DNA of 64,000 bases. Origin: Rubrivivax sp. (lineage in GTDB: Bacteria; Pseudomonadota; Gammaproteobacteria; Burkholderiales; Burkholderiaceae_C). The notes under the pieces are model-generated. The model did no database searches, was not told the DNA's origin, and saw nothing but the letters and a program-made list of their open reading frames with translations. The stretch spans positions 124,001 through 188,000 of the forward strand of contig JAIXSE010000034.1 in the NCBI GenBank assembly GCA_027484825.1, in the 5' to 3' direction. This document shows positions 1 through 64,000 of the stretch, piece after piece. Position 1 is the first letter of the stretch; the number at the start of each line of letters is the position of its first letter. A program made the translations under genes and the position numbers.

Positions 1-19
1 AAGAAGGAAGGGAGGAGCT

Positions 20-1537
20 GTGCAATCGCTCGAAGACTTTAGGAAATCCGGCGTTTTTACTGTGGGGTCAACACCAGGTCTTGCGGGAGATCTAGTACTC
101 GACGGGGAGGGCACGTCACTGGACCTCCACTCAAAGGAGTTCTTTACTACGGCGGAGCTGCTAGACGGATGCATTCTGGGTGCGCTGCACGACCTCACAA
201 AGGTCTCACTCCACGGCTGTATCACCACGGAGGGCCCGGGTCGCGGTGACAACGGGACGGAGGAATACCATTTTTCAAAGGTGTTCCCTCACTTTGTCCT
301 CTTCGGTCGTCAGCACTTGAAGCCCGGATTGGCAGAAGTCACCGATGTGGGCTTCTCCGTGTCAGACGGCCACGTGATCTTCAATGACCTTGCGGCGTTC
401 GGCCAAGTTACTCGCAACCGGCAGGAGCACATGGAACTTGTTGCGAAGGCCGAACTGGAGCATGGCCGACAGCTGTCAGTCGGCGATCACCCCTTGCTTT
501 TCTACTTTTCAGGCAAGCACGAAATTCTCAGCGCTAAGACGGCGGTCGGCATCGTGTCCGCAACTCATGCTCTCTCATACAGCTTTCCGGGACCGCGTGG
601 CATCAAAGTCGAGAACAAAGTTCGGGTCAACATTGAGTTCGACGCACCGATAGACTTCAATGGGGCGATCAGACAAGTTTTGATGCTGTTGCGCTTTCTA
701 GAGATCGTCGCCGGTCGAAAACAGCGCGTTGAGCAAATGAACATACTGATTGCTTCAGAAGGAGGCGGTCACTGCCCCCTTGATGTCTACTGGAGCATGA
801 ACTCACCGGGCGCCCAGTCCTCGGACGGAGGCAGGTCGCCCAATTCCTACGACTTGCCGATTCAAGCAGCCCGTGAGCCAGCCGCGTTTTCGGCCATCCT
901 CACACGCTGGGTAGACAGGGACGCTGAGCTCTTGGCATCACGAGTGCGGTTCTCAACAGCTTTCGGCCATCAGCGCAGCTATAACGTCGACCGACTTGTA
1001 GGCGCTGCGAACATGTTCGACATCCTGCCATCTTCCATTGTGCCTTCCAACGTGCAACTCACGCCCGAGATGGAGGACGCCAGGGCGAAGGCCCGAAGTT
1101 TGTTCAAAGATTTGCCAATATCGCCTGAACGCGACAGTGTCCTGGGTGTTTTGGGCCGACTTGGACAGGCGAGCCTGAAGCAGAAGGTTCGCTCACGCGC
1201 CGCTGTAGTCACACGAGGGGTGGGCGCGAAGTTTCCGGAACTTGAGCTGGTTGTCGACGAAGCGGTCAACTGCCGCAACCACTTCGTCCATGGCAGCGGA
1301 ACGAGGATGGACTACGAGGAGAATTTTGACCAGGTGACCTTCTTCACCGATACCCTTGAGTTCGTGTTTGCCGCCTCTGACCTCATCGAGTGCGGCTGGA
1401 ACGCCGCTCTATGGTCGCAAAAGATGTCATCTCTTTCTCACCCCTTCGACCGGTTCCTGAATAGCTATGGCGCGGCCCTGGAAGAGTTGAAGCGCGTTCT
1501 GCATGCATCGAAGCAACGCTCCAAGCAAGCGCCCTGA
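20..1537 (+). CDS. ApeA-like HEPN-domain anti-phage protein
   Basis: A 505-residue protein starting at GTG, preceded at 6-17 by a strong purine-rich ribosome binding site. The N-terminal ~290 residues resemble the beta-rich N-terminal domain of ApeA-type proteins. The C-terminal ~200 residues are helical and contain R419-N-H-F-V-H424, the Rx4H catalytic signature of HEPN ribonucleases. ApeA proteins abort phage infection, probably by RNA cleavage, and act as single-gene systems. Base composition is clearly less GC-rich than the housekeeping genes to the right, and mobile-element debris lies 2 kb away, so horizontal acquisition is likely. The gene starts at the window edge, so any upstream partner is out of view. 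The HEPN motif is seen directly; the ApeA assignment is by recognised similarity. Confidence 0.7.
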   Translation: MQSLEDFRKSGVFTVGSTPGLAGDLVLDGEGTSLDLHSKEFFTTAELLDGCILGALHDLTKVSLHGCITTEGPGRGDNGTEEYHFSKVFPHFVLFGRQHLKPGLAEVTDVGFSVSDGHVIFNDLAAFGQVTRNRQEHMELVAKAELEHGRQLSVGDHPLLFYFSGKHEILSAKTAVGIVSATHALSYSFPGPRGIKVENKVRVNIEFDAPIDFNGAIRQVLMLLRFLEIVAGRKQRVEQMNILIASEGGGHCPLDVYWSMNSPGAQSSDGGRSPNSYDLPIQAAREPAAFSAILTRWVDRDAELLASRVRFSTAFGHQRSYNVDRLVGAANMFDILPSSIVPSNVQLTPEMEDARAKARSLFKDLPISPERDSVLGVLGRLGQASLKQKVRSRAAVVTRGVGAKFPELELVVDEAVNCRNHFVHGSGTRMDYEENFDQVTFFTDTLEFVFAASDLIECGWNAALWSQKMSSLSHPFDRFLNSYGAALEELKRVLHASKQRSKQAP

Positions 1538-1715
1538 CGCGTTGAAAGGGCCGAACCGCGCAACGCTCCTGAATTCCCCGCAGCACTGGCACTTGCGAAG
1601 TAGTCTGGCCTGCGACGAAGAAGAAGCAACGCGGGTGTCCGCTTCCACCGTAAGCGCTCAATGAACTATGTCCTTGCCAGGACCTTGGCCGCAGCATTAG
1701 GTGGCAGCGCTGTCG

Positions 1716-2903
1716 TCATTTGCCAAACAGCGCGGATGGACTGATGGTCAGGCTCATAAGTCCCGCAACCTCTTCACCATTGTCATTAGCGGCCTTTCGC
1801 TTGCCATAGCGGAGGTTGAGCCACCAGCCTTCATAAAGTCGGTAATCGAGGCCAATGGCTTTTTTTAAGGTCATCTCGCCCGCCAGAGCCTCCCGCGTAC
1901 GGGCATTACTGTATTCCGTCACTCCGCGCCAAGTCGCCGTGCCGAACGCGCCTTTAACGGCCACCATACTTGTGTTACGACGTTCAAGTGTTGCGGTGCC
2001 CAACGTTGCCAGGACTGGCTCGTTGCGATTGAACTTCGCACTGGCACTAACCGACCAACCAGCGGAAGCGTCGGCACCAATCGTGTCTCCATAGCGTGCC
2101 GCTACAACCAAGGTCTCACCTAGTCGAACGGACTTGCCTCCATCAACGTCCAGCTTCACATCGCCGGTCGCAAAGGTGACCGACCACAGGGACCGATACC
2201 AACGCTCGTTGAGCTTGTCGACTTCCGATTTCAGGCAGGTGGAGAGCTCTGATACATCGCCCTTGGCGCCCTTCTTGATTATTTCTCCGCCAGGAGCCGT
2301 CGCATCGTCTTCAGGATTTCCCCCGGCCTTGGGCTCCATGGCCTGAAGCTGCTTTTCAATCGCTGCACCCACACACTTGCCGGCCATTGCATTGGCAAGC
2401 ACCCAAATAGCATCGTCCTCGCGCTTGAAGGTGCCACCCGTCGTGATGGCAACTGCCCGTCGCTGGTAATTTCGCTTTTCGATCTCGTTATGACCTTGAG
2501 CGAGGCTGAGGGTGAGACCGGTTAGCAAAATGGCAATCGGAGAACGTTCGAGGTAATCCGTGGCTTGCACTTTCGGCCAAGGGTGCCGAACCCTAGCCGG
2601 TGAGATCGCAAAGCCAATGCCCTTGGAATCATTGTCGAAGCCCTTTACAAATGCGGCGAAGTCACGCGTGGATTCCGCCACGGTGACAGTGTCTGCGGCG
2701 ATTCCTACCATCGAAGCGGCGGACACGTGAGCGGCCCCGTCGTCAGTTTGGAAGTCTGTAAAGGCCAGTTCCTTCCCCGTAACTTTCTTGAACAGCTTCA
2801 AGACCTTTTCAGCCTTGGTTTTGGAGTCGTCCTCAGCCCAGGTCGATTGCACGCCACCGACCATCAGGCAACCTGCGAGCAATGCAGCGGTGGTGGGCTT
2901 CAT
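1716..2903 (-). CDS. Exported protein of unknown function, possible beta-rich C-terminus
   Basis: A 395-residue protein with a clear Sec signal peptide (Met-Lys-Pro, a hydrophobic stretch, cleavage near the Ala-Glu at residues 23-24). I do not recognise a family. The last ~150 residues alternate hydrophobic and polar residues with Gly, Trp, Tyr and Arg, as in outer-membrane beta strands, for instance around residues 350-370. The middle contains an acidic Gly/Pro-rich loop. Its start overlaps the end of the 115-residue gene upstream by 4 bases (ATGA), so the two are translationally coupled. It lies convergent with the ApeA-like gene in the lower-GC island. A role in the envelope is inference; it could equally be soluble and periplasmic. 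Confidence 0.7.
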   Translation of the reverse strand: MKPTTAALLAGCLMVGGVQSTWAEDDSKTKAEKVLKLFKKVTGKELAFTDFQTDDGAAHVSAASMVGIAADTVTVAESTRDFAAFVKGFDNDSKGIGFAISPARVRHPWPKVQATDYLERSPIAILLTGLTLSLAQGHNEIEKRNYQRRAVAITTGGTFKREDDAIWVLANAMAGKCVGAAIEKQLQAMEPKAGGNPEDDATAPGGEIIKKGAKGDVSELSTCLKSEVDKLNERWYRSLWSVTFATGDVKLDVDGGKSVRLGETLVVAARYGDTIGADASAGWSVSASAKFNRNEPVLATLGTATLERRNTSMVAVKGAFGTATWRGVTEYSNARTREALAGEMTLKKAIGLDYRLYEGWWLNLRYGKRKAANDNGEEVAGLMSLTISPSALFGK

Positions 2904-3247
2904 GCAACCACCTTGAAAGGAATGATGTGCTTGAACTGATCGGGCGTCACTTCGTCAGCCTCGTCGGACAACTCGTCATCTCGCTGTGCCTTGACCTCGC
3001 CATCGAGTGTCAGGGTGTACGCATAGGCCGTACTGACACCCTGCAGGACAGATGCGATCCCAACCAGCTTGTAGCTGCCGAGCGGCAGATGCATGACATC
3101 GAGTTCTGCAGGCTTCGTGAACTCTTTGAACTGAACAGACTCGACCAGCTTGGGGGGCTGGCCCATCTTCCAAACATGGCCGTCGAATCGAATCGTGCAG
3201 CCTCCGCTGCGGCTGAACTCCAAGCGCACTTCTTTGCTCATAGCCAT
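2900..3247 (-). CDS. Hypothetical protein, first gene of a two-gene unit
   Basis: 115 residues without signal peptide or membrane segment. Two in-frame ATGs lie two codons apart (3247 and 3241); GGGGAT at a 6-base spacing favours the first. The sequence is predicted beta-rich, with an acidic stretch near the C-terminus around residues 90-102. I do not recognise a family. It overlaps the exported protein downstream by 4 bases and almost certainly shares its mRNA. No catalytic motif is visible. The pair sits between an anti-phage gene and mobile-element debris, so it is probably accessory rather than core. Confidence 0.65.
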   Translation of the reverse strand: MAMSKEVRLEFSRSGGCTIRFDGHVWKMGQPPKLVESVQFKEFTKPAELDVMHLPLGSYKLVGIASVLQGVSTAYAYTLTLDGEVKAQRDDELSDEADEVTPDQFKHIIPFKVVA

Positions 3248-3524
3248 GGCCGATCCCCGCTGCTCTTGTGTGTTGTTGGCGAATGCAGCGCAGTATTCAG
3301 GCGGTCACGGCCACAAACATCATCAAAAATGGTGATTGGCGCTGGCTCCCTGTTTGGGACGACACAGCTGTTGTGCATGTTTGCCACGACGAGCGCCCGC
3401 TGCGATTTGCCGCCTTCCGTTCCGTACCCAAGCTCAATTCGCACTTACCGCCTGCTTGAACGATCCCTATCTGCCGCCATGCCGCCCGTCACCGGAGCTG
3501 GGGGAACGACCGCTCTTAGCCGAA

Positions 3525-3656
3525 GCTGTGTGAAAACTCGGCGCGCGCTGTTTCCTGGGTCTCGACAGCATTGGCTTCGGTGCGATCGTCGATCCTGAGC
3601 CGATCTGAGAGGTCGACTTTTCGCCGGTGTGCAATGGAGCAGAGTTCTTACACAGC
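3525..3656. mobile_element. MITE-like element with 15-bp terminal inverted repeats
   Basis: The ends GCTGTGTGAAAACTC (3525-3539) and, on the other strand, GCTGTGTAAGAACTC (3656-3642) match at 13 of 15 positions and enclose about 100 bp with no convincing gene. This is the layout of a non-autonomous insertion sequence derivative or the two remaining ends of a collapsed IS. No target duplication is obvious. The IS family cannot be named from the ends alone. Confidence 0.45.
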
Positions 3657-3699
3657 CGCAGCCCGAACCCGCCCTTCGCCGCAGGACGATGGCGGTGAT

Positions 3700-3801
3700 C
3701 TACGCACTGGCAGCAAGCTCTCGGTACTCAACGTTGCTCATTCCGCGAAGTCCGCACCGTCTCCGGTAGTGATTGTAGTACCGGATGCACCCGACCGACT
3801 A
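3700..3801 (-). pseudogene. Decayed IS3-family-type transposase C-terminus
   Basis: Read on the minus strand, this stretch gives I-R-Y-Y-N-H-Y-R-R followed by a short Gly/Arg segment ending in V-E-Y-R-E-L. That resembles the YYN-x-Y-R tail that follows the catalytic Glu in IS3-like DDE transposases. An in-frame stop at 3801-3799 precedes it, and nothing upstream restores the DDE core, so this is a fossil. Together with the neighbouring inverted-repeat element it explains the gene-poor 3250-3980 stretch, in which I see no intact gene. Confidence 0.45.
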
Positions 3802-3979
3802 GCCCTGCTGCGTATGCGTCAGGGCGACTCCGACCGTGACAACGCTGCGGCTCACGTCATAGGCCACCCCAATGCCGCGCAGTCAGGGCCACATCCGCTC
3901 GCGAGAGTTATGCCGGTCGTCCCTAAAGGTTCGCCCGTCGTTGCTAGGTCGTGCCTGCTGGGCCGCCCTTAGGTTGCGT

Positions 3980-4195
3980 TCAGAACAGCGTCGGCGCCCG
4001 CTGCTGGATCAGCATGTACACACCGATGGCGATCTGCACGATGCCCAGCAAGATGGCAGGTAATCCTTCGATCACCAGATAGCCGTCGCTTTCATCCGAG
4101 TCGCCGCCGAACTTGGCCTCCCGTTTGAGAACAGTCCGAATGCCTGAGGCGATGGCCACGATGGCAAGCAGGATGATGATGATCTTCAAAAACAT
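3980..4195 (-). CDS. Small two-span membrane protein
   Basis: 71 residues starting at ATG 4195; a longer frame exists upstream but begins in non-coding-looking sequence. Two hydrophobic spans (about residues 2-18 and 46-64) are joined by a charged Lys/Asp/Glu/Ser-rich loop. No family recognised. The ribosome binding site is weak (GAAGAA). It is transcribed away from the isovaleryl-CoA dehydrogenase gene and is the last gene before the accessory island. Function unknown. Confidence 0.55.
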   Translation of the reverse strand: MFLKIIIILLAIVAIASGIRTVLKREAKFGGDSDESDGYLVIEGLPAILLGIVQIAIGVYMLIQQRAPTLF

Positions 4196-4362
4196 GGGCG
4201 TTCTTCGATCGACATACGCGCTGAAACAAACGGCGCGGATTTGAGCACAGCTGTCGGTCACCCCGCCAGCCACCACGCCTGTCGCCCCGCCATCCACCGA
4301 TCCACCGATCCACCCTTAAGTAGTTCTGCGCAAACCCCAACCCGCCCCAGCTCGTCTTAGAA

Positions 4363-4378
4363 TTGACGTGAACGTTAA
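4363..4378. promoter_or_regulatory. Imperfect palindrome upstream of isovaleryl-CoA dehydrogenase, candidate LiuR-type operator
   Basis: TTGACGTGAACGTTAA reads as two half-sites TTRACGT / ACGTYAA, with 12 of 16 positions symmetric, about 150 bp before the isovaleryl-CoA dehydrogenase start. MerR-type LiuR regulators of leucine degradation bind ACGT-containing palindromes in proteobacteria, so this is a plausible operator. No liuR gene is in the window. The stretch 4196-4525 otherwise holds only a small CCCGGT/ACCGGG hairpin (4483-4500). Confidence 0.4.
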
Positions 4379-4525
4379 TGCCATGCCGTGCACGTCAGCC
4401 AAATCCGGCATCAAAGCCGGAGCGGTGGCCGCGCCGGAACGGCCCTGACCCCGACGCTCGAACCATCAAAGAATCTGTCCTCCCCGGTTGCATGACCGGG
4501 CAGAGGCGGTCGAGGAGACAACTGG

Positions 4526-5704
4526 ATGAACCTGCCAGGCCTGAACTTTTTCCTGGGCGAAGACATCGAAGCCCTGCGCGACACCGTCCGCGCCTTCGCT
4601 GATGCGGAGATCGCCCCCCGCGCCGCCGAGATCGACCGCAGCGACCAGTTCCCCATGGACCTGTGGCGCAAGATGGGCGACCTGGGGGTGCTGGGCATCA
4701 CCGTCCCCGAGGAGTTCGGCGGCGCCGGCATGGGCTATCTGGCCCACATGGTGGCCATGGAAGAAATCAGCCGCGCCTCCGCGTCGGTCGGCCTGAGCTA
4801 CGGCGCCCACAGCAATCTGTGCGTCAACCAGATCAAGCGCAACGGCACCGACGCCCAAAAGCGCAAATATCTCCCCAAGCTGATCAGCGGCGAACATGTC
4901 GGCGCGCTGGCCATGAGCGAGCCGGGCGCCGGCTCCGATGTGGTGAGCATGAAGCTGCGTGCCGACGACAAGGGCGGCTACTACGTCCTCAACGGCAACA
5001 AGATGTGGATCACCAACGGCCCGGACGCCGACACTCTGGTGGTCTATGCCAAGATCGAACCCGAACTCGGCGCCCGCGGCATGACCGCCTTCCTCATCGA
5101 GAAGGGCATGAAGGGCTTCTCCATCGCCCAGAAGCTCGACAAGCTGGGCATGCGCGGCAGCCACACCGGTGAGCTGGTGTTCAAGGACGTGGAAGTACCG
5201 GCCGAGAACGTGCTGGGCACCGTGGGCGGCGGCACCAAGGTGCTGATGTCGGGCCTGGACTACGAGCGCGCCGTGCTGGCCGCCGGTCCCATCGGCATCA
5301 TGCAGGCGGTGATGGACAACGTCATCCCCTACATCCACGACCGCAAGCAGTTCGGCCAGAGCATCGGCGAGTTCCAGCTGATCCAGGGCAAGATGGCCGA
5401 CATGTACACCGTGCTGCAGGCCGCACGCGCGTTCTGCTACACCGTTGGCAAGAATCTCGATGCCCTGGACGGCGCTCATGTGCGCCAGGTGCGCAAGGAC
5501 TGCGCCTCCGTCATCCTCTGGTGCGCCGAAAAAGCCACCTGGATGGCCGGTGAAGGCATCCAGATCTTCGGCGGCAACGGCTATATCAACGAGTATCCGC
5601 TGGGCCGGCTGTGGCGTGACGCCAAGCTCTACGAAATCGGGGCGGGCACGTCCGAGATCCGGCGCATGCTGATCGGCCGCGAGCTGTTCGCCGAGACGAT
5701 GTAA
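4526..5704 (+). CDS. liuA: Isovaleryl-CoA dehydrogenase
   Basis: 392 residues, full length for the FAD acyl-CoA dehydrogenase family. The protein oxidises isovaleryl-CoA to 3-methylcrotonyl-CoA in leucine breakdown, passing electrons to ETF. The substrate-type signature is the catalytic Glu in Leu-Asp-Tyr-Glu247-Arg, placed in the loop typical of isovaleryl rather than short-chain enzymes, where the Glu is near the C-terminus. The FAD/acyl motifs M-S-E-P-G-A-G-S-D and W-I-T-N-G are intact. The start follows a GGAGACA ribosome binding site. The rest of the leucine pathway (methylcrotonyl-CoA carboxylase, liuC) is not adjacent here. Confidence 0.9.
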
Positions 5705-5761
5705 GGGTCGCTGCCCGGTCGGCGAAGGTCGGCCGTGCCGGCCGGTGACAAAATCGCACCC

Positions 5762-6484
5762 ATGAGCACGAACGAACTCCAAGACCTGCTGAACAACAAC
5801 AAGCGTTGGGCCGCGCAGACGGAAGACGACACCCCCGGGTTCTTCTCCCGCCTGCTCAAGCAGCAGACGCCCCAATACCTGTGGATCGGCTGTGCCGACA
5901 GCCGCGTGCCCGCCAACGAACTGGTGGACCTGCTGCCCGGTGAGCTGTTCGTGCATCGCAACGTGGCCAACGTGGTGGTGCATTCCGACCTGAACTGCCT
6001 GTCGGTGATGCAGTTCGCGGTGGATGAGCTGAAGGTGCGCCACATCATCATCGTCGGCCACAGCAACTGCGGCGGTGTGCGCGCCGCGCTGCAGGACCTG
6101 CGGGTGGGCCTGGTGGACAACTGGCTGCGCCACGTGCAGGACGTTCGCAACCACCATCAGGACTGGCTGGATCAACTGCCCGAAGACCAGCGCGTCAATG
6201 CCCTGTGCGAGCTGAACGTGCTGGAACAGGCCCGCAATGCCTGCCAGACCACGGTGGTGCAGGATGCCTGGGCCCGCGGTCAGTCGGTCACCGTGCATGG
6301 CTGGGTCTACGGCCTGCACAACGGCTTGCTCAAGGACCTCAGCGTGTCGGCCGCGCATGCGGACGATGTCACCCCGGCCTACCGCCGTGCGCTGGCAGCC
6401 CTGCATCAGCGCTATGACGCCGGGCAAGGGGCAGGACGCGCCACGGGGACACCGGTGTCGGTGGCCTCGTCGCCGCAGGGCTGA
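5762..6484 (+). CDS. can: Beta-class carbonic anhydrase
   Basis: 240 residues from ATG 5762; a longer GTG frame from 5735 adds only nine unlikely residues. The enzyme interconverts CO2 and bicarbonate in the cytoplasm. The zinc ligands are intact: Cys44-x-Asp46-x-Arg48 in the C-A-D-S-R motif and His100-x2-Cys103 in G-H-S-N-C-G-G. Length and motifs match the E. coli Can type. It lies 57 bp after the dehydrogenase gene on the same strand. Bicarbonate supply to biotin-dependent carboxylases of leucine or fatty-acid metabolism is a possible link, but that is inference. Confidence 0.93.
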
Positions 6485-6555
6485 GTCCGCCGACACGGAC
6501 CGGACCGATCCCACGTCAGCCCGCGCCATCCGCGCTCCCACCAGCAGGCAGGCCC

Positions 6556-8379
6556 ATGTTTCCTCATGAACTGACCGATCCACGCGCCTTCCAGATCGCG
6601 ATGGCCCTGCTGGAGGGTTTCAACAAGCATTACCGTCTGTTCCGCGCCGCCAGCGCCAGCGCCAAGCAGCGCTTCGAGCAGGCCGACTGGCGCGGCCAGC
6701 AGCGCGCCCAGCGCGAGCGCATCGAGTTCTACGACCTGCGGGTGGACGAGGCCGTGACGCTGCTGGAGCAGCGCTACCAGGCCAGTGCCCTGCCCACCGA
6801 TGTCTGGCAGCAGGTCAAGCTGCACTACATCGGCCTGCTGACCAACCATCGCCAGCCGGAACTGGCCGAGACCTTCTTCAATTCGGTCTGCACCCGGCTG
6901 CTGCACCACAGCTACTTCCACAACGACTTCATCTTCGTGCGGCCCGCTCTCTCGACCGAATACATCGAGAACGACGAGCCCGCCGCCCAGCCCACCTACC
7001 GCTGCTACTACCCCTCGCACGACACCCTGCGCGACACCTTCATGCGCATCGTGTGGAACTTCCAGCTCGACCTGGAATTCGAGGACCTGGGGCGGGACAT
7101 CGACTGCGTGCTGCAGGCCATCAGCCGGGAGCTGGGCAACTTCCGCTGGCGCACCAACTTCCAGGTGCAGGTGCTGTCCTCGCTGTTCTACCGGAACAAG
7201 GGCGCCTACATCGTGGGCAAGATCGTCAACGGCTTCACCGAGACGGCCTTTGCGCTGCCCATCCTGCATCTGGAGTCGTCGCCGGCCGAAGCGCCCGGCC
7301 TGCTCTACATCGACGCCGCGCTGTTCGGCGAAGACGACCTGCTGATGCTGTTCAGCTTTGCCCGCGCCTACTTCCTGGTCGACATGGAAGTGCCCAGCGC
7401 CTATGTGCAGTTCCTGCGCTCGCTGATGCCGCGCAAGCCCCGCTCGGAGATCTATTCGGCGCTGGGCCTGCAGAAGCAGGGCAAGAATCTCTTCTACCGG
7501 GACTTTCTCAACCACCTGCGTCACAGCTCGGACAAGTTCCGCATTGCGCCCGGCATCAAGGGCATGGTGATGCTGGTGTTCGACCTGCCGTCCTATCCCT
7601 TCGTTTTCAAGGTGATCAAGGACTTCTATCCACCCCAGAAGGACACCACCCGGGAGCAGATCCAGCGCAAGTACCTGCTGGTGAAGCAGCACGACCGGGT
7701 GGGCCGCATGGCCGACACCCTGGAGTACACCCGCGTCGCCTTCCCGCGTCACCGCTTCGAGGAGGAGCTGGTGGCCGAGCTCAAGCATTTCTGCCCCAGC
7801 CTGATCGAGGAACACGGCGACGACCTGATCATCCACCACCTCTACATCGAGCGCCGCATGGTGCCGCTCAACATCTATCTGCAGGAAGCCTCGCCGGCGC
7901 AGCTGCAGCATGCGGTGGTGGAGTATGGGAACGCGATCAAGGACCTGGTGGCCGCCAACATCTTCCCCGGCGACATGCTGTGGAAGAACTTCGGCGTCAC
8001 CCGCCACGGCAAGGTGGTGTTCTATGACTACGACGAGATCGAATACCTGACCGACTGCAATTTCCGCGAGGTGCCCACCCCGCGCAATGAAGAGGACGAG
8101 ATGTCCGGCGAGGTCTGGTATCCGGTCGGCAAGCACGACGTGTTCCCGGAGACCTTCGGCCCCTTCCTGCTCGGCCACGGCGAAGTGCGGGAAGCGTTCA
8201 TGGCGCATCATGCGGACCTGCTGGAGCCCGCCTTCTGGCAGACGCACAAGCAGCGCATCCTCGCCGGCCATGTGCACGACGTGTTTCCCTACGATCCCCA
8301 CAAGCGCTTCCGGGTGCAGGCGGTCGAGCCGCTCCCGCAGGCACCCGAACCGGAGCATCGTGAACTGCCCATTCAGTAA
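6556..8379 (+). CDS. aceK: Isocitrate dehydrogenase kinase/phosphatase
   Basis: 607 residues, usual length for AceK. The bifunctional enzyme phosphorylates and dephosphorylates isocitrate dehydrogenase, switching carbon between the TCA cycle and the glyoxylate bypass. The N-terminal half is the regulatory helical domain. The kinase-like C-terminal half shows the ATP-binding Lys352 in F-V-F-K, the catalytic-loop Asp473 in G-D-M-L-W-K-N-F, and Asp491 in F-Y-D-Y-D-E-I. The isocitrate lyase and malate synthase genes usually found with aceK in enterics are absent. Its placement among acyl-CoA catabolic genes fits growth on acetyl-CoA-yielding substrates. Confidence 0.95.
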
Positions 8380-8458
8380 AGGCGCTTGCAGGCGCACCGG
8401 AAGTCCGGGTGTCCTGCGGCGCATCGTTCCCTGCATTGACTGAAACAAGGAGACTGTC

Positions 8459-9637
8459 ATGTCCGATTCCATCGTCATCGTGTCCGCCGCACGCACGCCC
8501 ATCGGCGGCCTGCTGGGTGATTTCGCCGGGCTGTCCGCCTGGGAGCTGGGCGCCGTCGCGATCAAGGCCGCGGTGGAGCGTGCCGGCGTTCCCGGCGACG
8601 CCATCAACGAAGCCTTCATCGGCAACTGCCTGATGGCCGGCCAGGGCCAGGCCCCCGCCCGTCAGGCGGTGCTCAAGGCCGGTCTGCCGCAATCGGTGGG
8701 CGCGGTGACGCTGTCCAAGATGTGCGGCGCCGGCATGCGCGCCGTCATGTTCGCCCACGACACGCTCAAGGCCGAAAGCGCCGACGTGCTGATCGCCGGC
8801 GGCATGGAGTCGATGACCAATGCGCCGCACCTGATGTTCGCGCGCAAGGGCGTGAAGTACGGCGCTGCGCAGATGTATGACCACATGGCACTGGACGGCC
8901 TGGAAGACGCCTACGAGCGCGGCAAGGCCATGGGCGTGTTCGCCGAGCAATGCGTGGACAAGTACGCCTTCACCCGCGAAGCGCAGGACCAGTTCGCCAT
9001 TGCCTCCACCGAGCGCAGCAAGCGTGCCAATGAGGATGGCAGCTTCGCCTGGGAAATCGCCCCGGTGACGCTGGCCGGCAAGGGCGGCGACACCGTCATC
9101 GCCCGCGACGAGCAGCCCTTCAAGGCCAAGCTGGACAAGATCCCCACGCTCAAGCCCGCTTTCAAGAAGGACGGCAGCATCACCGCCGCCACCTCGTCCT
9201 CCATCAGCGACGGCGCTGCGGCCCTGGTGCTGATGCGTGAATCCACCGCCCGCGCCCGCGGCCTGACGCCGGTGGCCCGCATCGTCGGCACTGCCGTGCA
9301 TGCCAATGCGCCGGAATGGTTCACCACCGCGCCGGTTGGCGCCATCCAGAAGCTGCTGGCCAAGAACCAGTGGGACGCCAAGAGCGTCGATCTGTGGGAA
9401 GTGAACGAGGCCTTCGCCGCTGTCACCATGGCCGCCATGGCCGAGTTCAAGCTGCCGCACGAGATCGTCAACGTGAACGGCGGCGCGGTCGCGCTGGGCC
9501 ATCCGATCGGCGCCTCCGGCGCCCGCATCCTGGTGACGCTGCTCGGTGCCCTGAAGCATCGCCAGCTCAAGCGCGGCGTGGCGGCGCTGTGCATCGGCGG
9601 CGGTGAAGCCACGGCCGTGGGTGTGGAGCTGATCTGA
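8459..9637 (+). CDS. Acetyl-CoA C-acetyltransferase (thiolase)
   Basis: 392 residues, standard biosynthetic/degradative thiolase II length. The catalytic triad is complete: Cys89 in K-M-C-G-A-G, His348 in L-G-H-P-I-G-A-S-G, and Cys378 in C-I-G-G-G. It condenses or cleaves acetoacetyl-CoA. It is the first gene of a tight run: its TGA overlaps the ATG of the SDR gene by one base, and an acyl-CoA dehydrogenase follows 12 bp further on. It could serve PHB synthesis (PhaA role) or ketone and branched-chain degradation (AtoB role); its neighbours favour degradation. Confidence 0.93.
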   Translation: MSDSIVIVSAARTPIGGLLGDFAGLSAWELGAVAIKAAVERAGVPGDAINEAFIGNCLMAGQGQAPARQAVLKAGLPQSVGAVTLSKMCGAGMRAVMFAHDTLKAESADVLIAGGMESMTNAPHLMFARKGVKYGAAQMYDHMALDGLEDAYERGKAMGVFAEQCVDKYAFTREAQDQFAIASTERSKRANEDGSFAWEIAPVTLAGKGGDTVIARDEQPFKAKLDKIPTLKPAFKKDGSITAATSSSISDGAAALVLMRESTARARGLTPVARIVGTAVHANAPEWFTTAPVGAIQKLLAKNQWDAKSVDLWEVNEAFAAVTMAAMAEFKLPHEIVNVNGGAVALGHPIGASGARILVTLLGALKHRQLKRGVAALCIGGGEATAVGVELI

Positions 9638-10305
9638 TGACCCAGGTGCTGATCATTGGGGCGTCGCGCGGCATCGGCCTGGAGCTGGTGCGCCAGCACC
9701 GCGAATCCGGCGACCAGGTGGTGGCCACGGCGCGCGACGAGGAAAGCCTGCAGCGCCTGCGCGCGCTGGGCGCCACCGCCATCAAGCTGGATGTGTCGGA
9801 TGTCGTCAGCATCGCCGGCCTGGCCTGGCAACTGGACGGCTTCCAGTTCAACCGCGTGATGTACGTGGCCGGCCTCTACGGCCCGCGCACCATCGGCCTG
9901 CAGCCGCCCAGCCAGGCGGACTTCGATGCGGTCATGCACACCAACGTGCTGGGTCCGATGCGGGTGCTGCCGCAGCTGCTGGACGCGCTGGCGCCGGATG
10001 CACGCATCGGCATCCTGTCCTCGCGCATGGGCTCGCTGACGCTGCGGGCCAATTCCGCCGGCTGGGTCTACCGTGCCTCCAAGGCGGCGGCCAATTCGGT
10101 GATGAAGGACATGGCCCTGGCGCTGGATGGCCGGGCCCTGTGCGTCAGCCTGCATCCGGGCTGGGTGAAGACCGACATGGGTGGGCAGGAAGCCGACATC
10201 GACGTGGCCACCAGCGCCGCCAGCCTGCGCAAGGTGCTGGACGGCCTGACGGCGGGCGACAACGGCGCCTTCTTCAATTACGACGGCCAGCCGCTGCCCT
10301 GGTGA
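9637..10305 (+). CDS. Short-chain dehydrogenase/reductase
   Basis: 222 residues, an atypically short but complete classical SDR. The cofactor motif is G-A-S-R-G-I-G at residues 8-14, and the catalytic pair is Tyr145-x3-Lys149 in Y-R-A-S-K. The N-S/N-A-G-type region reads Y-V-A-G-L-Y-G. The substrate is unknown. It resembles carbonyl-reductase-like (CsgA/YbbO-like) SDRs more than FabG. It is translationally coupled to the thiolase upstream and 12 bp from the acyl-CoA dehydrogenase, so it likely acts in the same acyl-CoA or keto-acid pathway. Confidence 0.85.
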   Translation: MTQVLIIGASRGIGLELVRQHRESGDQVVATARDEESLQRLRALGATAIKLDVSDVVSIAGLAWQLDGFQFNRVMYVAGLYGPRTIGLQPPSQADFDAVMHTNVLGPMRVLPQLLDALAPDARIGILSSRMGSLTLRANSAGWVYRASKAAANSVMKDMALALDGRALCVSLHPGWVKTDMGGQEADIDVATSAASLRKVLDGLTAGDNGAFFNYDGQPLPW

Positions 10306-10317
10306 GGACTCCGACCC

Positions 10318-11445
10318 ATGCTGCTTTCTGAAGACCACCGCGCCGTGCAGGATGCCGTGCGCGCCTATGTGCAGGACCGGATCGCGCCGTTCGCGGCGGA
10401 ATGGGACAAGTCCCACCAGTTCCCGGCCGAGGCGCTCCAGGGCCTTGCGGCGCTGGGCTGCTATGGCGTGGCCGTGCCCACCGACTACGACGGCGCCGGC
10501 CTGGACTATCTGGCCCTGGCGGTCATCCTGGAAGAGATCGCTGCCGGTGACGGCGCCACCTCCACCGTGGTGAGCGTCAACAACTGCCCGGTGTGCAGCA
10601 TCCTGATGGCCTTCGGCAACGAGGACCAGAAGGAGCGCTTTCTCAAGCCACTGGCCCGCGGCGACATGCTGGGCGCCTTCTGCCTGACCGAGCCGCATGT
10701 GGGCTCCGAGGCCGGCGGTCTGCGGACCACCGCGGTGCGGGACGGGGATGACTATGTGCTCAGCGGGGTGAAGCAATTCATCACCAGCGGCAAGAACGGG
10801 GATGTCGCCATCGTGATGGCGGTCACCGACAAGGCCGCCGGCAAGAAGGGCATCAGCGCCTTCCTGGTCCCCACAGGCACGCCCGGCTACATCGTCGCGC
10901 GGGTCGAGGACAAGATGGGCCAGCATGCCAGCGACACCGCCCAGATCCTGTTCGAGAACTGCCGCGTGCCTGCGGCCAACCGGCTGGGCGAAGAAGGGCA
11001 GGGGCTGAAGATCGCCTTGTCGGGCCTGGAAGGCGGGCGCATCGGTATCGCCTCCCAGTCGGTCGGCATGGCGCGGGCGGCCTTCGACGCGGCGCTGAAG
11101 TACAGCCGCGAGCGGGTGGCCTTCGGTGTGCCGATCTTTGAGCACCAGGTCATTCAGCACAAGCTGGCCGACATGGCCACCCAGATCGAAGCCGCCCGTC
11201 AGCTGATCTGGCATGCCGCCGCCCTGAAGGATGCGGGCCAGCCCTGTCTCAAGGAAGCGGCGATGGCCAAACTGTTTGCCAGCGAGATGGCGGAGAAGGT
11301 CTGCTCGGCGGCCATCCAGGTGCATGGCGGCTACGGCTATGTGAGCGACTTCCCCGTGGAGCGGATCTATCGGGATGTGCGGGTGACGCAGATCTACGAG
11401 GGGACCTCCGAGGTCCAGAAGATCCTGATCGGCCGGGCGCTCTGA
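10318..11445 (+). CDS. Acyl-CoA dehydrogenase, short-chain type
   Basis: 375 residues with intact acyl-CoA dehydrogenase domains. The catalytic base is Glu361 in Y-E-G-T-S-E, the position used by short- and medium-chain enzymes, in contrast to the Glu247 position of the isovaleryl enzyme at 4.5 kb. The L-T-E-P-H-V-G-S-E substrate loop differs from the common E-P-x-A-G-S. It is the last gene of the thiolase-SDR-dehydrogenase unit and ends 21 bp from a convergent pilin gene. The exact acyl substrate cannot be read from sequence. Confidence 0.9.
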   Translation: MLLSEDHRAVQDAVRAYVQDRIAPFAAEWDKSHQFPAEALQGLAALGCYGVAVPTDYDGAGLDYLALAVILEEIAAGDGATSTVVSVNNCPVCSILMAFGNEDQKERFLKPLARGDMLGAFCLTEPHVGSEAGGLRTTAVRDGDDYVLSGVKQFITSGKNGDVAIVMAVTDKAAGKKGISAFLVPTGTPGYIVARVEDKMGQHASDTAQILFENCRVPAANRLGEEGQGLKIALSGLEGGRIGIASQSVGMARAAFDAALKYSRERVAFGVPIFEHQVIQHKLADMATQIEAARQLIWHAAALKDAGQPCLKEAAMAKLFASEMAEKVCSAAIQVHGGYGYVSDFPVERIYRDVRVTQIYEGTSEVQKILIGRAL

Positions 11446-11466
11446 GCGCTGGGCCGCGACGCGACC

Positions 11467-12021
11467 TCAGTAGCTGATGGTCACCGTCACCGTGTCGGTG
11501 TAGGAGCCAGGCACCACATTGGCCAGCGACGGCAGCCGACCGTACACCGTCAGGCTCTGGACGCTGCCGGTGCCGGTGCCGGTCTTGGCCGTGCTGGAGG
11601 CGGTTCCGTCGCCCCAGACTGTCGAGCGGCCGGCATCCAGGTAGAGCTGATAGGCCAGGGTGTCCGAGCCGCTTTTCATCGTCCGGTTGGCGAAGTTGCT
11701 GGCGCCGCCCGCATTCGCACCGGCACTCAGGGACACGGTGTAGGGCGTCGTGTTGGAGCAGGTCACCGTCAGCGTCGAGGTGGCATCCAGCGGCGTGGAC
11801 ACCGACAGCGGGTCGATCGCACTGCCAAAATTCAGCGACGAACCGGACACCGTACAGGCGCTGGTGATGGTGGCCGTGACCGGGAAGGTCGTGGTCACCG
11901 GCGTGGCCGCAGCGGCGTAGGGGGAGAGGCAGTACAGGCTCAGGCCCACCAGCAGCACCGAGCCCTGCATCAGGCGGGTGGCAAGCGTGGGACGGCGGCT
12001 GGCGGTACGAACGTTTGACAT
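11467..12021 (-). CDS. Spore coat U-type secreted pilin-like protein
   Basis: 184 residues from ATG 12021, with AGGGAG eight bases upstream; the longer upstream frame is rejected. A signal peptide (about residues 1-38, Ala-rich end) precedes a beta-rich domain typical of the SCPU family, subunits exported by chaperone-usher systems. Two Cys (in the A-C-T and T-C-S contexts) probably form the conserved disulfide. The C-terminus ends in the alternating T-V-T-V-T-I-S-Y donor-strand-like stretch. No chaperone or usher gene is adjacent, which is unusual since these subunits normally sit in such clusters. Confidence 0.75.
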   Translation of the reverse strand: MSNVRTASRRPTLATRLMQGSVLLVGLSLYCLSPYAAAATPVTTTFPVTATITSACTVSGSSLNFGSAIDPLSVSTPLDATSTLTVTCSNTTPYTVSLSAGANAGGASNFANRTMKSGSDTLAYQLYLDAGRSTVWGDGTASSTAKTGTGTGSVQSLTVYGRLPSLANVVPGSYTDTVTVTISY

Positions 12022-12558
12022 GACGGGCTCCCTGTTTGGATGGTTCGTATCTTCTCGAGCCTGATCACTTCGCAACAGACGGCGCCTGCGCATGCATCCG
12101 TGGGGGGAAGGCACCGGCCGGTGTAGGCGCTTGTCCGACATCTGTGAGCCGTGCGGAGCCCCCGGCGCGGGCAGGGAATTGCCACTTCAGGCCGATGGGC
12201 CCTGCACAGTCGCCGGGGTGCGGACCTGGCCATCCGGACTTTCACCAAGGGCGCCACAGCCGGACAGCGGGTGCCGGGTCGTTTCCGCGTCACCACCCGG
12301 GGCTGTCCGTCCATGCCCCGATTCCAAGCCGCTGTGCGTGCCGTCCCGATGACGACTAGGGAAACAACTACCCCTCCGACCAGGGGGGAGCTGGCGTTTC
12401 CCGAGGCTGCTCATTCGTGAAGCCCGTCACACAATCAGCCAGCCCAGGGGCGGGGCAGTCCGACCGCCCCACGGACTCTTGACGCGAACCGCATGACGGC
12501 CCGCGTGTCTCCAACAGCCGGGGTGGACATCCCACCGCTTTCTCCAGAAGGACCAGCA
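12022..12558. other. 537-bp divergent intergenic region
   Basis: No gene is supported here. It separates the divergent pilin and PEP-CTERM genes and must contain both promoters. One feature is worth noting: GACTAGGGAAACAACTACCCC near 12354-12374 contains GGG/CCC arms around a nine-base A-rich centre, followed by a second GC-rich inverted stretch. It could be a regulator site, but no family can be assigned. Confidence 0.4.
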
Positions 12559-13203
12559 ATGTTCAAGCAAGCCTGCGCGGCATTGGCGCTGGTGGGTGCA
12601 ATGGCATCCGCGCACGCCGACGCCACCCTCATCAGCGAGGGATTCGACAACGTCGCCAATCTGCCGTCCTCCGGATGGACGATCCTCAACCTGAGCACCC
12701 CCACCGGCCTGACTTCGCCGTGGGTGCAGGGCGACCAGACGATCTTTTCCGCCCTCAGCGGTGCCAGCAATTCCTACATCTCGAGCAACTACAACAATGC
12801 GGGCGCGGGCGGCAATCTGGCCAGCTGGCTGATCACGCCGGTGTTCTCGACCGCCACCGACGTGGTGGTGACCTTCTGGGCCAAGGCCGACATCCAGGAC
12901 GGCTACTTCGACCAGTTGACCTTCGGCCTGCTGGACGCCGCCGGCAATCCGACCAGCTTGGTGCTGGACACCACCGTGACGGTGACCGGCCAGTGGGCCC
13001 AGTACAGCCTGAACCTGGCCAGCCTGGGTGCCGGCACCAGTGGCCGCTTCGCCATCGAATACGTGGGCGCTGCCGACCTGGCCAACTACGTCGGTGTGGA
13101 CAACCTGAGCGTGACCGCCGTGCCGGAACCCGCCAGCCTGGCCCTGGCCAGCCTGGGTCTGGTCGGTCTGGTGGCCGTGCGTCGCCGCCGCCAGGTCCGC
13201 TGA
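12559..13203 (+). CDS. PEP-CTERM-sorted choice-of-anchor J protein
   Basis: 214 residues from ATG 12559 (AGAAGGA upstream). A signal peptide ends near A-H-A-D. The body is a jelly-roll-like choice-of-anchor J domain beginning E-G-F-D-N. The C-terminus has V-P-E-P, a hydrophobic span and R-R-R-R, the PEP-CTERM signal processed by exosortase in exopolysaccharide-producing Gram-negatives. Exosortase itself is not in the window. It leads a three-gene run with a small secreted protein and a PA-domain protein. Surface attachment or a matrix role is inference from the sorting signal. Confidence 0.88.
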   Translation: MFKQACAALALVGAMASAHADATLISEGFDNVANLPSSGWTILNLSTPTGLTSPWVQGDQTIFSALSGASNSYISSNYNNAGAGGNLASWLITPVFSTATDVVVTFWAKADIQDGYFDQLTFGLLDAAGNPTSLVLDTTVTVTGQWAQYSLNLASLGAGTSGRFAIEYVGAADLANYVGVDNLSVTAVPEPASLALASLGLVGLVAVRRRRQVR

Positions 13204-13228
13204 GCGCGCTTTGCCCAAGGAGCCCCAG

Positions 13229-13684
13229 ATGCTGAATCAAACCTTCTCCCGAACCGCCCTGAGCGCCGCCCTGTGCGCTGCCGCCCTGCTGCCTTTCGCT
13301 GCTTCCGCCGCCGAGAGCGCCGAGGCGACCGCCAATGGCAGCCTGCCGGTCACCGAGGTCCCGCAGGACACGCTGGTCGTGGTGCGTGATGCCGAAACCG
13401 GCAAGCTGCGCGCCGCCACCAACGAGGAACGCGCCGCGCTGCAGTCCCTGCGCGCCAGCAAGCGCGTGATGGCCTTGAGCGCCGTGGCCGCCACGCCGCA
13501 GATCAAGCGTCATGCCGTCTCCGGCGCCACCGGCGTGCGCATGACCGACGACATGCTGGCCCATTCCGTGATGGTGCGCCGTCCCGACGGCACGCTGGAA
13601 GAGCTGTGCTTCCCCAGCAAGCAGGAAGCCGACGCCGCCGTGGCTAAGGGCTTTGCCCCCAAGGCTGAACTCCCCACCAAGTGA
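13229..13684 (+). CDS. Small secreted protein following the PEP-CTERM gene
   Basis: 151 residues starting at ATG 13229 with AAGGAG eight bases upstream; a TTG 18 bp earlier is less likely. A signal peptide (about residues 1-28, ending A-S-A-A) precedes a mature part containing T-L-V-V-V-R-D-A-E-T-G-K-L-R and a single Cys near position 130. Similar proteins sit directly after PEP-CTERM genes in related Burkholderiales and have been named after that position; function is unknown. Its stop is within bases of the next start, so translation is probably coupled. Confidence 0.7.
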   Translation: MLNQTFSRTALSAALCAAALLPFAASAAESAEATANGSLPVTEVPQDTLVVVRDAETGKLRAATNEERAALQSLRASKRVMALSAVAATPQIKRHAVSGATGVRMTDDMLAHSVMVRRPDGTLEELCFPSKQEADAAVAKGFAPKAELPTK

Positions 13685-13689
13685 GCACC

Positions 13690-15192
13690 ATGGACATGAG
13701 CATCAAGACTTTCGCTGTGCGTGCCACGCTGCTGGCCGCCCTGTGCGCCGCCGGTGTCAGCCAGGCCGCCACCATCGTCATCCAGAGCCGCGACCCGGCC
13801 GGGGTGGGCTTCAACGACGCCACACCGGTCGCCCCGGTGGGCGGCAACCCCGGCACCACGCTGGGTGAGCAGCGCATGTATGTCTACCGCTATGTGGCGG
13901 ACATCTGGGAAAAGCAGCTCACCAGCAATGTGACCATCACGGTCAATGCCGGCTGGGAAGCCCTGACCTGCACGGCCACCAGCGCCACGCTGGGCAGTGC
14001 CGGCGCCTGGAACATCTGGCACGACTTCACCAACAGCAAGCCCGGCACCTGGTATCCGCAGGCGCTGGCCAACAAGCTGTACGGTGCCAATCTGACCGAA
14101 GGCGTGCCCGATGACGGCAGCGGCTACGGCAACGTCGACATCAAGACCCAGTTCAACGTCAACCTCGGCACCACCGGCTGCCTGGAAGGCAGCCCCTTCT
14201 ACCTGGGCGTGGACGGCAATGCAGGCGACGCGGTCAACTTCGTCGAAACCCTGCTGCATGAACTGGGCCACGGCCTGGGCTTCTCGGTCCTGACGGTCTA
14301 TACCGGCAGCGTGGCCAGCGCCGTGGGCTACCGGCTCAATGCCGATGGCACGGCCTACCAGGCCAGCGGGGGACTGCCCAGCATCTGGGAACAGTACATG
14401 TATGACAACACCGCCGGCAAGACCTGGCTGGACATGACCAGCGCCGAGCGCCGCGTGTCCACCACCAATGCGCTGGGCCTGGCCTGGATCGGCCCGCAGG
14501 CAGTGGCCGGTGCTGCCACCACCCTGACGCCGCTGCCGGTGCTCAAGACCGCCACCTCGGCCCCCGGCTACTCCGGTTTCTACGCCTACAACACCGCGTC
14601 CTTCGGGCCCGGCGTGTCCACTGGCCTGAACCTGGGCGCGCTGGCGGTGGTGCCGGCCGATCCGGTCAATGGCGCCGGCTGCCTGCCGTTTGATGCGGCC
14701 ACCTCGACGGCCGTGGCCGGCAAGGTCGCCATCATCGACCGCGGCACCTGCGGCTTTGCGGTGAAGACGAAGAATGCGCAGAACGCGGGTGCGATCGGCG
14801 TGATCATCGCCAACAACACCGGCGGCGCAGCACCAGGCCTGGGCGGCTCCGACCCGACGGTGGTGATTCCCGCCATCAGCGTGTCGCAGACCGACGGCGC
14901 CACCTTGAAGGCGGCGGTGGCGGCAGCCGTGCCCTACGGCAGCCGTCGCGCACCGGGCCTGGTGTCGGCATCGCTGAGCACCGACCCGACGCGCCGCGCC
15001 GGTGCGGATGCCCGCGGTCGTCCGCTGCTGTATACGCCCTCGGTGCTGGCCTCCGGCTCGTCGGTGTCGCATTGGGATGTGTCGGCGGTGCCCAACCTGC
15101 TGATGGAACCCAACATCAACAGCGACCTCACCACCATCCTGGTCCCGCCCAAGGACCTGACCTTCCCGCTGCTGAAGGACCTCGGCTGGTAA
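13690..15192 (+). CDS. Secreted zinc metalloprotease-like protein with PA domain
   Basis: About 500 residues. The possible starts are GTG 13681, ATG 13690 and ATG 13696; AAGTGAG four bases before 13690 favours that one. A signal peptide ends near S-Q-A-A. The motif H-E-L-G-H-G-L-G-F (about residues 191-199) is an HExxH zinc site with the Gly that precedes a third ligand in metzincins. A protease-associated (PA) domain follows at about 310-410, with G-K-V-A-I-I-D-R-G-T-C-G-F. No membrane anchor or PEP-CTERM signal is present, so it is probably released. Neighbours suggest a role in matrix or surface-protein turnover; the substrate is unknown. Confidence 0.8.
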   Translation: MDMSIKTFAVRATLLAALCAAGVSQAATIVIQSRDPAGVGFNDATPVAPVGGNPGTTLGEQRMYVYRYVADIWEKQLTSNVTITVNAGWEALTCTATSATLGSAGAWNIWHDFTNSKPGTWYPQALANKLYGANLTEGVPDDGSGYGNVDIKTQFNVNLGTTGCLEGSPFYLGVDGNAGDAVNFVETLLHELGHGLGFSVLTVYTGSVASAVGYRLNADGTAYQASGGLPSIWEQYMYDNTAGKTWLDMTSAERRVSTTNALGLAWIGPQAVAGAATTLTPLPVLKTATSAPGYSGFYAYNTASFGPGVSTGLNLGALAVVPADPVNGAGCLPFDAATSTAVAGKVAIIDRGTCGFAVKTKNAQNAGAIGVIIANNTGGAAPGLGGSDPTVVIPAISVSQTDGATLKAAVAAAVPYGSRRAPGLVSASLSTDPTRRAGADARGRPLLYTPSVLASGSSVSHWDVSAVPNLLMEPNINSDLTTILVPPKDLTFPLLKDLGW

Positions 15193-15289
15193 GCCGCTGG
15201 TCGGCCGGGCCGGCCGTGCCGGCTTGGGCCGATTCAGCCCGCTCCGCTCACTCAGCCCACAGCGGCTGAACGGTGCCCCCCAGGCACCC

Positions 15290-15327
15290 CAGCAAGGGCC
15301 CCGTGCATCCGCACCGGGCCCTTGCTG
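15290..15327 (+). terminator. Strong hairpin after the PA-domain protease gene
   Basis: A perfect 12-bp stem, CAGCAAGGGCCC (15290-15301) pairing with GGGCCCTTGCTG (15316-15327), closes a 14-base loop about 100 bp after the stop. No T-tract follows, so it may end transcription only with Rho or merely stabilise the 3' end. The rest of 15193-15533 shows no gene. Confidence 0.5.
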
Positions 15328-15533
15328 CATTCCGGCCGTCCGCTGTACGGCTCGCCCACCCGGGGGACGGTGCGCCGTCGGTGTTCGAAAGCCTGTCGGC
15401 GGATGCCCTACACCGGCTGCGGCAACTCGACCTCAGCGGAAACGGCGCGATTCGCATGGTCGTGCAGACGCCAACGCGCGACGATTGCCGTGATCGAGGC
15501 GGCCAGCGCCTGACCGGATTCGGGAGAGATTCC

Positions 15534-17441
15534 ATGCCCAAGCCCCCCCTTCTGTTCCGACAACGGCCCGGCCGCATGACGGCCTGGCTGGTGCTGGGTA
15601 ATGTGCTGGTGATCGCGGCGCTGGCGTTGATGACCGTTTTCAGCCTGCGCTCGCAGTGGCAGACGGAAGAGACCCGCGCCAGCGAGACCACCGACAACCT
15701 GGCCCAGAGCCTGAGCGTGGAGGTCAGCGCCGAGCTGCGCAATGCCGACAATGCGCTGTCCACGATTGCGCTGCGGTTTCGCAGTGCGCGCCTGTCCCGC
15801 GAGCATGAGGATTCGCTGATGCGCATCCTGAGCGAGCAGGAGAGCCTGCTGCCGCAGGTCGACTCGCTCAGCATCACCGACATCTATGGCCAGGTGATTG
15901 CGGGCGACGGCGCAGGCGACAAACCGATCAACGTGTTTGACCGCCCCTATTTCGCCCAGGCCATGATGAGCCAGGACATGGTGGTGTCGGAACCGCTGCA
16001 AAGCCGCTATGACGGCCAGTGGTGCATCGTGCTGGCCCGGCGGCTCATCAACCATGACGGGCAGTTTGCCGGCATCACCTTTGCGGTGGTGTCCGCTCAG
16101 CATTTTGTGGACCGCTTCAGCCATCTGGCTCTGGGGGCGTCCGGGGCGGTGAGCCTGCGCACCGAGGGCTTGAACCTGATCGCGCGCTACTCCGCCAGCG
16201 AACCGGGCACCACCCGGGGCTTCGGCACCCGCACGCTCTCCACCGCGATGCTGCACAGCCTGGCGGACAACCCGGACCACGGCATCTATCGCTCCTATGT
16301 GGCGCTGGACAACGTCGAGCGCATCACCGCCTACCGACGGGTCGCGCGTTACCCGGTCATCGTGTTCACCGGCATGAGCAGCCAGGACTATCTGACGTCC
16401 TGGTGGCATCAGGTCTGGCAGCAATCCATGCTGGCCGCACTGGTGGCCCTGGCCGTGGCGGGGGCGTCGTGGCTGATCCATCGCCATCAGCGGACGGTGC
16501 AGGGCCATCAGGCTGCGTTGGCCCGCGTGGCGCAGCAGCAGCAGATGATGTTGCACAACGACCTGATTGGCATGGTGCGCCTGCAGGAGGGCCGCGCCGT
16601 CTGGTGCAACCCCGCCCTGGAGCGCATGTTCGGGTATGACAGCGGCGCCCTGCAGGGCCATGCCTCGCGCCTGCTGTTCCTGACCGACGAGGACCACCTT
16701 CGGGTGGCCAGCGTCGGGTCGGCGGCCATCCGGGCCGGTGAGTCCTACCGCATCCAGTTGCCGATGCGGCGCAAGGACGGCAGTGCCTTCTGGGTGGACG
16801 TGAGCGGCATGGTGATGTCGGCCACCGAGTCGCTGTGGATGCTGGTGGACATCGACAAGCTCAAGCGCAGCGAAGAAAGCGCGCAGCAGCAAGCGACGCA
16901 GGATCCGCTGACGGAGCTGCCCAACCGCCGCATGCTGGAGGAGCGGTTGGCCGACACACTGCTGCAGGCCCACCGCAGCGGCGAGAGTTTTACGCTGTGC
17001 TATCTGGACCTGGACGGCTTCAAGCCGGTCAACGACCGATATGGGCACGAGGCCGGGGATGAAGTGCTGCGTCAGGTGGCGCAGCGGCTGCAGGAGCTGG
17101 TGCGCAACAAGGATGTGGTGGCCCGCATGGGCGGTGATGAATTCGCCATCCTGCTGCCGGGCATGGCGAGGGCCGCGGATGCGGAGCAGTTGCTGCAGCG
17201 GGTGCTGTTCTCGATCCAGCGTCGCATCCAGCTCGACACCGGTGAGTCGGTGTCGGTCAATGCCAGCATTGGCGCGGTGATCGGGAGCGGCGCAGACCTC
17301 GGGCGCGACCTGCTGCGGGCGGCTGACGAGGTGATGTATGAGGCCAAGCGCCGTGGCAAGGGCCGGATTCAGCTGGCCCAGCCGTCGCCACTGCGGGAAG
17401 CGACCGAAGCGGGCGCCCGGGATTGGGCGGCCGCTGCCTGA
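15534..17441 (+). CDS. Membrane diguanylate cyclase with extracytoplasmic sensor and PAS domain
   Basis: 635 residues from ATG 15534 (GGGAGAGA upstream). A first membrane span (about 18-38), a ~230-residue periplasmic region of the double-Cache kind, a second span (about 300-320), a PAS domain (about 340-460) and a C-terminal GGDEF domain. The active site G-G-D-E-F is at 533-537, preceded by the inhibitory I-site R524-x2-D527 five residues before it, so the enzyme should make c-di-GMP and be product-inhibited. There is no EAL domain. It lies directly after the exopolymer/PEP-CTERM block, which fits c-di-GMP control of surface matrix, though no direct link is shown. Confidence 0.92.
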   Translation: MPKPPLLFRQRPGRMTAWLVLGNVLVIAALALMTVFSLRSQWQTEETRASETTDNLAQSLSVEVSAELRNADNALSTIALRFRSARLSREHEDSLMRILSEQESLLPQVDSLSITDIYGQVIAGDGAGDKPINVFDRPYFAQAMMSQDMVVSEPLQSRYDGQWCIVLARRLINHDGQFAGITFAVVSAQHFVDRFSHLALGASGAVSLRTEGLNLIARYSASEPGTTRGFGTRTLSTAMLHSLADNPDHGIYRSYVALDNVERITAYRRVARYPVIVFTGMSSQDYLTSWWHQVWQQSMLAALVALAVAGASWLIHRHQRTVQGHQAALARVAQQQQMMLHNDLIGMVRLQEGRAVWCNPALERMFGYDSGALQGHASRLLFLTDEDHLRVASVGSAAIRAGESYRIQLPMRRKDGSAFWVDVSGMVMSATESLWMLVDIDKLKRSEESAQQQATQDPLTELPNRRMLEERLADTLLQAHRSGESFTLCYLDLDGFKPVNDRYGHEAGDEVLRQVAQRLQELVRNKDVVARMGGDEFAILLPGMARAADAEQLLQRVLFSIQRRIQLDTGESVSVNASIGAVIGSGADLGRDLLRAADEVMYEAKRRGKGRIQLAQPSPLREATEAGARDWAAAA

Positions 17442-17444
17442 GCG

Positions 17445-17495
17445 GCGACGGCCTCAACAGCCGCTGCCCGTTAGCGACGGCCTCAACAGCCGTCG
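17445..17495. repeat. Duplicated 19-bp sequence with terminator-like hairpin
   Basis: GCGACGGCCTCAACAGCCG occurs at 17445-17463 and 17474-17492. Each copy folds, the second best: CGACGGC pairs with GCCGTCG around a 7-base loop. It lies in the 62-bp gap between the convergent diguanylate cyclase and binding-protein genes and probably ends transcription from both sides. There is no T-tract. Confidence 0.55.
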
Positions 17496-17503
17496 TGGGA
17501 CGC

Positions 17504-18631
17504 TCAGCGACGGACCTTGCCGTCCGCCGTCAGGATGGTCATGTCCACGTACTTGGAGCCGGTGTGCTTCTGGGCATTGAAGTGGATGAAGAAGCCGCCG
17601 ACGTCGAAGTCCTTCAGGCTTTCCAGTGCACTCACCAGGCTGTCAGAGCTGACGTTGTTGCCGGCACGGCGCAGGCCTTCAATCAGCACCTTGGCGGCAA
17701 CGAAGCCTTCCATGCCGGTGTAGCTCAGTTCCCGGTTGGCCGCCTTGGCCCGCTGCGCATATTCCTGCGCCAGCGGATTGGTGCCGCTGAAGGGGAAAGG
17801 CACGACCTGTGACACCACCACGCCGCGCGAATCCTGGCCCAGCTCGGTGGCCAGGGCCTGCGCACCCACGAAGGACAGGTTGTAGAAATTGCCCAGGAAC
17901 ATCGCCTTGCGCGCCAGACGGATGAAGGCCGCGCAGGACTTGTAGGCGCTGACCTGGACGATGGCTTCCGGCTGTGCGGCCAGGATGGTCTTGACCGCCG
18001 CCGTCACATCCACCGAATTGCGCTCCACGGTGGCGGTGGCCACCGGGGCCAGGCCCTGCTTCTTCAGGGCCTCCTGCATGCCGCTCAGGCCGGCCTGGCC
18101 ATAGGCGTCGTTCTGATAGAACACGGCCACCTTCTTGATGCCCACCGACTTCAGCTGCTGGACGATTTCCTCGCACTCGTCGTTGTAGGACGCGCGCACA
18201 TGGAAGGCGTAGCGGTTGAAGGGGGTCCGCAGGGCCTCGGCGCCGGTGAAGGGGGCGAAGAACGGGACCTTGGCATTGATGGCCAGCGGCAGCGCGGCCA
18301 GCGAGGTCGGCGTGCCGATGTAGCCGAACAGCGCGGTGACGCCTTCGTCCAGCAGCTTGCGGGTGTTGGCCGCGCAGCGGTCGGGCTCGTAGCCGTCGTC
18401 CAGGCTGCGCAGCTCGATGCGGCGGCCGTTGACGCCGCCGCGCTGGTTGATGAAGTCAAACGCCAGCAGGGCGCCGTCGCGGAAATGCTCGCCCAGATCC
18501 TTGGCCGGGCCACTCAGCGGCGCGGACTGCCCGAGCACGATCTTGGTGTTGTCGGCAAAGGCCGGCAGCACCGGCAGGGCGCCGGTGCCGATGAGGGCGG
18601 AGAGCTGGGTGAGAAGTTGGCGGCGTTTCAT
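17504..18631 (-). CDS. Periplasmic substrate-binding protein, branched-chain amino acid ABC type
   Basis: 375 residues. A signal peptide begins M-K-R-R-Q-L-L and ends near F-A-D. The type I periplasmic-binding fold (LivJ-like) follows, with G-Q-S-A-P-L-S-G near the mature N-terminus and F-G-Y-I-G-T-P-T-S. No permease or ATPase genes are nearby, so it is an orphan component. It is clearly paralogous to the protein at 47.7-48.8 kb, sharing most of the N-terminal half and the F-Y-Q/H-Q-N-D-A-Y-G motif. The ligand is unknown; orphan LivJ-like proteins in this group often bind aromatic or other small acids. Confidence 0.88.
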   Translation of the reverse strand: MKRRQLLTQLSALIGTGALPVLPAFADNTKIVLGQSAPLSGPAKDLGEHFRDGALLAFDFINQRGGVNGRRIELRSLDDGYEPDRCAANTRKLLDEGVTALFGYIGTPTSLAALPLAINAKVPFFAPFTGAEALRTPFNRYAFHVRASYNDECEEIVQQLKSVGIKKVAVFYQNDAYGQAGLSGMQEALKKQGLAPVATATVERNSVDVTAAVKTILAAQPEAIVQVSAYKSCAAFIRLARKAMFLGNFYNLSFVGAQALATELGQDSRGVVVSQVVPFPFSGTNPLAQEYAQRAKAANRELSYTGMEGFVAAKVLIEGLRRAGNNVSSDSLVSALESLKDFDVGGFFIHFNAQKHTGSKYVDMTILTADGKVRR

Positions 18632-18700
18632 GGACGGTCCGTGACAGCGTGGGCCGTTATCTTGCGTGAACCTGTCACCTTGGGGATAGCCCTAGGCTGT

Positions 18701-18728
18701 GCGAGCAGTGTTTTTTTCTATTGCTCGC
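18701..18728. other. AT-loop hairpin in the binding-protein 5' region
   Basis: GCGAGCA (18701-18707) pairs with TGCTCGC (18722-18728) around a 14-base loop carrying seven Ts. It lies in the 198-bp intergenic stretch that must hold the minus-strand binding-protein promoter, and could be an attenuator-like or operator element. No further feature is seen between 18632 and 18829. Confidence 0.3.
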
Positions 18729-18829
18729 CAACAAATTCACAGGCTGTTTCCAGCAAAATTTTTGATGAGGCCGCCATTCGCGCAACGGACGAACAACTCC
18801 GTATCAAACGTGACAGTGGGTAACCGAAC

Positions 18830-20020
18830 TCACTGTGACGCTTTCCAGGCATCGATGGCCTTGCGGGCCAGGAAGGACTGGTCGCTGAAGAAGCCGTCCA
18901 TGCCCAGATTCAGGAAGGTGCGGATCTGGCCGGAGAGGTCGCCCAGCGCGGTCGGGTCGGTGCTGCTGTCGAAATCGTTCGGCAGGAAGTAGTTCTCGGC
19001 GCGGAAGGTCCAGCCGTGCACGATCAGTCCGGCGGCATGTGCATCCTTGACGAAGCTGGTGGGCGTGCCCAGGCGGCCGCCGACCAGCGGAATCATCACG
19101 GCGGTGTTCACGCCGACGCCGCGCGCATAGGAGGCGATCTCGGCCAGACCGGCCGGCTTGGCCAGGTCGGCATAGGTGCGGGTGTCGCCGCTCAGCACGA
19201 AGTCATAGGGGCGACCGCTCGCATCCATCAGTTGGACCAGCGGCAGGCGCGTCATGCGCTTGAGCTTGCGCAGATTGCCCACTTCGAAGGACTGGATGAA
19301 CACCGGCGCGTCCGCATCCCGGTAGCCGTACTTGTGGAGCAGGCGCACCAGCGGCTCTTCCAGAGGCTGGCCCAGGCCCGCGAAGTAGCTGGGATGCTTG
19401 GTCTCCGGATAGACCCCGATCGGACGCACGGCCCGATGCGGACGGCCGCGGCGGTCCTCCCGATCGGCGCGGGCCTCTTCACGACGGCGTTCGTTGGCCT
19501 GCTGGACCAACTGCAGCACCTCCTCGAAGGTCGGCACTTCGAACATGTCGTTGAAGCGGCTGTTGGCCGGGCGGATGGCCGGAATGCGCTCGCGGGCGCG
19601 CAGCGTCTTGAGCTCGGCCAGGGTGAAGTCTTCGGTGAACCAGCCGGTGATGCTGACGCCGTCGATCACCTTGGTGGTCTTGCGGCTGGCAAATTCCGGA
19701 TGGTCGGCCACGTCGGTGGTGGCTTCACGCACCGTGCCATCGGGATTCAGGATCGCGATGGCGTTCTCATGGCGGGCCACCAGCACGCCGTCCTTGGTGA
19801 TGACCAGGTCCGGCTCGACAAAGTCGGCGCCCTGCTCGATGGCCAGCCAGTAGGACGCCAGGGTGTGCTCCGGCACATAACCGGAAGCGCCGCGATGCGC
19901 GATCAGCAGCGGCGATGCCGCGGACGGGCCGGGACGGCCATGGGCGGCGGCTGTGGCGGGCAGCATCACAGCGCCCAGGGTCACGGCCAGGGCGGCGGTG
20001 GACAGGATCAGACGAAGCAT
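18830..20020 (-). CDS. glpQ: Periplasmic glycerophosphodiester phosphodiesterase
   Basis: 396 residues from ATG 20020, preceded by GAGGAGAG. A signal peptide (1-27, ending A-A-A-H) directs export. The mature protein opens with the catalytic H-R-G-A-S-G, followed by the metal ligands in E-P-D-L-V and the downstream H-E pair, the signature of GlpQ-type enzymes that hydrolyse glycerophosphodiesters to glycerol-3-phosphate and an alcohol. Length exceeds E. coli GlpQ by about 40 residues, from a charged R/E-rich insertion near residues 190-215. No glycerol-3-phosphate transporter gene is adjacent. Confidence 0.85.
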   Translation of the reverse strand: MLRLILSTAALAVTLGAVMLPATAAAHGRPGPSAASPLLIAHRGASGYVPEHTLASYWLAIEQGADFVEPDLVITKDGVLVARHENAIAILNPDGTVREATTDVADHPEFASRKTTKVIDGVSITGWFTEDFTLAELKTLRARERIPAIRPANSRFNDMFEVPTFEEVLQLVQQANERRREEARADREDRRGRPHRAVRPIGVYPETKHPSYFAGLGQPLEEPLVRLLHKYGYRDADAPVFIQSFEVGNLRKLKRMTRLPLVQLMDASGRPYDFVLSGDTRTYADLAKPAGLAEIASYARGVGVNTAVMIPLVGGRLGTPTSFVKDAHAAGLIVHGWTFRAENYFLPNDFDSSTDPTALGDLSGQIRTFLNLGMDGFFSDQSFLARKAIDAWKASQ

Positions 20021-20160
20021 CTTCAAGACAGCTCTCCTCGTGAGGTGAGTCGCGAGGGTAGGGCGAGGCTCATGAAGGTTTGATGATCCCCCCGGAGCAG
20101 AAGCCGGGGACAGGCGGGGCATGTCCCCACTCCCGGCCTCATTGCCGGCGTCTGCCTGCA

Positions 20161-20245
20161 CGCCCGGCGCCATGGCCGGGCCTGTCACCGGCGCCCGGCG
20201 CCATGGCCGGGCCTGTCACCAACGCCCGGATCCGTGTCCGGGCTT
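20161..20245. repeat. Three hairpin-forming GC repeats
   Basis: A 29-bp unit starting CGCCCGGCGCCATGGCCGGG occurs at 20161-20189 and 20192-20220. A third, diverged copy (CGCCCGGATCCGTGTCCGGG) follows from 20223. Each unit folds as GCCCGGC/GCCGGGC. They lie between the chemoreceptor stop and the phosphodiesterase start and look like REP-type or terminator repeats. Confidence 0.5.
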
Positions 20246-20250
20246 TGTGA

Positions 20251-21801
20251 TCAGCGGCTCAGCCGGAAGACCGCGACCGCGTCCGCCAGGCGGTGGGACT
20301 GATCCTTCAGGCTCTCGGCCGCCGACGCGGCTTCTTCCACCAGCGCGGCATTTTGCTGCGTCATCTGGTCCAGATGGCCCACGGCGGCATTGACCTGCTG
20401 GATACCGTCGCTCTGTTCATGGGTGGCGGCGCTGATCTCGGCAATGATGTCGGTGACCCGCTGCACGCTGTGCACGATGTCGTTCATCGTGGTGCCGGCA
20501 TCGGTCACCAGCCGGGAGCCGGATTCGACCCGCTCCACACTGGTGGCGATCAGGGACTTGATCTCCTTGGCCGCGCCCGCACTGCGCTGCGCCAGGGACC
20601 GCACTTCGCTGGCCACCACGGCGAATCCACGGCCTTGCTCGCCGGCCCGGGCGGCTTCCACCGCGGCATTGAGGGCCAGGATGTTGGTCTGGAAGGCAAT
20701 GCCGTCGATGACGCCGATGATGTCGCCGATGCGGCGCGAGCTGTCGCTGATCTCGCTCATGGTCGAGACCACCTGGCCCATCACCGTGCCGCCGCGCTGG
20801 GCGGTGGTGGTGGCATGGCTGGCCAGTTGATTGGCGGTGGTGGCGGCATCCGCCGTCTGGCGCACGGTGCCGGTGAGCTGGGTGAGGGAGGCGGCGGCCT
20901 GCTGCAGGTTGGAGGCGGTCTGCTCGGTGCGGCTGGACAGGTCCATGTTGCCGGTGGCGATCTCGGCGCTGGCGGTGTTGATGCTGTCGGTGGAGCTGCG
21001 CACATCGCCGATCAGGCCGGTGAGGGCGGTCTGCATGGTGCGCAGGGAGTTGAGCAGGCGCCCGGTTTCATCGTCCGAGTGGATGTGGATCGGACGCGTC
21101 AGGTCGAAATGGGCAATCGCATCGGCCACTTCGGCGGCCTGGCTGAGCGGACCGGTGATGGAGCGGGTCAGGCGCCAGGACAGCACACCGGCCGTCACCA
21201 GCGCGACGATGCTGAACAGCACCAGCGCCATGCGTGCGCGTTGATTGCTTTGCCGCAGGTCGTCAATGGAGTGGTCAAGCTGTTCACGCTGGGCCTGGAC
21301 CACCGCCTGGATGCTTTCCAGATACACGGTCGAGGAGGCCGAGAACTTCTCGAACAGTTCTTTGGCACGCTCGGTTTCGCCGGCCTTCTTTGCGGCTGCA
21401 ATGGCATCGCGGGTGGAGAGATAGGTCTTGCGCAGTTCGGAGATCTTCTCGAAAGAGGCACGTTCCTGCGGTGTGGTGAGCAGCTTGTCCAGCTGTTGCT
21501 GGAGCTCCGTGGAGCGCTTGGTGGATTCCGCAGCCGCCTGGGCAAAGAACGTCGACAGATTGCCGTCGGTGCTCACTGCAATCGCGGTGGTGCGGGTGAT
21601 GCCATTGAAGACATTGCGATACCAATCGGAGGCGACACGCTCAGTGGCCAATGCATCGGTGTAAATGGACTCGGTGTCCTGCGCCACCTTTTGCAGCCCC
21701 CAATACCCAAGACCCGATCCAACCAGTGCAATCAGCAGCACCAGGGTCTGGACCAGCCCGAAACGACGGCCGATGGATCGGCCTGAAATCTTTGTTGCCA
21801 T
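20251..21801 (-). CDS. Methyl-accepting chemotaxis protein with 4HB-type sensor
   Basis: 516 residues from ATG 21801, which has GGAGA seven bases upstream; the open frame runs further 5' into an unrelated gene remnant. Membrane span 1 is at about 16-36, a four-helix-bundle periplasmic domain at ~37-190, span 2 at ~192-212, HAMP at ~213-265, and the signalling domain carries the kinase-contact hairpin [14 protein letters not shown]. There is no C-terminal CheR pentapeptide. It senses an unknown periplasmic cue and controls CheA. It is one of three related receptors in the window. Confidence 0.9.
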
Positions 21802-21987
21802 GCTTGTCTCCAATGCGGCAGCCGGTGCTGCCGTACGCATGGCGGATGCTGTCACCTCAATGAAGCGGACGCTAGCGTTTTCCTGTGAATAACCGAAGCG
21901 CTGACGCCCAATCGTGAAATCCGTCAATCTCTTCGCATGGCCCTCTCCCGCGCAGCGTTCACTGGCACTGCGAATCGCATGCTGTCT

Positions 21988-22209
21988 CTGATCGCAACCC
22001 TTCTTGCTGCCTGTGAGCAACAGTTGTTCGCGCAGCAGGTCCAGCAAGGTGACCCGGGGCGCCAGCTGCAGCATCACCGTCTGGCCATTGATGCGAAGCT
22101 GGACCGGCCGGCCGGGTGGGCCTTCCAGCCAGGTGACATCGCCGCCAGCCTCGAGGGCATCGGCCTCTGGCGGCCCTAGCGGCCGGGTCGATGCGGGGGG
22201 CGTGTTCAT
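21988..22209 (-). pseudogene. Truncated (2Fe-2S) subunit of a xanthine dehydrogenase/aldehyde oxidoreductase
   Basis: The 74 codons from ATG 22209 encode the start of a PaoA/YagT-like iron-sulfur subunit: [14 protein letters not shown] and S-K-K-G-C-D-Q. The homology stops exactly where G-Q-C-G-A-C-T should continue; the cluster-binding cysteines beyond the first, the whole second half and the partner molybdenum and flavin subunits are missing. The frame then runs without a stop into the chemoreceptor 5' region through unrelated sequence. This looks like a deletion or rearrangement scar. Any product would be non-functional as an electron carrier. Confidence 0.75.
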
Positions 22210-22339
22210 GTCGCGTCGTTTGGCGAACCCGGTTCAGGCCGGGGTGGTCTGCTATGCCTTGTCGATCAAGGCGTGTTCCCAATGGCTGCGGCGCTTGTGG
22301 TCGTGAGACGATTCGGGCTGACGTTGGAGACCCACAGAG

Positions 22340-23245
22340 ATGGTGACGAAAGACCGCGCAGCCGGTGATGGCCGCGGACTGCTGGCCTTGATCGGCGGCA
22401 ATGAAGACCGGGACGGTGATCGCGCCGTTCTCGGCGCCCTGGTGCGGGCGCTGCCTCAGCAGCGACCCCTGCAGCAGCCCCTGCAGCGACCGCGTGTGCT
22501 GGTGCTGACCGCGGCCAGCGGCGCGCCGGCCGAGCTGTGGCAGCACTACCGCGCCGCCTTTGACACCCTGGGCGCTGAGCCATTCTGGCTGGACGCGCGG
22601 GATGCGTCAGAGCTGGACAGCCCTGCGGTGATGGCCCGTCTGGCGGAGGTGGATCTGGTGTTCCTGACCGGGGGCGACCAGCATCGGCTGCTGGACACGC
22701 TCGGTGACACCCCTGCGTTTGATCGGATCCTGCAGCGTCACCTGACCCAGGGCCTGGCCGTGGCCGGCACCAGCGCGGGCGCTTCGGCGCTGGGCGCTCG
22801 CATGCCCCGCGGCGACGAGGGCTCCCAGATCGCCGGCGGTCCGCCCGGGCCGTTGCCGCCGGGCCTGGGCCTGTGGCCCCGGGTGGTGGTGGACCAGCAT
22901 TTCTCCGAACGCAAGCGGCTGTCGCGGCTGATCCAGTTCCTGGGCGTCTCGCCCGGCCATGTGGGCGTGGGCCTGGACGAGGACACCGCCGTGTTCCTGC
23001 ATCCCGACGACCGGCTGGAGGTGGTGGGTAGCGGCAAGGTGACGGTGGTGGCCGGCGGCGGGCCGGGAACGCGGCTGCAGGCCATGGGGCCGGGCGAATG
23101 CTGGTCGCTGGACGAGGTCTCGCTGCATCTGCTGACGGCGGGCCTGCGTCTGGACGGTCGCCAGCTGCCGGACGGCACGCCCTGGGCCTTGCGCCACCTG
23201 CTCGATCGTTCGGACCAGGAGGCCGCGCTGAAGATCGGGTCCTGA
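22340..23245 (+). CDS. Cyanophycinase-family serine peptidase (S51)
   Basis: 301 residues, typical length for CphB. The nucleophile elbow G-T-S145-A-G-A is intact, as are L-I-G-G-N near the N-terminus and F-L-T-G-G-D-Q. Cyanophycinase cuts cyanophycin to beta-Asp-Arg dipeptides. No cyanophycin synthetase gene is in view. There is no signal peptide, so the protein is cytoplasmic. Position 22340 opens 130 bp from the divergent gene remnant. A general peptidase E-like activity cannot be excluded. Confidence 0.8.
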   Translation: MVTKDRAAGDGRGLLALIGGNEDRDGDRAVLGALVRALPQQRPLQQPLQRPRVLVLTAASGAPAELWQHYRAAFDTLGAEPFWLDARDASELDSPAVMARLAEVDLVFLTGGDQHRLLDTLGDTPAFDRILQRHLTQGLAVAGTSAGASALGARMPRGDEGSQIAGGPPGPLPPGLGLWPRVVVDQHFSERKRLSRLIQFLGVSPGHVGVGLDEDTAVFLHPDDRLEVVGSGKVTVVAGGGPGTRLQAMGPGECWSLDEVSLHLLTAGLRLDGRQLPDGTPWALRHLLDRSDQEAALKIGS

Positions 23246-23500
23246 CGGTGTCTGGCGGGCAGCCTGCGCCGCGGGCGTGGCCCACCACAGCAGCCCCACA
23301 CGGCCCGTCTGTTCCCGCGGGACCACAGTGCTGCGCGCTGGTCGCCAAGCTCATCTGCTCCTCGCCCCGGTGGCTCGTAAATCTGTCTCTCCTCGGGTGC
23401 CAAAAGACATGCCTGGGCAATGGCGAATGGCCGGGCGGGCGCAGCGGCGGTAGCCTTGCGCCCTTCTCCTGCTGACCTGCCCCATCCGGGGGCCACCGCC

Positions 23501-25531
23501 ATGTTCCGCCTTGCCCTGATTGCCGCTGCCGCAGCGGCCGCCCTGACCGCCGCGCCGGCGCAAGCCCTGGATGTCCAGAGCTTCTCCAAGGACGTCGCAC
23601 CCTGTGCGGACTTCTACGACTATGTGAACGGCCCGTGGATCGCCAGCACCCAGTTGCCGGCCGACCAGACCCGCATCGGCAGCTTCGACGCCCTGCGCGT
23701 GGCCAATGACCGCCTGCTGGCCGACGCCCTGGCCGAGCTGGTGCGCAAGCCCGAGTTGCAGACCAGCCCCGGCCTGCGCCAGGTGGCGGCTTATTTCGCC
23801 AGCGGCATGGACCGCGCCGCCATTGAAGCAGGCGGCCTCAAGCCGGTGAAGCCCTTGCTGGACCGGGTGGCCTCGATCAAGACCGCTGCCGACCTGCCCG
23901 CCGTGCTGGCCGAACTGGGCCGGGTGCAGATCGCCGCGCCGGTGGGCACCTATGTCCGGCCGGATCCCAAGAACACCAGCGTGCAGGTGCTGAACCTGAC
24001 GCAGTCCGGGCTGGGCCTGCCGGACCGGGACGACTACGTCAAGGACACCGATCTGGCCAAGCGCCTGCGCGCGGCCTACCGCCTCTATGCGGAGCGGCTG
24101 CTGAAGGCTTCCGGGGCCGAGGCCTCGTCCGACACGCTCGACGCGCTGATGGCCTTTGAAGCCCGCCTGGCCGAGGCCAGCATGCCCCGCGCCGCCATGC
24201 GCGATCCGCTGGCCGTCTACAACCCGATGTCTCCTGCCCAACTGGCCGAGAAGGCCCCGGGCCTGGATTGGCAAGCCTGGATCAAGGCCCTGACGCTGAA
24301 CGGCAAGCGGACCGACGGCGTGGACCGCGTCATCGTCGGACAACCGGCCTTCCTGCAGCGCGTGGCCGAACTGGCCGCCAGCACGCCGGTGTCCACCTGG
24401 AAGACCTATCTGCGGGTGCGGGTGCTGGACAACAGCGCCAACCGTCTGCCGGCGGTCTACGCCGATGCGGCCTTCGACTACTACGACAAGACCATCACCG
24501 GCCTGGAGCAGCACAAGCCGCGTGAGCAGGAAGTGATCATGATGATCGGCGGCCGTACCGGCGGTGCGCCGCTGGGCCTGGCCCTGGGCGAGCTGTTCGT
24601 GGCCCGCGCCTTCTCGCCGGAAGCCCAGCGCCGCGCCACGCTGCTGATCGACGATGTGAAGGCGGCCATGCGCGAGAAGATCCAGACCGTCGCCTGGATG
24701 AGCGAGCAGACCAAGGTCCGCGCCCTGGAGAAGCTGGCTGCGATGCAGCCCAAGATCGGCGCGCCGGCCACCTGGCCGCAGTATGAGGGCCTGAGCCTGG
24801 ATCCGAAGGACTTCGCCGGCAACCAGCTCAAGGCCGCCGCCTGGGCCCACCAGGAACAGCTCAAGGACCTGGATCGCCCCAGCGACCGCAGCCGCTGGAC
24901 CATGTCGCCCTACATCGTGAATGCGCAGGCGGGTGGCTTGAACGAGATCACCTTCCCGGCCGGCATCCTGCAGCCGCCGTTCTTCGATGCGAAGGCGGAT
25001 GACGCGATGAACTACGGCGGCATCGGCATGGTGATCGGTCATGAGATCACCCACCACTTCGATGACCGCGGCCGCCAGTTCGACAGCATCGGCAGCCTCA
25101 ACGATTGGTGGACCCCGGCGGATGCGCAGGCCTACAAGGCCAATGCGGACCGTGTGGTGGCGCTCTACGAGAGTTATGAGCCGGTGCCCGGGACGCACAT
25201 CAACGGCCGATTGACGTTGGGCGAGAACATCTCCGACATGGCCGGCATGCCGATCGCCTTTGACGCCCTGCAAAACGCCCTCAAGCGCACCGGCCAGCGC
25301 GACAAGGTGGACGGCTTCACCCCGGAGCAGCGCTTCTTCCTGTCCAACGCGCTGGTGTGGCGCAACAAGACCCGCGAAGCCGCCTTGCTGAATCAACTGC
25401 GCACCGACCCGCATTCCCCGGGCAAGTACCGCGTTGTGGCGACGATGTCCAACATGCCGGAATTCGCCAAGGCCTTCAGCTGCAAGGCGGGCGATGCCAT
25501 GGTGGCGCCCAAGCCGATCCGGGTCTGGTGA
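23501..25531 (+). CDS. M13-family (neprilysin/PepO-like) metalloendopeptidase
   Basis: 676 residues from ATG 23501; an upstream in-frame ATG is rejected because the signal peptide (residues 1-23, ending A-Q-A-L) begins here. The zinc site is complete: H514-E-I-T-H518 with third ligand Glu575 in G-E-N-I-S-D. The substrate-binding N-A-x-Y-type motif reads V-N-A-Q-A. The mature chain begins with F-S-K-D-V-A-P-C, as usual for secreted bacterial PepO. It should cleave small peptides in the periplasm. It is followed on the same strand by an MFS transporter 65 bp downstream; co-function is not evident. Confidence 0.92.
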   Translation: MFRLALIAAAAAAALTAAPAQALDVQSFSKDVAPCADFYDYVNGPWIASTQLPADQTRIGSFDALRVANDRLLADALAELVRKPELQTSPGLRQVAAYFASGMDRAAIEAGGLKPVKPLLDRVASIKTAADLPAVLAELGRVQIAAPVGTYVRPDPKNTSVQVLNLTQSGLGLPDRDDYVKDTDLAKRLRAAYRLYAERLLKASGAEASSDTLDALMAFEARLAEASMPRAAMRDPLAVYNPMSPAQLAEKAPGLDWQAWIKALTLNGKRTDGVDRVIVGQPAFLQRVAELAASTPVSTWKTYLRVRVLDNSANRLPAVYADAAFDYYDKTITGLEQHKPREQEVIMMIGGRTGGAPLGLALGELFVARAFSPEAQRRATLLIDDVKAAMREKIQTVAWMSEQTKVRALEKLAAMQPKIGAPATWPQYEGLSLDPKDFAGNQLKAAAWAHQEQLKDLDRPSDRSRWTMSPYIVNAQAGGLNEITFPAGILQPPFFDAKADDAMNYGGIGMVIGHEITHHFDDRGRQFDSIGSLNDWWTPADAQAYKANADRVVALYESYEPVPGTHINGRLTLGENISDMAGMPIAFDALQNALKRTGQRDKVDGFTPEQRFFLSNALVWRNKTREAALLNQLRTDPHSPGKYRVVATMSNMPEFAKAFSCKAGDAMVAPKPIRVW

Positions 25532-25596
25532 ACCGCTGAAACCATCGGGAAGGCAAAGCCTGCTACAACGGCGACCTTCCCCATTCAGGGTTTCGC

Positions 25597-26847
25597 ATGT
25601 CCGCCACTCCCATGACTCCTGGCGCGCCTCCGGGCGCGCCACTGCCGTTCACGCCCTACCAGCGCTTTGCCACCGGCATGCTGACGCTGCTGCAGTTCGC
25701 CGTGATCCTGGACTTCATGATCATGTCGCCGCTGGGCGCGATGATCATGCCGGCCATGTCCATGTCGGCGCAGCAGTTCGGCCTGGTGGTGTCGGCCTAT
25801 GCCTTCAGCGCGGGCCTCTCCGGGCTGCTGACCGCCGGATTCGCCGACCGCTACGACCGCAAGCGTCTGCTGCTGTTTTTCTATTGCGGATTTTTGCTGG
25901 GCACCTTGTGGTGCGGCCTGGCCACCAGCTACGAGATGCTGCTGGTCGCGCGGGTGGTGACCGGCCTGTTCGGCGGCGTCATCGGCTCCATCGTGATGGC
26001 CATCACCGCCGATCTGTTCCCGCCCGCCCAGCGCGGACGGGTGATGGGCCTGCTGCAGGGCGGCTTTGCGGCCAGCCAGGTGCTGGGCCTGCCCTTCGGG
26101 CTGTTCCTGGCCTCGCGCTGGAGCTGGCATGCGCCGTTTCTGGCGCTGGTGGCGCTGGGGCTGGTGGCGGGCGTGCTGATCGCAGTCTTCATGAAGCCGG
26201 TCAACGCCCATTTGGCGGCGGGGCGCGCGGACGGGGTGGCGCGTCATCTGCGCCATGTGCTGTCCAAGCCGCTGCACTGGATCGCCTTTGCCGTCACCGC
26301 CTTGCTGACCACCGGCGGCTTCATGCTGATGCCGTTTGCCAGCGCCTTCGTGGTGCACAACGTGGGGGTGTCGCTGGACCATCTGCCGGCGGTGTATCTG
26401 GTGACCGGACTCTCCACGCTGGTGGTGTCGCCGCTCATCGGGCGCATGTCGGACCGCTTCGGGCCCATGCCGGTGTTCTATACCGGCTGTCTGATCACGG
26501 TGGTCATGGTGATTCTCTACACCCACATGGGGCCGTCACCGCTGCCGCTGCTGATCGTGGTGAATGTGGTGCTGTTTGCCGGCATCTTCTCCCGGCTCAT
26601 CCCCTGGCAGGCCCTGGTCAGCGGCATTCCATCGCCTGAGCAGCGGGGCGCCTTCAGCGCCATCAACAGTGCGCTGCAACAGCTCGCGGGCGGGGTGGCG
26701 TCCCTGGTGGCCGGTCACCTGGTCTACCTCGGCGCGGACGGGCAGGTGAAGGACTTTCCGCTGGTCGGATATGTGGTGGTGAGCTCCACCCTGGTGGCGG
26801 CCGTGTTGATGACCATCGTGGCTCGCCAGAAGCGACAAGTTCACTAG
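25597..26847 (+). CDS. MFS transporter, DHA1-type
   Basis: 416 residues with twelve predicted hydrophobic spans, the usual MFS size. The inter-span 2/3 loop motif reads G-x-x-A-D-R-Y-D-R-K-R, the canonical family signature, and the motif around span 5 is compatible with a drug:H+ antiporter or AraJ-like efflux protein. The N-terminal 18 residues are Pro/Gly-rich. The substrate is unknown. No regulator is adjacent. A convincing terminator is not seen downstream. Confidence 0.88.
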   Translation: MSATPMTPGAPPGAPLPFTPYQRFATGMLTLLQFAVILDFMIMSPLGAMIMPAMSMSAQQFGLVVSAYAFSAGLSGLLTAGFADRYDRKRLLLFFYCGFLLGTLWCGLATSYEMLLVARVVTGLFGGVIGSIVMAITADLFPPAQRGRVMGLLQGGFAASQVLGLPFGLFLASRWSWHAPFLALVALGLVAGVLIAVFMKPVNAHLAAGRADGVARHLRHVLSKPLHWIAFAVTALLTTGGFMLMPFASAFVVHNVGVSLDHLPAVYLVTGLSTLVVSPLIGRMSDRFGPMPVFYTGCLITVVMVILYTHMGPSPLPLLIVVNVVLFAGIFSRLIPWQALVSGIPSPEQRGAFSAINSALQQLAGGVASLVAGHLVYLGADGQVKDFPLVGYVVVSSTLVAAVLMTIVARQKRQVH

Positions 26848-26994
26848 CCGGATGCTGAAATGACTTTCGGGCGTCAGGCGCCCGCTCAGGGCGAATGATG
26901 CCCGCATTGCTGTGCGGTCTTCAGTTTGGCTTCATGTGAGAGAAAAGCCTTGCACGTAGGCTACGGGCTAACCCTGATTTGTCTGGAGCTGTCC

Positions 26995-27498
26995 GTGTCG
27001 TCCCGTTTGCTGTCTGCCCGCCGTTCTGCCCTCGGCCTGGTGTCGTCCCTGGCCCTGGCCGCATTGACGCTGGGGCTGACCGCCTGCGACCGGCTGCCGT
27101 CCTATGACGGCCCCGAACTCTCCGCCTTCGAGCGCCATCAGCATGAGCGCTGCGTGTCCTTGCTGCGTTCCAGTTGGCAAGGGGCGCCGGTTCGGTCCAC
27201 CTCCGCCGAACGCGGTTTGAGCGGGCTGGAGTATGTGTGGGTCAATGTCGATGTGGACGACGACCAGGACGACATCGACCGGCGCGCCGCCAAGGGCACG
27301 GCCCATGCGGGGCACTGCCAGTTCGAGCATGGCGGCGATGTGGTGCACGTGCACAGCTATGCGCTGGGCAACAGTCCCGCCAGCGCGTCGGCCGGGGCCT
27401 TGCCGCAGACGGACGACGGCGCCGCGTACCGCTACTTCACCGCCAGCATCAATGAGTCGGGCCACCCCACGGTGGCGTCCGCAGTCGCGACCCGCTGA
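26995..27498 (+). CDS. Putative lipoprotein of unknown function
   Basis: 167 residues from a GTG start at 26995 with GGAG six bases before it; longer frames add unlikely residues. A signal sequence ends in L-T-A-C, a lipobox, so the mature protein should be lipidated at Cys. The mature part is acidic (a D-D-D-Q-D-D run) and carries several His in H-A-G-H and V-V-H-V-H-S, which could bind metal. No family recognised. It stands alone between MFS and glyoxalase-like genes. Confidence 0.65.
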   Translation: MSSRLLSARRSALGLVSSLALAALTLGLTACDRLPSYDGPELSAFERHQHERCVSLLRSSWQGAPVRSTSAERGLSGLEYVWVNVDVDDDQDDIDRRAAKGTAHAGHCQFEHGGDVVHVHSYALGNSPASASAGALPQTDDGAAYRYFTASINESGHPTVASAVATR

Positions 27499-27555
27499 TC
27501 GATCGGGGCGCCGCGGCCGTGGCTTAATGGAGCCTGTTGAGTTCCCGCACGTGCC

Positions 27556-27939
27556 ATGCTGAAACGACTGCACCACGCCGCCATCATCTGCAGCGACTAT
27601 GACCGCTCCCGCCGCTTCTACACCGAGGTGCTCGGGCTGAAGGTGCTGGCGGAACACTATCGCGAAGCCCGTCGCTCCTGGAAGCTGGACCTGGGCCTGC
27701 CGGACGGCTCGCAGGTCGAGCTGTTTTCCTTCCCGGATGCGCCGCCGCGCCCGTCTTATCCCGAAGCCCAGGGCCTGCGGCATCTGGCGTTTGCGGTGGA
27801 GGACGTGACGGCCTGCAAGGCGCATCTCGAAGCGCTGGGCGTGGCGGTGGAGCCGGTGCGGATCGATGAATACACCGGCCGCGCCTTCACCTTCTTTGCA
27901 GACCCGGACGGACTGCCGCTGGAAGTCTACGAAGCCTGA
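27556..27939 (+). CDS. VOC/glyoxalase I-like protein (GloA2/YaeR type)
   Basis: 127 residues forming one vicinal-oxygen-chelate domain with paired beta-alpha-beta-beta-beta modules. Probable metal ligands are His6 or His7 in L-H-H-A, Glu56 in V-E-L-F, His76 in R-H-L and Glu near the C-terminus in L-E-V-Y. It is closest in pattern to the GloA2/YaeR subgroup, whose substrate is not settled, rather than to classical glyoxalase I. Its 3' end overlaps the convergent isochorismatase-family gene by 13 bp. Confidence 0.8.
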   Translation: MLKRLHHAAIICSDYDRSRRFYTEVLGLKVLAEHYREARRSWKLDLGLPDGSQVELFSFPDAPPRPSYPEAQGLRHLAFAVEDVTACKAHLEALGVAVEPVRIDEYTGRAFTFFADPDGLPLEVYEA

Positions 27940-28802
27940 ACGCCGCTGGCCGATGGCGTGATCAGCGCCAGTGCCTGCGCCGCCGTCATCACGCGCACGC
28001 CCTGCGACTGCGCACGTTCCAGGAAGCCGGTCTCTCCCGCTTCAAAGCCGCCGACCGGACTCATGCAGTCCCGCAGCAGCACCACGCGGCTGCGGCGCTC
28101 GGGCGTCATCGCCTCCAGCAGATCTTCCGTGGTTGCGGCGACGCAGTGGCTGCTGGCTTCCCCAGCGATGAAGGTCAGGCCGTGGAAGGCCACGATGCGG
28201 TCCACCAGCACATGGTTGATGCCGGTGGAGGGGTCGTCAGGCAGAGGGACTTCGGCCTTGACGGCGCTGTACTGCTCGGTGAGCGGGTTGCGGCCCTTGA
28301 GCACCTTGTCCACCACCCGCAGGGACTGCTGTTCCCAGTCGGCCAGGGCCTGCGCCACCGCCGCATGAATGTTGTGGCCCCAGGTGCCGGTGATGCAGTG
28401 GGCCGGCCAGACCATCAGACGGTATTGATGCGGACTCGATTCCAGCGCGTCCAGATAGAAGCGCACATGCTCGGCCAGATGCCGGTCCCGCGGCGCATAG
28501 TGGCCTTCGCGCACCTGCTGCGAGGTGATCTGGGTGAAGGGGGCGACCGGGCCGCCGTCCGCGGTCTGCCAGAAGGAGGGCCGCTCAATCGCATAGGCCG
28601 CATGGGAATCCAGCGTCACGACGATGTCGCTCAGCTGCGCACTGGCGGACTCGATGAAGCGGGCCAGGCGCTGCAGGTCGGCATCGGCGCCCTGGACGGA
28701 GAGGGTGGCGCCCGGGATGTCGCAGAAATCGTTCTGCGGATCCACGATCAACAGCTGGCTGTGGGAGACAGGGAAGGTCGGTGATGCCGATGCAGCGGAC
28801 AT
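27927..28802 (-). CDS. Isochorismatase-superfamily cysteine hydrolase, nicotinamidase-like
   Basis: 291 residues. The catalytic Asp lies in I-V-D-P-Q-N-D-F near the N-terminus, and the Cys nucleophile in S-S-H-C-V-A-A-T. A Lys in V-D-K-V-L-K is the probable third residue. The D-x-H motif of nicotinamidases appears as L-D-S-H but the insert after it is larger than in PncA. A nicotinamidase role is plausible though not proved. There are no signal peptide or NAD-salvage neighbours. It overlaps the 3' end of the glyoxalase-like gene. Confidence 0.75.
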   Translation of the reverse strand: MSAASASPTFPVSHSQLLIVDPQNDFCDIPGATLSVQGADADLQRLARFIESASAQLSDIVVTLDSHAAYAIERPSFWQTADGGPVAPFTQITSQQVREGHYAPRDRHLAEHVRFYLDALESSPHQYRLMVWPAHCITGTWGHNIHAAVAQALADWEQQSLRVVDKVLKGRNPLTEQYSAVKAEVPLPDDPSTGINHVLVDRIVAFHGLTFIAGEASSHCVAATTEDLLEAMTPERRSRVVLLRDCMSPVGGFEAGETGFLERAQSQGVRVMTAAQALALITPSASGVQAS

Positions 28803-28861
28803 GATGAACTCGCAGACAGGGGATGTCTGCGAGTATAGGAAGGTCCTAGGAAGGTCCAGGC

Positions 28862-30403
28862 TTAGAGCCGGAACACCCGCACCGCCTCCACCAGGCTTTG
28901 GGCCTGGCCGCGCAGGCTCGAAGCCGCCGCAGCGATCTCTTCCACCATGGCCGCATTCTGCTGGGTGGCCGCGTCCATCTGGGTGACCGCGCCGGAGACC
29001 TGCGACACGCCGTCGGCCTGTTCGGCACTGGCCACGCTGATCTCGCCGACGATGCCGGTCACGCGCTGAATGGCGGTCACCACTTCATTCATGGTGTCGC
29101 CCGCGCGGTTGACCAGGGTGGTGCCGGCTTCCACCTGCTCCACACTGGCTTCGATCAGCGTCTTGATTTCCTTGGCGGCCGCCGCCGAGCGACCGGCCAG
29201 GTTGCGCACTTCGGTGGCCACCACGGCGAAGCCGCGGCCTTGCTCGCCGGCCCGGGCGGCTTCCACGGCGGCATTCAGCGCCAGGATGTTGGTCTGGAAG
29301 GCGATGCCGTCGATCACCCCGATGATGTCGGCAATCTTGCGGGAGCTGCCATGGATGCCCTGCATGCGCGACACCACCTCCGCCACCACTTGCCCGCCCC
29401 GGGTGGCCACTTCCACCGCATTGGTGGCCAGTTGATTGGCTTCGCGGGACGACTGGGCCGTCTGGCCGACAGTGCCGTTGAGCTGCTCCATCGCGCTGGC
29501 GGCCTGCTGCACATTGCCGGCCGTCTGTTCGGTGCGCTGGCTCAGGTCCTGGTTGCCGGCGGAGACTTCCTGGCAGGCATTCTGGATGTTCTCCGACGAA
29601 TCGCGCACCGTGGAAATGGCGGTCTGCAGGCTCACCCGCATGGCATCGAGCTGCGTCATCATCTGCGCGATCTCGTCGCGGCCTTCCGCCTGGACCGAAC
29701 GGGTCAGGTCGCCGCTGGCCACCGCTGCCACCATCTGCTGGGCGCGGGTGAGCGGCACGGTGACCGAGCGGGTCAGCACCCAGGCACACACGGCGCCAAC
29801 CACCAGCGCCAGCACACCGATCAGGCCGATGCGCCATTGCGCCGATGTGGTGGCGGCGTCCACCTCCTTGGCCATGTCATCCAGGGTCTTTTGCTGGAAC
29901 TTCAGGTAGTCCACCATGTTGCCGAGGAAGGTGTCGGCCTGCGGGCGAAACTCCTGCTCCAGGATGCGCAGGGCCTCGTCGGCATTGCCCGCCTTCTTGG
30001 CCGCGCCAATCCGGTCGCGCGTGCCGGTGTAGACCTTGCGCGCCTCGATCAGCTTGTCTACGACCTTCTTTTCTTCGTCGCTCTTGGGCAGGTCGTCCAG
30101 GGCCTTGATGATCTCGTTGCCTCGGGCGCTGGAGATCTTCACGTCGTTGGTGAAGTAGTCCGCCAGGGAGGCGTCGGAGCTTTTGGCGATGGCGGTGTAG
30201 CGCTTCACGCCCACCAGGGTGAGCATGTACCACTCACTCACCAGCCGCTCCTTCTGCAGGGGCACGGCCATCATCTCCCGGGTGGATTCAGCGGTGCGGC
30301 CCAGGCTCATGCCTGCAATCAGCACAATGGCGGCCAGCAGGGCGAGCACCACGCCAAATCCCATGGTCAGCCTGGAAGCCAGCCGCATATTGTTCAACTT
30401 CAT
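28862..30403 (-). CDS. Methyl-accepting chemotaxis protein, 4HB sensor
   Basis: 513 residues from ATG 30403, which follows AGGGGACAC. Architecture is the same as the receptor at 20.3-21.8 kb: span 1 (~10-30), a four-helix-bundle periplasmic domain with lysine-rich helices, span 2 (~190-210), HAMP and a signalling domain with the conserved [14 protein letters not shown] hairpin. The cytoplasmic halves of the two are near-identical in the hairpin region, while the sensor halves have diverged, a pattern expected of receptor paralogues. There is no CheR pentapeptide. Confidence 0.9.
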   Translation of the reverse strand: MKLNNMRLASRLTMGFGVVLALLAAIVLIAGMSLGRTAESTREMMAVPLQKERLVSEWYMLTLVGVKRYTAIAKSSDASLADYFTNDVKISSARGNEIIKALDDLPKSDEEKKVVDKLIEARKVYTGTRDRIGAAKKAGNADEALRILEQEFRPQADTFLGNMVDYLKFQQKTLDDMAKEVDAATTSAQWRIGLIGVLALVVGAVCAWVLTRSVTVPLTRAQQMVAAVASGDLTRSVQAEGRDEIAQMMTQLDAMRVSLQTAISTVRDSSENIQNACQEVSAGNQDLSQRTEQTAGNVQQAASAMEQLNGTVGQTAQSSREANQLATNAVEVATRGGQVVAEVVSRMQGIHGSSRKIADIIGVIDGIAFQTNILALNAAVEAARAGEQGRGFAVVATEVRNLAGRSAAAAKEIKTLIEASVEQVEAGTTLVNRAGDTMNEVVTAIQRVTGIVGEISVASAEQADGVSQVSGAVTQMDAATQQNAAMVEEIAAAASSLRGQAQSLVEAVRVFRL

Positions 30404-30630
30404 CTCGTGTCCCCTGTCTGAGTCTTTGCGCAACTGCTCAATGTAGTGATGGCCCCCCGCCTCGACCAAGGGTGGTGGGGCCGGTTTCCATGCCAATTCG
30501 TGCTTTGTGGACAGATGACTCTAAAACTGGCTGGTAACGGTGTCATCGCCGTTGCCATCGGCCGACGCAATGTGCGGAATGCATCACGACGGGGCGATCG
30601 GGTGAGCACCGCCCAATTGCACAATCGGGC

Positions 30631-30957
30631 ATGGCCCGTCGTCATCACCATCACGTCTACGTTGTTGAACTGGCGGACCAGGTCTGGAACGAGCCGCGCT
30701 TTCGCCGCGCCAATCCGGACTACCAGCTGGGCAAACCCTTCGTGTATGTGGGCATGACGGGCCTGGACCCCGACCTGCGCTTTGACAAGCACAAGGCCGG
30801 CATCCAGGCCAACCGGTTCGTCTTCGATTACGGGCTTCGGCTGCTGCCGCAGCTCTACGAGGTCTACAACCCGATGCCGTATGAGGCGGCGAGGGAGATG
30901 GAAGTGGAACTGGCCATCGGCCTGCGAGAAGCCGGTTTCGGGGTCTGGCAGGCCTGA
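30631..30957 (+). CDS. Small GIY-YIG-like protein
   Basis: 108 residues. V-Y-V-V-E-L near residue 9 and F-V-Y-V-G-M-T-G near 37 take the places of the GIY and YIG elements of that nuclease superfamily, and a Glu-rich helix (E-A-A-R-E-M-E-V-E-L) near the end could supply the metal-binding Glu. The expected Arg of the active site may be R in D-L-R-F. Nuclease activity is not assured. Single gene; function unknown. It starts with M-A-R-R-H-H-H-H, a His run. Confidence 0.6.
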   Translation: MARRHHHHVYVVELADQVWNEPRFRRANPDYQLGKPFVYVGMTGLDPDLRFDKHKAGIQANRFVFDYGLRLLPQLYEVYNPMPYEAAREMEVELAIGLREAGFGVWQA

Positions 30958-31095
30958 GCCGACGCTGACGCTGACGCCGCCGATGGGGCAGGGGCGCCAC
31001 GCACACGCGATGGAACGCTAATCGCATTCCCATGCAGGCTTTCGTGGCAAACGCGGATAGGCCCGTTCGGGGGCGCAGGACTAGTCTGGGTGTGA

Positions 31096-31110
31096 GTGTG
31101 GTGATCACAC
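31096..31110. promoter_or_regulatory. Palindrome GTGTG-N5-CACAC before the FAH-family gene
   Basis: GTGTGGTGATCACAC lies 16 bp upstream of the hydrolase start, just before its AGGAGA ribosome binding site. It could be a repressor site overlapping the transcription start. No family assigned. Confidence 0.3.
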
Positions 31111-31125
31111 CTTCAGGAGACTTCC

Positions 31126-31953
31126 ATGACTGATTCCCTCTCCGGCCCCGGCCCCGGTTCCCGCGTCCTTGCACGGCGCTCGCTGCTCAGCACCTCGGCG
31201 GCCATGGCGGCGGGTGCCGTCGCCGGCTGCGCTTTGCCGGGCCAGGCACAGACTGCCATCAAGACGCCCTTTGAGCTGACGCCCACCACCATTCCGATTG
31301 CCGGCAGTGCGCTGCAGTTCCCGGTGCGCCGCATCTACTGCATTGGCCGCAATTACGCGGCGCATGCCCGCGAGATGGGCAGCGACCCGACCCGTGAGCC
31401 GCCGTTCTTCTTCCAGAAGCCCACCGATGCCATCCAGAACGTGGCGCCCGGCACCGTGGCCGATCATCCCTATCCGACCCTGACCAAGAACTACCACTAC
31501 GAAGTGGAACTGGTTGCGGCGCTTCACAAGGGCGGTCGTGACGTGCCGGTGGAACAGGCCCTGGACCTCGTCTACGGCTACGCCATCGGCCTGGACATGA
31601 CCCGGCGCGACCTGCAGCGGGCCATGGGCAATGAGAAGAAGCCCTGGGAGATCGGCAAGAGCTTCGACCATGCGGCGCCGATCGGGCCCATCCATCCCGT
31701 CAGCCTCGTCGGACATCCGAAGCAGGGCGCCATCTGGCTCAAGGTCAATGGGGAGACCCGGCAGAGCGCCGACCTCAGCATGATGATCTGGAGCGTGGCG
31801 GAGCAGATCGCCAACCTGTCCAAGGCCTTTGAGCTGCAGCCCGGCGACATCATCTACAGCGGCACCCCCGAAAACGTGGGGCCGGTGGTCAAAGGGGATG
31901 TGCTGGACTGCCATATTGATGGGTTGCCCAACCTGGGTTTGCGCATCGTCTGA
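31126..31953 (+). CDS. Exported fumarylacetoacetate hydrolase-family protein
   Basis: 275 residues. The FAH fold carries the metal ligands E-V-E-L (about residues 126-129), K-S-F-D and the G-T-P-E-N-V-G turn, as in fumarylpyruvate/acylpyruvate hydrolases. Unusually, it has an N-terminal export signal: R-R-S-L-L, then a hydrophobic Ala-rich stretch ending near G-Q-A-Q-T, and A-G-C, which might be a lipobox. The twin Arg suggests Tat. These enzymes normally act in the cytoplasm. Preceded by AGGAGA. The substrate is unknown; export is inferred from sequence. Confidence 0.8.
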   Translation: MTDSLSGPGPGSRVLARRSLLSTSAAMAAGAVAGCALPGQAQTAIKTPFELTPTTIPIAGSALQFPVRRIYCIGRNYAAHAREMGSDPTREPPFFFQKPTDAIQNVAPGTVADHPYPTLTKNYHYEVELVAALHKGGRDVPVEQALDLVYGYAIGLDMTRRDLQRAMGNEKKPWEIGKSFDHAAPIGPIHPVSLVGHPKQGAIWLKVNGETRQSADLSMMIWSVAEQIANLSKAFELQPGDIIYSGTPENVGPVVKGDVLDCHIDGLPNLGLRIV

Positions 31954-32030
31954 GGCAGTTGTTCACCGGTGCTGCGACGCAACCGGATCCGCCCGGCGCC
32001 CCGCTGAAAAAAGCGCGTGGCGCCGGGCAG

Positions 32031-32440
32031 TTGTCCCCCGCGTCGCTGCGATGCCGGGGAGGCCTGTGGATGCTGCTTCAAAATGAGGCACTTGAAGCGA
32101 TGGCCTTTGAAATCAACGAGTTATGAAACTGCTGCCCGGTCTTCCAACAGACTTGTCCACAGAACGGGTGAACAGTGAATCCCCTCGACCCGCCCGATGG
32201 AAAAGTTGTCCCCAGGCCTAGGCTGTCAACTCGAATGAAGGCGGGACAAGCAGGCTTGGGTCGCTTGCCGCACGCGTCTGAGGGGTCGAAGCGGCCTTTG
32301 GGAGGACTGCCTCAAAGTGAGGCACTGCAGGCTTCTCCCAATGCTGACAAGCACTTGCAGCATCCCTGCCCGGGCTTCCAACAGGCTTGTCCACAGAAGT
32401 CATGAACAGGCGCGGATCGGGCCGAAAGTTGTCCACGGGG
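32031..32440. repeat. Duplicated intergenic repeat with DnaA-box-like sites
   Basis: No gene occupies 31954-32492. Three blocks occur in order twice, about 230 bp apart. Block A: TCAAA(A/G)TGAGGCACT, near 32078 and 32312. Block B: TGCCCGG-x-CTTCCAACAG-x-CTTGTCCACAGAA, at 32133 and 32367. Block C: GAAAGTTGTCC, near 32202 and 32424. Five TTGTCC sites face the same way: TTGTCCCCC 32031-32039, TTGTCCACA 32153-32161 and 32387-32395, TTGTCCCCA 32206-32214, TTGTCCACG 32429-32437. TTGTCCACA differs by one base from the DnaA box TTATCCACA. Function unknown. Confidence 0.6.
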
Positions 32441-32492
32441 CCCACAGGCGTGTGAACAAGCGTCCCGGACGCCACCAAAGCGCCCGACACGC

Positions 32493-33155
32493 TCACGCCA
32501 GCAGCGCCGCCACCACCCGGCGCAATTCCGCCTTGAAGCGGGCCGGGTCGTCCGGCAGCGGCGACACCGCACGCATCACATGGGCGTACGCCACCGTCTT
32601 GCTGATGCCGTGGGTGAGCATGGAAAACATCAGCGCCGGATCGCAGGCCCGTATCTCCTGGGCCTGCATCGCGTCTTCCATCAGGGGGAGGAAGACGGTG
32701 TGGAATGGCTTCACCATTCGCTCCACCAGCAAATTCAGCCGCTCCCCTTCCTCGGTGGCGGCGGTGGAGAAAAACATGCCGATGTCCGGGTCTTCGAACA
32801 CCTTGTCCATGAAGTACTCCAGCGCCTGTTCCACCCGCTGGCGTGCAGAGAGCTCGGGCCGGCTGCGCAGGGCCCGGGCCAACACCAGCATCGGATCGAT
32901 GGTCCGGGCGATCTGCTCGACCACGGCGCGCCACAGCGCTTCCTTGGAGCCGAAGTGATGGGCGATCAAGGCCGCGTCCACACCAGCCTGGCGGGCGATG
33001 TCCCGCACGCTGGTGGCCTCATAGCCGCGCCGGGCAAAGATGTCCCGCGCGGTGCGCAGCAGCGCCTCAGCGCCCTGCACGGTCTGGCTGCACGGTCGCC
33101 CGCGACTGCGTGCGGCACGCGCGCCGGGACAGGGAGAGTTGGATGCCGCACTCAT
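32493..33155 (-). CDS. TetR/AcrR-family transcriptional regulator
   Basis: 220 residues. The N-terminal helix-turn-helix reads I-F-A-R-R-G-Y-E-A-T-S-V-R-D-I-A and G-V-D-A-A-L-I-A-H-H-F-G-S-K-E-A-L, a canonical TetR DNA-binding domain at about 30-80; the rest is the ligand and dimer domain. It is divergent from the DUF3331 gene; an AT-rich gap (TATAAC, TTGAATTATTTCA around 33170-33195) probably holds the promoter and operator. No efflux or catabolic target gene is adjacent, so its regulon is unknown. Confidence 0.85.
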   Translation of the reverse strand: MSAASNSPCPGARAARSRGRPCSQTVQGAEALLRTARDIFARRGYEATSVRDIARQAGVDAALIAHHFGSKEALWRAVVEQIARTIDPMLVLARALRSRPELSARQRVEQALEYFMDKVFEDPDIGMFFSTAATEEGERLNLLVERMVKPFHTVFLPLMEDAMQAQEIRACDPALMFSMLTHGISKTVAYAHVMRAVSPLPDDPARFKAELRRVVAALLA

Positions 33156-33269
33156 GGGTCCGCCTTCTTTGTTATATTCATCACTCGTTGAATTATTTCA
33201 GAAGTCTCTGACAACGACGCTGGCGGGGAACGCTCCCCGGTCGGCAATTCTCTGAAAGGTGTTGCAGGC

Positions 33270-33662
33270 ATGCACAGCGAGCACAAGGAAATGCCCCAGG
33301 AGGGCTGGTTGCGCACCATCGCCTGGCTGGGGGCGCGGAGTCCGGACGAGCGGATGCCGGGTGTGCAGCTCCTCGGTCGGGTGACTGCCCGCCGGACGGC
33401 CCATGATGGCGTGCCGCGTGCGCGCGCCCGCATCCATGTGCTGGACCGGCCCACGCCGCGCACGGCGGCCATCTCCTGGTCCGACCCGGGCGTCTGCCAC
33501 TACGGCTATCAGATCTGGGACATGGTGCCGGCCAAGCGCACGGGCACCTGCGTGCTCAGCGGCAGCGCAATCCAGGTGGGCGACATCGTCTACTGCCCGC
33601 GCGACGAAGAAGCGCCGGTCAATGCGGGATCGATGATCGCGGCGGCGTTCGTGGACGCCTGA
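33270..33662 (+). CDS. DUF3331 domain protein
   Basis: 130 residues matching the DUF3331 family known mainly from Burkholderiales: W-S-D-P-G-x-C-x-Y-G-Y-Q-I-W, G-T-C-V-L-S-G and G-D-I-V-Y-C-P-R in the expected order. No function is known. Three Cys could bind metal or form disulfides; there is no signal peptide. It is divergent from the TetR gene, and only 9 bp separate its stop from the convergent ABC ATPase gene. Confidence 0.75.
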   Translation: MHSEHKEMPQEGWLRTIAWLGARSPDERMPGVQLLGRVTARRTAHDGVPRARARIHVLDRPTPRTAAISWSDPGVCHYGYQIWDMVPAKRTGTCVLSGSAIQVGDIVYCPRDEEAPVNAGSMIAAAFVDA

Positions 33663-33671
33663 GGCGTCCCG

Positions 33672-34988
33672 TCAGGACACCACGTCGCCGTCCGGCAGGC
33701 TGAGCTTGCCGGTGTTGTAGTCGTATTCGAAGACCTCGCCGTGGCGGGCCCAGGACACGGCGGTCTTCATCACCGCGTCGGCTTCCTCGTCGTTCAGATG
33801 CTCGCTGAGCAGTCGGCGCACCGGCGTGTCCATCATCTGCCCGGTCGGCTCCTGTTCCAGGCTGTGGCGGATGTGCCCGATCAGCGGCACCTGCGTCATC
33901 AACTGCTGGCCGAACAGGCCGCGGCGCAGTTCGTTGGGGCCCTCCACATAACGGCGGCCCAGCGGCGTGAGCTGAAGGTCACCGCTGTCCAGCTGCGCCA
34001 GCCCCAGCAGCGCCAGGGCATGGGCCACCGGCAGCAGCTCCGCATCGGACAGGCCGGAGGCCTCGCTCAGCGGCGGCAGGTCAGCCCGGCCGTTGAAGGG
34101 CGGCTCGGCCAGCAGCTCCAGCAGCGCATCCATGCGGGCCACGTCGGCTGACGGCAGGCGCTCCACCAGCGGCGGTGCGGCGGCACCGGCCTCGGCCATG
34201 CCATGGCCGCGACCCGGGCGGGACGCCCCAGCGGTCATCAGGGCATAGACCTCGTCGATCAAGGCGCGCACGTCGGCGCTATCCGGATTGCGTGGGCGCG
34301 GCAACTGCACCGACAGCTGGCAGCGGATGCGGCCGGGGTCACTGGCGAAGATCAGCACGCGGTCGGCCATCAGCACCGCTTCCTCGATGTTGTGGGAGAC
34401 CACCAGCATGGCCTTGGTCGGCATGCCGCCGTCCTGCCACAGCTCCAGGATGTCCTCGCGCAGCCGCTCGCCGGTGAGGACATCCAGCGCGGAGAAGGCT
34501 TCGTCCATGAGCAGCACATCCGGCTCGGTCACCAGCGCACGGGCGATGCCCACCCGCTGGCGCATGCCGCCGGACAGCTCCCGCGGCAAGGCCCCTTCAA
34601 AACCGGCCAGGCCGATCAGGGCAATGGCGGCCTCGGCGCGCTTCTCCCGCTCGGCCTTGACCATGCCGCGGGCCTCCAGCCCCAGCTCCACGTTCTGCTG
34701 CACCGTCAGCCACGGAAACAGCGCAAACGACTGGAACACCATGCTGATGCCCCGGGCCGGGCCGAACACCGGCTGGCCGCGATAGCGCACCTGGCCGTGA
34801 TCGGCCTTGACCAGGCCCGCCATGATGCGCAGCAGCGTGCTCTTGCCGGAGCCGGACTGCCCCAGCAGCGCAACGATCTCGCCTTCGCGCAGATGAAAGT
34901 CGACGTCCTGCAGCACCGGGCGCAGGTGGCCGTCGGCGGAGCGGAAGGTCTTGCCGACGCCGGTCAGCTCGAGGATGGTGGCGGACAT
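33672..34988 (-). CDS. ABC transporter ATPase with AAA-associated C-terminal domain (nitrate/sulfonate class)
   Basis: 438 residues. The nucleotide-binding domain is complete: Walker A G-Q-S-G-S-G-K-S-T, signature L-S-G-G-M-R-Q-R, Walker B L-L-M-D-E-A. The extra ~180 C-terminal residues are the AAA-associated domain seen in some taurine/nitrate/bicarbonate-type importers. AAGGAG precedes the start. It lies 21 bp after the fused permease gene in one operon. No periplasmic binding protein follows, so substrate capture must involve an unlinked protein. Confidence 0.88.
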   Translation of the reverse strand: MSATILELTGVGKTFRSADGHLRPVLQDVDFHLREGEIVALLGQSGSGKSTLLRIMAGLVKADHGQVRYRGQPVFGPARGISMVFQSFALFPWLTVQQNVELGLEARGMVKAEREKRAEAAIALIGLAGFEGALPRELSGGMRQRVGIARALVTEPDVLLMDEAFSALDVLTGERLREDILELWQDGGMPTKAMLVVSHNIEEAVLMADRVLIFASDPGRIRCQLSVQLPRPRNPDSADVRALIDEVYALMTAGASRPGRGHGMAEAGAAAPPLVERLPSADVARMDALLELLAEPPFNGRADLPPLSEASGLSDAELLPVAHALALLGLAQLDSGDLQLTPLGRRYVEGPNELRRGLFGQQLMTQVPLIGHIRHSLEQEPTGQMMDTPVRRLLSEHLNDEEADAVMKTAVSWARHGEVFEYDYNTGKLSLPDGDVVS

Positions 34989-35009
34989 GAAAACTCCTTC
35001 GACACCGAT

Positions 35010-36737
35010 TCAAAGATGCATGCGGTCCTCGGCCAGCCGATACAGGCGGCGCCAGACAAAATGATTCAGCCCCATCACGAAGATGCACATCACGCCGATG
35101 CCCAGGGCAATGCGGGGGAAGTCCCCCTGGGCCGTCATCTGCGCGATGTAGGCGCCCAGCCCGTGGGCCTGCACGGTGGTGTCGCCCCAGCTGACGTATT
35201 CAGCCACGATGCTGGCATTCCATGAGCCGCCGCTGGCGGTAATGGCGCCGGTGACGAAACTGGGAAACACCGCCGGCAGCAGGTAGCGACGCCACTTCAG
35301 CCAGCCCGTCAGGCCCAGGTTGCCGGCGGCATGTCGCAGCTCGGCAGGGATGGTCGAGGCGCCGGCGATCACGTTGAACAGCACATACCACTGGGTGCCG
35401 AAGATCATCAGCGGCGACAGCCAGACATCGGCGTTGAGCTTCCAGTGCACCACCGCCAGCACGGCCACCGGATACAGCAGGTTGGCCGGGAAGGCCGCCA
35501 GGAACTGGGCAACGGCCTGCAGCCGTCCGCTCCAGCGCGGATTCAGGCCGATCCAGATGCCCACCGGCACCCACACCAGCGCGGCCAGCGCGATCAGCAC
35601 CATCACCCGCAGCAGCGTGATGCCGCCCAGCATGAAGACATGTCCGGCTTCGGCCCAGCCCACTTCGGTGTGCACGAACTGGATGAGCCGCCAGACCGCC
35701 AGCATGACTGCAGCCGCCAGCACCGCATCCCACAGCCGCTGCACGGTGGGGCTGCCCTGCCGCTGACGGGCGCGGATGGAGGTGCCGTCGTGGGAGCGTC
35801 GGAACCAGACCAGGCTGTGTTCCAGCCGGTTGACGAACCAGGTGCCCAGCTGGCGTGTCACGCGGGTGCGCCGCAGCCAGTTCAGCATCCACGACTCGGG
35901 CACGTTCTCGGTGCCGCTGTCCTCGAAGCGGAACTTGTCGGCCCAGGCCACCAGGGGACGGAACACCAGCTGGTCATACAGCAGGATGCCCACCAGCATG
36001 CACAGGATGGCCCACAGGATGGCCGACATGTTGCGCGACTCGATGGCCAGCGCAATATAGGAGCCCACGCCCGGCAGCTTGATGTTCTGGTTGGAGACCG
36101 AGATGGCCTCGGACTGCACCACGAAGAACCAGCCGCCCGACATGGACATCATCATGTTCCACAGCAGGGACGGCATGGCGTAGGGCAGCTCCAGACGCCA
36201 GAAGCGCTGCCAGTGGGACAGCTGGAACACTTCGGCCGCCTCCTGCAGCTCCGTCGGCACGGTGCGCAGGGACTGGTAGAGGCTGAACGCCATGTTCCAG
36301 GCCTGCGAGGTGAAGATGGCAAAGATGGCGGCGCATTCCACGCCCAGCAGATTGCCGGGGAACAGCGCGATGAAGCCCGTCACCGTGATCGACAGGAAGC
36401 CCAGGATGGGAATGGACTGCAGGATGTCCAGCATGGGCACCAGCACTTTTTCCGCGGCGCGCACCTTGGCCGCCAGCACGCCGAAGACCGCACTGAACAG
36501 CAGGGCCAGCACCATGGCGGCCAGCATGCGCAGGTTGGTGCGCAGCAGGTAATAGGGCAGCAGGGCCGGGTCCAGCGACAGGGGCAGCGGGTCGCCAAGC
36601 TCGAACGGGCGGGTCATCTGGGCTGCGCCATAGGCCAGCAGGACCAGTGCGGCCAGGACCAGCGGCAGCAGTGCCCAGTCCCAGCGGTTCGCGCCCGCGT
36701 CGACGACCTGCCGCGGAAAGAATTCGCGGCGGTTCAT
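35010..36737 (-). CDS. Fused two-domain ABC permease (nitrate/sulfonate class)
   Basis: 575 residues from ATG 36737; a GTG 27 bp upstream is possible. It contains two consecutive binding-protein-dependent permease domains: residues ~40-280 with the EAA-like loop E-L-Q-E-A-A-E-V-F, and ~340-570 with a second loop E-L-R-H-A-A-G-N-L. They are joined by a ~60-residue cytoplasmic linker that carries a charged R-R-T-R-V-T-R segment. A single polypeptide therefore supplies both halves of the channel and pairs with the ATPase encoded next. The substrate is unknown. Regulation is not evident from the 0.49-kb upstream gap. Confidence 0.87.
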   Translation of the reverse strand: MNRREFFPRQVVDAGANRWDWALLPLVLAALVLLAYGAAQMTRPFELGDPLPLSLDPALLPYYLLRTNLRMLAAMVLALLFSAVFGVLAAKVRAAEKVLVPMLDILQSIPILGFLSITVTGFIALFPGNLLGVECAAIFAIFTSQAWNMAFSLYQSLRTVPTELQEAAEVFQLSHWQRFWRLELPYAMPSLLWNMMMSMSGGWFFVVQSEAISVSNQNIKLPGVGSYIALAIESRNMSAILWAILCMLVGILLYDQLVFRPLVAWADKFRFEDSGTENVPESWMLNWLRRTRVTRQLGTWFVNRLEHSLVWFRRSHDGTSIRARQRQGSPTVQRLWDAVLAAAVMLAVWRLIQFVHTEVGWAEAGHVFMLGGITLLRVMVLIALAALVWVPVGIWIGLNPRWSGRLQAVAQFLAAFPANLLYPVAVLAVVHWKLNADVWLSPLMIFGTQWYVLFNVIAGASTIPAELRHAAGNLGLTGWLKWRRYLLPAVFPSFVTGAITASGGSWNASIVAEYVSWGDTTVQAHGLGAYIAQMTAQGDFPRIALGIGVMCIFVMGLNHFVWRRLYRLAEDRMHL

Positions 36738-37224
36738 GGGTTGTCTTTCTTGTGAGGTGTCCACCGGAGGGCGGCAGTCAGGGGCGGAGCATGCAGGAAG
36801 TGCCCTTCAGAAACCTGTCGGCACCCTGTGCACGGGATGACAGGCCATGGCCTGCGAGAAAACTTCACATGGCCCAATGTTGCGCGTCACTTATGAAGGT
36901 TTGTAGTCAACCGACTTGAATAAGGGGTGACCGACTGGCCAGTGTTTGTGGGGCTTGAGGGATGTTGATCAATTCGACAGAGCGCGGGCGATGGGCTTTC
37001 AACAATGCGCATCCCTCCACCGCCTCGGACTCCCTGACATGACTCAGCGCCCTGCTCTGCGAATGCATGCCGCCCTGACTTCTTCCCTCCGGACTGAAGC
37101 CGTCGGCCGCCCCTTGTTGCGGACGGCGGTCCCCTCCAAAGCACGTCCCAATGCTGCGGGCGCCGATCACCCGTCCCTGACTTCTGACGCGTGGAAGTTG
37201 GACGCACAGGGGCAGGGGGGACGG
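36738..37224. other. 487-bp divergent intergenic region
   Basis: No supported gene. It holds the promoters of the ABC operon and of the DUF2968 gene. At 36921-36942 the motif TAAGGGGTGACCGACTGGCC appears, which recurs in variant form at 55181-55206 upstream of the alpha/beta hydrolase. Confidence 0.4.
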
Positions 37225-38610
37225 ATGCGGCGTGTGGTCGGCGCGGCGCTGCGTCCGCTGCTGGGGGTGCTGCCCTTGCTGATGGTGGCGCTCTGGCACG
37301 CCAGTGCGATGTCCCAACCGCCTGCGCCCGCGCCGGCCTCCGCAACGCCGCAGGAAGCGGCGGTGGCGCTGGAGTTGCAGGTGCTGCAATCACAGCAGGC
37401 AACTGTCTCGCTGCGCAAGCTCAAGACAGAGCAGGGCACGATTGAGCTGCTGCTGCATCCGCGGACCAATCGTTATTACATCGCGGTGACCTCGCGGACG
37501 GGTCAGCTCCGCCGCGTGGTGCGGGCGGACAACGAGCGTGCGGCGCAGCTCGGCTTTGACAGCTTCCGCCGACTGGCCGGTCAGGGCGATGCAGGACGTC
37601 CTGCCTTGCTGGGCGAGACGCTGGCGGAAGCTGGGGCGGAGGGCGCGGCGCAGGCGCAGGTCCCGTCACAAGGTCAGGCGCCGCTACCGGCCCAGGCGGA
37701 TGCTCGTTCCGTGTCTGCTCCGAAGATGCAGGCTCCGGCCCGGACGCAGCTCCAAGCACCAGCTCTAGCACCCGCTCAAGCGCCCACCCCGGCCCCCACC
37801 CCGGCCCCGGCGCCGATGCAGACGCTGGCCGCTACGGCCGCCGCGCGCGCCGCCACACCCACCACAGCCGCGGCCGTTGCACCGCTTGCCGCACCCCTGC
37901 AAGCGGGCAGCCCTGACACCGTCACCCCCACGCCAGCGCTTGCAGAGGTTCCCCCGCCGACGCCTCTGCGCTCCCCGCTGATGGACGAGCTCCAGCGCCT
38001 GCAATCGGCGGGACAGCTGACGTCCATGCGCCGGTCGGACAACGGCAGCTTCAACGCCCAACTGTTCTTCCACGTCAGCACCGCCCGCTATTTCGTCGCG
38101 CTGGCCCACGGCAAGGACCTGTGGCGTGTGGTGCAGGCGCAGGACAGTGCGCAGGCCTTGCGGACCTATGAAGAGCTGGCCGGACAGTCCGCTGCCCTCG
38201 CGGGCGACGAACTGCGCCGAATGGAGCTGAAGGCCCAAACGGATGCGGCGGAGCGTGAGCTGCGGCAGGCCCAGGCGCAGGCGCGCCAGATGGCCGAAGA
38301 ACTGGAAGCGGACCGACGGTATCGCGCCATGATTCAAGCGCAAGAAAGCCAGAGCCGCGCCGACGTTTCTGCGCTCCAGCAGCAGCAGCGTCAGATCCAG
38401 GAACAACTGCTGGCGGAGCAGCGGCGCGTTTCGGAACTGCGTCGTCAACTCGATCCAGGCGCGTCCAATGCGTCCAACGCGTCGGCGGGGGCCGGTGGAC
38501 GCAAAGGCGCTGGAGCGGAGTGCCGCATCACGCGCCCTGGGGTGCCCGTCCCGGCTGCGGAACGGGACCTGCCGCCGTGCGGACCCGACGGGCGTGCCCG
38601 CGGGCAGTAA
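37225..38610 (+). CDS. DUF2968-family protein with duplicated module
   Basis: 461 residues from ATG 37225 (GGGGCAGGGGGG upstream). A signal peptide ends near residue 30. Two similar ~60-residue modules are present: residues 61-120 (R-Y-Y-I-A-V, L-R-R-V-V-R) and 262-321 (R-Y-F-V-A-L, L-W-R-V-V-Q), separated by a 140-residue Pro/Ala/Gln-rich linker with P-T-P-A-P repeats. A long helical coiled coil (about 330-425) follows, then a basic tail. Typical DUF2968 proteins have one module plus the coiled coil, so the first module is an added copy. Periplasmic; function unknown. Confidence 0.72.
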   Translation: MRRVVGAALRPLLGVLPLLMVALWHASAMSQPPAPAPASATPQEAAVALELQVLQSQQATVSLRKLKTEQGTIELLLHPRTNRYYIAVTSRTGQLRRVVRADNERAAQLGFDSFRRLAGQGDAGRPALLGETLAEAGAEGAAQAQVPSQGQAPLPAQADARSVSAPKMQAPARTQLQAPALAPAQAPTPAPTPAPAPMQTLAATAAARAATPTTAAAVAPLAAPLQAGSPDTVTPTPALAEVPPPTPLRSPLMDELQRLQSAGQLTSMRRSDNGSFNAQLFFHVSTARYFVALAHGKDLWRVVQAQDSAQALRTYEELAGQSAALAGDELRRMELKAQTDAAERELRQAQAQARQMAEELEADRRYRAMIQAQESQSRADVSALQQQQRQIQEQLLAEQRRVSELRRQLDPGASNASNASAGAGGRKGAGAECRITRPGVPVPAAERDLPPCGPDGRARGQ

Positions 38611-38770
38611 CCCGCCCGAGCGGTCTGGAACAGCGCTGCACGTCCCAAGGGGCGCGCCCGTGGCAGTCGGGGGCCGGGAGGCCTGCCGTGCGAAACACGC
38701 CCCGCTCTCCGAGGCTGCAAGAGGCTGCGTCCTATCATCCGCGTCGATGTGACTCGACCTGGGGACTCTT

Positions 38771-39736
38771 GTGACCGACGCCCGCCCGAACACCGCCGAT
38801 GCGCAACCCAAATTGCTGCTGCTGATGCCAATGGCGCAGGAGCACCAGGCACAGTTGCGTCAGCGGTTTGACGTGATCGATGCACCCACACCGGCCCTGC
38901 GCGCCCAGGCCATTGCGCAGTGGGGCGCCAGCATCGAGGTGGTGCTGACCATCGGTGCCGTCGGTCTGCGCGGCGACGAAATCGCCGCCCTGCCGCGACT
39001 CGGCTTGGTGTGCGCGCTGGGAGCCGGCTACGAGAACATCGATGTGGCGGCGGCGAAGGCCCGCGGGATTGCGGTGGCCAATGGCGCCGGCACCAACGAC
39101 GCCTGCGTGGCGGATCATGCGATGGCGCTGCTGCTGGCCAGCGTGCGGGCGCTGCCCCAGCAGGAGCAGGCCCTGCGTGCCGGCGTCTGGCGCGATGCGC
39201 TGCCGCTGCGCCCCAGTGTGAATGGTCGTCGGCTGGGCATCCTGGGCCTGGGCACGATTGGCATGCGCATCGCGCGACGTGCGGCAGCCTTCGACATGGA
39301 CGTCGGTTATCACAACCGCCGTGCCCGTCCTGATGCACCGGCCTGCACCTATTTCGATTCCGTCCTGACGCTGGCCACCTGGGCCGACTTCCTGGTGGTC
39401 GCCGCACCGGGCGGGCCGGGCACTCGCCATATCGTCAATGCTGAGGTGCTGCGGGCCTTGGGGCCGCAAGGACATCTGGTCAATATCGCCCGCGGCAGCC
39501 TGGTGGATACGGCAGCCCTGGCCCAGGTGCTGGCTGACGGTCAGCTGGGCGGTGCGGCTCTGGACGTGTATGAGTCAGAGCCCCAACCGCCGCGCGAGCT
39601 GCTGGGCTTCCCGAATGTGATCCTCACGCCGCACATTGCCGGCTGGTCACCGGAGTCGGTGCAGGCGACGGTCGACCTGTTCCTGCTGAACGCCGAGCGC
39701 TGGAAGCACGGCCAGCCGCTGCAAACACCGGTGTGA
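38771..39736 (+). CDS. D-isomer-specific 2-hydroxyacid dehydrogenase
   Basis: 321 residues starting at GTG 38771, with GGGGA seven bases upstream. NAD(P)-binding motif G-L-G-T-I-G at about 158-163. The catalytic set is Arg in N-I-A-R-G-S-L-V-D, Glu in Y-E-S-E-P and His in T-P-H-I-A-G-W. The size fits glyoxylate/hydroxypyruvate reductase-like members. Whether it prefers NADH or NADPH cannot be told. It ends at 39736, beyond which the strand direction changes. Confidence 0.88.
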   Translation: MTDARPNTADAQPKLLLLMPMAQEHQAQLRQRFDVIDAPTPALRAQAIAQWGASIEVVLTIGAVGLRGDEIAALPRLGLVCALGAGYENIDVAAAKARGIAVANGAGTNDACVADHAMALLLASVRALPQQEQALRAGVWRDALPLRPSVNGRRLGILGLGTIGMRIARRAAAFDMDVGYHNRRARPDAPACTYFDSVLTLATWADFLVVAAPGGPGTRHIVNAEVLRALGPQGHLVNIARGSLVDTAALAQVLADGQLGGAALDVYESEPQPPRELLGFPNVILTPHIAGWSPESVQATVDLFLLNAERWKHGQPLQTPV

Positions 39737-39738
39737 TG

Positions 39739-39788
39739 GAAAAAAATATCCGCCCGGGAGGGCCGGCATCGGTTCGGGCACCGATGCC
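39739..39788 (-). terminator. Terminator-like structure for the minus-strand small gene
   Basis: GGCATCGGT (39765-39773) pairs perfectly with ACCGATGCC (39780-39788). Read on the minus strand, a second short GCCC/GGGC hairpin and then a run of seven Ts (39746-39740) follow. The T-run position fits termination of minus-strand transcription, that is of the small gene at 39853-39963. It may also serve the dehydrogenase from the other side. Confidence 0.45.
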
Positions 39789-39852
39789 AGACCGCTCCAG
39801 CAGGGCGGACCAAGGGGGTTTGAACTGAAAGGTCGTATCGCGGGGGCTGCGC

Positions 39853-39963
39853 TCAGCCCAGCACCCCGGTCACCAGACCCAGGCAGGACAGAACACCAAT
39901 GCCGAGCACCCATGCGTCCGCGTTGTTCAATGAAGACCAGACCCGTTGCTTGAGCACTTGCAT
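39853..39963 (-). CDS. 36-residue single-span membrane protein, candidate SOS-induced
   Basis: A small gene with ATG 39963 placed six bases after AGGAG; another ATG two codons upstream (39969) directly abuts the AGGAG and is less likely. The product starts M-Q-V-L-K-Q-R-V-W, positively charged at the N-terminus, and has a 20-residue hydrophobic helix from about residue 17 to the C-terminus (A-W-V-L-G-I-G-V-L onward), with the C-terminal L-G at residues 35-36. It is the only gene on the transcript that begins at the LexA-box promoter at 40102-40130. Size, topology and control match SOS-induced membrane peptides such as TisB or SidA, without sequence similarity that I can recognise. Translation is inferred from the ribosome binding site. 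Confidence 0.6.
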   Translation of the reverse strand: MQVLKQRVWSSLNNADAWVLGIGVLSCLGLVTGVLG

Positions 39964-40005
39964 TGCCATCTCCTGTTGCCAGACCCGTTGCCAGAATGCA
40001 ATGGC

Positions 40006-40044
40006 TCAGTGGGCGGACGGTGAAGAAGCGCTCAACTGATTCAT
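40006..40044 (-). other. 12-codon leader mini-ORF
   Basis: On the minus strand, M-N-Q-L-S-A-S-S-P-S-A-H then TGA, between the promoter and the small membrane-protein gene. No Shine-Dalgarno of quality is seen. It lies within the 70-base loop and 3' arm of the leader stem (40013-40092), so its translation, if any, would open that structure. It may be a regulatory leader or chance. Confidence 0.3.
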
Positions 40045-40092
40045 TGCGGTGGGGTGGGGGTGGCTTCGAACTCCCTCGTTGCCACCGTCCGC
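40013..40092 (-). promoter_or_regulatory. Long-range stem in the 5' leader of the small membrane-protein mRNA
   Basis: GCGGACGGTG (40092-40083 on the minus strand, three bases after the predicted transcript start) is exactly complementary to CACCGTCCGC (40022-40013). The 10-bp GC-rich stem would fold the first ~80 bases of the transcript, leaving the AGGAG at 39974-39970 outside it. Such leaders often tune translation of small toxins. Confidence 0.45.
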
Positions 40093-40101
40093 GATGAATC
40101 C

Positions 40102-40130
40102 AATGTACTGGATGGGCATACAGTAGTCAA
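40102..40130 (-). promoter_or_regulatory. Sigma-70-type promoter with LexA-like box in the spacer
   Basis: Minus strand: -35 TTGACT (40130-40125), a 17-bp spacer, -10 TACATT (40107-40102), predicted start near 40095. The spacer with its flanks reads TACTGTATGCCCATCCAGTA (40125-40106), with outer arms TACTG/CAGTA and the form CTGT-N8-CCAG, one mismatch from the proteobacterial LexA consensus CTGT-N8-ACAG. A repressor here would occlude RNA polymerase, as at classic SOS promoters. Confidence 0.6.
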
Positions 40131-40141
40131 CGGCTGTTGCA

Positions 40142-41311
40142 TCATGCCGTGGCAGCTGTGGTGGCGGTGTCCGTTTCCTGCGCGGGGCGGCGGGCGCCTT
40201 GGCGCTTGCCCAGCCACAGATACAGGCCGGAGCCCAGCACCAGGATGGTGGCGATGTCCAGCAACGCCCACAGCAGCTTCATCGGCATGCCGCCATAGTC
40301 CCCGAAATGCAGGGGCTGAGACACCAGCAGCGCAGTGAGGTACCAGGGCAGCTCCGGTGCGGCCGTCAACACGCCGGTCCGGGCATCCATCAGCAAGGGC
40401 GTGAGCAACTTGGACTTCAGCGGCGTGGCGCCCTTGAGGAACACCGTGTTGTGATGCGGGCTGGAGTAGGACGTCCCGGGGAAGGCGATGAACGACACCT
40501 TCATGCCGGCGGCGTGGCTCACCGCGTTGTCCAGTGCCAGCTGCAGGGAGCCGCGCTGCTCGACGGGTGTGACCGGCTCGTCTTTGTAGGGGGCGAGCAC
40601 CGTGGTGAGCTGGTCGTACTGCCAATACTTCACCAGCAGGTCGGCCCAGGTGTTGATCATGCCGGTCGCGCCCACCACAAAACACCAGACCAGCGTGACG
40701 ATGCCCAGCAAGTTGTGCAGGTCCAGCCACCGGACGCGAGTGGACCGGTCGCGGCGCACGGCGCCGAAGTCCAGCTTGCGCATGAACGGCGCGTACAGCA
40801 CCACGCCGCTGACCAGCGCCACCAGCAGCAGCAGCCCCATGAATCCGAGAAACAGCTTGCCCGGCAGGCCGGCGAACATGTCCACATGCAGGCGCAGCAT
40901 CAGGTCCATGAAGCCTTCGCCGACCTTGTAGTCGCCCACCACCTGCCCGGTGCGGCGGTCCACCGCCAGCGACTTGAAGTCGTTGGTCGGGGCCGGCGTC
41001 GGCGTCAGGGTGAACCACCACAGCCGGTCGTCGTCCTCATTCGGCCCGGCGAACTGGATGACACGGTCCGGATACTTCGCCTTGGCGGCAGCCGCCATCA
41101 CATCCAGGCTCACCGGCCCGCGCTGCGCCAGCACGGCCTGATCGCCGGTCAGCGTCGGCGCCTCGATCTCGTCGCCCAGCAGGTGGCTGATTTCATGATG
41201 GAAGATCAGCGGAAGCCCGGTCAGGCACAGCATCAGCATGAACAGCGTGCAGATCAGGCTGGTCCACTTGTGCACCCAGGTCCAGGCGCGAATGGCGGGG
41301 GCGCTCATCAT
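40142..41311 (-). CDS. PepSY-domain membrane protein (iron-regulated PiuB type)
   Basis: 389 residues with four to five membrane spans (about 13-38, 165-190, 215-240, 355-375) around periplasmic PepSY-like regions, and H-x-H-x-type histidines in L-H-V-D, L-D-L-H-N-L. This family is often found with TonB-dependent siderophore receptors and is thought to reduce or process ferric-siderophores in the membrane. Its start overlaps the 81-residue upstream gene by four bases. No receptor gene is in view. The substrate is unknown. Confidence 0.82.
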   Translation of the reverse strand: MMSAPAIRAWTWVHKWTSLICTLFMLMLCLTGLPLIFHHEISHLLGDEIEAPTLTGDQAVLAQRGPVSLDVMAAAAKAKYPDRVIQFAGPNEDDDRLWWFTLTPTPAPTNDFKSLAVDRRTGQVVGDYKVGEGFMDLMLRLHVDMFAGLPGKLFLGFMGLLLLVALVSGVVLYAPFMRKLDFGAVRRDRSTRVRWLDLHNLLGIVTLVWCFVVGATGMINTWADLLVKYWQYDQLTTVLAPYKDEPVTPVEQRGSLQLALDNAVSHAAGMKVSFIAFPGTSYSSPHHNTVFLKGATPLKSKLLTPLLMDARTGVLTAAPELPWYLTALLVSQPLHFGDYGGMPMKLLWALLDIATILVLGSGLYLWLGKRQGARRPAQETDTATTAATA

Positions 41312-41553
41312 GCGTGGTGCTCCCGGCCGCTGGGCGAGGCGTTAGCGCTCTGCGGAACCCCGCCGGTCGCAACAGGCGTGCGGCGCCAACCGAACCAGGC
41401 CATCACCGCCACCGGAATGCCGAGCGCCACCCAGGACCAGACGTCGCCCCAGTGGTCCGACACCAGCGCGGTGAACAGCCCGCTGGCTGTCAACAGCCCC
41501 AGCAGCAGCGGCCAGCCCCAGAGCCGGCGGAATTCCGACGAGAACATTTGCAA
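41308..41553 (-). CDS. Small membrane protein coupled to the PepSY gene
   Basis: 81 residues with two hydrophobic spans (about 13-32 and 38-57), a basic N-terminus and a His-rich C-terminal end (R-E-H-H-A). It is first in a two-gene unit; its 3' end overlaps the PepSY gene by four bases. Similar small partners accompany PepSY-type siderophore genes, but I do not recognise a named family. Confidence 0.65.
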   Translation of the reverse strand: MQMFSSEFRRLWGWPLLLGLLTASGLFTALVSDHWGDVWSWVALGIPVAVMAWFGWRRTPVATGGVPQSANASPSGREHHA

Positions 41554-41565
41554 AGCTTTCTCAAA

Positions 41566-41580
41566 TGCAAGTTGTTCTCA
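41566..41580. promoter_or_regulatory. Weak Fur-box-like sequence before the PepSY operon
   Basis: Minus strand TGAGAACAACTTGCA lies 13 bp upstream of the small membrane gene. The left half matches the TGAGAAT half-site of Fur boxes at six of seven positions; the right half matches at only four of seven. Iron control would fit PepSY function but the site is weak. Confidence 0.3.
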
Positions 41581-41639
41581 TCTTAGCGGGATCAGTGAGG
41601 GGCGGGGCGTCCCGCCGCGGTCAGGCCCTGCGCGATGGC

Positions 41640-43316
41640 TCAGGCGGTTTCCGCTTCCCGCGCAAGGTATTGGTGGATGCTGGCCACCACCTGCGCGCCC
41701 TCACCAATGGCGCCGCCCACCCGTTTGACCGATCCGGAGCGGACATCCCCCACCGCAAACACGCCGGGGACGCTGGACTCCAGCAAGGACCGCTCATACC
41801 CCGGGAGCGAGCATTCACAAGCCCGTCCGGTGACGATGAAGCCGGACTTGTCCAGCTCTAGCCCGCAGTCCACCACGCAGCCGGTTTCCGGCTCGGCGCC
41901 GATGAAGAGGAAGAGATGCTGCGTCGCCAGACGACGCTCGCGGCCATCCCGGCGGTCGCGCCAGGTGACGGCTTCCAGGCTGTCGCCGCCTTCCAGTCGG
42001 CAGACCTCCTGATGCGGGATCAGCTCGATGTTGGGCGTGCTGGTGATGCGATCGATCAGGTAGCGGGACATGGTCGCCGCCAGGCCGGGGCCCCGCACCA
42101 GGATGATGACCTTGGCCGCATGGTTGGCCAGGAACACAGCGGCCTGCCCAGCCGAATTGCCGCCGCCGACCAGCACCACCGTCTTGCGGCTGCACACCCG
42201 GGCTTCGATGGGGGAGGCCCAATAAAACACGCCGCGCCCTTCAAACCGGGGCAGTTCCTCGATGTCCGGCCGCCGATAGCGGGCGCCGGTGGCGATGACG
42301 GCGGTGCGCGAGCGCAGAATGCGGCCGTCTTCCAGCGTCAGACGCAGCTCGCGCTGGTCGTTCTCCCGGTGGCAGCTCATGTGGGTGACCCGGGCTGGAA
42401 TCAGCATGTCGGCGCCGAATTTCTGGGCCTGGACAAAGGCCCGGCCGGCCAGGGCCTGACCGGTGATGCCGGTGGGAAAGCCCAGGTAGTTCTCGATGCG
42501 CGAACTGGCGCCCGCCTGACCCCCGTAGGCCCGGCAGTCCACCACCAGCACCTGCAGACCCTCGGACGCGGCATAGACCGCGGCGGACAGGCCGCCGGGC
42601 CCCGCGCCGATGATCACCACATCGAACAGATCGGGCCGCTCCCGCGAATCGACCATGCCGAAGCAGCGGGCCACCTCGTCATCGGAGGGGTCCACCGCGA
42701 CCGTGCCGTCCGGGCAGAGCACCAGCAGTTCGGCGCCGTCCTTCATGTATTGGTCGGCGGCGGTGCGGGCGTCCTCGTTGCTGTTGGGATCCAGAAATTG
42801 GTAGGGGAAGCCGTTGCGCTCCAGGAAGCTGCGCAGGCGCAGGACCGAGGCGGCCCCTGGCCGACCGATCAGCGTGGCGCCGCCGGCGCCGCTCTCGATC
42901 AGGCCGACCCGGCGCAGGATGAAGGCGCGGGTGAGCCGCTCGCCCAGGTCGGCTTCTGCGATCAGCAGGGCCCGCAGTTGAGGCGGCGAGACCTCGACGG
43001 CTTCGACGTCACTCATCGCCTGCGCATCCACCAGCGCCGGACGGCCACTGAGCTGGCCCACCTCGCCCATGAACTGACCGGCACCGTGGGTGACGATGGC
43101 GCTGATGTGGCCCATGCTGTCCCGCTGGCTGATGGCCACCTCGCCGCTGAGCACCAGCAGCATGCCCACGCCTTCGTCGCCGGTGCGCACGATCCAGTCG
43201 CCGGCGGCATAGCGCCGCAACTGGCCAAAGCGGGCCACACGCGCCATGTCCACCATGCCCAGCGTGGGGAACATCTGGTCGCGTCGGTTCTCCAAACGAT
43301 TGGGCTGAGCCATCAA
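41640..43316 (-). CDS. cNMP-binding domain fused to thioredoxin-reductase-like oxidoreductase
   Basis: 558 residues. N-terminal ~1-145 is a cyclic-nucleotide-binding beta-roll (G-E-V-A, G-Q-F-M-G-E-V-G). Residues ~150-225 are a thioredoxin-like fold without a CxxC. From ~230 comes an FAD/NAD(P) reductase: G-A-G-P-G-G for FAD and G-G-G-N-S-A-G-Q for NAD(P)H. The CxxC of true thioredoxin reductases is absent from the NADPH domain, so it cannot reduce thioredoxin in the usual way. Reduction of another redox protein under cAMP or c-di-GMP control is a guess. Confidence 0.82.
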   Translation of the reverse strand: MMAQPNRLENRRDQMFPTLGMVDMARVARFGQLRRYAAGDWIVRTGDEGVGMLLVLSGEVAISQRDSMGHISAIVTHGAGQFMGEVGQLSGRPALVDAQAMSDVEAVEVSPPQLRALLIAEADLGERLTRAFILRRVGLIESGAGGATLIGRPGAASVLRLRSFLERNGFPYQFLDPNSNEDARTAADQYMKDGAELLVLCPDGTVAVDPSDDEVARCFGMVDSRERPDLFDVVIIGAGPGGLSAAVYAASEGLQVLVVDCRAYGGQAGASSRIENYLGFPTGITGQALAGRAFVQAQKFGADMLIPARVTHMSCHRENDQRELRLTLEDGRILRSRTAVIATGARYRRPDIEELPRFEGRGVFYWASPIEARVCSRKTVVLVGGGNSAGQAAVFLANHAAKVIILVRGPGLAATMSRYLIDRITSTPNIELIPHQEVCRLEGGDSLEAVTWRDRRDGRERRLATQHLFLFIGAEPETGCVVDCGLELDKSGFIVTGRACECSLPGYERSLLESSVPGVFAVGDVRSGSVKRVGGAIGEGAQVVASIHQYLAREAETA

Positions 43317-43504
43317 AACCTCCTGCCTGCACCCTAACCGAGCTGGCAGCCGGCAGCAAGCACCGTTGGAGGTAGTGCGGCCTGCATCACCCTGCCGACC
43401 GCGAACAGGTGGGGCCTCGCACGCAAGCTGTCTCGCCCTGGCGTCAGAAGGGTCGAACTCTGGCAGGATGGCGACGACGTGTTGTTGCCACCCAGGAGTC
43501 TTGA

Positions 43505-43990
43505 ATGGATCTGCCCTCCCACCAGCTCACCATGACGGTGCTGATGACGCCCGACATGGCCAATTTTTCGGGCAATGTCCATGGCGGCACCATCCTCAAG
43601 CTGCTGGACCAGGCGGCTTATGCCTGCGCCAGTCGGTACGCTGGCCGCTATGTGGTGACGCTGTCGGTGGACCAGGTCATGTTCCGCCAACCCATCCATG
43701 TGGGGGAGCTGGTGAGTTTCCTGGCGTCGGTGAACTACACCGGGACGTCGTCGATGGAGATCGGCATCAAGGTGGTGACCGAGAACATCCGGGAGCAGGC
43801 GGTTCGGCATGCCAACAGCTGCTTCTTCACCATGGTCGCGGTGGACGATGACGGGCGGCCGGTGGCCGTGCCGCCGCTGCAACCGGCCACCGCCGATGAA
43901 AAGCGCCGCTTTGAAGCCGCCAAGGAACGCAAGAAGCTGCGCATGGAGCTGCAGCAGCGGCAGGATCAGTTGCGCAGCTCGGTGCTCTGA
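43505..43990 (+). CDS. Hotdog-fold acyl-CoA thioesterase
   Basis: 161 residues, YciA/BACH-like single hotdog domain. The active-site-type segment N-F-S-G-N-V-H-G-G near residues 20-28 is typical, followed by the hydrophobic helix of the domain. The C-terminal 35 residues form a basic, Gln/Arg-rich helix beyond the domain. It probably hydrolyses acyl-CoA esters, protecting the CoA pool. Convergent with gshA; the stop codons are 19 bp apart. Confidence 0.85.
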   Translation: MDLPSHQLTMTVLMTPDMANFSGNVHGGTILKLLDQAAYACASRYAGRYVVTLSVDQVMFRQPIHVGELVSFLASVNYTGTSSMEIGIKVVTENIREQAVRHANSCFFTMVAVDDDGRPVAVPPLQPATADEKRRFEAAKERKKLRMELQQRQDQLRSSVL

Positions 43991-44009
43991 GGCAGCGGGA
44001 CCCAGGACG

Positions 44010-45536
44010 TCAACGCAGGTGCGCGGGGTCCAGATACTGCCGACGGAAGGTCTCGAAGTCCATCGTGTCGGCGGCTTCGATCTCGGCCTGCGTCTGCAGC
44101 GACTTCCGGGCAGAGGCGTCAAAGCGCTCCATCAAGCCCTCGGGGGCCGGCTGATCCAGCACATGTTGCCGCGCCCAGGATGACTGGTGTCCGATGAAAC
44201 CCAGGTGGGACGACGCATGGTCCGCCTGCATGGTGGCCAGCACCCGGGCCGACGGCAACTGGTCGAAGTCCGCCCAGCGCTGACGGGCCTGGGCCAGTGC
44301 TTCCCCGTACAGGGTGCCGCCGAATTCACCGTCCAGCCGCTGCGCGATCGGATCGAATGCTTCCAGCAGCTCCCGGCCCCAGTCCCGCAAGGAGACGGTG
44401 CCGTCGCCACGCTCGAGCTGCAACCCGGGTTCACGCCCGGCCGAGGCGGTGCGCTGCTGGTTGCGTGCCAGCGCGGCGAGTTCCGCGGGCGAGTCGCCCG
44501 GGCTGTCGGTCAGCCAGCAATGCAGCAGGAAGATGTCCAGGAACCGCATCGTGCTGGCGGCAATGCCGACCGGCTCGAACGGGTCCAGGTCCATGCAGCG
44601 GACCTCCACATATTCCACCCCGCGCTCCCGCAGCGCATGCAGCGGCCGCTCGCCGGAGCGGATGGTGCGCTTGGGCCGGATGGTGCCGTAGAACTCGTTC
44701 TCGATCTGCAGCAGCGTGGTGGAGAGCTGGTTGTATTCGCCGCCCGGATTGAGGATGCCGATCTTCTCGTAGGCGGGGTAGGGCCGTGTCAGAGCGTCCT
44801 GCAGCGAGCTGGCATAACCCTCCAGCCCGTTGTAGCTGACGGAGAGGGTGGACTGGGCGTCGCTCTGGTAGCCGAGCCGGCCCATGCGCAGCGAGGTGGC
44901 GTAGGGCAGGTGCAGGGCGCCTTCGCCCTGGCTGCCCATCGGCTGCAAGCCATGGTCGCGACCGGCCACGAAGCTGCCGCAGAGCGCGGGAGACGCGCCG
45001 AACAGCGTCAGCAGCAGGAAGGAGTGGCGGCGGAAGTTGCGGATCAGGCCGAAGTAATCGTCATTGCCCAGGCCCGGCAGCGACCAGTTGTAGTGGATGC
45101 CGGAGATGGTCTGCATGCGCCGGCCATAGCGGTGACCCAGGCCCATCCGGTAGACGCTCTTGGCCCGGCCGATGTTGGACGAACCGTAGCGGCCCAGCGG
45201 AATGGTCTCATCCGCGGGCAGCAGACAGGGCATGCTGGAGGCCCACATCAGCTCGTCGCCCAGGTTGCGGTAGACGGCCTGATGGATCTCGGTGAGCTGC
45301 TGCACGCAGTCCTGTGCACTGGCATGCACGCCGGTGATCAGCTCCAGCTGCGACTCGCTGAAGTCGGTGGTCACCGTTTCATGGGTCAGGGCGGAACCCA
45401 GGGCGACGGGGTGGGGCGTCAGCGCCAGGCTGCCCACGCCGGGCAGCGCGCGCAGGCTTTCCTTCTCCACACCGCGGCGCATTCCCGCCAGACGTGCCGG
45501 ATCCAGGGCCTTCCATCGCTGCAACCAATCGCTCAA
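44010..45536 (-). CDS. gshA: Glutamate-cysteine ligase, proteobacterial type
   Basis: 508 residues starting at TTG 45536 with AAGGAG at good spacing. It is the first enzyme of glutathione synthesis. Conserved segments include G-V-E-K-E near residue 22, D-F-S-E-S-Q-L-E-L-I-T, S-G-I-H-Y-N-W-S and E-V-R-C-M-D-L-D-P-F. Length is right for the E. coli-type enzyme. The TTG start would lower translation. gshB is not in the window. Confidence 0.93.
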   Translation of the reverse strand: MSDWLQRWKALDPARLAGMRRGVEKESLRALPGVGSLALTPHPVALGSALTHETVTTDFSESQLELITGVHASAQDCVQQLTEIHQAVYRNLGDELMWASSMPCLLPADETIPLGRYGSSNIGRAKSVYRMGLGHRYGRRMQTISGIHYNWSLPGLGNDDYFGLIRNFRRHSFLLLTLFGASPALCGSFVAGRDHGLQPMGSQGEGALHLPYATSLRMGRLGYQSDAQSTLSVSYNGLEGYASSLQDALTRPYPAYEKIGILNPGGEYNQLSTTLLQIENEFYGTIRPKRTIRSGERPLHALRERGVEYVEVRCMDLDPFEPVGIAASTMRFLDIFLLHCWLTDSPGDSPAELAALARNQQRTASAGREPGLQLERGDGTVSLRDWGRELLEAFDPIAQRLDGEFGGTLYGEALAQARQRWADFDQLPSARVLATMQADHASSHLGFIGHQSSWARQHVLDQPAPEGLMERFDASARKSLQTQAEIEAADTMDFETFRRQYLDPAHLR

Positions 45537-45760
45537 AACCCGCTCCTTGTTCGTTGTGGGCGCGCAAGTTAACAGAAGTAAGTGAACCCCGCTTGACGCA
45601 GATTAATACCGCTTGTGGTACGACGCCCCCGCCTGGGTGGCGACCCAGGGCCGGTTGGATCGCTGATGGTCTGTCTTTTGGCCGACGGCTGAGGGGGACT
45701 GTTTCGACCGGCAGCAGGCTGGCCTGGGCGGACGGGCACGGAGGCGCTCAGTCCCCCCGA

Positions 45761-46405
45761 TCAGTCCAGATTGCCGCCCCCGCCGCTTTTGCCACTCTGG
45801 CCGCTCAAATCAGGCGCATGCGCGCCGACATCCAGCGCCGCCCAGCCCTTGAGTCCGATACGACGCAGCGTGTCGATGTTGGCTTCATAGATGGCGTCGG
45901 TGTCCGGCATGCTGTCCATCGCTTTCTCGATGCTGTCTTCTCGCAGCAGGTGCAGCGTCGGGTAGGGCGAGCGGTTGCTGAAGTTGTCGACATCGTCGGG
46001 CTCCGTCCCCTCGAACTGATAGTCCGGATGGAAGCTGGCGACTTGCAGGATGCCGTCCAGCTCCAGGTCTTCCACCAGCGCATCGGCCGCGCCCAGGAAG
46101 TCGTTGAAGTCGAGAAAGTCGTTCAGCACCAGCGGGTGGACCAGCAGCGTGGTCTCGGTCTGCTCGGGGTCGGCCCGGCGCAAGGCCAGCAGCTCGCGCG
46201 CCAGGTCCTGCAGCAGGGCCTCGGGCGTCTGGGCCGCAGTCACCACGATGCGCAGGCGCTGGTTCACCTCCACGCTCTTGGCAAAGGGGCACAGATTCAG
46301 TCCGATCACGGCCCGCTGCACCCAGCGGTGAGTGTCGTCCCGGACGGTGGATTCCTGGGTGTCGGTCATTGCGTCAGTGATCGGATCGGCGGTCGTGTCG
46401 TTCAT
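45761..46405 (-). CDS. DUF1415 protein
   Basis: 214 residues starting at ATG 46405, overlapping the M20 gene end by four bases, so translation is coupled. It carries the DUF1415 hallmark W-V-Q-R-A-V-I-G-L-N-L-C-P-F-A-K and acidic D-F-L-D-F-N-D-F, P-D-Y-Q-F. The single Cys in the C-P-F-A-K motif is conserved in the family and might be catalytic. The C-terminus ends in a Gly-rich tail. Function unknown. Cytoplasmic. Confidence 0.85.
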   Translation of the reverse strand: MNDTTADPITDAMTDTQESTVRDDTHRWVQRAVIGLNLCPFAKSVEVNQRLRIVVTAAQTPEALLQDLARELLALRRADPEQTETTLLVHPLVLNDFLDFNDFLGAADALVEDLELDGILQVASFHPDYQFEGTEPDDVDNFSNRSPYPTLHLLREDSIEKAMDSMPDTDAIYEANIDTLRRIGLKGWAALDVGAHAPDLSGQSGKSGGGGNLD

Positions 46406-47595
46406 CGCGCTTGCTTGAACCAGGCCTCGACCAGGCGCACCCACATCGAACCGCCCAGCGGGATCAGGTCGTCATTGAAGTCGTAGCTGGGGTTGTGCAG
46501 CATGCAGGGCCCCAGGCCGTGGCCGCCCTCGCGGTGGCTGCCGTCACCGTTGCCGATCAGGAAGTAGCAGCCCGGCACCTTCTGCAGGTAGTAGCTGAAG
46601 TCCTCGGCGCCCATGGTCGGCTCGAAGTCCTGCACATTGGACGCGCCCACCATCTCGGTCACCACCTGCCGGGCGAAATCGGTCTCGCGCGCATGGTTGA
46701 TGGTGGGCGGATAGTTGCGGTGGAAATGGAAGTCGCAGCTGACCTCGAAGGCCTGGCCGGTGGCTTCGGTGATGGTGCGCATGCGCTGCTCGATCAGGTC
46801 CAGCGTCTCCAGGGTGAAGGTGCGCACCGTGCCCTGCATCTCGCAGCTTTCGGGGATCACGTTCGTGGCTTCCCCGGCATGGATCATGGTCACCGAAATC
46901 ACGCCCGCATCGATGGGACGCTTGTTGCGGGTGATGATGGTCTGGAAGGCCTGCACCAGATGGGTGGCCACGATCACCGGGTCATTGCCCAGATGCGGCA
47001 TGGCCCCGTGGGCGCCCTTGCCCTTGATGGTGATCTTGAATTCGTTGCTGGACGCGAACACCGGGCCGGTCTTGAGCGCGAACTGGCCAGCGGCCATGCC
47101 GGGCCAATTGTGGACGCCGAACATGGCCTCCATCGGGAACTTCTCGAACAGGCCGTCCTTGATCATTTCCCGGGCGCCGCCGCCGCCTTCTTCCGCCGGC
47201 TGGAAAACCAGATACAGCGTGCCTTCGAAGTCCCGATGCCGGGCCAGATGCTTGGCGGCCGACAGCAGCATGGCGGTGTGGCCGTCATGGCCGCAGGCAT
47301 GCATCTTTCCGGGATGCTTGCTGGCGTGGGGGAAGGTGTTGTGCTCGGTGATGGGCAGCGCGTCGATGTCCGCGCGCAGGCCGAGGGTGCGGGGTCCGTC
47401 GCGGCCCTTGAGGATGCCCACCACGCCGGTCTTGCCCAGGCCCCGATGGACTTCGATGCCCCAGTCGGTGAGCGTCTTGGCGATCAGGTCGGACGTGCGG
47501 TCTTCATGAAAGCACAGTTCCGGATGGGCGTGGAGGTCGCGCCGCAGGGCGGCAATGGCCGGTGCGTCGGCCAGAATGGGTTCGATCAGCTTCAT
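46402..47595 (-). CDS. M20-family amidohydrolase (hippurate hydrolase-like)
   Basis: 397 residues of the M20D/amidohydrolase type. Metal-ligand motifs: H-A-C-G-H-D-G-H near residue 100, E-E-G-G near 135, H-N-W near 162, and a C-terminal His near 364. It should cleave an N-acyl amino acid such as hippurate or N-acetyl compounds. It leads an operon with DUF1415, coupled by a four-base overlap. Confidence 0.9.
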   Translation of the reverse strand: MKLIEPILADAPAIAALRRDLHAHPELCFHEDRTSDLIAKTLTDWGIEVHRGLGKTGVVGILKGRDGPRTLGLRADIDALPITEHNTFPHASKHPGKMHACGHDGHTAMLLSAAKHLARHRDFEGTLYLVFQPAEEGGGGAREMIKDGLFEKFPMEAMFGVHNWPGMAAGQFALKTGPVFASSNEFKITIKGKGAHGAMPHLGNDPVIVATHLVQAFQTIITRNKRPIDAGVISVTMIHAGEATNVIPESCEMQGTVRTFTLETLDLIEQRMRTITEATGQAFEVSCDFHFHRNYPPTINHARETDFARQVVTEMVGASNVQDFEPTMGAEDFSYYLQKVPGCYFLIGNGDGSHREGGHGLGPCMLHNPSYDFNDDLIPLGGSMWVRLVEAWFKQAR

Positions 47596-47672
47596 AGCGG
47601 CACTCCGGGCAGAACCAGGCGCCGCTCCATCGCAGCGCCTGCTTCAACCCAGTGTACTGCTGTGCGGCGGGG

Positions 47673-48809
47673 TCAGCGCTTGACGCGGCCGTCCGAAGTC
47701 AGCATGGACAGCTCCACAAAACCGGAGCCCACATGCTTGTTGGGGCGGAAGCCGACATTGAAGCCGCCGACGTTGTACGCCGACATGCCTTCCAGCGCGG
47801 CCACCAGGCCTTCGCGGGTCGGGCGGGCCATGCGGCGGATGGCTTCACTGATCACCTTGGCGGCGATGTAGCCTTCCATGGCGGTGTAGTTGAACTTCTG
47901 TCCGGCCTTGGTGGCGGCGGCCTGGTATTCGCCCACCACGCCGATGCCGCTGCCGAAGGGGTAGGGCATGACCTGGCTGACCACCACGCCCATGGCCTCG
48001 GGGCCGAGCTCGTCCAGCAGCGCCTGGGTGCCCACGAAGGACACGTTGTAGAACACGCCGCCGTAACCGGCCTTGCGGGCCGCGCGGATGAAGGCCGCGC
48101 AGGCCTTGTAGGCGCCGATCATGACGATGGCTTCGGGCGGCGAGCCGGACTGCACCAGGTCCTTGACGGCCTTGGCCACGTCCACGCTGTTGCGCTCCAC
48201 CGTCGAGATGGCCAGGGGCTGGATGCCCAGCGGCTTCATGGCGCGGTTCACACCGTCCAGACCGGCCTTGCCGTAGGCGTCGTTCTGGTGGAAGACCGCG
48301 ATGCGCATCAGGCCCAGCTGGGTCAGCTGCTTCACGATCAGGGCGGTCTCGTCGTAGTACGAGGCGCGGATGTGGAACACCCAGGGGCTGGCCGGGTCGC
48401 GCAGGGATTCGGCACCGGTCAGCGGTGCGAAGAACGGAATCTTGGCCTGGTTGACCAGCGGGAGCGCCGCCAGCGAGGTGGGCGTGCCGACGTAGCCGAA
48501 CAGGGCAAAGACGTCGTCCGCGATCAGCTTCTCGGTGTTGGCCTTGGCGCGTTCCGGCTCATAGCCGTCGTCCAGCGAGCGCAGCTCGATGGTGGTGCCG
48601 TTGACGCCGCCGCTGGCATTGAGGGCATCGAAGAACAGGCGCGCGCCGGCCTGCATCTGCAGACCGAGCTGGGCGGCCGGACCGCTCATCGGGGCGGACT
48701 GACCCAGCACCAGGCGCTTGCGGTCCTGGGCCAGGACAGGGGCGCTGAATGGAACGGCGGCCAGCGCGCCGAGGGCGCTGATCGAGGCGATGACTTGGCG
48801 ACGATGCAA
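47673..48809 (-). CDS. Periplasmic substrate-binding protein, branched-chain amino acid ABC type (orphan)
   Basis: 378 residues if started at TTG 48809, which has GGGAG six bases before it and gives a clean signal peptide M-H-R-R-Q-V-I-A-S-I ending P-V-L-A-Q. The ATG at 48854 adds 15 unlikely residues. The fold and motifs match its paralogue at 17.5-18.6 kb (L-V-L-G-Q-S-A-P-M-S-G, F-G-Y-V-G-T-P-T-S, H-Q-N-D-A-Y-G). No permease or ATPase genes are adjacent. Confidence 0.88.
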   Translation of the reverse strand: MHRRQVIASISALGALAAVPFSAPVLAQDRKRLVLGQSAPMSGPAAQLGLQMQAGARLFFDALNASGGVNGTTIELRSLDDGYEPERAKANTEKLIADDVFALFGYVGTPTSLAALPLVNQAKIPFFAPLTGAESLRDPASPWVFHIRASYYDETALIVKQLTQLGLMRIAVFHQNDAYGKAGLDGVNRAMKPLGIQPLAISTVERNSVDVAKAVKDLVQSGSPPEAIVMIGAYKACAAFIRAARKAGYGGVFYNVSFVGTQALLDELGPEAMGVVVSQVMPYPFGSGIGVVGEYQAAATKAGQKFNYTAMEGYIAAKVISEAIRRMARPTREGLVAALEGMSAYNVGGFNVGFRPNKHVGSGFVELSMLTSDGRVKR

Positions 48810-49008
48810 GAGAGACTCCCGGATTGGCTGTGGCAGACCTGTCAGGCGAAACAACAGACCGGGCGACAGGGCCGACTTCTATGGTCGACGGTATTGTCCG
48901 GAAAAGACACTGACAAAGAAGGCCTTAATTGGCACGAGCTTAGCTGCTTGTGAAGACCGCGTTCGGTAAGAAAACGAAAGCGGGTGGCGCCTGTGCAATA
49001 GTTGGCGC

Positions 49009-51123
49009 ATGAGCGCCGTAGTCCCAGAGATTTCCGTGAACCCCACGCGACAGCTGTCTGCTCCCTCGCACGAGCCTAACCCGGGCGGCGACCCCGTGCA
49101 CTCCGCACAATTGCGGGTGGTGAAGGGGGCCTGTCCGCATGACTGTCCGGACACCTGCGCCCTTCGGGTGACAGTTGACAATGGCCGGGTGGTGAAGGTG
49201 CAGGGTCAGCCGGACCATGCCAGCACCCACGGCGCCTTGTGCACCAAGGTTTCCCGCTATCCGGAGCGCACCTACCACCCGGACCGGGTGCTGCATCCGC
49301 TCAAGCGGGTGAGCGCCAAGACGGACACACCCCGTTTCGAGCGAATCAGCTGGCAACAGGCGCTGTCCGAGATCGGCGGCCGTCTGCAGGCCATTGCCGC
49401 GAAGGATCCGCAGGCCATCCTGCCCTACAGCTATGCCGGCACCATGGGCCTGCTGCAGGGGGAGGGCATGGCGGCGCGCTTCTTCCACCGTCTGGGGGCC
49501 TCCCGGCTGGACCGCACCATCTGCGCATCGGCCGGCGGCGCCGGCCTGGCCGCGACCTACGGTCACAAGGTGGGCATGCATCTGCGCTTCTTTGCGGAGT
49601 CGCGGCTGATCCTGCTGTGGGGCACCAACTCCATCGCTTCCAACCTGCATTTCTGGACCTTTGCCAACCAGGCCAAGCGCAGCGGCGCCAAGCTGATCTG
49701 CATCGACCCGCGCAAGACCGAAACCGCCGACAAGTGCCATCAGCATCTGGCGCTGCTGCCCGGCACGGACGGGGCGCTGGCGCTGGGGATGATCCATGAG
49801 CTGATCGCCAACGACTGGCTGGACCACGACTACATCGCCCGCCATGTGCAGGGCTGGGACGAACTGCGCGAGCGCGCCCGGGCATGGACGCCCGAGCGCA
49901 CCGCCGAGGAATGCGGCCTGACCCCCGATGAGGTGCGCGGCCTGGCCCGCGACTACGCCACCACCTCGCCCGCTGCCATCCGGCTGAACTACGGCATGCA
50001 GCGCGTGCGCGGCGGCGGCAATGCGGTGCGGCTGATCGCGCTGCTGCCCTGCCTGACGGGGGCCTGGCGGCATCGGGCGGGCGGGCTGCTGCTGTCGTCG
50101 TCCGGCTGGTATGCGCCGATGCGCAACCCGGCGCTGGAGCGGGCCGACCTGCGCGGCGCACGCCCGAGCCGGGTCATCAACATGAGCACCATCGGCGACG
50201 ACCTGCTGCGGGAAGCGTCTGCGGAATTCGGCCCGCGGGTCGAGGCACTGATCGTCTACAACAGCAACCCGGTGGCGGTGGCGCCTGAATCGCCGAAGGT
50301 CGTGGCGGGCTTTCAGCGCAGTGACCTGCTCACCGTGGTCCTGGAGCACTTCATGACCGACACGGCCGACCTGGCCGACTATGTGCTGCCCGCCACCACG
50401 CAGCTGGAACATCTGGACATCCACACCAGCTACGGCCATACCGACGTGCTGATCAACGAACCCGCGGTGCCGCCGCTGGGGGAAGCGCGGCCCAATACGC
50501 AGATCTTCCGGGACCTGGCCGCCGCGATGGGCCTGGACGATCCGGCCCTGCAGGAAGACGACGAAACCCTGCTGCGCCAGGCCTTTGGTCCTCAGGTGGA
50601 CCTGGCGGTGCTGCGGACGCAGGGATGGGTGTCGCTGCCGCTGCCCGATGCGCCGTTTGCCGAAGGCAGCTTCCCCTCGGCCACCGGCCGGGCGAACGCG
50701 GTTGGCGCCGACTACCTGCCCAACTACGAAAGCCGCCGCAGCGCGCCGGCGCTGGCCGCGCGGTATCCGCTGGCGATGATCTCGCCGCCGGCCCGCAACT
50801 TCCTCAACAGCAGCTTCGTCAACGTGACCAGCCTGCGGGACATCGAAGGCGAGCAATTGCTGGAGATGCATGAAGCGGACGCCACCCGCCGCGGGCTGTC
50901 GGACGGCCAGACCGTGCGGGTGTTCAACGACCGGGGCGCCTATCAGTGCCGGCTGCACGTGTCGTCTCGCGCCCGTCCGGGCGTGGTGCACGGCCTGGGC
51001 ATCTGGTGGCGCAAACTGGGCCTGGACGGCCGCAATGTGAATGAGGTGACCCATCAGCGGCTCACCGATCTGGGCGCCGCACCGTGCTTCTACGATTGCC
51101 TGGTGGAGGTGAGTGCCGCGTGA
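49009..51123 (+). CDS. Molybdopterin oxidoreductase, 4Fe-4S type
   Basis: 704 residues. An N-terminal 4Fe-4S motif C-P-H-D-C-P-D-T-C plus a fourth Cys at G-A-L-C-T-K, followed by the molybdopterin-binding domains, as in the DMSO reductase family. The segment T-I-C-A-S-A-G-G sits where the metal-ligand residue lies, so Cys or Ser could coordinate Mo. No signal peptide or Tat motif, so cytoplasmic. No partner subunit is encoded nearby. It ends with GTGA overlapping the next start. Confidence 0.88.
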   Translation: MSAVVPEISVNPTRQLSAPSHEPNPGGDPVHSAQLRVVKGACPHDCPDTCALRVTVDNGRVVKVQGQPDHASTHGALCTKVSRYPERTYHPDRVLHPLKRVSAKTDTPRFERISWQQALSEIGGRLQAIAAKDPQAILPYSYAGTMGLLQGEGMAARFFHRLGASRLDRTICASAGGAGLAATYGHKVGMHLRFFAESRLILLWGTNSIASNLHFWTFANQAKRSGAKLICIDPRKTETADKCHQHLALLPGTDGALALGMIHELIANDWLDHDYIARHVQGWDELRERARAWTPERTAEECGLTPDEVRGLARDYATTSPAAIRLNYGMQRVRGGGNAVRLIALLPCLTGAWRHRAGGLLLSSSGWYAPMRNPALERADLRGARPSRVINMSTIGDDLLREASAEFGPRVEALIVYNSNPVAVAPESPKVVAGFQRSDLLTVVLEHFMTDTADLADYVLPATTQLEHLDIHTSYGHTDVLINEPAVPPLGEARPNTQIFRDLAAAMGLDDPALQEDDETLLRQAFGPQVDLAVLRTQGWVSLPLPDAPFAEGSFPSATGRANAVGADYLPNYESRRSAPALAARYPLAMISPPARNFLNSSFVNVTSLRDIEGEQLLEMHEADATRRGLSDGQTVRVFNDRGAYQCRLHVSSRARPGVVHGLGIWWRKLGLDGRNVNEVTHQRLTDLGAAPCFYDCLVEVSAA

Positions 51124-52244
51124 CTGACTCCGACCGCCCTCCGATGCCGTCCCAGCATGCGAAGCAGCGCCCGTCCGAGGGCGCGTCGCGGCCCCTCTCG
51201 CTGCTGGGCGCGGGCCTGGCGGGCGGCCTGCTCGCGTTGCTGGGCGGCTGCGCCCAGTGGGGCTACTACAGCCAGTCCCTCTCCGGCCATCTGGCCCTGG
51301 TGCGGGCAGCCAAGCCGGTGACCCAGGTCCTGGCCGAGCCCGACCTGGACCCGACCCTGCGCCAGCAACTGGTGCTCTCCCAGACCCTGCGCGACTACGC
51401 CATCACCGAGCTGCGCCTGCCCGACAACAGCAGCTACCGCCGCTATGCCGACCTGCATCGCGGGGCGGCGGTGTGGAACGTGGTGGCCACGCCGCCGCTG
51501 AGCCTGCAGCTCAAGACCTGGTGTTATCCGATCATGGGCTGCGCAGGCTATCGCGGCTACTTCAAGCGGGACGATGCCCTGGCGCAGGCGGCCGAACTGA
51601 AGGCCCAGGGGCTGGAGCCGTATGTGTACGGGGTGCCGGCGTATTCATCGCTGGGCTGGAGCAACTGGATCGGCGGGGACCCGCTGCTCAACACCTTCAT
51701 CCAGTATCCCGAGGGGCAACTGGCCCGGATGATCTTTCACGAGCTGGCCCACCAGGTGGCCTATGCCGACGACGACACGACCTTCAACGAGAGCTTCGCC
51801 ACCGCGGTGGAGCAGCTCGGCGTGGCGCGCTGGATGCAGGCGAGGCCGGATGCGCTGAAGGCGGACGAGACCTCGCGTCAGCGCCAGGACCAGGTGCAGG
51901 CTCTGCTGCGCGCGGGCCGTGACCGGCTGCGGGAGCTCTTCCAGAGTGCAGCCAGCGACGATGAAAAGCGGGCCGGCAAGGCGGAAGTCTTCGCCCGCAT
52001 GCGGCAGGACTATGAAGCGCTCAAGCGCGACCAGTGGAACGGGGACAACCGTTTTGACCGCTGGTTCCTGTCACTCAACACACCGGCGCTGGCGATCCAG
52101 GGCAGCTATACCGACCTGGTGCCGGAGTTCCTGCGGCTGTTCGATCGGCAGGGGCGGGATTGGGATCGCTTCTATGCGGATGTGAAGCGGCTGGCGCGGC
52201 TGCCCAAGGACGAACGGCGGGCGCAGCTCGCGGCAGGCGGATGA
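51120..52244 (+). CDS. Putative lipoprotein zinc aminopeptidase
   Basis: 374 residues from GTG 51120, overlapping the previous stop by four bases. An N-terminal lipid signal (L-L-A-L-L-G-G-C) predicts anchoring. The zinc site F-H-E-L-A-H-Q with N-E-S-F-A downstream is the HExxH...E pattern of the putative aminopeptidase family (Pfam Aminopep). Translational coupling to the molybdo-enzyme is probably incidental. The first ~25 residues are unusually long before the hydrophobic segment, so a later start is possible. Confidence 0.78.
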   Translation: MTDSDRPPMPSQHAKQRPSEGASRPLSLLGAGLAGGLLALLGGCAQWGYYSQSLSGHLALVRAAKPVTQVLAEPDLDPTLRQQLVLSQTLRDYAITELRLPDNSSYRRYADLHRGAAVWNVVATPPLSLQLKTWCYPIMGCAGYRGYFKRDDALAQAAELKAQGLEPYVYGVPAYSSLGWSNWIGGDPLLNTFIQYPEGQLARMIFHELAHQVAYADDDTTFNESFATAVEQLGVARWMQARPDALKADETSRQRQDQVQALLRAGRDRLRELFQSAASDDEKRAGKAEVFARMRQDYEALKRDQWNGDNRFDRWFLSLNTPALAIQGSYTDLVPEFLRLFDRQGRDWDRFYADVKRLARLPKDERRAQLAAGG

Positions 52245-52405
52245 GGGGGCCCATGACGGAGCCCATGAGGGGGCATAGAGGCGCGCGAATGAGGCGGCAG
52301 ATGCCAGGTCCCTGCTTGGAGGGGGCCGGCGCAATCGCGGCCTGCGCGAGTCCGAACGGCGCGACTTCGGCCTTCACCCGTCCAGCCGGCGCGGTGAACG
52401 CGGAC

Positions 52406-52879
52406 TCAGCGCTTGGGCGCTTTTCCGGCTGGGGCGCTTTTGCCGGATTTGATCGCCTTCGCGCCGGATTCGCCCGGATCGACCTTGGCCGACTTGCCGG
52501 CCTTCCCGTCCTTCGCCGATCGCTCAAGCCCCGCCAGCGCTTCCAGCTTGCTCGTCGTCTTGACCTTGGTCTTGGCGCCGGTGCCGGCCTCCTTGGCCAG
52601 CAGCGCGTCCAGCACCCGGCCGACCTCGTGTTCGATCTGCTTGCGGAAGGCGCTCAGCAGAAAACCGAGCCGGGCCTGCAGCTCGAAGCTGTCTCCCCGG
52701 ACTTCCAGGCTGCCATTCACGCCCTCGCGCACGAAGGTGACGGTGTCGCTGTCATCGCCTTCGTGGATGGTGCAGTCCATCGCATACCGCTCTTCCAGCT
52801 CCTCGGCCCACGACAGCGCAATGGCGCGGGCGCGGGTCAGCCCGAAGGCATGGGTGCGGTGGACATGAATGTCAGCCAT
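52406..52879 (-). CDS. Polyhydroxyalkanoate granule-associated system protein
   Basis: 157 residues. The first ~95 residues match the PHA-granule-region family (M-A-D-I-H-V-H-R, A-W/W-A-E-E-L-E). The C-terminal 60 residues are Lys/Ala/Gly-rich and disordered, like the DNA- or granule-binding tails of phasin-like proteins. It lies 8 bp after the acyl-CoA-binding protein gene on the same strand. No PHA synthase is in the window. Confidence 0.78.
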   Translation of the reverse strand: MADIHVHRTHAFGLTRARAIALSWAEELEERYAMDCTIHEGDDSDTVTFVREGVNGSLEVRGDSFELQARLGFLLSAFRKQIEHEVGRVLDALLAKEAGTGAKTKVKTTSKLEALAGLERSAKDGKAGKSAKVDPGESGAKAIKSGKSAPAGKAPKR

Positions 52880-52887
52880 GGGGCAGC

Positions 52888-53139
52888 TTACTGGAGGCTC
52901 TCGACCAGGTCGATGTATTGCTGCATGGCCTCTTCCTGGCTGGTGCCTTCCAGGCCCTTCCAGGCGTCGTACTTGGCGCGGTTGACCATGTCGGTGAAGC
53001 CAGGGCGCTCGCCTTCGACGTCTCCGGAGCTGGCCTGCTTGAACAGGGCGTACATCTTCAGCAGCGTCATGTTGTCCGGGCGTTCGGGCAACTGCTTGGA
53101 GGCCGCCACGGCGGCGTCGAATTGGTCTTTCAGGCTCAT
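52888..53139 (-). CDS. Acyl-CoA-binding protein
   Basis: 83 residues from ATG 53139, within a much longer frame that is otherwise antisense noise. The four-helix ACBP signature is intact: L-P-E-R-P-D-N at the helix-1/2 loop, L-L-K-M-Y-A-L-F-K-Q-A and K-Y-D-A-W-K-G-L near the centre. ACBPs carry long-chain acyl-CoA in the cytoplasm. Bacterial ACBP genes are uncommon outside this group. It is divergent from the wax ester synthase gene, whose substrate is acyl-CoA, which suggests they share control. Confidence 0.9.
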   Translation of the reverse strand: MSLKDQFDAAVAASKQLPERPDNMTLLKMYALFKQASSGDVEGERPGFTDMVNRAKYDAWKGLEGTSQEEAMQQYIDLVESLQ

Positions 53140-53247
53140 GGTGTCTCCCAGAATGTGGAGGATCGCCTCATTCAAGACAATGAGGCGCCTGACGGCAATG
53201 TTAACCATCCTGACACCTGCCCCTGCCTGGGGCGGGCTCTCTACTTC

Positions 53248-55077
53248 ATGAAGAACCGCCGGGCCTCCGCCGCCGCACACCCGCAGCCGCCGGCCGCCGG
53301 GTCCAGGACTGCCGAATCCATGGCCGGTGGGGCCATGGCCGCTGAGGGCACGACCGCTGAGGCCATGACCGCTGAGACCACGGCCGGTGGTGCGAGGGTC
53401 GGTGAGCCGATGGCCGCCATGGATGCGGCCTGGCTGCGGCTGGACACACCGACGAGCCGGATGGTGATCGTGAGCCTGCTGATGCTCAAACCGTCCATCA
53501 CGCTTGAGGCGCTGCGCACACGGGTGCAGGAGCGGCTGCTGCGACATGACCGGTTCCGGCAGCGGGTGGTGGATGAAGCGCCGGGGCCGCGCTGGGAAGA
53601 CGATCCGGACTTCGAGCTGGCCCGCCATGTGCTGCCCGAGACCCTGCCGCGGCGCCGTGCGCAAAGCCTGGAGGCGGCGCTGCAGTCGCGCGTCGCGGAG
53701 CTGGCCGCGCAGGCGCTGGACCCGGCTCATCCGCTGTGGGCGATGCATCTGGTGCAGGCCTATGACGGCGGCAGCGCACTGATCGTGCGGGTGCATCACT
53801 GCATCGCGGATGGATTGGCGCTGATTGCGGTCATCCTCTCGATCACCGACGACGGCGCGGCGACGCCGGGCGGTGTGCGGGCAGGTCGCGCCGGAGCTGG
53901 TTCGGCGTCCGTCTCTGCCTCTGTCGCTGGTGATGCTGGTGCTGGTGCTGGTGGTGCTGGCACTGTCTCTGCCGCTGGCACTGTTGGCACCGTCGGCACC
54001 GCCGCCAATTCGGGCAGAAGCGCCGGCCGGTCCGAGCCCGATGGTTGGACCGATGCTTTTCTCAAGCCGATCAGCGACTGGACCTTGCGCGCCTTGCAGC
54101 AACGTGCGGCGAACGTGCGTGACGCGCCGGCTGGCGCTCGAGCGAGCTTGGGTGCAGGCACAAGTGCTGACCCCAGTGCTGACTCCAATGCGGACCCCAA
54201 TGCATGGGGCGGCCCCCCGGCATCGAAACCCACCGCTGGCACCGGCAAGCGTCGCCGTGGCAAGGCTGCGCCTGCGGCCCTCGATGACGGCTCCGCCGAA
54301 GCGGCGAGTTTCCTCAGTGCGCAGATGGCCAGCGACATCGCCGCGCTGGCCATCGTCGAGGACGACTCGCCCACCCGGCTCAAAGGCCGTCCCGGTCGCA
54401 CCAAACGCGTCGCCTGGGGCCACGGCGTGCCGCTGGATGCGGTGCAGGCCGTGGGCAAGTCGCTCGGGGTGTCGGTCAATGATGTGCTGATGAGCTGCGT
54501 GGCCGGTGCCATCGGCAGCTACCTGCGCGCCCACGGGGACGACACCCGCGGCCAGGCGATCCGCGCCATGGTGCCGGTCAACCTGCGCCCGATGGAGGAT
54601 GCCTGGCAACTCGGCAACCGCTTCGGCGTGGTGCCACTGGAGTTGCCCATCGGCCTGAGCAATCCGGTGCAGCGGCTGTATGCGGTGCACAGCCGCATGA
54701 AGACCCTCAAGTCCAGCCTGCAGCCGGTGCTGGCCTTCGGCCTGATGGCTGCGGCCGGCCTGTTGCGGCCCGAGCAGCAGCGCCTGCTCAACGACTTCCA
54801 GCGCAAGGCCACGGCCGTGATGACCAATGTGCCGGGGCCGTCGGCGCCGTTGCAGTTCTGCGGCTCGCGGGTGGATCGGGTGATGTTCTGGGTGCCGCAG
54901 TCGGGCGATGTCGGCGTCGGCGTAAGCCTGCTGACCTATGCCGGCCAGGTGCAGTTCGGGCTGCTGACCGATGCGGGCCTGTGTCCCGACCCGCAGGCCA
55001 TCGTGGATGCCTTCGAGCCGGAGTTCCAGCAGTTGCTGACCCTGGCCTTGATGCTGCCCTGGGAGGCGGGGGCCTGA
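53248..55077 (+). CDS. Wax ester synthase/diacylglycerol acyltransferase with low-complexity insertions
   Basis: 609 residues from ATG 53248; later ATGs near residue 55 are possible since the first ~55 residues are a degenerate Ala/Thr/Glu repeat. The catalytic H-H-x3-D-G is at 183-189, and the second-half motif N-D-V-L-M-S-C is intact. Between them lie two Ala/Gly/Ser/Thr-rich stretches (about 205-255 and 285-330) absent from typical family members. The enzyme esterifies acyl-CoA with fatty alcohol or diacylglycerol. Divergent from the acyl-CoA-binding protein. Confidence 0.87.
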   Translation: MKNRRASAAAHPQPPAAGSRTAESMAGGAMAAEGTTAEAMTAETTAGGARVGEPMAAMDAAWLRLDTPTSRMVIVSLLMLKPSITLEALRTRVQERLLRHDRFRQRVVDEAPGPRWEDDPDFELARHVLPETLPRRRAQSLEAALQSRVAELAAQALDPAHPLWAMHLVQAYDGGSALIVRVHHCIADGLALIAVILSITDDGAATPGGVRAGRAGAGSASVSASVAGDAGAGAGGAGTVSAAGTVGTVGTAANSGRSAGRSEPDGWTDAFLKPISDWTLRALQQRAANVRDAPAGARASLGAGTSADPSADSNADPNAWGGPPASKPTAGTGKRRRGKAAPAALDDGSAEAASFLSAQMASDIAALAIVEDDSPTRLKGRPGRTKRVAWGHGVPLDAVQAVGKSLGVSVNDVLMSCVAGAIGSYLRAHGDDTRGQAIRAMVPVNLRPMEDAWQLGNRFGVVPLELPIGLSNPVQRLYAVHSRMKTLKSSLQPVLAFGLMAAAGLLRPEQQRLLNDFQRKATAVMTNVPGPSAPLQFCGSRVDRVMFWVPQSGDVGVGVSLLTYAGQVQFGLLTDAGLCPDPQAIVDAFEPEFQQLLTLALMLPWEAGA

Positions 55078-55307
55078 GGTCGCCGTAGCCGCCGCCGCCG
55101 CAGCAACAGGAGCAGCAGCTGGCCGCTGGCCGCCCAGTGGCCTGCGCCCCAGCGCATATAGGGCAAGCGCTGATGGCCCTTAAGGGGTAGGGGACCGACT
55201 GGCGAGCGCGGGACGCGCATCACCGGGGGACTTCGAATAATCCTTGAACCGTCGTCCAGTACGTCGGCCGGTTTTTCCGACAAACAGGCAACTCAAGGAG
55301 TCCACAG

Positions 55308-56300
55308 GTGTCCACACCTTCCCTATTGAGCGCCGCGGAGCTTTCGCGTCGCGACCTTCTGTTGAGTGGCGCAGGCCTGGCGGCGTCCCTGGCGTTGCCG
55401 GGCGCAGCACTTGCCGCCGCGTCCGCATCCAAGTCCCTTTCCCAACATCCGCAAGGAGAGCATTCCATGAGCAGCAGCTTCGTCACCACCAAGGACGGCG
55501 TCCAGATCTACTACAAGGACTGGGGCGACAAGTCGGCCCAGCCGGTGGTCTTTTCCCACGGCTGGCCGCTGAGCTCGGACGACTGGGACACCCAGATGCT
55601 GTACTTCCTCCAGAAGGGCTACCGCGTCATCGCCCACGACCGCCGCGGCCATGGCCGTTCCAGCCAGGTGGCCACCGGCCACGACATGGACCACTACGCC
55701 GATGACCTGGCGGCCGTGACCGAGCACCTGGACCTCAAGCGCGCCATCCACGTGGGTCACTCCACCGGCGGCGGCGAAGTGGCGCACTACATTGCCCGTC
55801 ACGGCAGCAAGCGCGTGGCCAAGGCCGTGCTGATCGGCGCCGTGCCGCCGATCATGCTCAAGACTGCCGCCTACCCGGGTGGCCTGCCCAAGGACGTGTT
55901 CGACGGCATCCGCGCCGGCATCGCTTCGAACCGCTCGCAGTTCTACAAGGACCTGACCATTCCCTTCTACGGTTTCAACCGTCCGGGCGCCAAGGTCTCC
56001 GAAGCCATCCGTGACCACTGGTGGCTGCAGGGCATGGCTGGCTCCATCGTGGCCCACTACGAAGGTGTGAAGGCCTTCTCGGAAACCGACTTCACCGAAG
56101 ACCTGAAGAAGATCGACGTGCCGACGCTGATCCTGCACGGCGACGACGACCAGATCGTGCCGATCGCCAACTCGGCCCTGCTGTCGGCCAAGCTGGTCAA
56201 GGGCTCGACCCTGAAGGTCTACCCGGGCCTGCCGCACGGCATGTGCTCCACCCATCCGGAAATCATCAACCCGGATCTGCTGGCCTTCTTCAAGGCCTGA
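55308..56300 (+). CDS. Alpha/beta hydrolase (chloroperoxidase type) with possible dual start
   Basis: 330 residues from GTG 55308 (CAAGGAG upstream), beginning with a Tat-like S-R-R-D-L-L-L then a hydrophobic stretch. Ser152 (G-H-S-T-G-G), Asp near 279-281 and His310 (P-H-G-M) form the triad, as in non-haem haloperoxidases/esterases. Inside the frame, ATG 55467 has its own AAGGAGAG eight bases upstream and starts [11 protein letters not shown], where cytoplasmic family members normally begin. The gene may therefore make an exported long form and a cytoplasmic short form (277 residues). Confidence 0.85.
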
Positions 56301-56311
56301 CCCCCGCATGC

Positions 56312-56361
56312 GCGCCCCGCTTCCCCTCGCGGCGGGGCGCCTGCCCCCGGCTTCGGCCGGG
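56312..56361 (+). terminator. Two hairpins after the alpha/beta hydrolase gene
   Basis: GCGCCCCGC/GCGGGGCGC (56312-56320 with 56332-56340) and CCCGGC-TTCG-GCCGGG (56346-56361), the latter with a stable UUCG loop. T residues after the second are few. Confidence 0.5.
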
Positions 56362-56394
56362 TTCAGTGACTGAGTCTCTGAGTTCGTGTTTGAT

Positions 56395-56432
56395 CGCCGC
56401 ATCGTCCTCCCGGGCGCTGCGGCGTTTTTTTT
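56395..56432 (+). terminator. Rho-independent terminator
   Basis: CGCCGCA (56395-56401) pairs with TGCGGCG (56418-56424), followed directly by eight Ts. It lies between the hydrolase and crotonase genes and should separate their transcripts. Confidence 0.7.
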
Positions 56433-56555
56433 GGCGTGGTGGATCGTGGCGGCGCCCGTCGGGCGTTCGCAGTCCAGGCGTCACCAACCGGACGTGAATC
56501 CGCACGGCCTTTGGCTAGCATCTGCCGTCAACAAAGCCACATCCCGGAGACACGC

Positions 56556-57389
56556 ATGGACTGTTTCAAGCTGACGGAAGACGCGGGCGTTGCCCATCTG
56601 GTGATGACCCGGGCGGCCGAGATGAACACCATGTCGCCGCAGATGTGGCGCGAGCTGGAGACGCTGCTGGACCAGCTCCATCGCAGCGCCACGGTGCGGG
56701 CGCTGGTGATCTCGTCCACCGGGCGGCACTTCAGTGCGGGCATGTCGCTGGAGGTCTTCAAGAGCGGGGCGGTGCAACTGGATGACCGCAGCGCCGAAGG
56801 TCGCGCCGCCATCGTGGATCTGCTGGCCGACATGCAGCAGGTCTTCAACCGGCTGGACGATCTGCGGGTGCCGACGATTGCCGCGATCCATGGGGGCTGC
56901 ATCGGCGGCGCGGTGGACATGGTGGCCGCCTGCGACATCCGCATGGCCAGCAGCGACGCGTTCTTCTGTATCCAGGAGATCAACATCGGCATGACCGCCG
57001 ACCTGGGCACGCTTCAGCGGCTGCCCACGCTGATGCCGCTGGGTGTGGTCAAGGAATTGGCCTATACCGGACGGCGCATGCCCGCCGCACGGGCGCTGGC
57101 CGTCGGGCTGGTCAATGAGGTGCTGGACACGCAGCAAGCCTGCGTGGAGGCGGCGCTGGCCTGTGCCCGGGAGATTGCCCAGAAGCCGCCGGTGGCCGTG
57201 TGGGGCAGCAAGCAGGCGCTGCATTACGCCCGCGATCACAGCGTGCAGGACAGCCTGAAGCAGATGGGCTGGCTGCAGGCGGCCATCTGGCAGAACGGCA
57301 ACCTGATGGAAGCCTTTGCCGCGGCGCAGGCCAAACGGCCGCCGGTGTTTGCCGATCTGGCGCCGCTGAAGTTCTTCCGCGAGGCTTGA
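56556..57389 (+). CDS. Crotonase-fold protein, dienoyl-CoA isomerase-like
   Basis: 277 residues from ATG 56556 (GGAGA upstream). The CoA oxyanion region H-F-S-A-G-M and G-G-C-I-G-G-A-V-D-M are intact. E-I-N-I-G-M-T-A-D-L-G-T-L-Q-R-L-P matches the active-site stretch of delta(3,5)-delta(2,4)-dienoyl-CoA isomerases (ECH1), including its second acidic residue. It should act on unsaturated acyl-CoA in beta-oxidation. Separated from its neighbours by repeats and a terminator. Confidence 0.85.
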   Translation: MDCFKLTEDAGVAHLVMTRAAEMNTMSPQMWRELETLLDQLHRSATVRALVISSTGRHFSAGMSLEVFKSGAVQLDDRSAEGRAAIVDLLADMQQVFNRLDDLRVPTIAAIHGGCIGGAVDMVAACDIRMASSDAFFCIQEINIGMTADLGTLQRLPTLMPLGVVKELAYTGRRMPAARALAVGLVNEVLDTQQACVEAALACAREIAQKPPVAVWGSKQALHYARDHSVQDSLKQMGWLQAAIWQNGNLMEAFAAAQAKRPPVFADLAPLKFFREA

Positions 57390-57433
57390 ACAGGGGCAAA
57401 GGCGCGAATGCTTGGAACGCGCGCAGGCGAGAA

Positions 57434-57510
57434 CGCGTTGAAGCGCACGGCAGCGCCTACGCGTTGAAGCACACGGCAGCGCCTACGCGCTGAGGCGCAC
57501 GCGGCAGACG
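57434..57510. repeat. 26-bp tandem repeat
   Basis: CGCGTTGAAG(C)(G/A)CACGGCAGCGCCTA occurs at 57434-57459 and 57460-57485, with a third diverged unit starting at 57486. Two to three units without spacers; no gene. It is in the gap between convergent genes. Confidence 0.5.
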
Positions 57511-57555
57511 CGCTCGTGGCGCTCGTGGCGATCAGGCCCCGGGAGGGCCTTGTCT

Positions 57556-57903
57556 TTACTTGCTGGCGGCCTTGGTGCTCACCTTGGCGCCGACCTTGGC
57601 CTGACCGGCGGCCGTCGGGTAGGCCTCCATCACCCGCACCGGGTCGGCGCTGGCCAGGAACTGGCTGTATTGCTTGGCCGCGCAGGCCAGCGTCTGGCCG
57701 TCCTTGGCTTCACCGCGGTACTGGCCCTTGCTATAGACGAAGCGGAATTCGTTGTCGGCGGCGGGCGCGTCGAACTGGACCTGCTTCTGGGCGGCGCATT
57801 CCGCGCGCAGGGCCTTCGCCTCTGCCGATTCGACAGTCGCGGCCTGGGCCATCGAGGCCAGGCCCAGGGACAGAACAGCGGCGGTGGTCAGCAGGCGCTT
57901 CAT
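57556..57903 (-). CDS. Small secreted protein of unknown function
   Basis: 115 residues from ATG 57903; an upstream ATG five codons earlier is possible. A signal peptide (1-22, ending A-Q-A-A) precedes a mature part with two Cys that could form a disulfide (in A-E-C-A-A and L-A-C-A-A). Y-S-K-G-Q-Y-R-G-E and Q-Y-S-Q-F-L are the other notable motifs. No family recognised. Presumably periplasmic. Confidence 0.65.
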   Translation of the reverse strand: MKRLLTTAAVLSLGLASMAQAATVESAEAKALRAECAAQKQVQFDAPAADNEFRFVYSKGQYRGEAKDGQTLACAAKQYSQFLASADPVRVMEAYPTAAGQAKVGAKVSTKAASK

Positions 57904-58110
57904 TGGAATGCACTCCATGGAATCAGTCGGATATCGGTGTTGCCGGGCATCACGCTCTTGAGCATGTGTGCACCGTATCCCTAGCTTATAGGCTTGCTTT
58001 TTTTCGCGCCAACCATATCCGGGGGGTGTGGGCGGACCGTGATTCAGGGTTTTTTCGGAGGAAGGGCGGGGAGGTCCCTGCTAGGCCGCACGACTTCGAT
58101 CCCGCGCCCG

Positions 58111-58842
58111 TCAGCCCTGACCGCCGCTCTCGGCGACACCTGACCCCGGCCCATGCCCCGCCCCGGGTCGGCCGCCACCCGTGCCAGGGGCGGACTGGTA
58201 CTGCCCCGCCAGCTGGAACAGATGCTCCCGCGAGGCCGGCTCCAGATAGGGCAGCAGCAGCCCCAGCACATGGAAGGCCCCCCGCATCAGCGCCTCTCCG
58301 GCCCGATCGGGTTCCAGCGCATTGCGCGGGTCCCGCACATATTCGTAGCTCAGCCAGTAGCTCAGCAGCACCACCATCGCATTGGCCGTGGGCACCGCCT
58401 CGCGCACCTGCATGCTGAGCGCGCCGCCCTGCTGCAGGCCGGTCAGGATGCTGACCATGGCCTGGTTCTTCTGGCTCAGCACATTCTGGAAGTGCGTCTC
58501 CAGCTTGCGGTTCTTGGACAGCAGGTCGTTGAGGTCGCGGTAGAGGAAGCGGTGCTGCCAGATCAGCTCGAACAGCATGTGGAAGAACAGCCACGCATCC
58601 TCGACATTGCGCACCGTCTCGGTGGCCGTCAGCAGCTCCGACAGGGAGCGCTCATACTTGCCGAACAAGGCATTGATGAGCTCGTCCTTGGCCGGATAGT
58701 GGTAGTAGAGGTTGCCGGGCGAAATGCCGAGCTCCGCCGAGATCAGCGTGGTCGACACATTCGGTTCCCCGAAGCGGTTGAACAGGTCGAGCGTGACTTC
58801 GAGGATGCGTTCGGCGGTGCGGCGCGGCTTCTTGGTGGCCAT
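58111..58842 (-). CDS. TetR/AcrR-family transcriptional regulator
   Basis: 243 residues. Helix-turn-helix: R-I-L-E-V-T-L-D-L-F-N-R-F-G, T-T-L-I-S-A-E-L-G-I-S-P-G-N-L-Y-Y-H-Y-P-A-K-D-E-L. The C-terminal part is the dimer/ligand domain, ending in a Gly-rich tail. It is divergent from the ABC-2 exporter ATPase (129-bp gap), so that exporter is a likely target, by inference from position only. Confidence 0.85.
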   Translation of the reverse strand: MATKKPRRTAERILEVTLDLFNRFGEPNVSTTLISAELGISPGNLYYHYPAKDELINALFGKYERSLSELLTATETVRNVEDAWLFFHMLFELIWQHRFLYRDLNDLLSKNRKLETHFQNVLSQKNQAMVSILTGLQQGGALSMQVREAVPTANAMVVLLSYWLSYEYVRDPRNALEPDRAGEALMRGAFHVLGLLLPYLEPASREHLFQLAGQYQSAPGTGGGRPGAGHGPGSGVAESGGQG

Positions 58843-58970
58843 GGGAATACATACGAATTTGCGGCGATTCTGTCATCAAGCTGACGGGTGCGTGCGCTAA
58901 GCGGGCCCTTCTTCGTGGGGCAATTCCCCAAATCAGCGAGTTCCTGGGGGTCTCCCTACAATCCTCGCCC

Positions 58971-59927
58971 ATGCCCGTTCACCCCCCTCTCACGCCGGCG
59001 CCGCTGTCGCCGCCGGCCGGCGGCACGCCCGCCCTGCGTTTTGACACTGTCAGCAAAACCTACCGCTCCGGCCAGGTCAAGGCCCTGGACCAGGTCAGCT
59101 TTGACATCCAACCCGGAGAATTTTTCGGCCTGCTGGGGCCCAACGGGGCCGGCAAGACCAGCCTGATCAGCATTCTGGCCGGGTTGTCGCGCGCCAGCGG
59201 CGGGTCGGTGTCGGTGCTGGGCCACGATGTGGTGGACGACTATGCCGAGGCCCGCAAGCGGCTGGGCATCGTTCCGCAGGAGCTGGTGTTCGACCCCTTC
59301 TTCAGCGTGCGCGAAACCCTGCGCATCCAGAGCGGCTACTTCGGCGTTCGCAACAACGACGACTGGATCGACGAGCTGCTGCTCAACCTCGGTCTGGCGG
59401 ACAAGGCCCATGCCAACATGCGCCAGCTCTCCGGCGGCATGAAGCGCCGGGTGCTGGTGGCCCAGGCGCTGGTGCATCGGCCGCCGGTGATCGTGCTGGA
59501 CGAGCCCACCGCCGGCGTGGATGTGGAGCTGCGCCAGACGCTGTGGCAGTTCATCGCCCGGCTCAACCGTGAAGGTCACACCGTGCTGCTGACCACCCAC
59601 TATCTGGAAGAGGCGGAGGCCCTGTGCCACCGCATCGCCATGCTCAAGCAGGGCCGCGTCGTGGCGCTGGACCGCACCTCCGAGCTGCTGGCGGGCCGTG
59701 CCTCGACCATGCTGCAGTTCAAGACCGACGCGGCCTTGCCGGTGTCGCTGCGGGACCAGTCCCGCATCACCGGCCGGATCGTGCAGATCAAGGCCCATGA
59801 TGCGACGGAGGTGGAGCACATCCTGGCCATGCTGCGGGAAGCCGCCTGCCCGGTGGAAGATCTGGAGATCGGCCGCGCCGACCTGGAAGACGTGTTCCTC
59901 GAAATCATGCAAGGAGCACACGCATGA
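58971..59927 (+). CDS. ABC-2 exporter ATPase (YadG-like)
   Basis: 318 residues. Walker A G-P-N-G-A-G-K-T-S, signature L-S-G-G-M-K-R-R, Walker B V-I-V-L-D-E-P-T and switch His in T-T-H-Y-L-E-E-A. The ~85 C-terminal residues are the usual extra domain of ABC-2 ATPases. Its 3' end overlaps the permease gene by four bases (ATGA). The N-terminal 18 residues are Pro-rich. Substrate unknown; related pairs export polysaccharides or drugs. Confidence 0.87.
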   Translation: MPVHPPLTPAPLSPPAGGTPALRFDTVSKTYRSGQVKALDQVSFDIQPGEFFGLLGPNGAGKTSLISILAGLSRASGGSVSVLGHDVVDDYAEARKRLGIVPQELVFDPFFSVRETLRIQSGYFGVRNNDDWIDELLLNLGLADKAHANMRQLSGGMKRRVLVAQALVHRPPVIVLDEPTAGVDVELRQTLWQFIARLNREGHTVLLTTHYLEEAEALCHRIAMLKQGRVVALDRTSELLAGRASTMLQFKTDAALPVSLRDQSRITGRIVQIKAHDATEVEHILAMLREAACPVEDLEIGRADLEDVFLEIMQGAHA

Positions 59928-60709
59928 GCGTCGGTCTCTTCAGCGGCATGCGCCTGGCTGGCGCCCGCACCCTGTTCTACAAGGAAGTGCTGCGTTTCTG
60001 GAAGGTCGGCTTCCAGACCGTCGGCGCACCGGTCCTGACCGCCGTGCTCTATCTGCTGATCTTCGGCCATGTGCTGGAAGACCATGTGAAGGTGTATGGG
60101 ACGGTGGGCTACACCAGCTTCCTGATTCCGGGCCTGGTGATGATGAGCGTGCTGCAGAACGCTTTTGCCAACAGCTCGTCGTCGCTGATCCAGAGCAAGA
60201 TCACTGGCAACCTGGTGTTCCTGCTGGTGACGCCGCTGTCCCACTGGGCCTGGTATCTGGCGTATGCCGGTGCGTCGGTGGTGCGCGGGCTGATGGTGGG
60301 GCTGGGCGTGTTCCTCGTGACCTGCTGGTTTGCGCCGCCCGGGCTCGCCCAGCCGGTCTGGATTCTGGTGTTCGCGGTGCTGGGGGCCGGCATGCTGGGC
60401 TCGCTGGGCTTGATCGCCGGGCTCTGGGCCGAAAAGTTCGACCAGATGGCCGCCTTCCAGAACTTCATCATCATGCCGATGACCTTCCTGTCGGGCGTGT
60501 TCTATTCGGTGCATTCGCTGCCGCCGTTCTGGCAGGGCGTGAGCCATCTGAATCCGTTCTTCTACATGATCGACGGCTTCCGGCACGGCTTCTTCGGCGT
60601 CAGTGATGTGTCCCCCTGGACCAGCCTGGCGGTGGTGGGCGTGAGCTTCTGCGTGGTCGCGGGCACGGCGCTGGAACTGCTGCGCCGCGGCTACAAAATC
60701 CGCGGCTGA
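59924..60709 (+). CDS. ABC-2 exporter permease (YadH-like)
   Basis: 261 residues with six predicted membrane spans, as expected of an ABC-2 permease. Overlaps the ATPase gene by four bases, so the two are expressed together. The signature region near residues 225-240 reads L-N-P-F-F-Y-M-I-D-G-F-R. It probably forms a 2+2 transporter with the ATPase. Confidence 0.87.
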   Translation: MSVGLFSGMRLAGARTLFYKEVLRFWKVGFQTVGAPVLTAVLYLLIFGHVLEDHVKVYGTVGYTSFLIPGLVMMSVLQNAFANSSSSLIQSKITGNLVFLLVTPLSHWAWYLAYAGASVVRGLMVGLGVFLVTCWFAPPGLAQPVWILVFAVLGAGMLGSLGLIAGLWAEKFDQMAAFQNFIIMPMTFLSGVFYSVHSLPPFWQGVSHLNPFFYMIDGFRHGFFGVSDVSPWTSLAVVGVSFCVVAGTALELLRRGYKIRG

Positions 60710-60739
60710 TGCCGCATCTGCCGCACGGTCAAAAACCCC

Positions 60740-60757
60740 CGGGCCGCTGACGGCCCG
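60740..60757. other. GC hairpin after the permease gene
   Basis: CGGGCCG/CGGCCCG around a CTGA loop, preceded by AAAAA. The T-tract would be on the minus strand, so it is not a good terminator for the exporter genes. Confidence 0.35.
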
Positions 60758-60781
60758 GCGCGACCGGGTAAACTCCCGCCC

Positions 60782-61048
60782 ATGGCTGATCCGACTCCCA
60801 ACGACGTGCAAAGCTACATCGCCCAGGGCCTTCCCTGCACCGAACTGCAGGTGGAAGGCGACGGGCGTCATTTCTTTGCGACCATCGTGTCGGCCGAATT
60901 CGAAGGTCTGAGCCGGGTGCGCCGCCATCAGCGGGTGTATCAGGCGCTGGGCGACCGCATGCGCGAGCAGATCCACGCCCTGTCGATGAAGACCCTCACC
61001 CCTGCCGAGTGGGCCCAGCAGGGCACCGCCCTGCATCATCATCCCTGA
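60782..61048 (+). CDS. BolA/IbaG-family protein
   Basis: 88 residues. The BolA core is recognisable: V-E-G-D-G-R-H-F-F-A-T-I-V-S, F-E-G-L-S-R-V-R-R-H-Q-R-V-Y-Q-A-L. Family members bind Fe-S clusters with monothiol glutaredoxins. The His in R-H-F and R-H-Q could be cluster ligands; the C-terminus ends in H-H-H-P, also potentially metal-binding. Often linked to division or stress control. It is followed by hisG, 94 bp away. Confidence 0.85.
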   Translation: MADPTPNDVQSYIAQGLPCTELQVEGDGRHFFATIVSAEFEGLSRVRRHQRVYQALGDRMREQIHALSMKTLTPAEWAQQGTALHHHP

Positions 61049-61142
61049 CAGCCACCCAGCTTTGAACAGCGGGTGGCGGTGTGGCGCCGTCCGGTGATCC
61101 CGCTGCCGTCCCGCTGAACCGAACGTTCAACGAGGACACAGC

Positions 61143-61802
61143 ATGATCACCCTGGCGCTTTCCAAGGGCCGCATCTTCGAAGAGACCCTGCCACTGCTGG
61201 CGGCGGCCGGCATCGAGGTGCTCGAAGATCCCGAGAGCTCGCGCAAGCTCATCCTGCCCACCAACCAGCCTGAGGTCCGCGTGGTGCTGGTGCGCGCCAC
61301 CGACGTGCCGACCTATGTCGCCTACGGCGGCGCCGACATCGGTGTGGCCGGGCGTGACGTGCTGATCGAGCATGGCGGCGCCGGGCTCTATCAACCCCTG
61401 GACCTGCAAATCGCCCGCTGCCGCATGAGCGTGGCCGTGCGGGACGACTTCGACTACCAGGGCGTGGTGCAGCAGGGCTCGCGCCTGCGGGTGGCCACCA
61501 AATACACCAGCATCGCCCGGCAGCACTTTGCCGAGAAGGGCGTGCACGTCGACCTGATCAAGCTGTATGGCTCCATGGAGCTGGCGCCGCTGACCGGCCT
61601 GGCGGACGCCATCGTCGACCTGGTCTCCACCGGCAGCACCCTCAAGGCCAACCGGCTGGTGGAGGTGGAGCGCATCATGGAGATCTCGTCGCGCCTGGTG
61701 GTGAACCAGGCCGCGCTCAAGCTCAAGCGCGAAGCGCTGAAGCCCCTGATCGACGCCATCGCCACGGCGGTCGGCCAACCCGATACCGCCCGCACCGCCT
61801 GA
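61143..61802 (+). CDS. hisG: ATP phosphoribosyltransferase, short form
   Basis: 219 residues, the short HisG type that lacks the C-terminal regulatory domain and needs the HisRS-like partner HisZ, which is not in the window. First step of histidine synthesis: PRPP plus [21 protein letters not shown] motifs are intact. It precedes hisD with a 17-bp gap and probably shares its transcript. Confidence 0.93.
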
Positions 61803-61819
61803 GTTCCGGAGAGAGTCCC

Positions 61820-63142
61820 ATGCTGAACCTTCGCACCCTGCACACCACCGACACCGACTTCGAGACGGACTTCCGCCAGGTGCTGCACTGGTCGGCCGAC
61901 ACCGATGCCGAGATCGAAGGCCGCGTGGCCGACATCCTGGCCGCGGTGCGTGAACGCGGGGACGCTGCGGTGCTCGAATTCACCGCACGCTTCGATCATC
62001 TGCAGGCCGCCTCCGTGGCCGGGCTCGAGCTGACCCGCGACGAACTCAAGGCCGCCTTCGACGGCCTGCCCCCCGAGCAGGCCCAGGCGCTGAACCAGGC
62101 GGCGGCACGGGTGCGCAGCTATCACGAACGTCAGAAGAAGGCCTGCGGCGAGAGCTGGAGCTATCGCGACGAGGACGGCACGCTACTGGGCCAGAAGGTC
62201 ACGCCGCTGGACCGGGTGGGCATCTATGTGCCGGGCGGCAAGGCGGCCTATCCCTCCAGCGTGCTGATGAACGCCATTCCCGCGCAGGTGGCGGGCGTGC
62301 CGGAAATCATCATGGTGGTGCCGACGCCGCGCGGCGAGAAGAATCCGCTGGTGCTGGCCGCCGCCTATGTGGCGGGTGTGCATCGCGCCTTCACCGTGGG
62401 CGGCGCGCAGGCCGTGGCGGCGCTGGCCTATGGCACCGACACCATTCCTCGCGTGGACAAGATCACCGGCCCGGGCAATGCCTATGTGGCGAGCGCCAAG
62501 AAGCATGTGTTCGGTCAGGTCGGCATCGACATGATTGCCGGCCCCAGCGAGATCCTGGTGCTGGCCGATGGCACCACGCCGCCCGACTGGGTGGCCATGG
62601 ACCTGTTCAGCCAGGCCGAACATGACGAACTGGCGCAGAGCATCCTGCTGTGCCCGGACCTGGACTACATCGGCCAGGTTCGCGAGGCCATCGAACGGCT
62701 GCTGCCGGGCATGCCGCGCCAGGCGGTGATCCGCGCGTCGCTGGAAGGCCGGGGGGCGTTGATCCACACCCGGTCGATGGAAGAGGCCTGCGAGATCAGC
62801 AACCGCATCGCGCCGGAACACCTGGAAGTGTCCAGCCGTGATCCGCATCGCTGGGAGCCGCTGCTGCGTCACGCGGGGGCCATCTTCCTGGGCGCCTTCA
62901 CCAGTGAATCGCTGGGCGACTACTGCGCCGGGCCCAATCACGTCCTGCCGACCTCCGGCACGGCCCGGTTCTCGTCGCCGCTGGGGGTGTACGACTTCCA
63001 GAAGCGCTCCAGCCTGATCGAGGTCAGTGAAGCCGGCGCCCAGGTGCTGGGGCCGATCGCGGCGACGCTGGCGTACGGGGAAGGTTTGCAGGCCCATGCG
63101 CAGGCGGCGGAGTTCCGTCTCAAGCCCGCGCTCGCCCGCTGA
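61820..63142 (+). CDS. hisD: Histidinol dehydrogenase
   Basis: 440 residues, normal length. It performs the last two oxidation steps of histidine synthesis, from L-histidinol to histidine, with Zn and NAD. Conserved motifs present: [17 protein letters not shown], and [11 protein letters not shown], with the Zn-ligand His and the general-base region in that last segment. Directly after hisG. Confidence 0.95.
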
Positions 63143-63261
63143 GGCCTTCCCCCGCTGAGGTGGGCCCCGTCCCCGGGACGGGTGCCCATGGGGGAGTCCT
63201 GTCCACAAACTCGATGAAGTGGCATAGCATCGTCCCGGTCACACCCGACACAAGGACGTCG

Positions 63262-64000
63262 TATGCGTTTCTCGGATCTTCGCGTGGGACTGCGCATCAC
63301 CCTGGGCTTTGCGGCCGTGCTGCTGGCCACCCTGGTGATCGGCGTGGTGGCCGTCACCCGCATGCAGGTGATCCAGGGCAATGTCTCGGACATGGCCAAC
63401 GACTGGATTCCCTCCATCAATGCCATCAACGCGTATCTGGTCAAAGCCAACGACTTGCGGCGGGCCGAGATGGCGGCCGTGCTGCAGGACACTGACAGCG
63501 GCCTGGAGCAGGAACTGACCCGCATCCGCACCTTGCGGGAGACCACGCTGCCCGACCTGGCCAAGAAATACGAGGCGCTGATTTCGGTGCCGAACGAGCA
63601 GGCGGTCTGGGACGACACCAAAAGCAAGATGACGGCACTGCTGGCGCAGCAGGACCAATTGATCGCCGCCCGCAAGGCGGGAGACCGAACGGCGGCCGCC
63701 GCGCAGGCCATGGGCGCTTCCCGGAGCGCCTTCCTGGCGGTGACCGACAACATCCAGAAGCTGGTGGACATCAACACCCAAGGGGCGCAGGAGAGCTATC
63801 AGAGCTCCCAGCGGGTGTTCTCCACCGTCATCACCACCATGGTCGTGCTGATTGTGTTGGCGCTCGCCGCCGGCGCGCTGCTGTCCTGGTACCTCACCCG
63901 CAGCACGGTGCAGCCGCTCAACGAGATGGTGTCGGTGGCGCAGCGGGTGGCGGAAGGCAACCTCGCGGTGCAGGTGGATGTGTCCCGGCGGGATGAACTG
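63262..64000 (+). CDS. Methyl-accepting chemotaxis protein, 3' truncated by the window end
   Basis: 246 codons visible from ATG 63262 (AAGGA upstream), open at the window edge. Membrane span 1 (~11-31), a four-helix-bundle ligand domain (~32-185), span 2 (~190-212) and the start of a HAMP domain (V-A-Q-R-V-A-E-G-N-L) are seen; the signalling domain is beyond the window. Third chemoreceptor of this type here. Confidence 0.88.

What the first reader, a model, noticed from the sequence alone, without database searches (positions are those of the whole stretch)
39853..40130. Candidate SOS-induced small membrane protein with LexA promoter and structured leader
On the minus strand: -35 TTGACT, 17-bp spacer, -10 TACATT, with TACTGTATGCCCATCCAGTA across the spacer. 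This has perfect outer arms and is one mismatch from the LexA consensus CTGT-N8-ACAG. About 130 bases downstream is a 36-codon gene with AGGAG at a six-base spacing and a terminator-like structure after it. The product has a basic N-terminus and one 20-residue hydrophobic helix. The leader folds by an exact 10-bp stem (40092-40083 with 40022-40013) and holds a 12-codon mini-ORF. This matches the layout of E. coli tisAB (SOS promoter, leader ORF, inhibitory leader structure, depolarising peptide) and, in control and topology, of Caulobacter sidA (division inhibitor), without recognisable sequence similarity to either. Such small genes are often missed by annotation.
Basis: partly seen in the sequence, partly recalled or inferred. 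Interest (0 to 1): 0.85.

Follow-up and report, generated by a model that had tools for sequence, protein, structure and literature searches.

The report
Conserved SOS-controlled one-helix membrane peptide
This is a very small, apparently undescribed membrane protein gene in Roseateles bacteria that sits behind a DNA-damage (LexA) switch, and protein and switch have been kept together in several related genera, which makes it a good candidate for the missing brake on cell division after DNA damage in these bacteria.

Summary
The 36-codon frame at 39963-39853 (-) is a real gene: present in 15 of 16 genomes of the genus (Roseateles/Mitsuaria), dN/dS 0.13 over 14 orthologues. All 15 carry a LexA-type box in the promoter: 10 of 15 perfect CTGT-N8-ACAG, 5 of 15, the window's own among them, CTGT-N8-CCAG. 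Divergent relatives occur in seven more genera. In a blind test the peptide profile alone gave four new homologues, all with LexA boxes upstream (three perfect, one with two one-mismatch boxes), against 0 perfect boxes in 44 weaker hits examined. recA and imuA of the same genome carry perfect boxes. No Pfam, NCBIfam or PHROGs model reached its cut-off. Not supported: the tisAB-like leader (10-bp stem and 12-codon ORF), found in 1 of 15. The helix is uncharged with a conserved face, which fits binding a membrane partner better than a TisB-like pore. Best reading: a LexA-induced single-pass inhibitor, probably of the late divisome, like SidA, SosA and YneA. Induction and target are untested.

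The parts
40125..40130 (-). -35 element TTGACT; TTG at the same spacing in 14 of 15 orthologues, one base further in L016
40108..40123 (-). LexA-type box CTGTATGCCCATCCAG between -35 and -10; perfect CTGT-N8-ACAG in 10 of 15 orthologues, CCAG variant in 5 of 15
40102..40107 (-). -10 element TACATT
39964..40101 (-). leader, of variable length and sequence between species; no conserved stem or ORF found
40006..40044 (-). 12-codon mini-ORF (MNQLSASSPSAH); this genome only, 1 of 15
39970..39974 (-). Shine-Dalgarno AGGAG, six bases before the ATG
39853..39963 (-). gene for the 36-residue single-pass membrane protein MQVLKQRVWSSLNNADAWVLGIGVLSCLGLVTGVLG
   Evidence: (dN/dS 0.133)
39738..39809 (-). 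possible terminator (TCCGCCC ... GGGCGGA then T run), perhaps shared with the convergent dehydrogenase gene
   Evidence: sequence; not found by the simple scan
40142..41311 (-). upstream neighbour, PepSY_TM protein; not part of the unit
38771..39736 (+). convergent neighbour, D-isomer specific 2-hydroxyacid dehydrogenase; not part of the unit

Best explanation
A LexA-controlled stand-alone gene for a single-pass inner-membrane protein, N-terminus inside. Undamaged: LexA sits on the box between -35 and -10 and blocks RNA polymerase. DNA damage: RecA-driven LexA cleavage frees the promoter and the peptide is made. Its uncharged helix has a conserved face (W20, I24, G31, G35 in the 38-residue alignment numbering) that packs against a polytopic membrane partner. 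The most likely partner is the septal peptidoglycan synthase complex (FtsW/FtsI/FtsN), so that division waits until the DNA is repaired, the role SulA has in E. coli and SidA in Caulobacter. Shown here: gene, purifying selection, box conserved in the promoter, one hydrophobic helix, no SulA model hit in the genus. Inferred: actual LexA binding and induction, topology, partner, division block.
For: Gene and control conserved together: peptide in 15 of 16 genus genomes, 15 of 15 with the box in the promoter; relatives in 3 of 3 genomes of genus g45 with perfect boxes; four blind homologues in g51, g128 (two) and g30, three with a perfect box and one with two one-mismatch boxes, against 0 perfect and 4 one-mismatch in 44 weaker hits examined (Fisher 0.0002 for perfect boxes). 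Perfect boxes also precede this genome's recA and imuA. dN/dS 0.133. Helix without charges in 17 of 17 sequences; conservation lies on one face, shuffle p 0.008. N side net basic, C side neutral or acidic in 12 of 12. SulA (PF03846) at E <= 0.001 in 0 of 24 genomes of the bacterial family, 16 of them the genus. Precedent: SidA interacts with FtsW (PMC4211646, passages); YneA's helix binds TM7 of FtsW, and AlphaFold 3 models suggest the same for SosA, ChiZ and SidA, not with high confidence (PMC13396833, abstract and discussion).
Against: No expression, binding or phenotype data. No homology to a known division inhibitor was shown; SidA itself was not compared. The target is argued by analogy and by the missing SulA only. 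G008, a genus genome, has no detectable copy. The window's own box is one base off the consensus. Most sampled genera of the family gave no homologue (15 of 399 genomes at E <= 1e-5). One well conserved helix position, 37, lies off the conserved face. 13 of 28 weaker hits and 9 of 38 had no locus and were not checked for boxes.
Confidence: 0.5

Rival explanations
1. LexA-controlled membrane-depolarising peptide that works like TisB or DinQ: inserts, lowers proton-motive force, slows growth and favours tolerance of DNA-damaging drugs.
For: Small size, one hydrophobic helix and LexA control are shared with TisB and DinQ (TisB depolarisation: PMC11997105, passages; DinQ: PMC3567139, search listing).
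Against: No charge in the helix in 17 of 17 sequences, whereas TisB has several; no alignment to TisB; conserved one-sided face; no conserved inhibitory leader; no + strand promoter-like site in 39700-40200 and no Rfam family at gathering score.
Confidence: 0.2
2. LexA-controlled helper or inhibitor of another membrane machine (a protease such as FtsH, a transporter, respiration or cell-wall synthesis outside the septum), binding through the conserved face, with no direct role in division.
For: The conserved face argues for a protein partner but does not name it; the N- and C-terminal parts vary between genera and leave the helix as the common element.
Against: Several described SOS-induced single-pass proteins are division inhibitors, and these genomes lack a SulA model hit. 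Both are indirect.
Confidence: 0.22
3. Remnant of a prophage or other mobile element carrying a LexA-controlled peptide.
For: The identified flanks differ between genera.
Against: Present in 15 of 16 genus genomes, with dehydrogenase or PepSY_TM neighbours in several of them (window and L012 by Pfam, others by eye); no match of the window peptide in phages or of a type B relative in plasmids; no PHROGs match better than E 5 in 4 members.
Confidence: 0.03
4. Chance: a spurious frame behind a chance box.
For: One-mismatch boxes are not rare in this window.
Against: dN/dS 0.133 over 14 orthologues; box and peptide together in eight genera.
Confidence: 0.01

Closest known systems
SidA of Caulobacter crescentus
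   Same: SOS-induced, very short (29 residues), inner-membrane protein (PMC4211646, passages)
   Different: Another class of bacteria (recalled); sequence homology not tested here; no evidence yet that the Roseateles peptide binds FtsW/FtsN or blocks division
YneA, ChiZ, SosA (Gram-positive SOS division inhibitors)
   Same: SOS-induced small single-pass proteins (PMC13396833, discussion); the type B relatives also have a 20-40 residue tail predicted outside
   Different: No LysM or other Pfam domain at cut-off in 9 of 9 members scanned; the window's own peptide has almost no tail
TisB/IstR-1 of E. coli
   Same: LexA-controlled short hydrophobic peptide
   Different: No BLASTP alignment, no charged residues in the helix, no conserved structured leader or leader ORF, no sign of an antisense RNA
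SulA of E. coli
   Same: Possible role: SOS-induced block of division
   Different: SulA acts on FtsZ (PMC13396833, introduction); PF03846 found in 0 of 16 genus genomes

Membership tests
LexA regulon (SOS genes) | LexA box overlapping the promoter, of the kind before recA in the same genome | tested here: met
   10 of 15 perfect, 5 of 15 one mismatch, the window's own among the latter; recA and imuA boxes
LexA regulon (SOS genes) | LexA binding and RecA-dependent induction | not testable with these tools
   needs footprinting and expression data
TisB/IstR type I toxin-antitoxin | sequence similarity to TisB | tested here: not met
   window peptide only: no BLASTP alignment at E <= 100
TisB/IstR type I toxin-antitoxin | amphipathic helix with charged residues | tested here: not met
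   0 charged residues in 18 helix positions in 17 of 17 sequences; TisB has them
TisB/IstR type I toxin-antitoxin | inhibitory leader with a leader ORF, conserved | tested here: not met
   both arms and the 12-codon ORF in 1 of 15; other short GTG or ATG frames exist in 7 of 15 leaders but differ
TisB/IstR type I toxin-antitoxin | antisense RNA antitoxin | tested here: inconclusive
   no + strand promoter-like site in 39700-40200, no Rfam family at gathering score
SidA-type division inhibitor | very short single-pass membrane protein under LexA | tested here: met
   in silico only:
SidA-type division inhibitor | homology to SidA | not tested
   the SidA sequence was not fetched
SidA-type division inhibitor | binds FtsW/FtsN and blocks division | not testable with these tools
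   needs two-hybrid, overexpression, suppressors
YneA/ChiZ | extracytoplasmic LysM domain | tested here: not met
   no Pfam model at its cut-off in 9 of 9 members scanned
SulA | PF03846 match | tested here: not met
   no Pfam match for the peptide
PEP-CTERM sorting tags (superficial resemblance of the type B motif) | VPEP motif and basic end at the C-terminus of a long exported protein (recalled) | tested here: not met
   members are short stand-alone proteins with acidic or no tails; no Pfam match at cut-off; the PEP-CTERM-like weak hit L205 has no box

The most novel reading that the evidence does not exclude
A previously unrecognised, fast-evolving family of LexA-induced single-helix proteins (types A and B) is the SOS checkpoint that takes SulA's place in Burkholderiales of this family, acting through a conserved glycine-lined helix face on FtsW/FtsI, with genus-specific ends free to vary.
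Probability: 0.4. Interest if true: 0.75.

Novelty: new variant of a known kind. Interest (0 to 1): 0.66.

Why it matters
SOS-induced division blocks in bacteria without SulA are known from a few model organisms. A compact family whose switch is conserved in eight genera gives a directly testable candidate for the SOS division checkpoint in these Burkholderiales and a minimal natural helix for probing membrane partners such as FtsW. It also shows that box-first searching finds small genes that Pfam, NCBIfam and PHROGs do not hold.

Tried and rejected
TisAB-like leader: the exact 10-bp stem and the 12-codon ORF are together in one genome of 15; the predicted fold does not use the stem. Other small hairpins near the ribosome site (GGTGGC...GCCACC in the window's nearest relatives, also in the fold; GCAGCC-N5/6-GGCTGC in L011-L015) were seen by eye; covariation was not tested and they carry no weight here.

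Phage or plasmid origin: no match (one peptide per collection, a type B relative for plasmids and the window peptide for phages). Rfam: none at gathering score (one chance match at E 0.99). Solved structures: one irrelevant hit at E 0.49. Family libraries: chance-level rows only, best E 0.08 in Pfam (9 members), 0.017 in NCBIfam (9 members), 5 in PHROGs (4 members). AlphaFold gives one helix, pLDDT 82, pTM 0.34, which adds little; Foldseek against the viral library gave nothing.

First alignment was useless because 8 of 15 loci lay in the other orientation; I turned them and redid it.

Reach: two profile searches of 399 genomes of the order gave, beside the window's own, no hit better than E 0.003; as far as listed, most of those genomes lie outside the family. 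29 of the 38 weak places had a locus: 0 perfect and 3 one-mismatch boxes within 250 bases. Of the weak hits only L088 and L097 were checked, within. In one search, 15 of 28 weaker places had a locus: 0 perfect, 1 one-mismatch within 400 bases. Box-first scan: 37 places in 30 of 299 genomes, 30 loci examined; only one new member (L126) and three known ones stood behind them, so most such promoters serve other genes. In G008, the genus genome without a copy, no small hydrophobic frame stood behind the four box sites examined.

Literature: nine searches of the held library showed no title or abstract on such a peptide in Roseateles or its relatives; the listings were capped (15 of 217; 8 of 11; 10 of 43), and subscription papers are mostly not held, so this does not prove absence in print. 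PMC7739468 and PMC5343134 were only searched for terms and gave nothing.

Bias to note: G115, G098 and G022 were admitted knowing that they have boxes (G115 at E 0.008; G098 and G022 box-first), so they are left out of the blind count. The one-face p value includes them.

Full report
What is in the window. The window is part of a 5.66 Mb genome (G000, contig C33).

Is the gene real? tblastn with the 38-residue frame among 40 relatives found it in 15 of 16 genus genomes, 14 at E below 1e-14 and one (G007) at 4e-4; outside the genus only chance-level hits. A profile search gave the same 15 of 16, G008 without. Over the 14 close orthologues pS is 0.42 and pN 0.08, dN/dS 0.133; differences per codon position are 0.165, 0.038, 0.303. 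The ATG two codons upstream abuts the Shine-Dalgarno and is out of frame in one orthologue (L010), so the 36-codon start is preferred.

Is the LexA box real? In the window alone a one-mismatch box means nothing (11 seen, 20 expected by shuffling). But 15 of 15 orthologues have the box inside the promoter, 33 to 181 bases from just after the -10 to the frame: 10 of 15 perfect CTGT-N8-ACAG, and 5 of 15 (the window's genome, R. terrae, R. depolymerans, YR242 and G012) the identical CCAG variant. By the density a stretch of 250 bases would hold a box with at most one mismatch about 4% of the time (my arithmetic). The same genome has perfect boxes before recA (CTGTACAGATATACAG; Pfam and NCBIfam) and imuA (CTGTATGCCCATACAG; NCBIfam only).

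Relatives beyond the genus. The genus profile, run on 299 family genomes, found homologues in genus g45 at E 2.5e-7 to 1.6e-5, 3 of 3 genomes held, each with a perfect box in the promoter form TTGAATACTGTAT...ATACAGTATTCTTG. A hit at E 0.008 in G115 also had two perfect boxes. A box-first scan with TTGNNTACTGT-N8-ACAGTA (37 places in 30 of 299 family genomes, control columns zero in the listing) and a second one in 9 genomes showed two more small frames with the motif, in G098 and G022. With later members these define a second type: 64-81 residues, core (R/K/Q)DP(Q/N)xW(I/V)... with the two conserved glycines, followed by a 20-40 residue, net acidic tail.

Blind test. With profile A3 I searched 399 family genomes by peptide alone. 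Four genomes not yet known to hold it came up between E 4e-6 and 4.5e-10 (G065, G142, G236, G325; genera g51, g128 twice, g30). All four have LexA boxes 83-141 bases upstream of the matched stretch: three perfect (one pair of perfect boxes in G142; one perfect plus a one-mismatch box in G325) and in G236 two one-mismatch boxes. Of the weaker hits that I held as loci, 15 of 28 and 29 of 38, 0 of 44 has a perfect box and 4 of 44 a one-mismatch box; Fisher p is 0.0002 for perfect boxes and 0.0004 for any. The stretch searched was 400 bases and 250. In all, 25 genomes of 8 genera hold the family; in 399 genomes of the order, mostly outside the family as far as listed, none but the window's own was found. 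Most sampled genera of the family gave nothing, by absence or by divergence; the search has a capped first look and missed G022.

Anatomy of the protein. The helix from W20 to residue 37 (38-residue numbering) has no D, E, K, R or H in 17 of 17 sequences. W20, G31 and G35 are invariant and I24 is kept in 16 of 17; they lie within 60 degrees of one another on a helical wheel. Conservation has a moment at 100 degrees that 0.8% of shuffles reach, 0.9% without W; position 37, also well conserved, lies off that face. The N side is net basic in 12 of 12 and the C side neutral or acidic, so the N-terminus should be inside. AlphaFold gives one helix, residues 2-35. No Pfam, NCBIfam or PHROGs model reached its cut-off.

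Neighbours. In Roseateles the gene lies beside the dehydrogenase and/or PepSY_TM genes in the window and L012 by Pfam, and in others by eye. In six loci of other genera the neighbours scanned are MutS, a PPIC-type rotamase, MFS, LysR, ribose-5-phosphate isomerase, an RPE65-type protein and an M20 peptidase (L062, L198, L202, L203, L204, L199: five of these genera differ). Among the flanks identified no neighbour is shared across genera, which fits a stand-alone transcription unit.

The leader. The 10-bp stem and the 12-codon ORF occur together in 1 of 15 leaders; 7 of 15 leaders measure 33-37 bases and have no such ORF. The tisAB parallel in leader control therefore fails.

How it works, most likely. 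Shown: conserved gene, conserved LexA-type promoter, uncharged helix with a conserved face, no SulA model match in 24 of 24 genomes of the family, 16 of them the genus (4 of the 40 genomes searched, in other families, do match, and the control E. coli does). Inferred: LexA repression and damage induction; insertion N-in; binding of a polytopic partner. By analogy with SidA (FtsW; PMC4211646, passages) and YneA (TM7 of FtsW; PMC13396833, abstract and discussion) I favour a late-divisome target and a division delay. I put LexA-controlled expression of this protein at about 0.95, the division role at about 0.5.

Novelty. The kind (SOS-induced small single-pass protein) is known; this family, as far as the three libraries and nine capped paper searches show, is not described. 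I call it a new variant of a known kind.

Noticed in passing
G000:C35:132636 (L045/L046); G008 L169 and L184; G059 L254, G184 L255: A second small protein behind a perfect LexA box: MLLDLNDPKSIVAWWEVFPERHGPLL..., about 90-110 residues, two copies in G008; no Pfam or NCBIfam family for the copy tested.
   Followed up: partly
L185/L191 (G116, genus g102): A perfect LexA box followed by an unrelated 40-residue one-helix frame, MKTAALSHALPCWLFAGATTPLLVGLFAVALVLRRIWKWA, with a Shine-Dalgarno: perhaps a non-homologous counterpart; no Pfam match.
   Followed up: partly
40123-40108 in the window; L002-L006: The five genomes with the CCAG box variant keep it letter for letter and have longer leaders (68-181) than 7 of the 10 others; a weaker operator may be kept for a reason.
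   Followed up: no
L034 (G000:C12:105647): A LexA-like box lies before a frame that looks like a DNA cytosine methyltransferase; name by eye, not scanned.
   Followed up: no
L199, L202, L203, L204: Two LexA-type boxes 16-18 bases apart before several type B genes (both perfect in L199 and L202), suggesting tight repression.
   Followed up: no
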